In this document: positions 1 to 38,624 of the stretch, piece by piece
Layout of the letters: every line of letters begins with the position of its first letter
How positions within the stretch are numbered: position 1 is the first letter of the stretch
DNA from: Synechococcus sp. MU1642
Lineage (GTDB): Bacteria; Cyanobacteriota; Cyanobacteriia; PCC-6307; Cyanobiaceae
DNA length: 38,624 nt
Assembly (NCBI RefSeq): GCF_020514115.1
Contig: NZ_VTKZ01000015.1
Span: 1 to 38,624 of the forward strand
Direction: 5' to 3'
Translations under genes and position numbers: made by a program
The notes under the pieces: generated by a model
The model's database searches: none
What the model was told of the DNA's origin: nothing
What the model saw: the letters and a program-made list of their open reading frames with translations, nothing else

Positions 1-385
1 CATGGGGTGAGGCGGCTTTGTCGAGGAAGCGTTCCAGCATCGTCAGTTCCTGGTCGGTGTCCAGGGCCGCTTGCATCCCATGCAGAGCTAGCGCCACAGC
101 GCGCCCTGCACGCCCGCGTGGCACGAAGGCGCTGAAGCTGCCCAGCAGCACCACCGCATCGGCCTGCACCAGAACAGCTGCCGGCAGCAGATGTAACCCC
201 AGGGAGTGGACGATTAACAGGTTGCGTCCAGCGCCGGGGGGCCATGCCGGAGCAACGGCCTCACCGCCGCCGTAGCCCCGGTCTGCGCTGGACCATCTCG
301 CTCCCCCCTCTTCAAAGCGTTGTCGCCAGTGGGACCAGGCGCCGGCCTGGCCAGCCCAACCATGCATTGCCAGGACCTGCATCAT
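1..385 (-). CDS. alpha/beta hydrolase next to bioF, partial (runs off window)
   Basis: The first 128 residues are visible; the rest lies beyond the window edge. The protein starts MMQVLAMHGWAGQAGAW, which fits the first strand and oxyanion-hole HGW of an alpha/beta hydrolase. A nucleophile elbow of the form HSLG (in VHSLGLHLLP) follows near residue 67. Its ATG overlaps the bioF stop by four bases (ATGA), so the two are translationally coupled. In cyanobacterial biotin operons a hydrolase in this position supplies the BioH-type step, removing the methyl ester from pimeloyl-ACP methyl ester. The biotin role is inferred from the neighbour and fold; the catalytic Asp and His are outside the window. 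ATG at 385 and at 382 are equally possible starts. Confidence 0.75.
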   Translation of the reverse strand, partial: MMQVLAMHGWAGQAGAWSHWRQRFEEGGARWSSADRGYGGGEAVAPAWPPGAGRNLLIVHSLGLHLLPAAVLVQADAVVLLGSFSAFVPRGRAGRAVALALHGMQAALDTDQELTMLERFLDKAASPH

Positions 386-1521
386 CGAGAGCCGAGGGCT
401 GCGAGCAGTTGCTCCAATGTGCCCTCCGGCAGGTCCCTCCGCAGCACCAGGCGCAAACGGGCGGTTCCCTCCGGCACGGTGGGCGGCCGGATCGCCACCG
501 ACAGCAGACCCGCCTGCTCCAGCTGTTGCTGGAGGTCGAGCGCTTCCTGGTCGCCACCGACCAGCAAGGGCAGCACAGGACCGTGCCCTGCTGGTTTTGC
601 CCAGCCATGGTGCGCCAGAGCTGTCCTCCAGCGTTCCGAGCGCTGGCTCAGCTTGCTTCCCCAATTGGAGTTGGTTTGGATCAAGCGCAGGGCAGCCTGG
701 GCTCCAGCCACCAGCGGTGGTGCCAGGGCCGTGGTGTAGCGGAAAGCCCCACTGGTTTGAAGCAGCCGTTCCATCGTGCTGTGATCCCCAGCCAGAAATG
801 CACCTCCGCTGCCGAAGGACTTACCGAAGGTGCCGCACACCAAGGCCACAGGCTGTTGGAGTCCATGGCAAAGCCCGCGGCCTCCGGGCCCCAGCACCCC
901 CAGTCCATGGGCTTCGTCCACCAGCAGCTGTGCACCGTGGTGGGCGCACAGGTCGGCGATGCCCTGCAGATTGGGGCTGGTGCCTTCCATGCTGAACAGG
1001 CTTTCGGTCACCACCAGTGGCGGTGTTGTTGCCGGGTTGAGCCGCTGCAGCCTCTGGCCGAGATCCTCAAGATCGTTGTGGGCAAAGCGTTGCAGCCGCG
1101 CTCCACTGGTGCGGACGCCGGCCAGCAGCGAGTGGTGGATCAGCCGGTCCACCAACACGGTGGTGTGTCTGTCACTCAGGGCCGTTAGGGCGGCGATGTT
1201 GGCTTGAAATCCGCTGGGGAACAGCAGCACCCGGTCCCGGTTTAACCAGCTGGCAAGAGCTGCCTCCAGCTTCAGATGGCGTGGTCGGGTGCCGGTGATT
1301 AGGCGAGATCCACCGGCACCGACGCCATCGGAGGCCACGGCCTCCGTTGCCGCTGCGAGCACATCGGGGTGACGGCTGAGCCCGAGGTAGTCGTTGCTCG
1401 CTAGATCAACGAGCTGGCCGGCTCCGGCGGGATCCTGCAGCTGCCAGGGCTCCTGGCCGGAGTTCAAGCTCCGCAGGCGGCGGCGGCGGGCTGGAGTGAT
1501 GGGAGAAGCTTGGTCCCGCAT
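382..1521 (-). CDS. bioF: 8-amino-7-oxononanoate synthase
   Basis: PLP-dependent enzyme joining pimeloyl thioester and L-alanine to give 8-amino-7-oxononanoate, the first step of biotin ring assembly, in the cytoplasm. It shows the alpha-oxoamine synthase features: the SNDYLGL motif near the N-terminus, DEAHGLGVLG (PLP-ring Asp and His), and the Schiff-base lysine in TFGKSFGSGG. The length from the chosen start is 379 residues, normal for the family. The frame stays open another 42 codons upstream, but those overlap the divergent transporter, are rich in Q/R and look noncoding; the ATG at 1521 (MRDQASPITP) fits better. It is followed with a four-base overlap by the hydrolase gene. Only 54 bp separate it from the divergent BASS transporter, so both promoters must be packed there. 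Confidence 0.93.
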   Translation of the reverse strand: MRDQASPITPARRRRLRSLNSGQEPWQLQDPAGAGQLVDLASNDYLGLSRHPDVLAAATEAVASDGVGAGGSRLITGTRPRHLKLEAALASWLNRDRVLLFPSGFQANIAALTALSDRHTTVLVDRLIHHSLLAGVRTSGARLQRFAHNDLEDLGQRLQRLNPATTPPLVVTESLFSMEGTSPNLQGIADLCAHHGAQLLVDEAHGLGVLGPGGRGLCHGLQQPVALVCGTFGKSFGSGGAFLAGDHSTMERLLQTSGAFRYTTALAPPLVAGAQAALRLIQTNSNWGSKLSQRSERWRTALAHHGWAKPAGHGPVLPLLVGGDQEALDLQQQLEQAGLLSVAIRPPTVPEGTARLRLVLRRDLPEGTLEQLLAALGSR

Positions 1522-1575
1522 TACAACAGTCTGGAATCCCCCCTGAACAAGGATGGCCGTAATCCTCTGATCGTG

Positions 1576-2520
1576 ATGACCTGGGAGCGTTTCACTCTGC
1601 TGTTTCCGCTTTGGACGTTGCTGGGAGCTTTGCTGGCCTTGCTGCATCCCCCGCTATTCATCTGGTTCAAGGGGCCACTCATCTCCCTTGGACTCGGCGT
1701 CATCATGCTCGGCATGGGCGTCGGTTTGACACCCGCTGATTTCGTACGGGTTGCTCAACACCCCCGCGCCATGCTGCTGGGGGTGTTGGTGCAGTTCCTG
1801 GTGATGCCGGCCCTTGCCGCTGTGATTGCGGCGGCTTTGCACCTGCCTGCCCCGCTTGCGGTGGGCTTGATTCTTGTCGGCTGCTGCCCAGGGGGGACCG
1901 CCAGCAATGTGGTGGCTCTGATCGGCCGTGGAGATGTGGCGTTATCGATGGTCATGACCACGATCAGCACCCTGGCGGCGGTGGTGTTGACCCCGCGTTT
2001 AACGCAGGTGTTGGCCAGCCAGTATGTGCCGGTGGACGGTTGGGCCCTTTTCCTAGCCGTGCTTCAGGTGGTGTTGCTGCCCGTCACCGTTGGGGTGGTG
2101 CTCAAGCGTGGTCTACCCGGCGTGGCCCAGCGGATTGAGCCGGTGATGCCTCCCCTGGCGGTGATGGCCATCGTGATGATCGTCTCCAGCATCGTCGGCA
2201 GCCAAACGGCTGTGCTGCGTCAGCAGGGGCCCGTGCTGATCCTGGCTTGCCTGCTGCTGCATGGCGGTGGTTTTCTGCTCGGCTGGCTGATTCCCCGGCT
2301 GGCGGGGCAGAGCGTGCAGGCCCAGCGGACCATCAGCATCGAGGTGGGCATGCAGAACTCAGGACTCGCAGTGGTGCTCGCCCGCAGTGGTGGGTTCGCT
2401 AGTCCCCTCACTGCGTTGCCAGGTGCCATCTCTGCGGTGATTCACTGCCTGATAGGCAGCGCCATTGCCACTTTGTGGCGGTGCCAACCTCGCAGTAATC
2501 GCAGTAGATCTGATATGTAA
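1576..2520 (+). CDS. BASS-family (bile acid:sodium symporter-like) transporter
   Basis: Polytopic inner-membrane protein of 314 residues, almost wholly hydrophobic, with about nine or ten predicted helices. The SBF/BASS signature CCPGGTASN lies at residues 103-111, in the discontinuous helix that binds Na+ in known members. Family members carry organic acids such as pyruvate, pantoate or bile acids with sodium; the substrate here cannot be told from sequence. An upstream in-frame start at 1510 would extend into bioF, so ATG at 1576 (MTWERF) is preferred. It is not the bicarbonate transporters SbtA or BicA, which have different architecture. No neighbour gives a metabolic clue beyond the divergent bioF. 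Confidence 0.85.
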   Translation: MTWERFTLLFPLWTLLGALLALLHPPLFIWFKGPLISLGLGVIMLGMGVGLTPADFVRVAQHPRAMLLGVLVQFLVMPALAAVIAAALHLPAPLAVGLILVGCCPGGTASNVVALIGRGDVALSMVMTTISTLAAVVLTPRLTQVLASQYVPVDGWALFLAVLQVVLLPVTVGVVLKRGLPGVAQRIEPVMPPLAVMAIVMIVSSIVGSQTAVLRQQGPVLILACLLLHGGGFLLGWLIPRLAGQSVQAQRTISIEVGMQNSGLAVVLARSGGFASPLTALPGAISAVIHCLIGSAIATLWRCQPRSNRSRSDM

Positions 2521-3095
2521 GTATTTGGTTTGCATCCGGCGGTGATTGCAAACAAATTGTGAAGGGGGCATCAGGTAATTGCCTGATATGCCTTGATGAA
2601 ATCTCCAGAAGGACGGCGGCGATTCATAAAAACCTGTTACTTCCATAGACATGATCACCAGATAAAACTCGCTGGCTTAACCCGCTTTTAGTGCCCACCC
2701 CACTTCCTTCTGTCAGTTGGTGCCCAGTGCTTACAACTCCTAAGTAATTGGCAAATGATTAGACAGGTTCGTCATTAAAGGTGTGCTGGACCAAGGCTCG
2801 AAAACCTCTTGTTTTTTGTATTCGAGAAATTCTTGCTCCTCTGCAGGTCAGCCAGGCCAATTTCTCAAGGCATCGCAGGTCGTCTTGTACTCAAGCTTGA
2901 GAGAGTGCAAATCGAGGCGCAGGCTCGCAACTATTTCCTCGTGCATTGAGCAGAGACAACTTCTTGAATTGCTACAGATGCTCAAAATTGCTTGACGTAG
3001 GGCCTGATACAGGTGCGCATTAGCAACCGCTTTCCCTTCCTGAGAGCGGTCTGCTGTGCGGATGCCTCCCTCACGGCATAAGGAGCGATTTGGCG
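2521..3095 (+). other. gene-poor stretch, no convincing gene
   Basis: About 575 bases in which no frame gives a protein I trust. A minus-strand open frame (2848-3252) ends in a plausible-looking segment, but it has no good start and runs through the pseudogene at 3096. The one structure seen is an imperfect hairpin at 2567-2592 (ATCAGG/CCTGAT extended by GGC/GCC across a two-base bulge), 46 bases after the transporter stop. It lacks a T-run, so it may be an mRNA 3' end stabiliser rather than a classic terminator. Confidence 0.5.
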
Positions 3096-3303
3096 ATGGT
3101 TCATGGGTCGAAATTCCTGAAGTCAATGACCTCCGAAACCAAAAACTGGGCAGTTGTTGCAGCCGCCTTGGAAGCTCAAGGGGGCTACTAGTAGCCAGAT
3201 GTACCGACGCGCCAAAGCGATGGCAGAAGGAAAGGCAGATCCCATTTCCCATTCCAACGAGCTACCCCGCTGCACCTCACAGCATCTCTTTTGCCTGAGC
3301 TGA
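3096..3303 (+). pseudogene. small hypothetical protein gene, frameshifted in a G5 run
   Basis: From ATG at 3096 (or 3126) the frame encodes NWAVVAAALEAQG and then hits TAG at 3189. Dropping one G from the five-G run at 3180-3184 joins it to a second open frame reading ATSSQMYRRAKAMAEGKADP and ending at 3303. The joined product, about 68 residues, is continuous and compositionally uniform; I have a general impression of short cyanobacterial proteins containing a 'QMYRRAKA' helix, but this is memory, not a search. AGGAG about ten bases before 3096 is a fair ribosome site. A hairpin terminator follows directly. It is either a genuine frameshift mutation or a base-calling error in a homopolymer. 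Confidence 0.5.
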
Positions 3304-3310
3304 TGAGTCA

Positions 3311-3337
3311 AGTCCCTGCATCAGCAGGGGCTTTCTT
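3311..3337 (+). terminator. intrinsic terminator after the 3096-3303 gene
   Basis: The stem CCCTGC/GCAGGG around an ATCA loop is extended by AG/CT across a mismatch and followed by TTTCTT. It begins seven bases after the stop codon of the broken gene, showing that gene was, or still is, transcribed on the plus strand. Confidence 0.6.
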
Positions 3338-3346
3338 CGAGACTGA

Positions 3347-3544
3347 TCAGCGGCCTTCTAGGGCCAATACTTGATCCATTCTCTTCTCCTCAGCCGTGAG
3401 GAAATCGGCCCACATCCCTATGAGGAAGCTCAGAGTGGCTAAGGCCTGTAGCTGCTCTTGCGAGCCAGGGCGGGTGTATTTGAAGTCCATGAACATGCGA
3501 TCAGCGGCTGATTGCTGTTCCTGGCATCTGGCATCAATAGACAT
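3347..3544 (-). CDS. hypothetical protein, 65 aa
   Basis: Encodes MSIDARCQEQQSAADRMF followed by a Gln/Leu-rich segment and a mildly hydrophobic stretch (ATLSFLIGMWADFL), ending in EKRMDQVLALEGR. It has no recognised domain. The ATG lies two bases after the stop of the upstream secreted-protein frame (3547-3734), a spacing typical of a two-gene operon and the main reason to believe both. The mix of charged and amphipathic segments suggests a small helical, possibly membrane-associated protein. Confidence 0.5.
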   Translation of the reverse strand: MSIDARCQEQQSAADRMFMDFKYTRPGSQEQLQALATLSFLIGMWADFLTAEEKRMDQVLALEGR

Positions 3545-3546
3545 CG

Positions 3547-3734
3547 TCAGGCCTCGACTTCAGTTTTTTCGTCAGCTTTCTGGTGAGCCTCTGTCGAGGT
3601 TGCTTCCGCTGACTTGCTGCGAGGACAGTCACCAGCGTTGGCGCCGCCAACAAAAACTGCCAACGCCATGACTGCCGCGATCGCGCTGCCACCCAAATAG
3701 GCGAGTCTCGCGGGAAGTTTTTGCCTTGAGCCAT
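3547..3734 (-). pseudogene. small secreted or membrane protein, apparently frameshifted near its start
   Basis: The ATG at 3734 opens MAQGKNFP. The frame that then looks coding is offset by one base: RLAYLGGSAIAAVMALAVFV, then GGANAGDC and an acidic tail ending ADEKTEVEA, with stop TGA at 3547-3549. That frame has the shape of a signal peptide with an A-N-A cleavage site and ends two bases before the ATG of the next gene, which strongly supports it. It has no ATG start of its own, only a TTG at 3696 that would cut into the hydrophobic core. One missing base around 3708-3712 would restore a protein of about 62 residues. Alternatively the TTG is used and a 49-residue protein is made. Confidence 0.45.
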
Positions 3735-3790
3735 GCCGCTATCATGCAAAGGTTGGTTACATATCTTAATAATCTCACTATCCTGCCTGT

Positions 3791-3892
3791 ATGTCCATCA
3801 CCAGCCAAGGCCTGATCGCCTTCTTTTGCAGCTTCGGCGTGGCTCTCGTAGCCCTGAATCTCAACAATCTGGCGCAGCCGTCAAAAGGCTGA
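3791..3892 (+). CDS. tiny single-helix membrane protein, 33 aa
   Basis: The ATG opens MSITSQGLIAFFCSFGVALV and ends ALNLNNLAQPSKG. About 20 uninterrupted hydrophobic residues form one transmembrane helix with short polar ends, like the small photosystem or membrane-stress subunits common in cyanobacteria. It does not match a named subunit I know. Such a clean helix with a start and stop at sensible positions is unlikely by chance, but no clear ribosome site is visible. Confidence 0.45.
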   Translation: MSITSQGLIAFFCSFGVALVALNLNNLAQPSKG

Positions 3893-3947
3893 GGTAAAGG
3901 TAAAACCCCTGGCGACGACGTGAGTCACCAAGTCGGTTTTCGCTTGA

Positions 3948-4211
3948 TTGGTGGCGCCGGTATCGACAACTGGCTTTTTCGAGCGTTGTAGGGCTACCAC
4001 TAACAAGAGGGTTAGGCATTCCCACTTGGTCAAAAAGCTCCCCTGCCGAGTGTGCGGCAAGACAATCGAACTATCTGAAGTTGCTGCGCAGTACGCGGCT
4101 GGCTCAGCTGTACACGCAATGTGCGTTCCCATGGCCAAGACCACTCGGAAAGGCCCGTCTTTTAAGAATCTGACTCGCTGGCTGGATCGTGTCTTGAGCG
4201 CATCCGACTGA
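3948..4211 (+). CDS. small putative zinc-binding protein
   Basis: The convincing part runs from about residue 28: KKLPCRVCGKTIELSEVAAQ, then a His-x2-Cys (HAMC), then a basic tail ending in WLDRVLSASD. Together CxxC and HxxC, 21 residues apart, make a CCHC zinc-finger-like arrangement. The residues before it look noncoding, so the true start may be the TTG near 4026 rather than 3948. The function is unknown; small zinc-ribbon proteins like this often bind nucleic acid. The neighbours are other tiny genes with no shared pathway. Confidence 0.45.
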   Translation: MVAPVSTTGFFERCRATTNKRVRHSHLVKKLPCRVCGKTIELSEVAAQYAAGSAVHAMCVPMAKTTRKGPSFKNLTRWLDRVLSASD

Positions 4212-4376
4212 AAGGGGCTAGCTACTTCATGCCGCCACCGTTTCGCCGCTACCCAAGCGGTGCACTGCTTTCCAGTTGCGGTAATCGTTGCCTCCTCCCC
4301 TCAGAATTAATGAGTCTTCTGACGGGTAGGCCGGCTTACGTTTCCCGCCTATCACGAGGCAAGTCGCCACAAGACC

Positions 4377-4487
4377 ATGGACATGATGTTCTTCATCGGC
4401 GTGAACATCGCTCTTCTCGGCTTGCTCGTCTATGGACTTATGACGGCCAAAGAGAAGATCAAGGCTGGCCGTAAAGAGATCGTCTGA
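4377..4487 (+). CDS. tiny single-helix membrane protein, 36 aa
   Basis: Encodes MDMMFFIGVNIALLGLLVYG followed by LMTAKEKIKAGRKEIV: one transmembrane helix and a short positively charged tail, so the C-terminus should face the cytoplasm. It ends cleanly at TGA. It is the second such microprotein in this short region (compare 3791-3892); the two sequences are not alike. No named family is recognised. Its 3' end overlaps the end of the broken minus-strand gene at 4459. Confidence 0.45.
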   Translation: MDMMFFIGVNIALLGLLVYGLMTAKEKIKAGRKEIV

Positions 4488-4780
4488 CGTATTGGCTTAC
4501 TAGCTGAGACCTCGGCCTGAGGTGAATGGCCTGCTGTATCGACGCCAAGCACATTCCCGTAAAGGTGGTGTTTGGCGACCCCGCTCCATGCATCCATTCT
4601 GCTTCCCCGGTCTCCTGGTCGATGGTGGGGACCCGTGAAGTGGGTGCCGGTGGAGCGGAGCCACACGGGAACAAACGCATCCAGCTTGTCGGCCAGCGCC
4701 ACGTCGAAGCAGGCCCAGCAAGGCAGCCAGCATTGATGGTTTGCGCGCTTCCGTATTTCTTGATGCTGCTGGTGAGTCAT
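4459..4780 (-). pseudogene. hypothetical gene with an apparent single-base frameshift
   Basis: From ATG at 4780 the frame reads MTHQQHQEIRKRANHQCWL and on to VWLRSTGTHFT, with a Cys/Trp-rich core. The same frame then turns low quality, while the adjacent frame continues convincingly as RVPTIDQETGEAEWMHGAGS, then NTTFTGMCLASIQQAIH, to a stop at 4459. Adding one C at about 4640 (ACGGGTC to ACCCGGGTC-like) would fuse them into about 107 residues. No family is recognised. It could be true decay or a sequence error; neighbouring small genes show the same problem. Confidence 0.4.
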
Positions 4781-4915
4781 AGCGGTTGGAGCTGATCGAC
4801 CGAGTTTTTGTTGTTGAAGCAATCCCAGGTGTCCAGCACCAACCTGGTCACATCCAAGATGCTCATCTCGGCCCTTGCAGCCGTCTGGAGGCTTCGCTCG
4901 TCTTAGTCGGTCGCC

Positions 4916-5146
4916 CTAGGTCGAGCCCCCGTCGTGGAGTTCGAACAGCAGGCGGGCAGCGAGGCCACGAGAGATGCGTCGTTCCACGAGCAGATCACAG
5001 ATCCAGTTGAATAGCGGCGGGGCATCGGTGCTGGATGCCAGGCGTTGTTCGAGGGCCTTCAGCTCCTGCACGTCGCGGCAGCCTCGAAGGGCATCGATCA
5101 GGGTGTCTTCAGCCGGCCGCGGCTTGATGAGCTGAGTGCTGGTCAC
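4916..5146 (-). CDS. hypothetical protein, 76 aa
   Basis: Encodes MTSTQLIKPRPAEDTLIDAL followed by helical, Leu/Arg-rich sequence ending RLLFELHDGGST. No membrane segment, signal peptide or known motif is visible. Heptad-like spacing of Leu/Ile over residues 17-70 suggests a compact helical bundle, perhaps a small adaptor. The frame has even, high-GC codon use like the core genes and ends cleanly. It appears monocistronic, reading away from the helicase gene. Confidence 0.6.
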   Translation of the reverse strand: MTSTQLIKPRPAEDTLIDALRGCRDVQELKALEQRLASSTDAPPLFNWICDLLVERRISRGLAARLLFELHDGGST

Positions 5147-5224
5147 AGGCAGTGGCTCTAAATCCCCTCAGTCATGGCACTGGCGGGGTGCCCCTGTCAC
5201 CCTTCGCTGTTGTGCAGCAGGCAC

Positions 5225-5254
5225 AAAAAAAGCCCCGGTGGGCTCACCTGGGCT
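5225..5254 (-). terminator. minus-strand terminator with no gene feeding it
   Basis: Read on the minus strand, AGCCC(A)GGTG, loop AGCC, CACC(G)GGGCT is followed by seven T. The stem is nine pairs with one internal mismatch. No minus-strand gene lies to its right before the helicase start at 5391, so it would end a short RNA antisense to the helicase leader or upstream of it. Confidence 0.5.
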
Positions 5255-5390
5255 CGAGGCATTCTCATGACTATTTTTCATGATCAGGCTTGGTTCCGTC
5301 AAAAGAGGTCGGCACATCTGATTGATTGCATTGGCGTGGCTTATTGCTTGTTCGAAAAGAGAGCTCAGCCAGGCTCCTTAAGATCATTTG

Positions 5391-8165
5391 ATGAACCAAT
5401 CGACACCGGCCACGCCCCAATACGAGCCCGATGTCGATCGCAGTGCCCCACTGAATCCCTCAGAAATCTTTCCCTTCCCGCTGGATGATTTCCAGCTGGA
5501 GGCCATGGATGCCCTCAACCAGGGACATTCGGTTGTGGTCAGTGCCCCCACAGGATCCGGCAAAACCCTGATCGGGGAATACGCCATTCATCGCGCCCTG
5601 GCCCACGGCCAGAAGGTCTTCTACACCACACCGTTGAAGGCTCTCTCCAATCAGAAACTACGCGATTTCCGCGATGAGTTCGGTGCGGAGAACGTGGGTT
5701 TGATGACCGGTGATCTCAGCGTGAATCGCGAGGCCTCCATCGTGGTGATGACGACGGAGATCTTCCGCAACATGCTCTACGCCGAGGCGGATGAGCACGA
5801 TGATCCCCTTGCTGATGTGGAAGCGGTGGTGCTCGATGAGTGCCACTACATGAACGACTCCCAGCGCGGCACAGTCTGGGAGGAGTCGATCATTCACTGC
5901 CCACCCACGGTGCAGCTGGTGGCGCTTTCCGCCACCGTGGCCAATGCAGGGCAGCTGACCGACTGGATCGAGAAGGTTCATGGTCCGACCACGTTGGTGA
6001 TGAGTGACCACCGGCCGGTGCCGCTGCAGTTCAGCTTCTGCAGTGCCAAGGGGTTGCATCCCCTGTTGAACGAAGCTGGCACGGGTCTTCATCCCAACTG
6101 CAAGGTCTGGCGCGCGCCCAGGGGGCACAAGCGCAAAGGGCGTTCCCAGAGGCCGCCGCAACCCGAGCCACCGCCGATCAGCTTCGTCGTGGCTCAGATG
6201 GCGGAGCGGCAGATGCTCCCGGCCATCTATTTCATCTTCAGCCGCCGCGGCTGTGACAAGGCGGTACGGGATTTGGGAGTGCAGTGCCTGGTGACTCAGG
6301 AGGAGCAAGCGCGGATCAAGGAGCGCCTAACCGCTTACAGCCACGACAACCCCGAGGCCGTTCGGGATGGAATTCACGCTGATGCGCTGCTGCGGGGCAT
6401 AGCTGCCCACCACGCCGGTGTTCTGCCCGCCTGGAAGGAGTTGATCGAGGAGCTCTTCCAGCAGGGGTTGGTGAAGGTGGTCTTTGCCACGGAGACCCTG
6501 GCGGCGGGCATCAACATGCCCGCCCGCAGCACGGTGATTGCGGCCCTATCCAAGCGCACCGAGCGGGGACATCGCCCGCTGATGGGCAGTGAGTTCCTCC
6601 AGATGGCCGGGCGGGCCGGGCGGCGTGGCCTCGACTCTCAGGGCTACGTCGTAACGGTGCAAAGCCGGTTCGAAGGTGTGCGTGAAGCTGGGCAGCTGGC
6701 GATAAGTCCCGCCGACCCCCTGGTGAGCCAGTTCACCCCCAGCTACGGCATGGTTCTCAACCTGCTGCAGCGTCACGATCTGGCCAAGGCCAGGGAGCTG
6801 GTGGAGCGCAGTTTTGGCCGCTATCTGGCGGGGCTTGACCTCGTGGAGGACGAGGAGAACCTTTCTCAGCTGCGGTTGCAACTCAGCCAGCTGGAGGGCG
6901 TCGCCGGCGACATCCCCTGGGAAGACTTTGAGGACTACGAAAAAATGCGTGGGCGGCTCCGCGAGGAGCGGCGCTTGCTCCGCATCCTTCAGCAGCAGGC
7001 CGAGGAGACGCTCGCCAATGAGCTGACGATGGCCCTGCAGTTCGCCAGCACCGGCACCCTGGTCAGCCTCAAATCGCCGCAGCTGCGGGGGCGCGTCGCG
7101 CCCGCGGTGATCGTCGAGAAGGTGAAGGGGCCCGGTCAGTTCCCGCTGCTGCTCTGCCTGACTGATGAAAACGTCTGGATCCTGCTGCCCTGTCAGGCGG
7201 TGGTGAGCATCCATGCGGAGCTCAGTTGTCTGCAGGTGGATGGGCTCGAGGTCCCGGAGCTGTCCCGTTCCGGTGAGTTGCGCCATGGCGATCAGGCCAG
7301 TGGTGGTTTGGCGTTAGCCGTGGCCCATATGGCCCGGCGCCACGACATGACCACCCCGCAATACGACTTGGCTGGGGAGGTGTTGACCCAGGCCCGGCTG
7401 GTTCGGGATCTCGAGCAGGAGCAGGAGCATCATCCGGCCCATCGCTGGGGAGATCGCAAACAGCTGAAGAAGCACCGCCGTCGCATGGAAGATCTGGAGC
7501 TAGAGATCGCTGAAAGGCAGCATCTGCTGCATCAGCGGGCCAACCGTCACTGGGAGACCTTCCTGGCCTTGATGGAGATCCTGCAGCACTTCGGATGCCT
7601 CGATGAGCTGGATCCCACTGAGATCGGCCGCACCGTTTCTGCCTTGCGTGGTGACAACGAACTTTGGCTGGGGTTGGCGCTGATGAGTGGGCATCTCGAT
7701 GACCTCTCCCCGCCCGACCTGGCGGCAGTGTTCGAGGCGATCAGCACCGAGGTCAACCGCCCCGACCTGTGGAGTGGCTTCCCGCCGCCTGCGGCGGCCG
7801 AGGAAGCCCTGCAGGATCTTTCGGGTCTGCGTCGCGAACTGCTGCGAGCCCAGGAACGCGCTGGTGTGGTGGTGCCGGCCTGGTGGGAACCCGAGCTCAT
7901 GGGCCTTGTGGATGCCTGGGCCCGGGGGACGTCCTGGAGCGATCTGATTGCCAACACTTCCCTGGATGAGGGTGATGTGGTGCGGATCATGCGCCGCACC
8001 GTGGATCTTCTGGCCCAGGTGCCCTACTGCGAAGCGATCAGTGAGCAACTGCGCAGCCATGCCCGTCAGGCTTTGAAAGCGATCAACCGCTTCCCGGTGG
8101 CTGAAGCCGAGGATCTGGTGCCGGCCCCCGCTGCGCTCAACCCGGCGACGGAGCGGGCGGCCTGA
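5391..8165 (+). CDS. Ski2-like DEAD/DEAH-box RNA helicase with DSHCT-type C-terminus
   Basis: A 924-residue superfamily 2 helicase. Walker A is SAPTGSGKT (residues 51-59), Walker B is DECH (149-152), motif III is SAT (180-182), and motif VI QMAGRAGRRGLD lies near residue 400. After the two RecA domains comes a long Leu/Glu/Arg-rich region and a C-terminal helical domain resembling the DSHCT domain of Ski2/Mtr4 enzymes, including PDLAAVFEAISTEV. Cyanobacteria and plant chloroplasts (ISE2) carry this form; it unwinds structured RNA during turnover or ribosome maturation. A TTG precedes the ATG by one codon; the ATG at 5391 (MNQSTPATPQ) is preferred. It converges on fumC with only two bases between stop codons. 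The family is certain; the exact RNA substrate is not known. Confidence 0.92.
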   Translation: MNQSTPATPQYEPDVDRSAPLNPSEIFPFPLDDFQLEAMDALNQGHSVVVSAPTGSGKTLIGEYAIHRALAHGQKVFYTTPLKALSNQKLRDFRDEFGAENVGLMTGDLSVNREASIVVMTTEIFRNMLYAEADEHDDPLADVEAVVLDECHYMNDSQRGTVWEESIIHCPPTVQLVALSATVANAGQLTDWIEKVHGPTTLVMSDHRPVPLQFSFCSAKGLHPLLNEAGTGLHPNCKVWRAPRGHKRKGRSQRPPQPEPPPISFVVAQMAERQMLPAIYFIFSRRGCDKAVRDLGVQCLVTQEEQARIKERLTAYSHDNPEAVRDGIHADALLRGIAAHHAGVLPAWKELIEELFQQGLVKVVFATETLAAGINMPARSTVIAALSKRTERGHRPLMGSEFLQMAGRAGRRGLDSQGYVVTVQSRFEGVREAGQLAISPADPLVSQFTPSYGMVLNLLQRHDLAKARELVERSFGRYLAGLDLVEDEENLSQLRLQLSQLEGVAGDIPWEDFEDYEKMRGRLREERRLLRILQQQAEETLANELTMALQFASTGTLVSLKSPQLRGRVAPAVIVEKVKGPGQFPLLLCLTDENVWILLPCQAVVSIHAELSCLQVDGLEVPELSRSGELRHGDQASGGLALAVAHMARRHDMTTPQYDLAGEVLTQARLVRDLEQEQEHHPAHRWGDRKQLKKHRRRMEDLELEIAERQHLLHQRANRHWETFLALMEILQHFGCLDELDPTEIGRTVSALRGDNELWLGLALMSGHLDDLSPPDLAAVFEAISTEVNRPDLWSGFPPPAAAEEALQDLSGLRRELLRAQERAGVVVPAWWEPELMGLVDAWARGTSWSDLIANTSLDEGDVVRIMRRTVDLLAQVPYCEAISEQLRSHARQALKAINRFPVAEAEDLVPAPAALNPATERAA

Positions 8166-8167
8166 GC

Positions 8168-9565
8168 TCAGGCGTCCGGAGCGGCCATGGCGCCGGGATT
8201 CACCTTCTGATCAAAGTCGGCTTCGCTGATGTAGCCGAGCTCCAAGGCCGCCTGCTTCAGCGTCAATCCCTGATGGTGGGCATGCTGAGCGATGGCACTG
8301 GCCTTCTCGTAACCGATGCTCGGGGTCAAGGCAGTGACCAGCATCAAGGAGCGATCCACGAACCGCTGAATCTGCTCCCGATCCGGCATTAAGCCCTCTA
8401 CCAGGTTCTGGCGGAAGCAGGTTATGGCGTCCTTGAGCATGCGGATCGACTGCAGCAGGTTGAAGCCGATCAAGGGCTTGTAGACATTCATCTGCAGATG
8501 GCCGCCTGCGCCGGCAGCTGCCACGGCGCCATCGAGTCCGATCACCTGGGTGCAGACCATGGCCATCGCTTCGCACTGGGTGGGATTGATCTTCCCAGGC
8601 ATGATCGAGCTGCCGGGTTCATTGGCGGGCAGCCGCAACTCCCCCAGACCCGCCCGCGGGCCACACCCAAGCAGACGCACGTCATTGGCGATGCGTAGCA
8701 GGGCCACCGCCAGCAGGCGCAGTTGGCCCATCGCATGGACGAGGCCGTCATGGCCGGCCATCACCGCGAAAAGGTTCTCAGCGGGACGGACCTTGACACC
8801 AGCGACCCGGCTCAGCTCTTCCGCTACGGCATGACGGAAGCCCGGCGGCGTGTTCAACCCCGTGCCCACTGCGGTGCCCCCCAGTGGAAGATCGCAGAGG
8901 CTGACGAGGCAAGCGTCCAGCCATGCCTGGGCTTGTTTGAGTTGATCTCGCCAAGCGGCGACCTCATCGCCAAGACGCAGCGGTACCGCATCTTGCAGAT
9001 GGGTGCGGCCAATCTTGACGATTGGCATCCAGGCTTGGGCTTTGGCATCCAAGGCCTGCACCAGGCCATCGAGCGCCGGCAGCAGCCCGTCCTTCAGGTG
9101 CTTGGCCGCGGCGACGTGGATGGCTGCGGGGAACACATCATTGGTGGATTGCGACCGATTGACGTGGTCATTCGGATGCACCGGCTGGTGGCTGCCGAGG
9201 GCTGTACCTGAGGCCTGAGACGAAAGATTGCTGATCACCTCGTTGATGTTCATGTTGGTCTGGGTCCCGCTTCCGGTCTGCCAGACCCGCAGCGGGAACT
9301 GATCGTTGTGCTGGCCAGCGGCAATGGCATCGGCTGCCGTGCAGATCAGCTCAACCTGTAGAGGGCTCAGAAGCGCATTTCGGCCGTTCACCGTGGCGCA
9401 GGAGCGTTTGATCCAGGCCAGGGCCTGGATGATTTCGAGAGGGATCCTCTCATCGCTGATCGCGAAGTTTTGGAGCGAGCGCTGGGTCTGGGCCCCCCAG
9501 AGCGCTTCGGACGCCACCTCAATGCCACCGAGACTGTCGGTTTCAATCCTGAACGGCAGCGTCAT
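8168..9565 (-). CDS. fumC: class II fumarate hydratase
   Basis: A 465-residue member of the fumarase/aspartase superfamily catalysing reversible hydration of fumarate to L-malate. Seen: ETDSLGGIEVASEALWGAQT near the N-terminus, the TGSGTQTNMNINEV and SxxSxNDVFP substrate loops, HLQDAVPLRLG with the active-site His, and the superfamily signature SSIMPGKINPTQCEA. The open frame extends 12 codons further up, but MTLPFRIETDSLG at 9565 matches the usual N-terminus. It lies downstream of the rhamnose operon with about 66 bp between, so it may be read from that transcript or from its own promoter. Class II is the oxygen-stable, iron-free type expected in an oxygenic phototroph. Confidence 0.95.
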   Translation of the reverse strand: MTLPFRIETDSLGGIEVASEALWGAQTQRSLQNFAISDERIPLEIIQALAWIKRSCATVNGRNALLSPLQVELICTAADAIAAGQHNDQFPLRVWQTGSGTQTNMNINEVISNLSSQASGTALGSHQPVHPNDHVNRSQSTNDVFPAAIHVAAAKHLKDGLLPALDGLVQALDAKAQAWMPIVKIGRTHLQDAVPLRLGDEVAAWRDQLKQAQAWLDACLVSLCDLPLGGTAVGTGLNTPPGFRHAVAEELSRVAGVKVRPAENLFAVMAGHDGLVHAMGQLRLLAVALLRIANDVRLLGCGPRAGLGELRLPANEPGSSIMPGKINPTQCEAMAMVCTQVIGLDGAVAAAGAGGHLQMNVYKPLIGFNLLQSIRMLKDAITCFRQNLVEGLMPDREQIQRFVDRSLMLVTALTPSIGYEKASAIAQHAHHQGLTLKQAALELGYISEADFDQKVNPGAMAAPDA

Positions 9566-9631
9566 CGGATCCTCGGCGCGATCAAGCGGTGCTTCGATCA
9601 TCCGTGATCACTGTCCTGGCGTCGATCCGCA

Positions 9632-10777
9632 TCAACGGTCTGGTGTTTTCCCTTGAGGCTTCACCTTTTCAATGCCCAATCTGCTGCCGTCGTAGCCCGC
9701 CCGCTCGCGCACCTTGTTGCACCATTCCTGATGAGACAGGTACCAGCGCACGGTCTCCGCCAAGCCCTGTTCCATATTGTGGCGAGGGCTCCAGCCCAGC
9801 TCGGAACTGATGCTGCTTGGGTCGATTGCGTAGCGGCGGTCGTGGCCAGGACGGTCGGTCACTGTCGTGATCAAGTCGGCGTGAGGAGCCGATGCAGGGC
9901 GGCTCTGATCCAACTGCTGGCAGATGGCGTGAACAACCTCTTTGTTGGTGCGCTCACCGTGGCCGCCAACGCAATAGCTGCGGCCCGACGCTCCGTTGCA
10001 GGCCGCCAGCAGTAATGCATCAACGTGGTCTTCCACGTACAACCAATCCCGCACATTCAGCCCATCTCCGTAGAGAGGAATCGACTCACCTCCAGCGGCC
10101 TTCAAGGTGACCACGGGGATGAGTTTTTCAGGGAACTGCCAGGGGCCGTAGTTGTTTGAGCAGTTGGTGAGCACCACAGGTAGCCCAAAGGTGTGGTGCC
10201 AGGCCTGAACGAGGTGATCACTGGCCGCCTTGCTGGCGGAGTAGGGGCTGCGGGGGTCATAGGGGGTTGTTTCTGAGAAGCGCCCCTCTGCGCCCAGGGA
10301 CCCAAAGACTTCGTCGGTGCTGATGTGGTGCATCCGGAAGGCATCCCGGCGTTCGCCGCTCAGGCCCTCGTAGTGGCGACGCACCGCCTGCAGGAGGTTG
10401 TAGGTGCCGTTGACGTTGCTCTCGATGAACACACCAGGGCCGGAGATGGATCGATCCACGTGGCTTTCCGCTGCCAGGTGCATCACCAGATCGGGGTCGG
10501 CCTCCTGCACCGCAGCCTCAACGGCTGTTGCATCGGTCAGATCCACCTTCTGAAGCCTGTGTCGATCGTTCGCCGCTTCGCCCAGCTCGCTCAGCACCTC
10601 CTCAATCGAGGACATGTCGCTGGCGTAGCCCATCTTGTCGAGATTGAAGACGGTGACTCTGGTCTCCCGTAGCAGCCTGCGCACGACAGCGCCGCCAATG
10701 AAGCCGGCACCTCCGGTGACTAGAACTCTGCGGCGAGCTCCCAGCAGGTCGGAGGCGGAAGGCATGGACGAAACCAT
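9632..10777 (-). CDS. rfbB: dTDP-glucose 4,6-dehydratase
   Basis: An extended short-chain dehydrogenase of 381 residues. The NAD-binding loop TGGAGFIGG is at 21-29, the catalytic TDE triad at 154-156, and the YxxxK pair is Y179 and K183 (YSASK). It converts dTDP-glucose to dTDP-4-keto-6-deoxyglucose, the second step toward dTDP-L-rhamnose. ATG at 10765 (MPSASDLLG) is an alternative start four codons in. It is the last of the four rhamnose genes (A-C-D-B) on the minus strand, 58 bp after rfbD. The product feeds surface polysaccharide, LPS O-chain or S-layer glycan. Confidence 0.95.
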   Translation of the reverse strand: MVSSMPSASDLLGARRRVLVTGGAGFIGGAVVRRLLRETRVTVFNLDKMGYASDMSSIEEVLSELGEAANDRHRLQKVDLTDATAVEAAVQEADPDLVMHLAAESHVDRSISGPGVFIESNVNGTYNLLQAVRRHYEGLSGERRDAFRMHHISTDEVFGSLGAEGRFSETTPYDPRSPYSASKAASDHLVQAWHHTFGLPVVLTNCSNNYGPWQFPEKLIPVVTLKAAGGESIPLYGDGLNVRDWLYVEDHVDALLLAACNGASGRSYCVGGHGERTNKEVVHAICQQLDQSRPASAPHADLITTVTDRPGHDRRYAIDPSSISSELGWSPRHNMEQGLAETVRWYLSHQEWCNKVRERAGYDGSRLGIEKVKPQGKTPDR

Positions 10778-10835
10778 TGGGGAGAGCGTGGGGTGGGGCG
10801 TTGTTTGGGGTTGGCGCTTTGAACTCAGTGGCTCT

Positions 10836-11720
10836 TCATGGCGTTTTGGCTTGCTGCAACACAGCTCTCAGCGCTTGCTGCCAGTGCTCGCCGTTGAGGT
10901 CCAGGGCTGCCCGGGTGGAGGTGCAGTCAAGAAGGGAATAGGCCGGCCGTTCTGCAGGCGTCGGGTAGTCCGCAGTTGTGATCGGTTGCACGGCTGCGGG
11001 CGTGTCGATGATCCCTAAGTCAGCACCGATTTGGCCAACCGCCACCGCCACGTCGTACCAGCTGGCGGCGCCGGCATCACTCCAGTGCATAACAGCTGGC
11101 AATTCGCGGTCACCAGCGATCTGAAGGGTTTGCCAACAGGCTTGAGCGAGGTTGAGGGTGCTGGTCGGACAGCCCACTTGATCGGCGACAACACCCAGTT
11201 GATCCCGTTCGTGGTGAAGGCGGAGCATGGTGAGGGCAAAGTTCTTGCCCACGGGCCCGATCACCCAGCTGGTGCGCAGGATCAGGCCCCGGCCTCCTGC
11301 TCCAAAAATCGTTTGGACCGCGGCTTCTCCAGCAGCTTTGCTGGCGCCGTAAACACCGAGAGGGTCGCGGGTCTGCTCGGGTTGATACGGAGTGCCCTGG
11401 GTTCCGTTAAAGACGAAGTCGGTGCTGATCTGGAGCAGGCGTCCTCCTTGTTGATCAAGAGCACGGGCAAAGGCTTCCGGTGCCCCGGCATTCACGGCGT
11501 GGGCCAGCTCGGGCTCCGACTCGGCCTTGTCCACCGCTGTGTAAGCACCGGCGTTGAGCACCCAGTCGGGTTGGTGCTGTTCCACGGCGCCGCTGCAGGC
11601 TGCAGAGTCAGCCAGGTCAAGCTGCTGACGGCTAGTGGCCACCAGCTCGATTCCCTCAGGGGCGGAAGCGATCAGAGCCTGGCCCAGCTGACCGCCAGCT
11701 CCGGTGAGCAGCACCTTCAC
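10836..11720 (-). CDS. rfbD: dTDP-4-dehydrorhamnose reductase
   Basis: Opens [17 protein letters not shown], a Rossmann GxxGxxG, and holds the YGASKAAGE catalytic Tyr/Lys motif in the middle, giving 294 residues, normal for RmlD. It reduces dTDP-4-keto-L-rhamnose with NADPH, the last step to dTDP-L-rhamnose. Its ATG overlaps the rfbC stop by four bases, indicating coupled translation. The order rfbA-rfbC-rfbD-rfbB on one strand means the whole pathway from glucose-1-phosphate is made from one transcript. Confidence 0.95.
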   Translation of the reverse strand: MKVLLTGAGGQLGQALIASAPEGIELVATSRQQLDLADSAACSGAVEQHQPDWVLNAGAYTAVDKAESEPELAHAVNAGAPEAFARALDQQGGRLLQISTDFVFNGTQGTPYQPEQTRDPLGVYGASKAAGEAAVQTIFGAGGRGLILRTSWVIGPVGKNFALTMLRLHHERDQLGVVADQVGCPTSTLNLAQACWQTLQIAGDRELPAVMHWSDAGAASWYDVAVAVGQIGADLGIIDTPAAVQPITTADYPTPAERPAYSLLDCTSTRAALDLNGEHWQQALRAVLQQAKTP

Positions 11721-12307
11721 GGGAAAACGTCTCCAGCCACCTCAGCGGCTTTGAACCCTGCTGCTTGGACATCTTTGCCCGAGAGGCTCACCTCGGCGCC
11801 CTGCAGCCGATCGATCGGCCAGGCAATGGCCAGATCTGGATCATTCCAGACGATGGCCCGTTCACAGGATTTGTTCCAGAACCCTCGCGCCTTGTATTGC
11901 ACCTCCGCAACATCGCTGAGGGTGAGGAAGCCGTGGGCGAAGCCCTCAGGAATCCAAAGCTGGCATTTGTTCTCGGCACTCAGTTCGGTGCCTACCCAGG
12001 CGCCAAAGGTTGGTGAGTTGCGTCGGATGTCGACGGCGACGTCGTAAACCGCTCCGACCGTGGCATGCACCAGCTTGGCCTGGGGTTCCGGTGCTAGCTG
12101 GTAGTGGAGTCCCCGCAGCACGCCTTGGATCGAGCGGGAGTGGTTGTCTTGCGAGAACAGCACCGATTCGCCGACGGCTTCATCGAATTTGCGTTGGTTC
12201 CAGCTTTCGTAAAACCAGCCACGGTCATCGCCGTGGGCCTGGTGCGTTATCAGCAGGGGACCCTGAATCACCGCGCCGGACGGTGTGTTGAGTTGTTCAA
12301 GCTGCAT
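11717..12307 (-). CDS. rfbC: dTDP-4-dehydrorhamnose 3,5-epimerase
   Basis: A cupin-fold epimerase of 196 residues. Conserved marks are [11 protein letters not shown] near the N-terminus, RGLHYQ with the catalytic His region, the internal [18 protein letters not shown] strand pair, and [13 protein letters not shown]. It inverts C3 and C5 of the 4-keto sugar, step three of dTDP-L-rhamnose synthesis. Its start overlaps the end of rfbA by 11 bases and its end overlaps rfbD by four, so the three genes are tightly coupled. Confidence 0.95.
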
Positions 12308-13235
12308 GGCTCACCGCCAGGCTGGATTGCAGGGCCGCGTGATCGCTCACGCTCTCCTCGAGCATTTGCAGGAGATAGGAGCCGTAGCCACTCTTCTTGA
12401 GGGGCTGCGCCAGCTGACTCAGCTGTTCTGCTGTGATCCAGCCCTGGCGCCAGGCCACCTCCTCTGGGCAGCCTACCTTCAGCCCCTGGCGATGTTCGAG
12501 CGTGCGGATGTAGCTGCCGGCATCGTTGAGGGAATCGCAGGTGCCGGTATCGAGCCAGGCCATTCCACGACCCATCAATTCCACCCGCAGCACCCCTTCA
12601 TCCAGATACATCTGATTGAGATCGGTGATCTCCAGCTCGCCACGCGCTGAAGGCTTCACCTTGCTGGCCCGTTCCACGACGCTGTCGTCGTAGAAATACA
12701 ACCCCGTAACGGCGTAGCGGCTCTTGGGTTTCTGAGGTTTTTCCTCCAGGCTCAGCACGCGGCCATCAGCATCGAATTCGGCCACGCCATAACGCTCGGG
12801 ATCACTGACGGGGTAGGCAAACACCGTCGCCCCTTGGGCTTGCGCGTTGCTGTTCACCAGCTGGGGCACTAGATCATGCCCATGGAAGAGGTTGTCTCCC
12901 AGCACCAGCGCGGCGGGGTGGCCCGCCAAGAAGTCGGCGCCAATCAGAAACGCCTGGGCCAAACCGTCCGGGCTCGGTTGCACGGCGTACTCGATCGTCA
13001 TGCCCCAGCTGCTGCCATCGCCGAGCAAGCGCTGGAAGGACTCCCGGTCGTGAGGGGTCGTGATGATCAGCACCTCACTGATCCCGGCCAGCATCAGGGT
13101 GCTGAGCGGGTAATAAATCATCGGCTTGTCGTAAACAGGCAGCAGCTGTTTGCTGACGGCCTGGGTGATCGGATGCAGCCGTGTGCCGCTCCCGCCAGCC
13201 AGGATGATTCCCCGTCGCTTGGATGCGGTGCTCAT
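12297..13235 (-). CDS. rfbA: glucose-1-phosphate thymidylyltransferase
   Basis: Nucleotidyltransferase with the signature [20 protein letters not shown] and [20 protein letters not shown] close to the N-terminus, DNLFHGHDL in the middle and EVAWRQGWI near the end. It joins dTTP and glucose-1-phosphate to make dTDP-glucose and is the entry and feedback point of rhamnose synthesis. The open frame goes up to 13313, but RmlA proteins usually begin a few residues before the glycine-rich loop; MSTASKRRG at 13235 gives 312 residues. ATG at 13253 is the alternative. It is the first gene of the four-gene rhamnose operon. Confidence 0.94.
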
Positions 13236-13357
13236 CGGCTGGCTCACCGGCATGAAGTCGGCGTCATTACAGCATGAGACCCCTTGCGACCACTTCATTT
13301 GAGCCGATAGCAAAGCCGTCTTAACAGATCACTCCTCTGTGGAGTGGTCTGCACTTG

Positions 13358-14362
13358 TTATGCGGCGGACGCGGCAAGGGCGTCGATTTGCTGAGTTAGC
13401 AGCTCCCTGGCCTGAGCGGGTGTGGGGGCTCGCATCAGCTCATGACGCAGGCGCGACGACCCAGGGAAGCCCGTGCAGGTCCAGCTCATGTGTTTTCGGG
13501 CGATCAGCAGCCCATGTTCGCCGCGATCCTTCACCAGACCGTCAAGTTGATCGCGGGCCAGCGCAAGTCGTGCTGAAGGGTTGGGCGTGGAGGGGATCGC
13601 ACGACCGGCCAATGCGGCGTCGATCTGTCCCACCAGCCAAGGGGCTCCCATGGTGCCTCGGCCCACCATCACGCCTGCTGCACCAGTCTGATTCAGGCAG
13701 CGCAGGGCATCGTCGGGGGTGTGGATGTCGCCGTTCGCGATTAGGGGGATCCTGAGAGCTTCTCGGACTCTGGTGATCGCGGTCCAGTCCGCAGCGCCCT
13801 TGAAGCCCTGCTCGCGGGTGCGTCCATGCAGCGTGAGCAGTTGTGCCCCTGCTTGTTCCAGCTGTTGGCACCAGTGCACGGGATCCGCATCACTCCCACA
13901 CCATCCCAGACGTGTCTTCACAGTGACTGGCACTGCCACAGCAGATGCCACGGCTTCCATGATCTGAACCGCCAGCTCGGGATCACGGATTAACCCGGAA
14001 CCGCCCCCTTTGCGGGCAATCTTCCGCACAGGGCAGCCCATGTTGATGTCGATTAGAAAGGCACCACTGGCTTCAGCCCGTCGTGCCGCATCGGCCATGG
14101 CCTGGGGGCGATGGTCGAAGAGTTGGACGCCGATGGGGCCGGATTCCTCGTTGAGCGACTCCACTTTGCTGAGACCATGCCCCATCTCGAGGCTGGTGGC
14201 ATTCACCATTTCGGTGAATAGCAAGGCATCAGGCGCCCAACGTCGAACCAGGCCGCGAAACACCCGATCGCTTACCCCTGCCAGCGGTGATTGCAACACG
14301 CGGCAGCGCAGCTGACGCGCGGTTCCGTTGCCGGGAAGCTGCAGTGGGGATAAAGCAATCAT
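13358..14362 (-). CDS. dus: tRNA-dihydrouridine synthase (DusB-type)
   Basis: A 334-residue FMN TIM-barrel enzyme reducing uridines in the tRNA D-loop. Visible marks: LQSPLAGVSDRVFRGLVRRW at the N-terminus, FTEMVNA, the catalytic-Cys segment INMGCPVRKIARKGGGSGLI, TVKTRLGW, LHGRTREQGFKG and IPLIANGDIHTPDDA, ending with the helical tRNA-binding domain. The open frame runs 150 codons further upstream, but that part is antisense to the DUF1823 gene; ATG at 14362 (MIALSPLQLPG) is the natural start. It is divergent from the DUF1823 gene with almost no spacer. It lies 44 bp from the open-frame limit of rfbA, and the two have separate functions. Confidence 0.9.
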   Translation of the reverse strand: MIALSPLQLPGNGTARQLRCRVLQSPLAGVSDRVFRGLVRRWAPDALLFTEMVNATSLEMGHGLSKVESLNEESGPIGVQLFDHRPQAMADAARRAEASGAFLIDINMGCPVRKIARKGGGSGLIRDPELAVQIMEAVASAVAVPVTVKTRLGWCGSDADPVHWCQQLEQAGAQLLTLHGRTREQGFKGAADWTAITRVREALRIPLIANGDIHTPDDALRCLNQTGAAGVMVGRGTMGAPWLVGQIDAALAGRAIPSTPNPSARLALARDQLDGLVKDRGEHGLLIARKHMSWTCTGFPGSSRLRHELMRAPTPAQARELLTQQIDALAASAA

Positions 14363-14368
14363 GGGTCT

Positions 14369-14836
14369 ATGCTGCACAACGCAATCGACATGACCTGGCC
14401 GCTCAGTCGTTCGTTGCTGTTGCAGATCCTCGAGGACCGCTGCAGCGATCGCTTTGTCTGCGAAAGGATCTGGGAACGTTTGGGCTATCGGCCTGCTGAA
14501 CCGCAGTGGTGCGCCGGCCCCGATACACCCTCTGAGTGGGCCGAAGCCTTCCCCCAGGCTCCCGAGTTGATTGCTGAGCGACCCGCGTCGGTTCGTCTGA
14601 CCCGCTCGGTTCCCAAAGAACACAAGCAACTGCTCAAGCAACAGCTCAACTTCGCGGGTTACCGGATCGGTGAGTTGTATCCCCGCCGCACCCGGCGAGC
14701 CACGGCGGTGAACTGGTTGCTGGCCTGGCTGGCAGGACTGGGAGAACCCCTGCCGGAGCAGGGGCCCTTGGGCCCGGAGCTTCCACCTCCTGCCGATCCG
14801 GTGAAGGGGCATCCCGGTGATCTTCCGGTGGGCTGA
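14369..14836 (+). CDS. DUF1823 family protein
   Basis: A 155-residue soluble protein matching my memory of DUF1823, a short family found in cyanobacteria and plastid-bearing plants with no known activity. Seen: LLLQILEDRCSDRFVCERIW, ERLGYRPAEPQW and a basic centre VPKEHKQLLKQQLNFAGYRI, then ELYPRRTRRATAVNWLL. The Pro/Gly-rich C-terminus looks disordered. The first ATG is six bases from the divergent dus start; MTWPLS at 14390 would leave more room for a promoter and may be the true start. The 3' end lies one base from the convergent L,D-transpeptidase remnant. The assignment is to a family, not a function. Confidence 0.7.
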   Translation: MLHNAIDMTWPLSRSLLLQILEDRCSDRFVCERIWERLGYRPAEPQWCAGPDTPSEWAEAFPQAPELIAERPASVRLTRSVPKEHKQLLKQQLNFAGYRIGELYPRRTRRATAVNWLLAWLAGLGEPLPEQGPLGPELPPPADPVKGHPGDLPVG

Positions 14837-14837
14837 C

Positions 14838-15220
14838 TCAGGCCCGAATCGTGATGGGTGTGCCTTTCGGGGTGTTGTGGAACAACCAACGGGCGTGGTT
14901 CATCGGCATGCGTACATAGCCATGGTTGCGGGGCACGCCGAAGGGTTGCCCTGCGTTCTCCTGCGAGGGGGCGGCGTGCTGGCAGATGGCCTCGTTCGCA
15001 CTGACGCACATCGTGAACGGCACCCCTGAAACGGTGTAGGTGCGTCCATACATCGTTGTGGAGCGGTACTTCGTTAGACCTTGCTGTCGAAGATCGGTGT
15101 TGGCGTTGAGGCCTTGCCGGTGCTGATCGGAATCACACGGACAACTGCCTGGTCGCTGTTGTAAACGGTCAGGCGTTGGTCGGGAAGGTCGACCACAAAA
15201 CTGGCGACGAGCTCGAGCAT
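14838..15220 (-). pseudogene. L,D-transpeptidase (YkuD) remnant: frameshift plus lost catalytic cysteine
   Basis: The N-terminal half reads MLELVASFVVDLPDQRLTVY and on to STGKASTPTPIFDSKV, then a stop. One base out of frame it continues TKYRSTTMYGRTYTVSGVPF and ends WLFHNTPKGTPITIRA. Joined, this is a normal YkuD domain of about 127 residues, the enzyme that makes 3-3 crosslinks in peptidoglycan. The break is near 15076, where one base is missing. The active-site motif usually SHGC(V/I)R(M/L) reads NHGYVRM here: the nucleophile Cys is Tyr, a one-base change (TGT to TAT). Two independent inactivating changes argue for real decay rather than a sequencing slip. A GTG 15 bases upstream could also start it. 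Confidence 0.7.
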
Positions 15221-15350
15221 GGCGAGGGACCACACTGAACCTGCCCTAGCCGTCTCAATTGAGTTTTATTTGTCTTGCTCTGAAAGAATTTTGGGTCTGA
15301 AGTGGGTTTATGGCTTCTCTGTAGGGTGAAAGATTGTCCTGAGCAAACCC

Positions 15351-16718
15351 TTGGCGCGTCCAGTCGTCGCAATCATCGGACGCCCCAATGTCGGTAAGTC
15401 GACCTTGGTGAACCGGTTGTGCCGCAGCCGCGAAGCCATCGTTCACGATCAGCCTGGTGTGACGCGTGATCGCACCTACCAGGATGGTTATTGGGGCGAT
15501 CGCGAATTCAAGGTCGTTGACACCGGTGGGCTGGTGTTCGACGACGACAGTGAGTTCCTGCCGGAGATCCGGGAGCAGGCGGCTCTTGCGCTCGAGGAAG
15601 CCAGTGTGGCTCTGGTGATCGTGGATGGTCAGCAGGGGCTAACGGCCGCTGACGAATCCATCGCTGAATTTCTGCGCAGTCACCGCTGTCCCAAGCTTCT
15701 GGCGGTGAACAAGTGCGAGTCGCCGGAACAAGGCCTGGCGATGGCTGGCGAATTCTGGGGTCTGGGCCTGGGTGAACCCCATCCGATCTCGGCCATCCAC
15801 GGAGCCGGCACCGGAGAATTGCTGGATCAGGTGCTCACCTTTTTGCCTCCGAAGGATCAGGAGGGTGATGAGGAGGAGCCGATTCAGATGGCCATCATCG
15901 GCCGGCCAAATGTTGGGAAATCAAGTCTTCTGAATGCCATCTGCGGTGAGCAGCGGGCGATTGTCAGCCCGATCCGAGGCACCACTCGCGACACGATTGA
16001 CACCAGCATTACTCGTGAGAATCGTCCTTGGCGCCTGGTGGACACGGCGGGCATCCGCAGGCGTCGCAGCGTCAACTATGGCCCGGAATTCTTTGGCATC
16101 AACCGCAGTTTCAAGGCCATTGAACGCAGTGATGTCTGTGTTCTAGTAATCGATGCCCTCGATGGGGTGACCGAGCAGGATCAGCGCCTGGCAGGCCGCA
16201 TTGAAGAGGACGGCCGTGCCTGCGTGGTGGTCGTTAACAAATGGGACGCCGTGGAAAAAGACAGCCACACCATGACGGCGATGGAAAAGGAGCTGCGCTC
16301 CAAGCTCTATTTCCTTGATTGGGCCCCGATGCTGTTCACCTCGGCGCTCACGGGCCAGCGGGTGGAGAGCATCTTTGCTTTGGCCGCCTTGGCCGTTGAG
16401 CAGCACCGCCGCCGCGTTACGACGTCCGTTGTGAACGAGGTGCTGAAGGAAGCGCTGAGTTGGCGCAGTCCCCCCACCACCCGTGGTGGCCGCCAAGGAA
16501 AGCTGTACTACGGCACCCAGGTGGCAAGTCGGCCCCCCAGCTTCACTCTGTTTGTCAACGACCCCAAATTGTTCGGAGAGACCTATCGGCGCTATGTCGA
16601 GCGCCAGATCCGCGAGGGTCTCGGCTTTGATGGCAGCCCGCTGCGCCTGTTCTGGCGAGGCAAGCAGCAGCGTGATGCCGAGCGCGACCTCGCCCGTCAG
16701 CAGAGTCGCAAAGGCTGA
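15351..16718 (+). CDS. der: ribosome-biogenesis GTPase Der
   Basis: A 455-residue protein with two tandem Ras-like GTPase domains: P-loops GRPNVGKST at 10-18 and GRPNVGKSS at 184-192, each followed by a DTGG or DTAG G3 motif and NKCE or NKWD G4 motifs. A C-terminal KH-like domain (about 360-440) contains [16 protein letters not shown]. Der acts in late 50S subunit assembly and is essential in most bacteria. The start is a TTG, giving [10 protein letters not shown]; no ATG fits. The stop lies three bases before the ecfT gene, so the two probably share an mRNA. Confidence 0.96.
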
Positions 16719-16721
16719 GCC

Positions 16722-17630
16722 ATGGACTGGTTGCGCCAGGTCCCCATAGGGCAATACGTCGATGGCTCCACCGGTTGGCTTCGGCGCTTGGACCCGCGGC
16801 TGAAGCTGGCCTGGTCCCTTGTGTTTCTGCTCACGCCAGTACTGGCAGGACCTCTCTGGCGCGTTGGCCTGGTAGTGGCTCTGGTGCTAATCACCCTCGG
16901 CAGTGGTCTGGCCCGCTCGCTGTGGTGGCGGTCTGTTCTGTTGTTGACGGCCTTGGCATTTGTGGTGGGCCTGTTGTCGATGTTGTTGCCTGCTGTGGAT
17001 CCCCCTGCGGCCTTTCCTCTGCGCAATCCGGCCGAGCTCCCGGGGCTCGAGACGGAAGGCCCCGCCTGGGACCTTCTGCGTCTCGGTCCCCTGCAGTTGG
17101 GTGGGCTCCAGCTGGGCCCTTTGGTGGTGGATCGGGCCTCGGCGGTGCTGGGGCTGCGAACGTCGACCTTGATCTTTTCCGTGATTCACAGCGTCAATCT
17201 GATGCTGATCACGACCCCTCCAGAGGATCTGGTCTGGGCCCTCAGTTGGTGCCTGGCTCCGTTGAAGTGGTTGGGGTGTCCGGTGGAGCGGCTGGGGTTT
17301 CAACTGCTGCTGGCGCTTCGTTTTCTGCCTCTGGTTCAGGAGGAGCTCCAGAATCTGCTCCGCTCCCTCGCCAGCCGTGCCGTCAACCTGCGCCAGTTGG
17401 GGTTCAAGGCCGGTTTCGGTTTGGTGCTGGCCGTCGGAGAGCGGCTGCTCGCCAACATCCTTCTGAGGGCTGAGCAGGGAGCTGATGCTCTAGTCGCCCG
17501 TGGTGGTCGAATTCTTGGCCCTTCGTACTTCCGTATGCCTCCCGATCGGCCTGCTCCCTTGCTGAATGGCCTGGCGATGATCGCTCTGGTGTTGGTGATC
17601 GGGCTTCGGGGTCAGTACGGTGGTCTATGA
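16722..17630 (+). CDS. ecfT: energy-coupling factor transporter T component (EcfT/CbiQ family)
   Basis: A 302-residue integral membrane protein with the EcfT layout: an N-terminal amphipathic segment (LDPRLKLAWSLVFLL), several helices, then the coupling region with the LLLALRFLPLVQEEL helix and NLLRSLASRAVN, which dock on the ATPases. EcfT links two ABC ATPases to a vitamin-binding S protein to import vitamins or metals. The ATPase and S genes are not adjacent, as is usual for group II ECF systems. It follows der by three bases and precedes pipX by 14, a conserved cyanobacterial neighbourhood. The substrate cannot be inferred. Confidence 0.85.
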   Translation: MDWLRQVPIGQYVDGSTGWLRRLDPRLKLAWSLVFLLTPVLAGPLWRVGLVVALVLITLGSGLARSLWWRSVLLLTALAFVVGLLSMLLPAVDPPAAFPLRNPAELPGLETEGPAWDLLRLGPLQLGGLQLGPLVVDRASAVLGLRTSTLIFSVIHSVNLMLITTPPEDLVWALSWCLAPLKWLGCPVERLGFQLLLALRFLPLVQEELQNLLRSLASRAVNLRQLGFKAGFGLVLAVGERLLANILLRAEQGADALVARGGRILGPSYFRMPPDRPAPLLNGLAMIALVLVIGLRGQYGGL

Positions 17631-17644
17631 CTATCGATTAGGGC

Positions 17645-17911
17645 ATGGCGTCCGAGCGATATCTGAATCACCCCACCTTCGGGATGCTCTATCGGGTGGC
17701 TCCGGCTGGAGAAGGTCGTGACGTCTACGCCACGCTGTACGCCCAGCGCATGTTCTTCCTGGTGACGCTCCAGCCCCGTGGCGCCCAATTCGAGGTGATT
17801 CCCTACGGAGACGCGCGTCACCACGCTGAGGTGCACCTGGGCCGCTGCAGGCGGAATGGGGCAGAGGATCTGGACTCCTGGACTCAGCTGTTCGATCAGA
17901 CGTTCATCTGA
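17645..17911 (+). CDS. pipX: PipX, NtcA co-activator and PII partner
   Basis: An 88-residue protein opening MASERYLNHPTFGMLYRV with LYAQRMFFLVT downstream, the Tudor-like N-domain known for PipX. It is normal in length (about 89). PipX binds either the nitrogen regulator NtcA, raising transcription when 2-oxoglutarate is high, or the signal protein PII when nitrogen is plentiful. The C-terminal pair of helices ends DSWTQLFDQTFI. It is followed after four bases by pipY; the two form the known bicistron. It is found only in cyanobacteria, so it is a strong taxonomic marker. Confidence 0.93.
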   Translation: MASERYLNHPTFGMLYRVAPAGEGRDVYATLYAQRMFFLVTLQPRGAQFEVIPYGDARHHAEVHLGRCRRNGAEDLDSWTQLFDQTFI

Positions 17912-17915
17912 ACCC

Positions 17916-18578
17916 TTGACCGATTCACTCGCTGCGCGGTGGCAGGCGCTCAATCTCGACCGTCCTTCCTCCGCCAGACTCCTGGCCGTCAGCAAAGGGC
18001 ACCCAGCAGCTGCTGTGCGTTGCGTGGCTGAACTTGGTCAGTTTGATTTCGGGGAAAGCCGCGTTCAGGAGGCTCTGCCGAAGCAAGAGGAGCTGATCGA
18101 TCTGAACTTGCGCTGGCATTTCATCGGTCGCCTGCAAAGCAACAAAGTGCGGCCGGTGGTGAAAGCCTTCGATGTCATTCACTCGGTGGATTCCCTGTCG
18201 CTGGCCGAACGGGTGTCGCGCATCGCTGTGGAGGAGGCTCGTCAGCCTGACGTTCTGCTGCAGGTGAAACTGCGCCCAGATCCCAGCAAGGGGGGGCTGT
18301 CGGCCGATGAACTAAGCGCCATTTGGTCAGACCTTCAGGCTCTGCCGGGGTTACGGATCTCGGGTCTGATGACCATGGCGCCGCTCGATATGGCTGCAGA
18401 GCAGCGCAAGGACTTGTTTTCTGACTGCCGTGCCTTGGCCGATCAGCTTGCTTTGGAGGAGTGCTCGATGGGGATGAGCACGGATTGGAAAGAGGCGGTG
18501 GAAGCGGGCAGTACCTGGCTCAGGATCGGTTCGGCACTGTTCGGCCCGAGATTGGTGTCAACAGACGCTGCGAATTGA
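17916..18578 (+). CDS. pipY: PipY, YggS-family PLP homeostasis protein
   Basis: A single-domain PLP-binding TIM-barrel protein. The Schiff-base lysine is in RLLAVSKGHP (K27), followed by FGESRVQEALPKQEEL, WHFIGRLQSNK, VDSLSLAERV and GLMTMAPLD, ending with the phosphate-binding segment MGMSTDWKEAVEAGSTWLRI and GSALFG. It keeps free PLP and vitamer pools balanced and has no known catalytic reaction. The open frame extends 20 codons upstream into pipX, but TTG at 17916, four bases after the pipX stop, gives the usual 220-residue length (LTDSLAARWQ). Coupling to pipX is a conserved cyanobacterial trait. Confidence 0.92.
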   Translation: MTDSLAARWQALNLDRPSSARLLAVSKGHPAAAVRCVAELGQFDFGESRVQEALPKQEELIDLNLRWHFIGRLQSNKVRPVVKAFDVIHSVDSLSLAERVSRIAVEEARQPDVLLQVKLRPDPSKGGLSADELSAIWSDLQALPGLRISGLMTMAPLDMAAEQRKDLFSDCRALADQLALEECSMGMSTDWKEAVEAGSTWLRIGSALFGPRLVSTDAAN

Positions 18579-18653
18579 CTTGCCCCGCCGCAGCGAAAAC
18601 GGTATCCAGGGACATGGTTTTCGAACCTCATTCAGACCGAGAGGAATCCCAAG

Positions 18654-19220
18654 GTGTCGCTGATCTCCCGTCTCCGTGCCGTCGTCGCTGGCGATGACTA
18701 TCTCGATGGCGAATTGGATGATTTCGCTTACGACGACGAGCAAGACGACCAGGATCAGCGCGCCCTGCAGGCTGACGGAGGTGCGTTAGCACCCATTGGT
18801 GACTCCAACCCGTTTGATCTCGGTGGTGATCTGCCTGGATCCAACGTGATCGGCATGCCCGGCATCAGCAATGCTGCGTCCGAGGTGAATGTGATGGAGC
18901 CCCGCAGCTTTGATGAAATGCCTCGGGCCATTCAAGCTTTGCGGGAACGTAAGACCGTCATCCTCAATCTCACGATGATGGAGCCCGACCAGGCGCAGCG
19001 TGCTGTTGATTTTGTGGCTGGTGGCACCTTCGCGATCGATGGACATCAAGAGCGCGTCGGCGAGAGCATCTTCCTGTTCGCCCCCAGCTGCGTCACAGTG
19101 ACTAACACCGGTCAAGACGAAGCCTCAGCTCCAACAGTGGTGAGCCGTGAGGCTGATGTGGCGGATGTCGACGAATCCGCCAGCGCACCCACCCCCGCCT
19201 GGGGAGCGGCTGCACTCTGA
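18654..19220 (+). CDS. sepF: cell division protein SepF
   Basis: Starts at GTG with [19 protein letters not shown], the N-terminal membrane-targeting amphipathic helix. An acidic linker rich in Asp/Glu follows, then the SepF core: [30 protein letters not shown] and [17 protein letters not shown], ending [12 protein letters not shown]. The C-terminal 25 residues are a Glu/Ala/Pro tail. SepF (Cdv2/YlmF) anchors and bundles FtsZ at the septum. Length 188 is typical for cyanobacteria. It sits between pipY and proC, the order usual in these organisms. Confidence 0.93.
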
Positions 19221-19228
19221 AGCTCCCC

Positions 19229-20041
19229 GTGCAGCCCGCTTTCGGTGTTATCGGCCTGGGTCGCATGGCTCAGGCCCTTGTTACTCCTCTTTTGGAGCGC
19301 GGACGGATTTCTGCCGACCAGCTGTTCGCGGTCGTTGGAGGATCTGGCTCGATTGATCAACGGTGTGGGGCCTTGCCGGCGGGCATCGGTTTGGTTGCCG
19401 CTGATGATCCTTCCGCTCAGCAGGTCTGGACGGCCCCTGTTCAGCTGCTTGCGGTGAAGCCGCAGCAACTTGATGCCGTTGCAGCAGCTGCGGCACCTGT
19501 TGCGGGTCAACCGCTGCTGATCTCCGTGTTGGCGGGGGTGTCTCTGGCGCGTTTGCAGCATTTGTTTCCCGGTCATCGCTGTGTGCGAGCGGTGCCCAAT
19601 ACCCCTGCGCTTGTGGGAGCGGGCTTGACAGCTCTGGCCTGGGGGGAAGGGATCGACGAAGGGCAACGGGACCAGGTGCGGCAGCTGTTCGCTGATGTGG
19701 GCGAAGTGCTGGAGCTGACGGAAGCCAAGCTTGATGCCTTCCTGGCCCTCACTTCATCGGGCCCTGCCTTTGTGGCCCTGGTGGCGGAAGCCATGGCTGA
19801 TGGAGCTGTTGCAGCCGGTCTTCCCAGAGACCTGGCCTTGCGGCTGAGCCATCGCACTCTGGCTGGAACGGCTGAGCTGCTGGACCGTCGCGATTTGCAT
19901 CCTGCCCAGCTCAAGGACATGGTCACCTCACCAGGGGGCACCACGATCGCCGGCGTCCGCGCGCTGGAACGCATTGGTCTGCGCTCCGCCTTGATAGAAG
20001 CGGTTGTCGCTGCTGCAGAACGCAGTCGAGAGCTGGCCTAG
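19229..20041 (+). CDS. proC: pyrroline-5-carboxylate reductase
   Basis: A 270-residue enzyme making L-proline from pyrroline-5-carboxylate with NAD(P)H. It has an N-terminal Rossmann fold (FGVIGLGRMAQAL), the AVKPQQLDAV segment, VRAVPNTPALVGAG in the middle, and the C-terminal dimer domain with ALTSSGPAFVALVAEAMADG and LKDMVTSPGGTTIAG, the family signature. The GTG at 19229 lies eight bases after the sepF stop. The stop overlaps the stop of the convergent cobI within a palindromic CCTAGG. Confidence 0.95.
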   Translation: MQPAFGVIGLGRMAQALVTPLLERGRISADQLFAVVGGSGSIDQRCGALPAGIGLVAADDPSAQQVWTAPVQLLAVKPQQLDAVAAAAAPVAGQPLLISVLAGVSLARLQHLFPGHRCVRAVPNTPALVGAGLTALAWGEGIDEGQRDQVRQLFADVGEVLELTEAKLDAFLALTSSGPAFVALVAEAMADGAVAAGLPRDLALRLSHRTLAGTAELLDRRDLHPAQLKDMVTSPGGTTIAGVRALERIGLRSALIEAVVAAAERSRELA

Positions 20042-20748
20042 GGCAACACCTCCGGCCATCCCTGACGGATCAGCAGCAGCGAGAAATAGGGGCGGGGTTC
20101 GGCCGCGACTGCATCCGCGCAGCAGATCTTCTGGTTGGGCCAGCCGACCCGTTCGGCAAACAGCGCTTGCTGCAGCAGACCTCGCTGCTTCAGCAGGGGT
20201 TGCACCCAACTCCAGCGCCGGCCCAGCTTCAGCAGGGCAAGAACTTGACCCGTCGCAGCGGCGGTGTCCAGCACCTTCTCCAGCTCCTCGGGGGTGTCGG
20301 GGCAGGGGCGCAACAGCAGTTGGTCCTGCTGAAGCGCGAGGGGCCAGAGGCCGGCAGCCGCGGCTGCCGAGCAGGAGGTGATGCCAGGAATCACGCTGAT
20401 GGGACAGTCGGGCCATGCCTGACGAAGGGCCAGCAGCACATAGCTGCAGCTCGCAAACACGGACGCATCTCCTTCGCAGAGCAGTGCCACGTGTTGGCCG
20501 GAACGGACAGCCTGCTGCAGCGCCTGTGCTGCTGCCCCCCAGGCGGATCGACGCGGTTCGGCGGCTTCCACCATCGGGAACAACAACGGCAGGCGCTGAT
20601 GGTCGCTGTGGATCCAGGCGGCGGCGATTTTGGCGGCCATGCTGTCGCTCCCCGGACGGCCCACCGGGTAAGAGACCACATCCGCTTTGCGGATGGCTTC
20701 AACGGCGGCCAGGGTAAGTAGGGAAGGATCACCGGGGCCGACTCCCAC
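20038..20748 (-). CDS. cobI: precorrin-2 C20-methyltransferase
   Basis: An SAM-dependent tetrapyrrole methylase of the cobalamin pathway adding a methyl at C20 of (cobalt-)precorrin-2. It opens VGVGPGDPSLLTLAAVEAIR, the SAM-binding GxGxGDxxxLT, with VALLCEGDASVFASCSYVLL and VIPGITSCSAAAAAG later. The length of 236 is typical. The first allowed start is GTG at 20748, but homologues normally have a few residues (here GGLTLV) before VGVGPGD, and no ATG lies upstream in frame before the divergent mtnD. A CTG start or other rare codon may be used. It converges tail to tail with proC. Confidence 0.9.
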   Translation of the reverse strand: MGVGPGDPSLLTLAAVEAIRKADVVSYPVGRPGSDSMAAKIAAAWIHSDHQRLPLLFPMVEAAEPRRSAWGAAAQALQQAVRSGQHVALLCEGDASVFASCSYVLLALRQAWPDCPISVIPGITSCSAAAAAGLWPLALQQDQLLLRPCPDTPEELEKVLDTAAATGQVLALLKLGRRWSWVQPLLKQRGLLQQALFAERVGWPNQKICCADAVAAEPRPYFSLLLIRQGWPEVLP

Positions 20749-20816
20749 CAGCGTGAGACCCCCAGTCGTGGTGGGATCGATGATGGTCAGCAGTCGATGC
20801 GCCCGGGGTCCAGACG

Positions 20817-21377
20817 ATGAGTCGTCTCAGCATCTTTCCAGACGAAACCGCAGCCCATGCTCCGGATGAGCAAGTGCCCGAGCTGGAGAGCCATGATCCA
20901 GCGGTGATTCAGGCGGAGCTCAGCCGCCGAGGCATCAGCTTTGAGCAATGGCCAGCTGAGCAGAGCCTGACGGATGGGGCCGATCAGTCCGCCATCCTTC
21001 AGACCTATGCCGATGCGATTGCCCGGGTTCAAGGCGATGGCGGTTATGCCACGGTCGATGCGATTCGGATGACGCCGGATCATCCTGATCGTGAGCTCCT
21101 GCGCCGTAAGTTCCTTGAGGAGCACACCCACGCCGAAGACGAAGTGCGCTTTTTTGTGGAAGGGTGCGGTTTGTTTGTGCTGCACATCGGTGCCGAGGTG
21201 CTCAGCGTGCTGTGCGAACGGGGCGACTTGATGCGGGTCCCTGCCGGGACCCGTCATTGGTTTGACATGGGCTCTCAGCCCCGGTTTTGTGCCGTGCGTT
21301 GGTTCAACAACCCCGAGGGATGGGTGGCGCAGTACACCGGCAGCAACATCGCCCAGCGTTTTCCCAGGCTTGACTAG
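20817..21377 (+). CDS. mtnD: acireductone dioxygenase
   Basis: A cupin metalloenzyme of the methionine salvage pathway, splitting acireductone with O2. The metal ligands are clear: H103, H105 and E109 in FLEEHTHAEDEVRFFVEG, and H147 in VPAGTRHWFDMG. The length of 186 is normal. With Fe it yields the methionine precursor 4-methylthio-2-oxobutyrate and formate; with Ni it yields CO as well. The metal cannot be told from sequence. It is divergent from cobI with 68 bp between. No other salvage gene is adjacent. Confidence 0.93.
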   Translation: MSRLSIFPDETAAHAPDEQVPELESHDPAVIQAELSRRGISFEQWPAEQSLTDGADQSAILQTYADAIARVQGDGGYATVDAIRMTPDHPDRELLRRKFLEEHTHAEDEVRFFVEGCGLFVLHIGAEVLSVLCERGDLMRVPAGTRHWFDMGSQPRFCAVRWFNNPEGWVAQYTGSNIAQRFPRLD

Positions 21378-21426
21378 GGGGGCTTTCAGGAGATCTTGAT
21401 GCGCCTCAATCGCTCCTTTAGAGCCC

Positions 21427-21651
21427 TTGGGTCCCGCCGATCCGCGGGAGCTCGGGCGGATCTGGATCGGAATTGAACCGCAGTCCCCCACGGGGCGAGG
21501 CCATCTAGGCATTCATCTCGACCCCAGCGTCAACCGTAATGCCAACAGCGGCAGGCTCGGCTGTGTCGGCTTGATTCGCTGGGACGACATGCAGACCCTC
21601 GCGGGTCTGGTGCAGCGCCGTAACGTCCGAACATTGGTGGTGAGCGAGTGA
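21427..21651 (+). CDS. short hypothetical protein, possibly the C-terminal remnant of a larger enzyme
   Basis: Encodes from TTG a 74-residue product: GPADPRELGRIWIGIEPQSP, then GRGHLGIHLDPSVNR, then NSGRLGCVGLIRWDDM and TLAGLVQRRNVRTLVVSE. The pairing of GIH with a later GxxGCVGL resembles the His and Cys arrangement of L,D-transpeptidase-like folds, but the match is faint. No start sits where such a domain would begin, and mtnD ends 49 bases upstream, so it may be a truncated relic. Its TGA abuts the ATG of the next gene with no gap, implying coupled translation and suggesting it is still expressed. Confidence 0.45.
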   Translation: MGPADPRELGRIWIGIEPQSPTGRGHLGIHLDPSVNRNANSGRLGCVGLIRWDDMQTLAGLVQRRNVRTLVVSE

Positions 21652-22170
21652 ATGTTCTCCGATTGGGGCTTCAGTTGGGGCGGCTGGTTGGACAATCGCC
21701 GGGGTGAGTGGTGGCTGCTGGCGCAACTCCTGCTGATCACGGCCCATCTGCTGCCGGTCTGGCCTGCTCCGGCCAGCTTCGGTGTGGCGATCTGGCCCAA
21801 GCACTTGTTTTGGCTGGGCTTTCTGCTGTTGGCTTTTGGTCTGTTTAGGGCCATTGAGGCGTTTCACTGCCTTGGGGCCAGCCTTTCGCCGCTGCCGGCG
21901 CCCAAGCCGTCCAACCAGTTGATCGCCACAGGCACATATGCCATCTGCCGGCATCCGTTGTACCGGGCCGTGTTGCTGTGTTCCGCAGGAGTGGTGCTGG
22001 CCACAGGCAGCCTGCTTCATCTGTTGCTTTTGGTCAGCCTCGCGGTGGTGCTGCGGGGCAAAGCCCGCTTCGAGGAGCAGGGGTTACGGGCGCTGCATCC
22101 GGATTACAGCCAATACGCCGCGGTCACTCCGGCGATTTTGGGCTGGGCTCCTGGATTGGACTGGCGCTGA
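21652..22170 (+). CDS. isoprenylcysteine carboxyl methyltransferase-family membrane protein
   Basis: A 172-residue protein with about four hydrophobic helices. Its C-terminal half carries the ICMT/PEMT-like signature TGTYAICRHPLYRAVLL followed by an ALHPDYSQYAAVTP segment; the R-H-P motif binds SAM. Bacterial members methylate unknown membrane-bound substrates or act in lipid and isoprenoid chemistry. Start ATG directly follows the stop of the preceding small frame. It converges on the glycosyltransferase gene with nine bases between. Confidence 0.72.
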   Translation: MFSDWGFSWGGWLDNRRGEWWLLAQLLLITAHLLPVWPAPASFGVAIWPKHLFWLGFLLLAFGLFRAIEAFHCLGASLSPLPAPKPSNQLIATGTYAICRHPLYRAVLLCSAGVVLATGSLLHLLLLVSLAVVLRGKARFEEQGLRALHPDYSQYAAVTPAILGWAPGLDWR

Positions 22171-22179
22171 TTGGCTGGC

Positions 22180-23349
22180 TCAGGCGGCGACCGTGCTGGC
22201 TTGAATCAGGTCGGAATAGAGCTGTTCGAGAGCGTCGATGTTGCTTGAAATCGTGTAGCGCTCCAGGGCGCGGAGTCGGGCTTTGCGGCCCAGTTCAGCC
22301 GTTAGCACCGGCTGGTCCCTGAGCACCGGCAGCAGCGTGCGTAACTGGGTGGTGACGCCCTGGGTACTCAGCACGATTCCCGCCCCTTGCTCCAGCACCT
22401 CGCCATCGGCACCGGCATCGGTGGCCACGCATGCTGTTCCGGTGGCCATCGCCTCCAGTAAGGCCAGTGACAGGCCCTCTACAAGGCTTGGCAGGATGAA
22501 GACCTCAGCGCACTGGAGCAGGGCAACCCGGGTGTCCAAGTTCGGCTCGTGGCCCCACCAGAGGATTCGATCTTCGTTGAACTGGTTCATCAGGCTGTTG
22601 CGCAGCGGGCCGTCGCCGACGATCACCAACCGACAGCCTTCCGGTGAGACCAGACGCCATGCCCGCAGCAGGGCTTCAACGTTCTTCTCCGTTGCCAGGC
22701 GCCCCATGTAGAGGAAGATCCGTTCTCGGCCCAGCCGCTGCCGAACCTGTTGATGCATCAGTGAAAGGGTGCCGGGGCTAGTGGGGCACCAGCGGTCAGT
22801 GTCCACACCATTGGGAATCACCGTCAGACGATCGGCTGGAACGCCGAGGCGCTCGAGAAAATCCGCCTGAAGCTGTGAAAACACGATCACCCGCTCATAG
22901 CGAGCCAGGGCCGGTGCATACAGCTGGTAGGTGAGCTGTTGGGTGCCCGCCGTCAGGTTGCGCAGGCCTGCATCGAAGGGAGGATGAAAGGTGGCGACCA
23001 GGGGCACGCCCAATTGCTGGCAGAGCTCCGGCAGGCGGAAATCCAGGGGCGAAAGGGTGAGGCTGGCGTGCACCAGGTCGGGCTGCAGCCGCTCCAGGGA
23101 TTCCCGCAGCTCCCGCTGCGCTCCTGGTGAAGGGATTGTGTAGACCTGCGATTTGACCAGATAGGGCAGGCTGACGTCCGGGTCGTTAGCCAGCAGAGAT
23201 GTGTTGTCGCGCTCTGGGCTGCGCGGATTATCGAAATGGATGAAGTGCACCTGATGCCCGCGTTTTCGCAGGGCTTCCGTGGTGCTGATCCCGTAGGACA
23301 CATTCCCGCAGAAGGGAGCCTTCTTGCCGAGCCACGCAATCTGCGCCAA
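22180..23349 (-). CDS. GT4-family glycosyltransferase
   Basis: A 389-residue GT-B enzyme of family 4. N-terminal features are GNVSYGISTTEALRKRGHQV (acceptor side) and DLVHASLTLSPLDFRLPEL. The C-terminal donor domain has RIFLYMGRLATEKNVEALLR, VIVGDGPLRNSL, and the E-x7-E motif LPSLVEGLSLALLEAMATG that holds the nucleotide sugar. The HFIHFDNPRSP opening and linear layout recall BshA- and SqdX-like enzymes, but the substrate is not clear from sequence. It lies 32 bp downstream of the MFS transporter on the same strand; the pair may export and build a glycolipid or pigment glycoside. Confidence 0.82.
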   Translation of the reverse strand: MAQIAWLGKKAPFCGNVSYGISTTEALRKRGHQVHFIHFDNPRSPERDNTSLLANDPDVSLPYLVKSQVYTIPSPGAQRELRESLERLQPDLVHASLTLSPLDFRLPELCQQLGVPLVATFHPPFDAGLRNLTAGTQQLTYQLYAPALARYERVIVFSQLQADFLERLGVPADRLTVIPNGVDTDRWCPTSPGTLSLMHQQVRQRLGRERIFLYMGRLATEKNVEALLRAWRLVSPEGCRLVIVGDGPLRNSLMNQFNEDRILWWGHEPNLDTRVALLQCAEVFILPSLVEGLSLALLEAMATGTACVATDAGADGEVLEQGAGIVLSTQGVTTQLRTLLPVLRDQPVLTAELGRKARLRALERYTISSNIDALEQLYSDLIQASTVAA

Positions 23350-23381
23350 GCGGGTTGGGCCTCCTCAGGCGAAACGGCAAG

Positions 23382-24761
23382 TTAGCAGCGTTGCCACGGT
23401 CGCTCGATCATCGCCGCCACCAGCGCCAACCCTGCCAGCAGCCACAGCACCGGTTGAAGACCGATGCTGCTCACCAAGGTGCCTGCCAGCACCAGCGGCA
23501 GACTCAGGGCGATGTTGATCAAGTTGTTCTGAAGCCCGAACACCCTGCCGCGCTCGGTTTCGGGGGTCTCTTCTTGAATTGTGGTCTGCGCTGGTATCGC
23601 TACCAGAGCTGCTCCAATGCCGAGGATGCCGCAGAGGCTCAGGGTGAAGGGCAGAGATCCCCGCAGTTGGCTGAGCAGCACCAAGGTCCAGGTGATGGTT
23701 CCAAGGCCTGCTGCCGTTAGTCGGCGGCGGCTGAACCGATGGCCCAGCTGGGCGATCACCACGGCTCCGATCGCCATGCCCAGACCACTCATCGCGAGCA
23801 GGGCACCAAAGCCTGAAGCCCCCAGGTTGTCGATCAGGGCCGCCAGTTGGAGCGCTAACACGTAGAGCGCTGCCAACAGGCTGTATAGAAGCACCAGGTG
23901 AATCATGGCGCCGCGAACCGACGGCACCCGGCGCAGCACCTGCAATCCTTCGCCGATCTCCGCCCACACCGATGTGTTGGAGGCGGGCTTTGGGGCTTCC
24001 TGCAGCTTCAGGCGCGACAGGCTGAGGGCCGCGAGGCCGTAGCAGAGAGGTAGCAGCAGAAACTCGCCGCCATCGATGCCGAGGATCGCCAGGCTGCTGT
24101 GCAGGGCGCGAAGAATCGGTTCCCCCAGGGCGAAGCCCAGGATCGTGGCCCCCATGCTGGTGGCTTGGTAGAGGGAGTTGGCTGCCAACAGGTGTTCTCC
24201 CGGCACCACCACAGGAATTGTGGCCTGTTCCGAGGGGGCAAAAAACTGGGTCAGGATCGACTCCAGGAAGGTCATGCCCACTAGCCCCCAGTAGCCCCAG
24301 GGGAGACCAAGCCAGACGGGCCCTGGCAGAAGACATAGCGGTGCGAACACCACCAACAGGGCTCGTACGGCATTGCTGGCCACCATCACCCGACGCTTGG
24401 GCCAGCGGTCAGCCCAGACCCCAGCCACCGTTCCCAGCAGCATGGCCGGGATGGTGTTCGCCACAAAGATGCCTGTGGCGAGCAGGGTGATCACCTGGGT
24501 GCGCGTGCTGATGTCAAGGCCGTAACCCGACGCCATTTCCGCCAGCACGCCACTTCCCTGCCCCCTCAGCAGCAAGTGCTGATCGATCAGGAAGACCATC
24601 AGCACGATGTAAAACTTGTCCGCCAGCTGGGAAAAGATCTGGCCCAGCCAGAGTTTTCGGAAGTCGTTGAGGCGAAGCACGGCTTCCAAGCCGCGCTTCC
24701 CCTCCGGATTGCTGCCGGTGGGCAGAGCGGGTTCAGGGGTGGTGAGGCTGGGTCCGCTCAA
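23382..24761 (-). CDS. MFS transporter
   Basis: A 459-residue polytopic protein with about 12 helices, opening with a polar N-terminus and LRLNDFRKLWLGQIFSQLAD, the first-helix pattern of DHA3/EntS-type MFS exporters. A loop GVWADRWPKRRVMVASN after helix 2 is the MFS A-motif variant. The C-terminal half includes HRFSRRRLTAAGLGTI and EETPETERGRVFGLQNNL, also typical. The start is TTG at 24761; no ATG lies nearby in frame. Export of a small molecule or drug is the family theme; the cargo is unknown. It is probably cotranscribed with the GT4 gene. Confidence 0.82.
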   Translation of the reverse strand: MSGPSLTTPEPALPTGSNPEGKRGLEAVLRLNDFRKLWLGQIFSQLADKFYIVLMVFLIDQHLLLRGQGSGVLAEMASGYGLDISTRTQVITLLATGIFVANTIPAMLLGTVAGVWADRWPKRRVMVASNAVRALLVVFAPLCLLPGPVWLGLPWGYWGLVGMTFLESILTQFFAPSEQATIPVVVPGEHLLAANSLYQATSMGATILGFALGEPILRALHSSLAILGIDGGEFLLLPLCYGLAALSLSRLKLQEAPKPASNTSVWAEIGEGLQVLRRVPSVRGAMIHLVLLYSLLAALYVLALQLAALIDNLGASGFGALLAMSGLGMAIGAVVIAQLGHRFSRRRLTAAGLGTITWTLVLLSQLRGSLPFTLSLCGILGIGAALVAIPAQTTIQEETPETERGRVFGLQNNLINIALSLPLVLAGTLVSSIGLQPVLWLLAGLALVAAMIERPWQRC

Positions 24762-24789
24762 GGGGCAATTGCATCGCGGCCATGATGGC

Positions 24790-25563
24790 TCACGCGCCTG
24801 CCAGCAGCGTCTCTCGCAGCATGGCCAGGGCTTTGCTGGGTCGGTTCAGATGCGTCCGGCTCCAGATCTCGACCAACCGCAGCAGTCGGCTCCATACGGC
24901 TGGGGGGCCCATCAGCTCCCCATCCCGGCGACGGGGCAGTTCGGCCCTAGTCAGTCGCTGCAGTAGGGCCAGTTCGGAGGGATTCAGCTGGATCGCAGCC
25001 CCAGGCTGCTCATCGATCGCAAACCCGTCCTGTGGCAGCAGGCTGCAGCGCCAGTCCCACTGCCCCAGCGGTGGGTCCAGGGGATCGCCCGTGATGCAGC
25101 AGGTCTGCAACGGCAGTCCATAACCGCCCAGGGTGAGCAGATGGATGCAGGCTTGGACCGTGCAGGCCAGCACCAGCTCCGGGTCGGCTCGGTGCTCCTC
25201 CAGGCGTTCCAGATGCAGCTGCATCGTGGCAAGCAGCCCCTCCACGGGGTCCTGGGCCGCCAGTTGAAGGCACAGATCACACAGGGCCTGCGCCGCAGCC
25301 AGGGTTTCCAGCTGTTGTCCGAGGCCTGAAAAACTGCGCAGCACCCGCAGTTGTCGCACCCGGGTCAGGCCACTGCGTCCTCCTACCTGCAGTTCCAGCA
25401 GGGTGAGGGGGGCCGCGGCGGCCAGACTGCTCTTGGGACGGCGTGCTCCGGGAACGGCGAAGCGACTAACGCCCTCCGCATCACTGAGCAGGCTCAGCAG
25501 GCGGTCGTGCTCGCCGAGGGGGCCTACCTTGAGGGCGAGTCCGGTGAGGCGTCGTTCTGCCAT
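24790..25563 (-). CDS. recO: DNA repair protein RecO
   Basis: A 257-residue protein opening MAERRLTGLALKVGPLGEHD, then RLLSLLSDAEG, the OB-fold that binds ssDNA, followed by KSSLAAAAPLTLLELQVGGR and a helical domain with TLAAAQALCDLCLQLA. RecO loads RecA onto SSB-coated ssDNA with RecR. The ATG immediately follows the deoC stop (TGAATG), so the two are translationally coupled. The pair lies behind hpf on the minus strand. Confidence 0.88.
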   Translation of the reverse strand: MAERRLTGLALKVGPLGEHDRLLSLLSDAEGVSRFAVPGARRPKSSLAAAAPLTLLELQVGGRSGLTRVRQLRVLRSFSGLGQQLETLAAAQALCDLCLQLAAQDPVEGLLATMQLHLERLEEHRADPELVLACTVQACIHLLTLGGYGLPLQTCCITGDPLDPPLGQWDWRCSLLPQDGFAIDEQPGAAIQLNPSELALLQRLTRAELPRRRDGELMGPPAVWSRLLRLVEIWSRTHLNRPSKALAMLRETLLAGA

Positions 25564-26244
25564 TCAGGCCGCGGGGCGGCGCTGGGCCTGCAGCAGAGCC
25601 GGCGCGCTGCTGGTGCCCAGCAGATCGGCCCCCGCCAACAAAAGCTCTCCCGCATGGCTGAGGCTATGGATGCCCCCGGCCGCCTTGATGGCGCAGCGTT
25701 TGCGGATCAGCTGTTTCAACTGGCGGATCTGATCTGCATGACATGCCGGACCGAAGCCGTTGCTGGTCTGCAGTCCCGCAGCGCCAGCATCGATGGCGGC
25801 CTCCACGGCCAGCTCCAGTTGTTCGCTTTCCAGTCGTGCCATGTCCAGGACGGCCCGAAGGGGAACCCCCAGCTCACAAAGGGCGGCGAGTTCCTCGGCA
25901 AACGTGCCTGAATCGCCATTGGCCAAGGCGTTGAAATCAGGCACGACATCGAGCTCCTGGGCGCCATGGGCGGCACACCACTCCGCTTCGGCCAGCTTGA
26001 GTTCAGCGGGAATTGCTCCGAAGGGAAAGCCAATGACCGCCACCAAGATGGGGCCTGCGTCGGTGGTCCCGATGCGTTCCCGCAGCATCGGCAACTGACG
26101 CGGTGTAGTGCAGATGGCCCGCACGCCCTCCTGCATCCCGGAATCGCAGAGGGCTTGCAGCTGGTCCCGGGTCAGCAGGGGGTCGAGGATCGCCTGATCA
26201 AGCCGGGGAGGCAGTTCGGGGAGCTCTTGGGCTGGATCAGCCAT
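25564..26244 (-). CDS. deoC: deoxyribose-phosphate aldolase
   Basis: A class I aldolase of 226 residues splitting 2-deoxyribose-5-phosphate to acetaldehyde and glyceraldehyde-3-phosphate. Seen: AICTTPRQLPMLRE, LVAVIGFPFGA, ELDVVPDFNALANG (usually DMVINIG), and the Schiff-base lysine region KRCAIKAAGGIHSLSHAGEL. The family normally has KASGG; here KAAGG, a mild change. The gene overlaps nothing but abuts recO stop-to-start. It is 14 bp after hpf, consistent with a three-gene transcript hpf-deoC-recO. Confidence 0.9.
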   Translation of the reverse strand: MADPAQELPELPPRLDQAILDPLLTRDQLQALCDSGMQEGVRAICTTPRQLPMLRERIGTTDAGPILVAVIGFPFGAIPAELKLAEAEWCAAHGAQELDVVPDFNALANGDSGTFAEELAALCELGVPLRAVLDMARLESEQLELAVEAAIDAGAAGLQTSNGFGPACHADQIRQLKQLIRKRCAIKAAGGIHSLSHAGELLLAGADLLGTSSAPALLQAQRRPAA

Positions 26245-26258
26245 AGCGGGCTGGGAGG

Positions 26259-26846
26259 TCAGTCACGAGCCTGAATCACGCCATACCCCCCGTGGTTGCG
26301 TCGGTAGATCACCTGCAGTTGATTGCTCTCCTTCTCCCGGAACAGGTAGAAATCGTGGTCGATCAGATCCAGTTGACGGCGCGCCTCATCCAGGCTCATG
26401 GGCGGCATGGAGAAATATTTGCGTCGTACACCCGGATTCGGCAGTTCCGCCTCACGCCCTTGCAGAAGGGAAGCTTCAACGGGGGATGCATCGTTGACCA
26501 CATCCGTGCTGGGGGTGTGGCTGGCGCTGTGGCCGTGGCTGTGGTGGTGATCGCTGTGGCGTTCTTTCCAGCGGCGCAGTTGGCGGGCCAGTTTCCCGGC
26601 GGCCAGATCGATGCTGGAGTAAAGGTTTTCACTGCGTTCTTGGGCGCGGATCACCGTGCCGTTGGCAAAAACCGTCACTTCAGCGGTCTGCTGAGGTACG
26701 CGGGGATTGCGGGCCACTGAGAGATGGACGTCTGCCTCGCGAACGGCATCACCGAAGTGCGCTGTGGCCCGCTCCAATTTGGTTTGGGTGTAATCCCGCA
26801 ACGCCGGCGTGATCTCGAGGTTGCGACCATGGATCAGCAACTTCAT
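26259..26846 (-). CDS. hpf: ribosome hibernation promoting factor, long form (LrtA)
   Basis: A 195-residue protein with two parts. Residues 1-100 are the ribosome-binding fold ([20 protein letters not shown], then [20 protein letters not shown]). A His-rich linker (DHHHSHGHS) follows, and the C-terminal dimer domain has [20 protein letters not shown] and [13 protein letters not shown]. The long form joins two 70S into inactive 100S particles in stationary phase or darkness; the cyanobacterial protein is called LrtA because its mRNA is repressed by light. It is divergent from lipB with 11 bp between starts. Confidence 0.93.
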
Positions 26847-26857
26847 GCCTCGCTCCT

Positions 26858-27556
26858 GTGCCGGTTGTTATCGGCAAGCTAGATACGGCGCACGATTCGG
26901 CCCACCCCCAGCGTGCATTTCTTTTCGAGCCCGGTCATCCGGTTCGATTCGATGCGGCCTGGTCGGCGCAACAGCGCTGGCAGAGCAGTCTTCTGGCTGA
27001 TCCATCGGCGCCGGAGGCGGTTTGGATCCTGCAGCACAAGCCCTGCTACACCCTCGGCCGCGGTGCCAGCGAGGAGCACCTGCATTTCGATCCCCTCGAC
27101 CCACCAGCACCCTTGTACCGGATTGATCGTGGCGGGGAGGTGACCCATCACTTGCCCGGCCAACTGGTGGCCTACCCGGTGTTGGACCTTCGGCGCCGTA
27201 ATCCTGATTTGCACTGGTATCTGCGCCAGCTGGAACAAGTAGTGCTGGATGTTATGGCGGAGTTGGGCTTGGAGGGTCAGCGTCTGCCGGGGTTGACCGG
27301 CCTCTGGTTGGACAACCGCAAGGTCGCCGCCATCGGTGTGGGCTGTCGCCGCTGGATCACTCAGCACGGCCTGGCCCTGAACGTCGATTGTTCGATGCAG
27401 GGGTTTGAGCAGGTCACCCCCTGTGGTCTCAGCGGTCGCGCGGTCGGGCGGCTTGCCGACTGGTTGCCAGGACTGACGTCGGCTGAGGTGCAGCCGCTGC
27501 TGCGGCAAGCCCTGGCCCATCGTTTCGGTCTGGTCTGGGAGGAGGAAGCGAGATAG
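26858..27556 (+). CDS. lipB: octanoyl-ACP:protein octanoyltransferase
   Basis: A 232-residue enzyme moving octanoate from ACP to lipoyl domains, the first step of lipoate attachment. It has the signature [13 protein letters not shown] at 91-103, K155 in [10 protein letters not shown], and the acyl-thioester Cys C189 in VTPCG, as in other LipB proteins. Start is GTG at 26858. Lipoate is used by the pyruvate dehydrogenase E2 whose gene start lies 2.5 kb downstream, a loose functional link. It is followed after 28 bp by the acyl-ligase. Confidence 0.93.
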
Positions 27557-27584
27557 ACCTGAGCTGTTTCAACCCCTGCCTCGG

Positions 27585-29498
27585 ATGACGGCCAGCTGGA
27601 GCCCCATAACCCGCGAAACGGACGCTTTGCAGCGTCATGCCCATGTTCAGAGGTTGTCGAGGGTCGATGCGGTGTGGCCCTGGCTCGCCGACCGCTACGG
27701 GCTGATTGCCGCCGTCGATGCGCCCCATGCGGCGCATCCCGAACGCTTCAATTTCGGCGAACTGGCTGAGCGGATCGCTACTGCTGCCGCCGCCTTTCGT
27801 CACCATGGCGTGAACGATGGCGATGTGGTGGCTCTGTTTGCCGAGAACAGCCCCCGCTGGCTCGTGGCGGATCAGGGGCTGATGCGTGCCGGTGCCGCTG
27901 ATGCCGTGCGCGGAGCCTCTGCCCCTGTAGAGGAGCTGCGTTACATCCTCATGGACTGCCAGGCGACGGCCCTAGTGGTGCAGAACGCTGAGGCATGGCA
28001 TCGTCTGGCCCTTCCCCCAGACCAACGGGCTCAGCTGCGCTTTGTGCTTCAGCTGGAAGGGGAGCCTGCCGAGGGCAGCATCGGCTGGGAGGCGTTTCTG
28101 GCATCAGCTGCCGGGCTTGATCCCGTTTGCCCGGCGGGGGGGCGAGACGCCGTGGCCACTGTTCTGTACACATCGGGCACAACCGGGCAACCCAAAGGGG
28201 TCCCGTTGACCCACGCCAACCTGCTGCATCAGATGAGCTCGCTGGCCTGTGTCGCCTATCCCGAGCCCGGTGCTCCGGTTCTCAGTGTGCTGCCGATCTG
28301 GCATGCCTACGAGCGCAGTGCCAGCTACTACTTCCTCTCCTGCGGCTGCACGCAGACCTACACAACGATTAAGCAACTGAAGAAGGATCTGCCGCGGGTC
28401 CGGCCGATCGCGATGGCCACCGTGCCGCGGCTGTGGGAGGCGGTTCAGGCTGGATTTGAGGATGTGCTCAAGACTTTCCCCCCGTCCCGGCAGCGCCTGC
28501 TGCGGGCGGCCTTGGCCAACAGTGCTGCCCAGCGCAAAGCCGTGCGTACGGCGCGCAACCTCCTGCTGGATCCGGTATTGGCCTCCGGTCGGCTTCGTGC
28601 CTGTGGCTCCGCTGCCCTGCGCTGGCCCCTGCATGCCCTGGCATCGACCTTGATCTGGCCGAAGCTGCGTCGCCAGCTCAGTGGTGGTCAGCTCGCCTAT
28701 CCCATCAGCGGTGGTGGTGCCATCGCGCCGCACATCGATGCCTTCTTTGAGGCCGTTGGGATTGAACTGCTGGTGGGCTACGGCCTCACGGAAACCAGCC
28801 CTGTGGTGAGCTGCCGCAGGCCTTGGCGCAACATCCGCGGCAGCTCCGGCCTGCCTATGCCCGAGACCGAATTCCGGATCGTCGACCCCGACAACGGCCA
28901 GCCCCTGGGCTTCCGGCAACGGGGGCGGGTGATGGTGCGGGGGCCTCAAGTGATGGCGGGCTACCTCGGCAAACCCGAGGCCAGCGCCAAGGTTCTCGAT
29001 GCCGCGGGATGGTTTGACACCGGCGATCTCGGCATGCTCCTGCCGGATGGTTCCGTGGCCCTCACCGGCCGCGCCAAAGACACGATTGTGCTGAGCAGTG
29101 GCGAGAACATCGAGCCCGGCCCCCTGGAGGAAGCCCTGGTGGCCAGTCCCCTAATCGAGCAGGTGATGCTGGTGGGCCAGGACGAACGCCAGCTCGGTGG
29201 TCTGATCGTTCCCCGGGCGGAGGCAATCGTGGCCTGGGCGGCTGAAGCCGGGGTCAACTTGGCGCAGGACCTGGGCGGCCAACCCGGTGATCCGGCCCTG
29301 CTCCGCTTGTTGATGCGCGAATGCAACCGCTTGCTCAAGCAGCGGTCTGCTTCCCGTGGGGATGAACGGCTGGCCGGGGTGGTGCTCGTGGATCCCTTCA
29401 GCATTGAGAACGGACTCCTGACCCAGACCTTGAAGCAGCGCCGTGATCGCATCACCAGCCGCGATAACCACTTGATCGATGCCCTTTATGGACGTTGA
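27585..29498 (+). CDS. long-chain acyl-CoA/acyl-ACP synthetase (AMP-forming)
   Basis: A 637-residue adenylate-forming enzyme. The P-loop-like YTSGTTGQPKG lies at 195-205, followed by LPIWHAYERSASYYF, the GYGLTETSPVVSCR motif, and WFDTGDLGML and GRAKDTIVLSSGENIEPG near the C-terminus. Cyanobacteria generally have one such gene, the acyl-ACP synthetase (Aas), which recycles free fatty acids from membranes. No membrane segment is obvious. It is codirectional with lipB and the YlqD gene. Confidence 0.9.
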   Translation: MTASWSPITRETDALQRHAHVQRLSRVDAVWPWLADRYGLIAAVDAPHAAHPERFNFGELAERIATAAAAFRHHGVNDGDVVALFAENSPRWLVADQGLMRAGAADAVRGASAPVEELRYILMDCQATALVVQNAEAWHRLALPPDQRAQLRFVLQLEGEPAEGSIGWEAFLASAAGLDPVCPAGGRDAVATVLYTSGTTGQPKGVPLTHANLLHQMSSLACVAYPEPGAPVLSVLPIWHAYERSASYYFLSCGCTQTYTTIKQLKKDLPRVRPIAMATVPRLWEAVQAGFEDVLKTFPPSRQRLLRAALANSAAQRKAVRTARNLLLDPVLASGRLRACGSAALRWPLHALASTLIWPKLRRQLSGGQLAYPISGGGAIAPHIDAFFEAVGIELLVGYGLTETSPVVSCRRPWRNIRGSSGLPMPETEFRIVDPDNGQPLGFRQRGRVMVRGPQVMAGYLGKPEASAKVLDAAGWFDTGDLGMLLPDGSVALTGRAKDTIVLSSGENIEPGPLEEALVASPLIEQVMLVGQDERQLGGLIVPRAEAIVAWAAEAGVNLAQDLGGQPGDPALLRLLMRECNRLLKQRSASRGDERLAGVVLVDPFSIENGLLTQTLKQRRDRITSRDNHLIDALYGR

Positions 29499-29595
29499 AC
29501 GCGGCGCTGCTGAAGAGGCTTGTGGAGCGGTCGGTTTCCCGGTGATTGACCCCACGTGAAAGGGCTGACACGCTTTGGCCGTCTTCCATGAACCC

Positions 29596-30039
29596 ATGTC
29601 CGACGGCACTTCCCTGACGATCAAGCGTCCGATCACAGTCCGCGCCGTGGTGACACCCACTTGGAAAGAGGAAGCAGAGCGCGAACTCAGCAATGGCATT
29701 GCCACCGCTGACCAACAGCTGGCTCAGTTGGAACAGGAAGGTCAGGACGTGGTGGACCAGGTGCGTCGTCAGAGCGCCAATCCCCTTGATCCCCGGGTTC
29801 AGGATCAGGTGGCGCAGATCCAACAGCAGGTGGCGGCCAAGCGTGCCGAGCTGGAGGAGCAGAAGCGCAACCTGCTTCAGCAGCAGGCCCAGGTGCGTGA
29901 GCTGGAGATGGACCAGATCGTCGAGCAGGGTCAGCTGGAGAGCAGCTGTGAGCTGAAGGTCGGCGACAACCTGGTGCAGAAGATGCAGGTTGCCATCGTT
30001 GTGAAAGATGGCGTTGTGCAGTCGATTGAGGAAGCCTGA
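29596..30039 (+). CDS. YlqD-like protein
   Basis: A 147-residue soluble protein: N-terminal strand-rich LTIKRPITVRAVVTPTWKEE, then a long Gln/Glu coiled coil (about 30-100) with QEGQDVVDQVRRQSANPLDP and QVAAKRAELEEQKRNLLQQQ, and a C-terminal SSCELKVGDNLVQKMQVAIV segment. It fits the YlqD family, function unknown. The open frame begins seven codons earlier; ATG at 29596 (MSDGTS) is better. It directly precedes the pdhC start, the arrangement I recall from other picocyanobacteria. Confidence 0.75.
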   Translation: MSDGTSLTIKRPITVRAVVTPTWKEEAERELSNGIATADQQLAQLEQEGQDVVDQVRRQSANPLDPRVQDQVAQIQQQVAAKRAELEEQKRNLLQQQAQVRELEMDQIVEQGQLESSCELKVGDNLVQKMQVAIVVKDGVVQSIEEA

Positions 30040-30095
30040 TCGGCTTGCCTCTGCTGACTCGTAAACTCCCCTGATCTGCCCTCTCGGAGACGGTT

Positions 30096-30131
30096 TTGGC
30101 GACCACGGACATCTTCATGACCCAGTCCTAG
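30096..30131 (+). pseudogene. pdhC: 5' fragment of pyruvate dehydrogenase E2 gene (pdhC), cut by the inserted element
   Basis: A TTG start at 30096, six bases after GGAG (30086-30089), opens MATTDIFM and then reads TQS and a stop. Cyanobacterial pyruvate dehydrogenase E2 (dihydrolipoamide acetyltransferase) begins MATHDIFMPALSSTM as I remember it, and it follows a YlqD-like gene in picocyanobacteria. So the promoter, ribosome site and first eight codons are kept and the rest is displaced. The break lies just after the ATG at 30117-30119. The remainder should sit at the far end of the element, outside the window. The homology is from memory and only eight residues long; the good ribosome site supports it. 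Confidence 0.65.
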
Positions 30132-30143
30132 ACTGGGTTTTTT
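30120..30143 (+). terminator. palindrome plus T-run at the left edge of the element
   Basis: ACCCAGTC, loop CTA, GACTGGGT, then a run of six T (30138-30143). It is a perfect eight-pair stem. It would end transcription from ylqD/pdhC before the element. Being a near-perfect inverted repeat at the junction, it could also be the core-type site bound by the recombinase. Both can be true. Confidence 0.6.
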
Positions 30144-30155
30144 AGTTAGACGGCA

Positions 30156-30236
30156 TGTTGGACACGAGGTTGCAGGAGAACTAAACTTTGCTCCAGCAAC
30201 TCATCTTGCCCCTCTGCTGGACAAGGTGTTGGACAC
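30156..30236 (+). repeat. paired 10-bp direct repeats between the junction and the integrase
   Basis: TGTTGGACAC occurs at 30156-30165 and again at 30227-30236, 71 bases apart. Directly repeated short sites between an attachment site and an integrase gene are where arm-type binding sites usually lie. Two copies alone are weak evidence. Confidence 0.4.
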
Positions 30237-30241
30237 TCGGG

Positions 30242-31684
30242 ATGCCCAAACTCCATTCCAAGGAACCAACTCTTAATGGGCGTGCATACATTTGCGCCTA
30301 TGCAGATCGTGAGTATCTGTATTTGCGGATTCCGATTGGTAATCGCAAATACTCAAATATCTCTTTGCAGACTACGGATATAAAGGTTGCACATGACAAA
30401 GCGCTTGACGTTTATACAAAGGCAGTAAATACACCAGCAAAGAAGAGATCAAAAAAACATCTCTTTACTACTGCATGCGAAAACTTTTTACGTTATAAAG
30501 TTGAGCAGGCGGAAATCGGACAGATAACTTCTGGGACGGTAGCAACTTACGAACAACGCATCTATCAACGTATCTTGCCTTATGTAAAAGAGATTGGAAT
30601 CAAACTCGTTGGTGATATCGGTAAAGATACTTTTATCAAATATGCAACTTACTATCGTCAGGTAAAGACAAAAGGAAAGTGGAGCACAGCATCTAAAGGA
30701 CTTGCTGTGTCAACCATCAATAGCGATATCACCACGCTCAACGAACTTTTGGCATGGTGTGTTCAGAATGAATTACTAGAATTTCGTGTATGGAAAAAGA
30801 TAGAAAAACTGAGGGACAAGAAGGATCATAGAGAAGACTCCAATCCTGCATACATGCCTGATGAATGGGAGCAAATAAAGAAAACTATTATTGATTGGGA
30901 GAGCGGTGAGTCGGATTCAGTTAGGAAGTGGAAGAGGCGCTGGTATAAGAACTGGTTGTTTTTCATGTATCACGGTGGATTTAGGTGCCATGAAACTAGG
31001 GCACTTACTCTTGCTGATATTGATGTTGTCCGGAGAAATGGAAAGGTTCGATGGGGTATAGTACAGGTGCCATCAAACACTAAGACTGGTAAGAGAACAA
31101 CAATAATGAATGGCAACTGGTTGAATTCCGTGAAGTATCACCTGAATGTAGGCATTAAACTTCGCAATCAACAAATTGAACAGCACAATAAAAAAGTAGA
31201 AGAAGGGACTTTGGAAAGGTGGAGAGCATGTAAAACCAAGATTGAGATGCTGGAGTTTCCACCAAAAATGGATACCCCATTAATGGCAAATCCATTTGGT
31301 TATTTGATCAAGGCACCAGCAGGAGCAGATAAAACTTACCAGTGGTTGACTGAGCATGATATTGATTTCTCTTGGCATGCCAAAGTTGATATGACACCAC
31401 CCACGGATGAAACCGTTAGGCAAAAACTAGATTCTATCTTTAAGCATTTAGAGTTTTACCAGAAGAAGGATTACACCCTGCATTCCTTGCGCTCAACTCA
31501 CATTACGCATGCTCTGATTCTTAAAGATATGAACATCAGGCAGATTGCTGACAACGTTGGAAACTCCCAATCTGAAATCGAGTCCACTTACTACAGATTG
31601 AACAACTTGCTGAACATGGAAAAACTTGGTTTCTTCAAGGATGAGTTGGAGAAGAAGGAAGAACTGGTTGTGGAAGAGTCCTGA
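30242..31684 (+). CDS. tyrosine recombinase (integrase)
   Basis: A 480-residue site-specific recombinase. Catalytic residues: box I Arg248 in HGGFRCHETRALTL, a KTGKR beta-hairpin Lys (281 or 284), box II HSLR (His414, Arg417) in YTLHSLRSTHITHAL, and Tyr450 or 451 in ESTYYRLNN. The family's second His/Trp before the Tyr appears as Asn441 (VGNSQSEIESTY). Residues 60-190 are the SAM-like DNA-binding domain; the N-terminus is small and strand-rich, like an arm-binding domain. The open frame starts 18 codons earlier, but MPKLHSKEPTL at 30242 reads as the real start. AT-rich codon use contrasts with the high-GC flank, marking recent transfer. It should mediate insertion into the pdhC start. Confidence 0.9.
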   Translation: MPKLHSKEPTLNGRAYICAYADREYLYLRIPIGNRKYSNISLQTTDIKVAHDKALDVYTKAVNTPAKKRSKKHLFTTACENFLRYKVEQAEIGQITSGTVATYEQRIYQRILPYVKEIGIKLVGDIGKDTFIKYATYYRQVKTKGKWSTASKGLAVSTINSDITTLNELLAWCVQNELLEFRVWKKIEKLRDKKDHREDSNPAYMPDEWEQIKKTIIDWESGESDSVRKWKRRWYKNWLFFMYHGGFRCHETRALTLADIDVVRRNGKVRWGIVQVPSNTKTGKRTTIMNGNWLNSVKYHLNVGIKLRNQQIEQHNKKVEEGTLERWRACKTKIEMLEFPPKMDTPLMANPFGYLIKAPAGADKTYQWLTEHDIDFSWHAKVDMTPPTDETVRQKLDSIFKHLEFYQKKDYTLHSLRSTHITHALILKDMNIRQIADNVGNSQSEIESTYYRLNNLLNMEKLGFFKDELEKKEELVVEES

Positions 31685-31694
31685 CCACTTAACC

Positions 31695-31722
31695 TTTCCG
31701 GAACGAAATTTCCGGAACGAAA
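31695..31722 (+). repeat. two tandem copies of a 14-mer after the integrase
   Basis: TTTCCGGAACGAAA occurs twice end to end, and a degenerate third copy follows to 31736, ending in a T-run (31737-31743). It starts ten bases after the integrase stop, so it may serve as a rough terminator or a protein-binding site. Confidence 0.5.
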
Positions 31723-31820
31723 TTTTTGGAGCGGAATTTTTTTGAGGATATGGATTCGTTATTGCTCTTGGATTTGGTTACCTCTGGAGGTCCTTGAGAC
31801 TCTTCGATTTAGTGCTCCTT

Positions 31821-31958
31821 TCATTTCTTCTTTCTCTTGCTTGAGTATGCCTCCTTAATTAGTTCCCCCACCAACTCATCTGGTTTCATCCTCCAGCATT
31901 TGCCTACATCGATAAGCATCTGGTAATGGACATCTGAGATCTTGATGGTCTTTGCCAT
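31821..31958 (-). CDS. ribbon-helix-helix-like protein, 45 aa
   Basis: Encodes MAKTIKISDVHYQMLIDVGK, then CWRMKPDELVGELIKEAYSS and a Lys tail. The alternating KTIKIS strand followed by two helices is the MetJ/Arc (CopG) pattern for a small dimeric DNA-binding protein. It is preceded nine bases away by the next small gene on the same strand, so they form a pair. Small RHH proteins next to an integrase often act as excision factors or repressors, or as antitoxins. The function is inferred from pattern only. Confidence 0.55.
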   Translation of the reverse strand: MAKTIKISDVHYQMLIDVGKCWRMKPDELVGELIKEAYSSKRKKK

Positions 31959-31965
31959 ATCTGCC

Positions 31966-32142
31966 TCAAATCAGGTTCAGCGTTGATTGCTGACGGCGGT
32001 TGTAAAACTCTTTGATTGCCATCTTGTGCAGAGAACTTCTGTCAATTCCTAACTGCTTCATCAGTTCATATTCAATAGGAATCACTACAGGTGCTTCGTG
32101 CTTGCTGTAAGTCATATTGAATCTTGGTGTATTTGCTATCAT
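31966..32142 (-). CDS. small regulator-like protein, 58 aa
   Basis: Encodes MIANTPRFNMTYSKHEAPVV, then IPIEYELMKQLGIDRSSLHK and MAIKEFYNRRQQSTLNLI. The short strand (APVVIPI) then two helices is also compatible with a ribbon-helix-helix or small antitoxin-like protein. It ends seven bases before the ATG of the 45-residue gene. The internal ATG at 32115 (MTYSKHE) is a second possible start. Upstream lies a long AT-rich intergenic segment holding possible operators. Confidence 0.5.
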   Translation of the reverse strand: MIANTPRFNMTYSKHEAPVVIPIEYELMKQLGIDRSSLHKMAIKEFYNRRQQSTLNLI

Positions 32143-32280
32143 AATAGTGCTTATTGTGGTGGTATTTGGCGCGTGTATGGAGTCTCAATTATTTAGCACT
32201 TTGGTTGCTGCAACTGGTTTTTTGATAGATTGATCTCTTAGATGAAGAAGACAGTATGATTTATTTTGATGTTAAAAATG

Positions 32281-32312
32281 AATCCACTTCGTGGATTGTC
32301 CCCTTCGGGGAC
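32281..32312 (+). ncRNA. two abutting perfect hairpins in the AT-rich intergenic region
   Basis: AATCCAC/GTGGATT (7 bp) and GTCCCC/GGGGAC (6 bp) both have TTC loops and touch end to end, with no protein frame across them. There is no T-run, so this is not a terminator. Best read as a structured RNA element or 5' leader; which strand is unknown. Confidence 0.4.
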
Positions 32313-32360
32313 TGACTCTGTTGTTGTTATATCCCTTTGGAGTGTATTTAGGCGCACCCC

Positions 32361-32393
32361 TCAGATCAAACTAGACAAACTAGTTATGTCTGA
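32361..32393. promoter_or_regulatory. 33-bp dyad, possible operator or recombinase site
   Basis: Nested inverted repeats share one centre at 32377: outer TCAGA/TCTGA and inner AACTAG/CTAGTT around ACAAA. It lies about 220 bases upstream of the RHH gene pair and 220 bases before the next plus-strand gene, in a gene-free region (32143-32610) that shows nothing else apart from the hairpins at 32281. Confidence 0.45.
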
Positions 32394-32610
32394 AATGAGT
32401 TTCACTAACGTCTAATGTTAAGGATCGGAAACAATTGAGTATTAAAGAGTCTCTAATCTCCTTATCAACCCTGGCAAAGTAATTCTATTTGATTATTGAT
32501 AATGTGTCAAGCAAGTATTTGATTGACGATTTAATTTAGTTCCCTTATGATTGAATCAGCAGTTAGCAACTGCCTGAAAATAAAAGCATCAATTATTAGA
32601 GAATTGGATT

Positions 32611-32904
32611 ATGAGAAGGAGTCATTCCAACGAATTTGACTGGATTCAGTTCCAGCAGTTGCAGGACTTTTACCGGCAATACCTAGAGCACCGTCTTTCT
32701 GACCCAACGCCTCACGCCACCTTCAAGCGGTTTCTTGTTGCCCGGAACCAGCGCCCCCTCTGCAACCTTTACGACGCTTGGAGGAAAGGGCACACCATGC
32801 TTCCTGAGGTACTGGAAACCAAGTTCACGTTTGCCTTCTCATGCCTTGGCATGAATAACAGCGGTCAGTACTTGAACGTCACCCTGCAACGAATCACCAG
32901 GTGA
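32611..32904 (+). CDS. hypothetical protein, 97 aa
   Basis: Opens MRRSHSNEFDWIQFQQLQDF and carries YRQYLEHRLSDPTPHATFKR, ending LNVTLQRITR. Basic and aromatic-rich, it looks like a small soluble DNA-associated protein but has no recognised domain. It is preceded by AT-rich sequence with no clear Shine-Dalgarno. Its stop touches the stop of the convergent small secreted gene (TGA then TAA). Confidence 0.5.
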   Translation: MRRSHSNEFDWIQFQQLQDFYRQYLEHRLSDPTPHATFKRFLVARNQRPLCNLYDAWRKGHTMLPEVLETKFTFAFSCLGMNNSGQYLNVTLQRITR

Positions 32905-33114
32905 TTAGCGGCAAACAGGGTTCCTAGCAATCACGCGTGCATGAGGGTTCCTTGCCATCGCTGCCCTTTCAGCGTCCTGGCGGTTGCTGGCAACGATTTC
33001 CTCCTTCCAGGTTTTTCCTCCTGAATAAAGGGTGATCTCCCATTTCCAGGTGCAAGACATGGCAGGTGCAGGAATAAAGAGCAGAAGGGCAACGAGGAGG
33101 GTTCTGTGCAGCAT
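32905..33114 (-). CDS. small secreted or periplasmic protein, 69 aa
   Basis: MLHRTLLVALLLFIPAPAMS is a signal peptide with an A-M-S cleavage, followed by a WKWEITLYSGGKTWKEEIVA strand pair, ending RNPHARVIARNPVCR. Two cysteines remain in the mature part (SC.., ..CR) and may bond. The ATG overlaps the serine-recombinase stop by one base (TGATG), so it is coupled to it. The function is unknown. Confidence 0.55.
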   Translation of the reverse strand: MLHRTLLVALLLFIPAPAMSCTWKWEITLYSGGKTWKEEIVASNRQDAERAAMARNPHARVIARNPVCR

Positions 33115-33701
33115 CAGGCAACTTCCTGCTGCTGCTGGATGATCCGACGGACCATGGATGTGGTCATGCCCATAGCGGAGGAGATGGTCCCGTAACCATC
33201 ACCTCTCTGACGCATCTCCATCACCGCTGCTGCCTGCTGTGGCGTGTAGGAGCGTTTCCGACCGAATTTGACCCCACGGGACTTGGCAACCTCTCTGCCT
33301 TCAGCAGTTCTCTTCTTGATGGATTTCAGTTCCATCTCGGCGGCGTAACCCATCACGCCAACCACCAACTTCACCAGTTCCTCTGGCATCGACGCTGTAT
33401 CCAGTCGACCGTCGAGCGTCTTGATGGCAACGCCTCGTTCAATCAGAGCGTTCACCTCCACCAGCATTTCCACCATGGAGCGACCTAGGCGGTCCAGTTC
33501 ATGGATCACCAGCGTGTCGCCATCACGGAGACCATCCAGGCATTTGCTCAGTTCAGGTCTTTCGCCATAAGCAGAGGTGCCGGCGATCTGGTCCCCGTAG
33601 ATCCGCTCGCAACCTGCTTCCCTCAGCGATTGCTCCTGGCGTTCGCTGTCCTGCTCGCTGGTGCTGGTCCTCCAATACCCCCAGGTCGCCATGAGTGCCA
33701 T
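33114..33701 (-). CDS. serine recombinase (resolvase/invertase family)
   Basis: A 195-residue small serine recombinase. The nucleophile Ser13 is in YWRTSTSEQ, with LVIHELDRLGRSMVEML and a GVMGYAAEMELKSIKKRTAEG helix, the E-helix of the dimer. A C-terminal helix-turn-helix (KRSYTPQQAAAVMEMR, then YGTISSAMGMTTSMVRRI) completes the Hin/Tn3 resolvase layout. ATG at 33701 or 33692. It sits downstream of a palindrome-rich stretch at 33712-33796. It may resolve dimers or flip DNA, or form a stability module. Confidence 0.88.
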   Translation of the reverse strand: MALMATWGYWRTSTSEQDSERQEQSLREAGCERIYGDQIAGTSAYGERPELSKCLDGLRDGDTLVIHELDRLGRSMVEMLVEVNALIERGVAIKTLDGRLDTASMPEELVKLVVGVMGYAAEMELKSIKKRTAEGREVAKSRGVKFGRKRSYTPQQAAAVMEMRQRGDGYGTISSAMGMTTSMVRRIIQQQQEVA

Positions 33702-33711
33702 GCCGAATCTC

Positions 33712-33796
33712 TGCCGAAACTATAGTGCATTTCGGCATGGATTTCCGACATGCCCAGAAACCAGTTGTGGCGGTTTGGCAATTGCCATGTCGGAAA
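33712..33796. promoter_or_regulatory. palindrome-rich region upstream of the serine recombinase (res-like or operator)
   Basis: TGCCGAAA/TTTCGGCA (33712-33719 and 33730-33737) flank a spacer containing TATAGT, so a promoter element sits inside the first dyad. A second, 11-bp pair, TTTCCGACATG/CATGTCGGAAA, lies at 33742-33752 and 33786-33796 around a 33-bp gap. Resolvase genes usually sit beside their own recombination site and are self-repressed there. Confidence 0.6.
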
Positions 33797-33856
33797 GCGA
33801 AAGTTTCGACACCCCTGAAATGACTGCACACTTGGTCAAGGTTGAACCTCTGATTG

Positions 33857-34984
33857 ATGGCGTGGGCATTCCGTAAGCGCATCAAGGTCATTCCTGGCGT
33901 CTACATCAACCTCAGCAAGAGCGGCATCAGCGCCAATACGGGTGTCAGGGGTGCCTCCCTGACATTCAGGTCAGATGGCGTTTATCGGAACCTTGGTCTT
34001 CCTGGAACGGGCATCTACAGCAGGCAAAAGGTTGGTGACTATGGCGGTAGTGCGCGAGATGAAGGCACCGATCAGGAGTTCGCTCCTGATGAAGCATTTG
34101 AAGTCGCGGCACCTGATTACTCCTTCATTAGTGCCGACCCTCTTGAGGTCACCAGCGATGGACTTCAAGGACTCCAGCAGGCAGTCATAGATGCAAATCG
34201 GCAAAAGCAAGAACTGACCCGTGATGCTGAGTCGATCAAGGGTTCCCTGTCTCTCCTGCGTCTTGGGGAGGTCCTGTCCAAGGTCTGCCTGATCTACTGC
34301 TTCGTGCCCTCCCTCAAAAGGAGCATCCAGGCAGGAATCAAGGGGCGACAGGATGCTCTTAAAGAGGTGACGGAATCCATCGCGGCATCTGCGGTTTCGC
34401 TCGCGGTGGAGATGGATGCTGATTGCAGTTCTGCCTATCAAAAGGTTCAAGGCACCTTCGATGCACTCACCCGTTGCTCCTGCATCTGGGATGTCACCTC
34501 AGGGAGTGATGTCGATCGGGTTCAATCTCGCTCCGCTGCTTCGATGAGCGTTGAGCGGTCGATCACAAAGTGCCTACGCAAGGACCTTCCAGGCATCACT
34601 TCTTCTGAAACTCCCCTGGTCTTTCTGAATCGGAACGGAGCAGACATATATGTGTATCCGGGATTCTTCGTGATGTTTGAATCTCCATCCCGTATGGGCA
34701 TCCTCGATATTTCAGAACTAGAAGTCAATTTCGAGGCAACCCGATTTATCGAGACGGACACAACGCCTTCTGATAGCAAGCGAGTTGGAGAGGTCTGGGA
34801 GAAATCGAATAAGGACGGTAGTAGAGACAAGCGTTTTGCAGAAAATCGGCAGTTCCCAGTAATGGAATACGGCGAGATTACTTTCAAGTCTGCGTCGGGA
34901 ATATACGAAAAATATATGTTCAGTAACGCCAGGGCGTCGGAAGATTTCTTCAACGCTTTGCAGGCGCTTAAGGATCTTCTGTAG
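33857..34984 (+). CDS. DUF4236 domain protein
   Basis: The N-terminal about 60 residues, AFRKRIKVIPGVYINLSKSG, then ASLTFRSDGVYRNLGLPGTG, are a clear DUF4236 domain, a short beta-rich unit often found on bacterial and phage proteins of unknown role. The remaining 310 residues hold a helical section with AVIDANRQKQELTRDAESIK, then mixed sheet. No catalytic motif is seen. TTG at 33854 precedes by one codon; ATG at 33857 is used. It overlaps the convergent K+ channel gene by 17 bp. DUF4236 proteins often sit in phage or defence islands. Confidence 0.72.
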   Translation: MAWAFRKRIKVIPGVYINLSKSGISANTGVRGASLTFRSDGVYRNLGLPGTGIYSRQKVGDYGGSARDEGTDQEFAPDEAFEVAAPDYSFISADPLEVTSDGLQGLQQAVIDANRQKQELTRDAESIKGSLSLLRLGEVLSKVCLIYCFVPSLKRSIQAGIKGRQDALKEVTESIAASAVSLAVEMDADCSSAYQKVQGTFDALTRCSCIWDVTSGSDVDRVQSRSAASMSVERSITKCLRKDLPGITSSETPLVFLNRNGADIYVYPGFFVMFESPSRMGILDISELEVNFEATRFIETDTTPSDSKRVGEVWEKSNKDGSRDKRFAENRQFPVMEYGEITFKSASGIYEKYMFSNARASEDFFNALQALKDLL

Positions 34985-35732
34985 AGTTCGTAGATCCAAG
35001 AGATTCGGTGAAACCTGCCGAAATAATTCCGATAGGAATGGCGATCACAGCAATCCCGCATATAGCGGTTAATGCTGCCACAAGTTTCCCAAGTGCTGTT
35101 ATGGGATAAGTATCGCCATATCCAACTGTTGTCACCGTAACAACAGACCACCAAAGGCATCTGGGTATTGAACCGAACTGCCCCTTCTGGACTCCACCTT
35201 CAACTAAGAACATCAATATGCTGCTAATAGTGATGACAACGCCCGAGTAAATAGCGGAAATCTGAAGTGCTTCTTTCTTGGCGGTGATTGCTTTATTGAA
35301 ATGCTTGATGCTTTGACGAAAGCGTTTTGAGCGACCGACCCTTCCTATTCGTGCCAAGCGAATAATCCTAAGCAAATAGAGTTCCGGAGTAATAAAACCA
35401 AGGATGGTTGGAGCGATTGCAATTAGATCCAGGATTGCCAGAGGCGTAATGGCGTAGTCCCAGGCACCTCGAATGCCTCTCCTCGCTCCGTCCCTAAGTG
35501 GAGAAACCCAGAGTCGCAAGATGTATTCGATCAGGAAGATGATTGCGACTGCAATATCAAGTTTTACGAGTAAATCTCCCAGCGACGATCGGACAACAGG
35601 TTCTGTCGCCATGACCGCCAAACCGATTGACAAGGCAATCAGCAGACCTATCGCCTTGACGGCGTTAGTCGCCCTCCCCTGCTCATCCTCAGAGTTCAGT
35701 GAGTGGAAGAGTGTTTCTCGGAAAGTTCGCAC
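34968..35732 (-). CDS. voltage-gated K+ channel-like protein
   Basis: A 254-residue six-helix channel subunit. S1-S2 and S3 lie at about 26-110; the S4 voltage sensor LRIIRLARIGRVGRSKR (121-137) has Arg every third position (122, 125, 128, 131, 134); S5 follows at about 155-176; the pore carries TTVGYGD with the selectivity filter at 202-207; S6 is 212-240. It forms a tetramer in the inner membrane. It lacks a cytoplasmic nucleotide-binding domain. Found on a mobile element, it may help the host balance ions or be a toxin or effector; the sequence does not decide. Confidence 0.85.
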   Translation of the reverse strand: MRTFRETLFHSLNSEDEQGRATNAVKAIGLLIALSIGLAVMATEPVVRSSLGDLLVKLDIAVAIIFLIEYILRLWVSPLRDGARRGIRGAWDYAITPLAILDLIAIAPTILGFITPELYLLRIIRLARIGRVGRSKRFRQSIKHFNKAITAKKEALQISAIYSGVVITISSILMFLVEGGVQKGQFGSIPRCLWWSVVTVTTVGYGDTYPITALGKLVAALTAICGIAVIAIPIGIISAGFTESLGSTNSTEDP

Positions 35733-35871
35733 GACGACTGGACTTTGCCCGTCCTCATCTTGTTGTCACTCATCGTTCGGCGCCACCGGCAGCACTTTCT
35801 TCGGATTTCCCTCTTGACCCAACCCGCCTGACTGGGAGTAGAACATATGAACTACTCACGAGGAGGGTTCG

Positions 35872-36105
35872 ATGTCGGAAGAGGAATGGGACTTTGTGGA
35901 TGGTCTGAAGCGGACCAGGTCTTCGTGCGTCTGTATGACGTGCCAGCACTTTTCCTATGTGTGCGACCAGAACTGCCACACGTTGTTGACGTGCGGTCTT
36001 CAACGCCGCCAGGTCCCTCACGGCGAACACCTCACCAAGAGGTGCCGCAACTGGATGGTCCGCAGGGAAGCGGATATGGGTTGGTGCCCGGAGGTGGCGT
36101 TATGA
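35872..36105 (+). CDS. cysteine-rich small protein, 77 aa
   Basis: Starts MSEEEWDFVDGLKRTRSSCV and has eight cysteines, among them CVCMTC, CDQNCH and LLTCGLQ, ending GWCPEVAL. Paired CxxC-like spacings suggest a zinc or iron-sulfur fold. GAGGAGGG seven bases before the ATG is one of the best ribosome sites in the window. Its stop overlaps the ATG of the DUF1651 gene (ATGA). Confidence 0.7.
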   Translation: MSEEEWDFVDGLKRTRSSCVCMTCQHFSYVCDQNCHTLLTCGLQRRQVPHGEHLTKRCRNWMVRREADMGWCPEVAL

Positions 36106-36350
36106 GAGAGGGATGGTTGATAGATGGCGACGACCGTTGGATATGGCGTTTCTGGCGTGATGAGACTGCGTGGGTTCGGGATACGAAGGTTTTCCTGGAC
36201 AGAGGACGACTACTTCCTGGAGAGGAACCGCTGCTGAAGGAGAGGCGTTACCTACGCAAGGACGCAGCAGAACAGTTGTGGCGTTCTCTTCAGACCCAGG
36301 GGTGGAAGCAACTGAAGACGCCTGCTTGGGGAGCAACTGCTGAACCCTGA
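36102..36350 (+). CDS. DUF1651 family protein
   Basis: An 82-residue protein opening MREGWLIDGDDRWIWRFWRD and continuing TKVFLDRGRLLPGEEPLLKE, then RRYLRKDAAEQLWRSLQTQG. This matches my memory of DUF1651, a short family almost limited to Synechococcus and Prochlorococcus with no known role. The four-base overlap with the Cys-rich gene points to a joint function. A longer open frame to 35847 only adds out-of-frame sequence. Confidence 0.65.
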   Translation: MREGWLIDGDDRWIWRFWRDETAWVRDTKVFLDRGRLLPGEEPLLKERRYLRKDAAEQLWRSLQTQGWKQLKTPAWGATAEP

Positions 36351-36534
36351 ACCTCTGCTACTTGTAAGCAGGAATACTTAGGGCGAGTGCTAAGAACTCT
36401 GAACGAGGAGATACCTCGCTAGGTCAGGCACCTGCGGGGTGTTTTTTGTGCGTAGCGGTCACGGAAGTCCCTCCTCATCGGTGAAGGTGGTGATCGCTTG
36501 GCGTCGTCCCGCCCAGCGGCACTTTCAGTTTCCG
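36351..36534 (+). other. start of the hairpin-rich, gene-poor zone (36351-37888)
   Basis: From the DUF1651 stop to the small membrane gene at 37889, about 1.5 kb, no plus-strand gene is convincing. The sequence instead holds a series of hairpins with T-runs, described below, and repeats. Long minus-strand open frames exist but run through the hairpins and look like shadows. Confidence 0.6.
36429..36447 (+). terminator. terminator 1 of the hairpin array
   Basis: CACC, loop TGCGG, GGTG, then six T and GTGCG. The stem is short, so it is moderate as a terminator. It lies 79 bases after the DUF1651 stop. Confidence 0.5.
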
Positions 36535-36565
36535 AAGGAGCGATAGGGATACCGCTCCTTTTTTT
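36535..36565 (+). terminator. terminator 2 of the hairpin array
   Basis: AAGGAGCG/CGCTCCTT stem of eight pairs, a ten-base loop, seven T, then GTGCC. Strong. Confidence 0.75.
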
Positions 36566-36673
36566 GTGCCCCTGCTGCCGTTGAGGAAGTCAGGTGGTTC
36601 TACGGATACTCATTACGCCTGATCCACCCAAAACTCCCGCATCTCCTCTTACGCACAGAGGAGGGTTGGATTT

Positions 36674-36706
36674 GGAGGAGGTGCCGTCATCACCCCCTCC
36701 TTTTTT
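36674..36706 (+). terminator. terminator 3 of the hairpin array
   Basis: GGAGG/CCTCC and GGTG/CACC with one mismatch between, loop CCGTCAT, six T, then GTGCC as in terminator 2. Strong. Confidence 0.75.
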
Positions 36707-36790
36707 GTGCCCTGCGGAACCTCCCTATTTGCTCCCTAGTCGGGTTGTTCTTCCAGGAGGAGGGTGTGTGTGGTGGTCGTAAGAACAAGG

Positions 36791-36821
36791 GACCTGGGGC
36801 ACGGGAACCCAGGTCTTTTTT
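36791..36821 (+). terminator. terminator 4 of the hairpin array
   Basis: GACCTGGG/CCCAGGTC stem of eight pairs, nine-base loop, six T, then GTGTCC. Strong. From here to 37072 I see no gene; the only start-to-stop frame of note is a 25-residue minus-strand peptide at 36856-36933 that I do not trust. Confidence 0.75.
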
Positions 36822-37072
36822 GTGTCCTAGATGAACTGACGGGAAGGCGTCCTCATCAGTAGTTCCCGTGGAAAACCGTTGCGACGACTGACGCCAGCGA
36901 ACAAGTGAACAACGCAAGCAGGGCGAACTCCATAAGGGTTTGTTTGAGGTGTTCCCCTGTGATGCCTCTGGTCGCAGCAGAGGTGTCGTAGTGGTCCGCA
37001 CCAGAAGTCGCTGATGAGCGGTTCTACCGATGGCGGCGGGTTTGTTACGGGGCGAACATAAAAGGGCATCAT

Positions 37073-37126
37073 CCGTAAAGGGATGAATGCGTCGAATAGA
37101 GCAGAGGGTGGGACCTCTGCTTTTTC
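37073..37126 (+). ncRNA. structured unit 1: conserved motif plus GTGGGA-loop hairpin
   Basis: CCGTAAAGGG, then GAATGCGTCGAA, then a hairpin GCAGAGG/CCTCTGC with loop GTGGGA and a T-run. It is one of four related units. It may be a small RNA with its own terminator, or a terminator module with a conserved upstream motif. Confidence 0.55.
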
Positions 37127-37207
37127 TTGGGTTGCTGACCCCAGTAGTCGTTTGGTCGTAACCGCGACGACCAGTAGGTGAACCTCGCGTAATCCTTCGG
37201 ATGCTTC

Positions 37208-37262
37208 TTCGGTGAAGGGGCAAATGCGTCGAACTGAGAGGGGGTGGGACCCCTCTTTTTTT
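37208..37262 (+). ncRNA. structured unit 2: same layout, different stem sequence
   Basis: TTCGGTGAAGGGG, then AAATGCGTCGAA, then AGAGGGG/CCCCTCT with the same GTGGGA loop, followed by seven T. The stem is changed at several positions relative to unit 1 while pairing is kept on both sides. Confidence 0.6.
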
Positions 37263-37311
37263 GGCAGTTCGTAAACGACGCCCACGGCACCCCTGATTGC
37301 CTGAAGAGGGT

Positions 37312-37359
37312 GGTGCTGCTGGCGAGTCCAGCACCTTCGACGCGTTCGTCCCCTTTTTT
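37312..37359 (+). terminator. two hairpins with T-run inside repeat copy 1
   Basis: GGTGCTG/CAGCACC (37312-37318 and 37329-37335), then a GACG/CGTC stem (37339-37350) followed by CCC and six T. The TTCGACGC at 37336-37343 is the exact reverse complement of GCGTCGAA in the units. Confidence 0.5.
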
Positions 37360-37361
37360 CT

Positions 37362-37386
37362 GGCGGCATTCCCTGCCGCCTTTTTT
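37362..37386 (+). terminator. terminator closing repeat copy 1
   Basis: GGCGGCA, loop TTCCC, TGCCGCC, six T. It is a strong seven-pair GC stem. Confidence 0.75.
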
Positions 37387-37437
37387 ATTGCCTGCTGGCA
37401 ACCGAACCATGAACGGTCCTCACCACCTCTTCTGACG

Positions 37438-37482
37438 GTTCTCCTACTCCTCACGGGAGAACACCTGGAGCACTCTGAGGAG
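37438..37482 (+). ncRNA. hairpin with Yfr1-like loop and possible pseudoknot
   Basis: GTTCTCC/GGAGAAC (7 bp) closes a loop holding ACTCCTCAC, which shares nine bases with the Yfr1 core (ACUCCUCACAC) as I remember it. CTCCTCA of the loop is also fully complementary to TGAGGAG at 37476-37482 just downstream, so a pseudoknot is possible. Confidence 0.4.
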
Positions 37483-37502
37483 GTCACAGGGAAGAGATCA
37501 CC

Positions 37503-37539
37503 AGACCTCTGGGGATGAGATCCCAGGGGTCTTTTTTTT
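37503..37539 (+). terminator. strong terminator after the Yfr1-like hairpin
   Basis: AGACC and CTGGG pair with CCCAG and GGTCT, one T-G pair between, followed by eight T. It would end an RNA of roughly 100 bases beginning near the hairpin at 37438. Confidence 0.75.
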
Positions 37540-37542
37540 GGG

Positions 37543-37808
37543 GTCCCAGAAGGTCCCAGCAGATGTGTTGGTGGAAATGCTGGTCGATTTCAGAAATACG
37601 TCCCTAACAGTCCCAGGAAGTCCTATCCGGACCTCAAATCTGCGAACACCCTCTCCGTTTCCCAGTAGATCTCAGCAGATCTCAGACAGTCCCAGCGCTT
37701 CTGTAAATGACTGCGTAGGAATCGATCTGCATGATTGAAATGTCCCAGGAGGTTTCACTAGATCTCACCGTTTCTCGACGTGGTGTTGGTGGATGTATTG
37801 GTGGAAAT
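37543..37808 (+). repeat. iteron-like cluster of short repeats
   Basis: GTCCCAG occurs at 37543, 37553, 37610, 37689 and 37742; AGATCTCA at 37667, 37677 and 37760; and a 17-mer GATGTRTTGGTGGAAAT at 37562 and 37792 (one mismatch). No gene lies across them. They sit directly upstream of the small membrane protein gene. Confidence 0.55.
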
Positions 37809-37888
37809 TGCAGGGCGGTTATCCCATCAGAAATGTGCCCTCAAGGCATATTCAGCGTCCATAGCGTTCCCTCAGTCATTTTTTATCC

Positions 37889-38134
37889 ATGACCGAAGAG
37901 AACTCCAGCAAGGAAACCTCCAACAAGTGCGGCGGGAAGAACAAAGCGATGCTCGCCTATGGCGTCGTCCAAATCTCTTCCACCGTTGTTTCCGCCATTT
38001 CCTTGGCAGCAATCGCTCTTGGTCTCTGTGCCGTTAAGCAGGAGAGCAAAGCGTTTAACGGTTGCGTCCAAGAGGTCATCGCTGAGGGCAAGACCAACTC
38101 AGCAGCAGTCCGCTTCTGCAACGGCGGCAACTAA
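37889..38134 (+). CDS. small membrane protein with cysteines, 81 aa
   Basis: MTEENSSKETSNKCGGKNKA is a hydrophilic lead, then LAYGVVQISSTVVSAISLAA with IALGLCAV makes one or two helices, ending SKAFNGCVQEVIAEG and a C-terminal FCNGGN. Four cysteines flank the helix. It is compositionally convincing and ends with a terminator (38231). I have a general memory of similar short Synechococcus proteins but no name. The long repeat-rich leader suggests regulation. Confidence 0.65.
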   Translation: MTEENSSKETSNKCGGKNKAMLAYGVVQISSTVVSAISLAAIALGLCAVKQESKAFNGCVQEVIAEGKTNSAAVRFCNGGN

Positions 38135-38230
38135 GCGGTAGTTCCGCTCATGCCCTGGTGCTCTGACCCGCCTTAGAACATGGATGAGGTCAGAGACCGA
38201 TGAATCAGTAACCAGGTCTCAGCGACCTTC

Positions 38231-38254
38231 AGGGGGGTCCCGCACCCCCCTTTC
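38231..38254 (+). terminator. terminator after the small membrane protein gene
   Basis: AGGGGGGT, loop CCCGC, ACCCCCCT, then TTTC. The perfect eight-pair stem is very GC-rich; the T-run is short. Confidence 0.65.
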
Positions 38255-38312
38255 AAATGCGCGCTTCTACGGATGGCGGCATATGCGTGGATAGCGAGTA
38301 TTCGGTCAACCC

Positions 38313-38367
38313 TCTGTAAGGGGGTGAATGCGTCGAACACAGGCAGAGGGTGGGACCTCTGCTTTTT
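38313..38367 (+). ncRNA. structured unit 3
   Basis: CTGTAAGGGGG, then GAATGCGTCGAA, then GCAGAGG, loop GTGGGA, CCTCTGC and a T-run. The stem matches unit 1, while the bases between motif and stem differ. Confidence 0.55.
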
Positions 38368-38449
38368 CTTGGTTGCCTCACACCAGGGACTTTTTGTTGT
38401 GACGGCGACGACCCGTAGGTATTTCTTCCGTCATCTTCGATTCGTTCCC

Positions 38450-38504
38450 TTCGGTGAGGGGACGATGCGTCGTACTGAGAGGGGGTGGGACCCCTCTTTT
38501 TTTT
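38450..38504 (+). ncRNA. structured unit 4
   Basis: TTCGGTGAGGGG, then CGATGCGTCGTA, then AGAGGGG, loop GTGGGA, CCCCTCT and eight T. The stem matches unit 2; the motif has one change (GTCGAA to GTCGTA). Confidence 0.55.
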
Positions 38505-38624
38505 GGCAGTTCGTAAACGACGCCCACGGCACCCCTGATTGCCTGAAGAGGGTGGTGCTGCTGGCGAGTCCAGCACCTTCGACGCGTTCGTCCCCTTTTT
38601 TCTGGCGGCATTCCCTGCCGCCTT

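Follow-up and report, generated by a model that had tools for sequence, protein, structure and literature searches.

A conserved half-site array beside a serine resolvase gene of Synechococcus sp. MU1642 as its probable res site and operator

Introduction

What does the DNA just upstream of a serine recombinase gene in Synechococcus sp. MU1642 do: is it the site at which the enzyme recombines, the operator through which it controls its own gene, or both? The original prediction, made from the letters of a stretch of 38,624 nucleotides (the window), named a candidate res site or operator at 33712-33796, where it saw two perfect inverted repeats of 8 and 11 bp, the first with a TATAGT inside it. 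We followed this up by sequence comparison. The results indicated that 33701-33813 probably serves the neighbouring serine resolvase both as res site and as operator; both readings find support in the sequence and they do not exclude each other, and it is the pairing of the repeats proposed at first that is unlikely to be the functional one.

Results

The resolvase and its neighbours

On the minus strand, the longest open reading frame of the recombinase spans 33114-33701. Judging by aligned relatives, translation starts at 33692 and probably yields a protein of 192 residues (Table 1). With a Resolvase domain, Ser10, the catalytic arginines and a C-terminal helix-turn-helix, it belongs to the small serine recombinases, and R8, S10, R45, R68 and R71 were invariant in eight aligned sequences (numbered as in gamma-delta resolvase). 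Comparison with the relative in G013 gave a dN of 0.054 and a dS of 1.15, indicating purifying selection on an intact catalytic protein. The best solved relatives were gamma-delta resolvase (94 bits), the invertase chain 4m6f (86.9), Tn3 resolvase (86.7) and 2r0q (72), the last of which is labelled Tn552 invertase bin3 in the table of matches and is, we assume, the Sin-site II structure. The DNA invertase family phrog_125 also matched (5.2e-50), and the family libraries lean towards invertase names. These names, and a score for 4m6f level with that of Tn3 resolvase, would suit an enzyme that inverts or swaps a segment between the present site and a second one.

No relatives of the protein were found among IMG/VR contigs by protein or by profile alignment, and plasmid and phage records gave only matches below 60% identity. 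The small open reading frame that follows is probably on the same transcript as the resolvase. Contig 5 of G000 (22866-25215; L002, L003, L039) holds another copy of the recombinase, which has 89% identity from residue 44 on and neither res nor N-terminus, and most of the module is missing from G004 (L047) through a deletion of about 2.5 kb.

The half-site array

Both repeats are present in the sequence: the inverted-repeat search returned the 8-bp pair TGCCGAAA (33712-33719) and TTTCGGCA (33730-33737) and the 11-bp pair TTTCCGACATG (33742-33752) and CATGTCGGAAA (33786-33796). TATAGT was confirmed as well, on the minus strand in the loop of the 8-bp repeat. The interval first proposed was too short, since the same half-site also occurs at 33701-33708 and 33804-33811, so that the array spans 33701-33813. 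Read from 33813 to 33701, in the sense of the recombinase, six half-sites close to TGYCGRAA (h1 to h6) lie upstream of the gene, and neither repeat as first paired amounts to one functional site: the 8-bp repeat consists of h4 and h5, and the 11-bp repeat pairs h3 with h2 across a spacer. A crossover-type dyad, TGTCGGAAAGCGAAAGTTTCGACA (33788-33811), had been overlooked. The arrangement is that of a res site, with an inverted crossover site and accessory half-sites at fixed spacing beside the gene. Sites I and II together cover 86 bp (33728-33813), the crossover point in site I is predicted at 33799/33800, and the pair h5/h6 is itself head-to-tail, like h3/h4. An accessory site II beside site I is the plan of a resolvase, which argues against an invertase; we know of no Hin-type site that has one.

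Promoters and terminators were sought in 33600-33950 and none were found, nor any full sigma-70 match; no Rfam family matched across the window at gathering thresholds, and no tRNA was found in it. Resolvase bound to the half-sites should repress its own gene, since the -10-like box falls between h4 and h5. This position of the box would also suit repeats that are an operator only, auto-repressing a recombinase that recombines another site or no longer recombines, as would the single array in the genome and the existence of broken or truncated relatives (a TAA in L006; contig 5 of G000). For repression, however, the distant 28-bp dyad at a fixed distance upstream of the box would be superfluous, yet it is conserved, and the retained catalytic residues and purifying selection also argue against an operator alone.

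Table 1. Features of the locus and of the element around it, in window coordinates
Feature	Position	Strand	Details
Serine recombinase (resolvase)	33114-33692	-	PF00239, E 2.9e-30; 192 aa from the start shared with relatives
Small ORF, start overlaps recombinase stop	32905-33114	-	Relative in G028 and G004
Site I	33786-33813	-	28 bp; inverted half-sites h1 (TGTCGAAA, 33804-33811) and h2 (TTCCGACA, 33788-33795)
Spacer, site I to site II	33753-33785	-	33 bp; partly conserved ACTG..TTCTT stretch
Site II	33728-33752	-	Head-to-tail half-sites h3 (TGTCGGAA) and h4 (TGCCGAAA); 13-bp period
TATAGT, -10-like box	33719-33724	-	Between h4 and h5; last base is the first base of h5
Extra half-sites	33701-33719	-	h5 (TTTCGGCA, 33712-33719) and h6 (ATTCGGCA, 33701-33708); direction opposite to h3/h4
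Divergent DUF4236 gene just beyond site I	33854-34984	+	PF14020; same neighbour in G028
Left att core of integrase element	30098-30112	+	15 bp; copies the start of a dihydrolipoamide-acetyltransferase-like gene
Tyrosine integrase adjoining att core	30188-31684	+	PF00589

Geometry and uniqueness of the array

Short repeats are common, with 19 inverted pairs in 601 bases, and the array could on that account consist of chance palindromes without function. We scored the agreement among four half-sites at the window's spacing, a consensus-free measure with a maximum of 60. The window scored 47, and the top score in 1,673,750 positions of first-order Markov sequence was 39. Across 334,750 positions of real DNA (the window and L001-L036), scores of at least 41 occurred at res positions only, the highest elsewhere being 40, at one position (L036 6164). 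The 2.12-Mb genome has just two matches to the pattern TGYCGRAAN6-12TTYCGRCA, one at 33712-33737 and one at 33788-33811, and none to a control pattern.

The original prediction had suggested looking for a second copy of the site elsewhere. Patterns and a profile found none in the window's genome; a genome-wide search for a 24-bp dyad with at most three mismatches returned 12 places, site I included, against 21 for a control pattern. With a single site per genome no recombination substrate is visible, and assembly in 22 contigs makes a collapsed identical second copy possible. A resolvase acting on multimers or tandem copies needs no second copy.

Conservation at related loci

Relatives of the recombinase occur in 17 of 34 congeneric genomes, several of them remnants or distant, and on six named contigs. 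The geometry was fixed from the window and 18 loci, the window included, were scored at a threshold of at least 38, leaving out L002 (which has lost its N-terminus), L022 (gene at a contig end), L032 (on the contig of L006) and, as remnants or distant recombinases, L003, L013-L019 and L024-L030. Twelve of the 18 loci (11 of the 17 others) reached the threshold, and the fitting sites lay 104-131 bases upstream of the conserved GYW codon. L005 fitted with the spacer 3 bp shorter and L035 with the spacer 10 bp longer; L006, L011, L012 and L023 did not fit. The additional 10 bp in L035 are about one helical turn, which counts for the res reading, and the spacer of G028, 3 bp shorter, breaks the helical phase, which counts against it.

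A later search covered 400 family genomes, 101 of them with a match at 1e-20 or better, and 30 loci were fetched, 20 of them new. L132-L137 and L140 repeat the first set; L138, L139 and L159 have the same half-sites as L033, L034 and L036 and were not counted as new, although 23 loci were scored. Upstream of the gene, 13 of the 20 new loci scored at least 37 and 11 at least 39; among 364 control windows taken from these loci, 2 reached 37 and none reached 39. L156 fits with one base less. Six of the 20 (L152, L154, L155, L157, L160 and L161) stayed below the threshold used here even with the spacer left free, and profile R1 matched weakly at some of these six. Two of them come from more distant genomes and have the res-like match in front of the recombinase in the opposite orientation (L157 2089-2183 and L160 2276-2363).

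The prediction was to be refuted if the repeats were not kept in related elements; the arrangement and spacing were kept at most related loci, not all, down to 42% recombinase identity. Within the window's group of five loci, 35 of 48 half-site columns were invariant against 16 of 66 other columns, the half-sites having been named after the sequence was seen; h5 had 4 of 8 and h6 had 6 of 8 invariant columns, and TATRRT was present in four of the five loci. Half-sites co-vary within a locus, with TGTCGAAA in the window's group, TGTATCRAAA in another and TGCCGTAA in G006, as one binding protein per locus predicts. G008 is an exception, its res and roughly the first 44 residues being of the first type and the rest of the protein of the second, a mixture that probably arose through homologous recombination. 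We rejected a reading of this break at about codon 44, and of the contig-5 truncation near the same codon, as site-specific events, since homologous recombination is enough to explain the break: around it, G008 and G030 are nearly identical in sequence. L031 (NZGT01000010.1), titled as a Spirochaeta sp. MAG and perhaps mis-binned, carries a group-A res and a resolvase that shares 87% identity with that of the window.

Profile searches

We ran a sequence-only profile from 13 loci over the 34 congeneric genomes, scoring at most 112 candidates per genome. The results showed ten matches below 1e-3, each of them immediately upstream of a recombinase gene and oriented like it, and the next best match was at 0.046. 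The training set included eight of the ten, and a ninth is almost the same as one of its loci. Among confident matches there is one res per resolvase, and no orphan match away from a recombinase was found among these candidates in the 34 genomes. No confident match accompanied the distant recombinases of G015, G021 and G030 contig 6. Profile R2 gave five matches below 1e-3 over 251 family genomes, all within the genus, and the 131-bp res region had no match in phage and plasmid records.

These searches bear on two of the alternatives. Chance palindromes are scarcely credible, since the conserved geometry, the uniqueness of the pattern, the profile matches, the Markov maximum and the control windows all speak against them. 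The plus strand of the window's site I equals site I of G008 (L007) in the recombinase sense at 24 of 24 bases and looks flipped, which counts for an invertase; the window's genome has no second site, however, and the 34 genomes (at most 112 candidates each) have no orphan confident match. A second inverted site nearby, of the Hin type, was not found in this draft assembly, where a copy may have collapsed. We consider an inverting or switching enzyme highly improbable.

The host element

GC content drops from about 0.63 to 0.42-0.44 at 30-33 kb and is 0.50-0.57 in the resolvase stretch. Seven of 34 genomes carry such an integrase next to the conserved acetyltransferase-like gene, and in three of these (the window's, G024 and G030) a resolvase of the same family lies within about 3.5 kb of it. 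Both att cores are present in G024 and G030, 5,689 and 5,976 bp apart, and the interval comprises integrase, res and resolvase, so that res and resolvase lie inside integrase elements in these two relatives. The right end of the window's element is off the contig, and the remainder of the acetyltransferase gene opens contig 15 of the assembly; the window's res likely belongs to the integrase element at 30098. The resolvase of G008 and the second one of G024 adjoin other integrases at another shared place, and no integrase related to four queries was found in 15 of 20 contexts.

Several observations concern the elements themselves. Where the dihydrolipoamide-acetyltransferase-like gene begins, the elements of G024 and G030 bring in an ATG in place of the TTG of the empty site. 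The G024 element that bears the resolvase also has a DruA-like gene (PF14236) and a sulfotransferase-like one (L044 6786-7691), and L042 and L043 are similar. Next to the second resolvase of G024, a 224-aa open reading frame (L045 11131-11802) without a family match has an HAH motif and might encode a replication initiator. The window also contains a repeat of about 310 bp, 87% identical, at 37072-37382 and 38313-38624 (the contig end), and similar sequence occurs in several congeners.

Site I as an edge of homology

We compared 26 pairs, drawn from 23 loci, whose recombinases share at least 75% identity. In 18 of the pairs the DNA alignment on the site I side stopped no more than 18 bp from the centre of site I. 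It continued for more than 1 kb past site I in three (window-G028, G030-G024 and L149-L153), ended inside the gene in two (G008-G030 and G008-G024) and ended at -26, -32 and +31 in the remaining three; L145 has only 48 bases on this side. Within the window's group, the score over the distal 100 bases was under the 99% shuffle level in 8 of 10 pairs, and all ten proximal scores were over it. The exceptions were window-G028, far above the level, and MED672-G008, just above it (25 against 24); over 400 bases window-G008 was also just above (26 against 24). These breaks at site I argue further against an operator alone, which we regard as unlikely.

L141 and L156 share a flank of 151 bp (71.5%) that ends exactly at site I, and their modules group with other relatives. 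This was the sole such recombinant among 29 loci, other shared flanks ending elsewhere, and it fits an exchange at site I without proving one. Our tentative suggestion, doubtful as it stands, is that site I may be a natural exchange point at which the resolvase joins unrelated flanks to its own module, by which islands of marine picocyanobacteria trade cargo on one side of that module, with the res promoter heading a reshuffled operon of small genes on the other. The breaks make resolvase-driven island shuffling directly testable.

The resolvase heads arrays of small open reading frames with overlapping stop and start codons (L141-L156, L142, L144 and L005; 32905-33114 in the window), and about seven families of these recur in altered order between strains. 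These arrays, on the side of the resolvase away from site I, also break sharply, for example at stop+200. Pfam gave no match for seven small frames of the downstream arrays and one of the window, and no recombination site was seen at the edges of the array frames; the arrays look cassette-like.

Proposed function of the array

As res site and operator, 33701-33813 would work as follows. Resolvase dimers would bind the inverted pair of site I and the head-to-tail pair of site II, the spacer would be bent, and two directly repeated copies of res would pair. Strands would then be exchanged at the centre of site I, cutting multimers or tandem copies of the host element to one, and bound resolvase would cover the -10-like box and repress both the resolvase gene and the small genes that follow. 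Binding, bending, the direction of the reaction, auto-repression and the natural substrate are what we infer from the array and the protein.

Discussion

The closest likeness in layout is to Sin. The resH of Sin is 86 bp long, with an inverted site I, a site II of head-to-tail repeats and a spacer occupied by a bending protein, and it needs no second regulatory dimer site (PMC2428073, PMC2764113). In the present array, sites I and II have the same length and the same inverted and head-to-tail pairs, the form of a Sin-type res, and Sin-like sites including that of beta recombinase share this type of layout. The differences lie in the protein, which is nearer to gamma-delta than to Sin and in the gamma-delta alignment shows only three extra residues, not the 11-residue insertion of Sin, where the C-terminal domain begins, and in the array, which has the extra pair h5/h6. 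A spacer of 33 bp, in which a bending protein might bind as in Sin, is present here.

Tn3 offers the second comparison. PMC9943657 gives Tn3 res as 114 bp with three dimer sites, describes site III as inverted and contrasts Sin site II with it. The likeness to Tn3 and gamma-delta extends to the protein family, the catalytic residues, the 28-bp site I and an overall array length of about 114 bp. In Tn3, sites II and III are inverted, whereas here h3/h4 is head-to-tail and h5/h6 faces it, so the array does not consist of three inverted dimer sites. Unlike Tn3, the elements of G024 and G030 had no transposase among the genes read.

As integrative islands, two further systems are comparable. On SGI1, a res system on an integrative island was shown to remove multimers (PMC12217951); the pairing of res and resolvase on such an island is probably shared with the present locus, and the res of SGI1 differs in being Tn3-like with three boxes. 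Tycheposons of marine picocyanobacteria, as described second-hand in PMC10872708, are cargo islands with tyrosine recombinases; the window's element differs from them in that it sits where a protein gene begins and not at a tRNA.

Searches of open-licence papers turned up no title or abstract that describes the present site. The locus points to a resolution system carried by integrative islands of marine cyanobacteria, and its combination of a gamma-delta-like protein, a Sin-like site and an extra half-site pair is new. Its res site and those of its relatives form a natural set in which Sin-like geometry goes with a gamma-delta-like resolvase, and with which one can ask which part of the protein dictates head-to-tail accessory sites.
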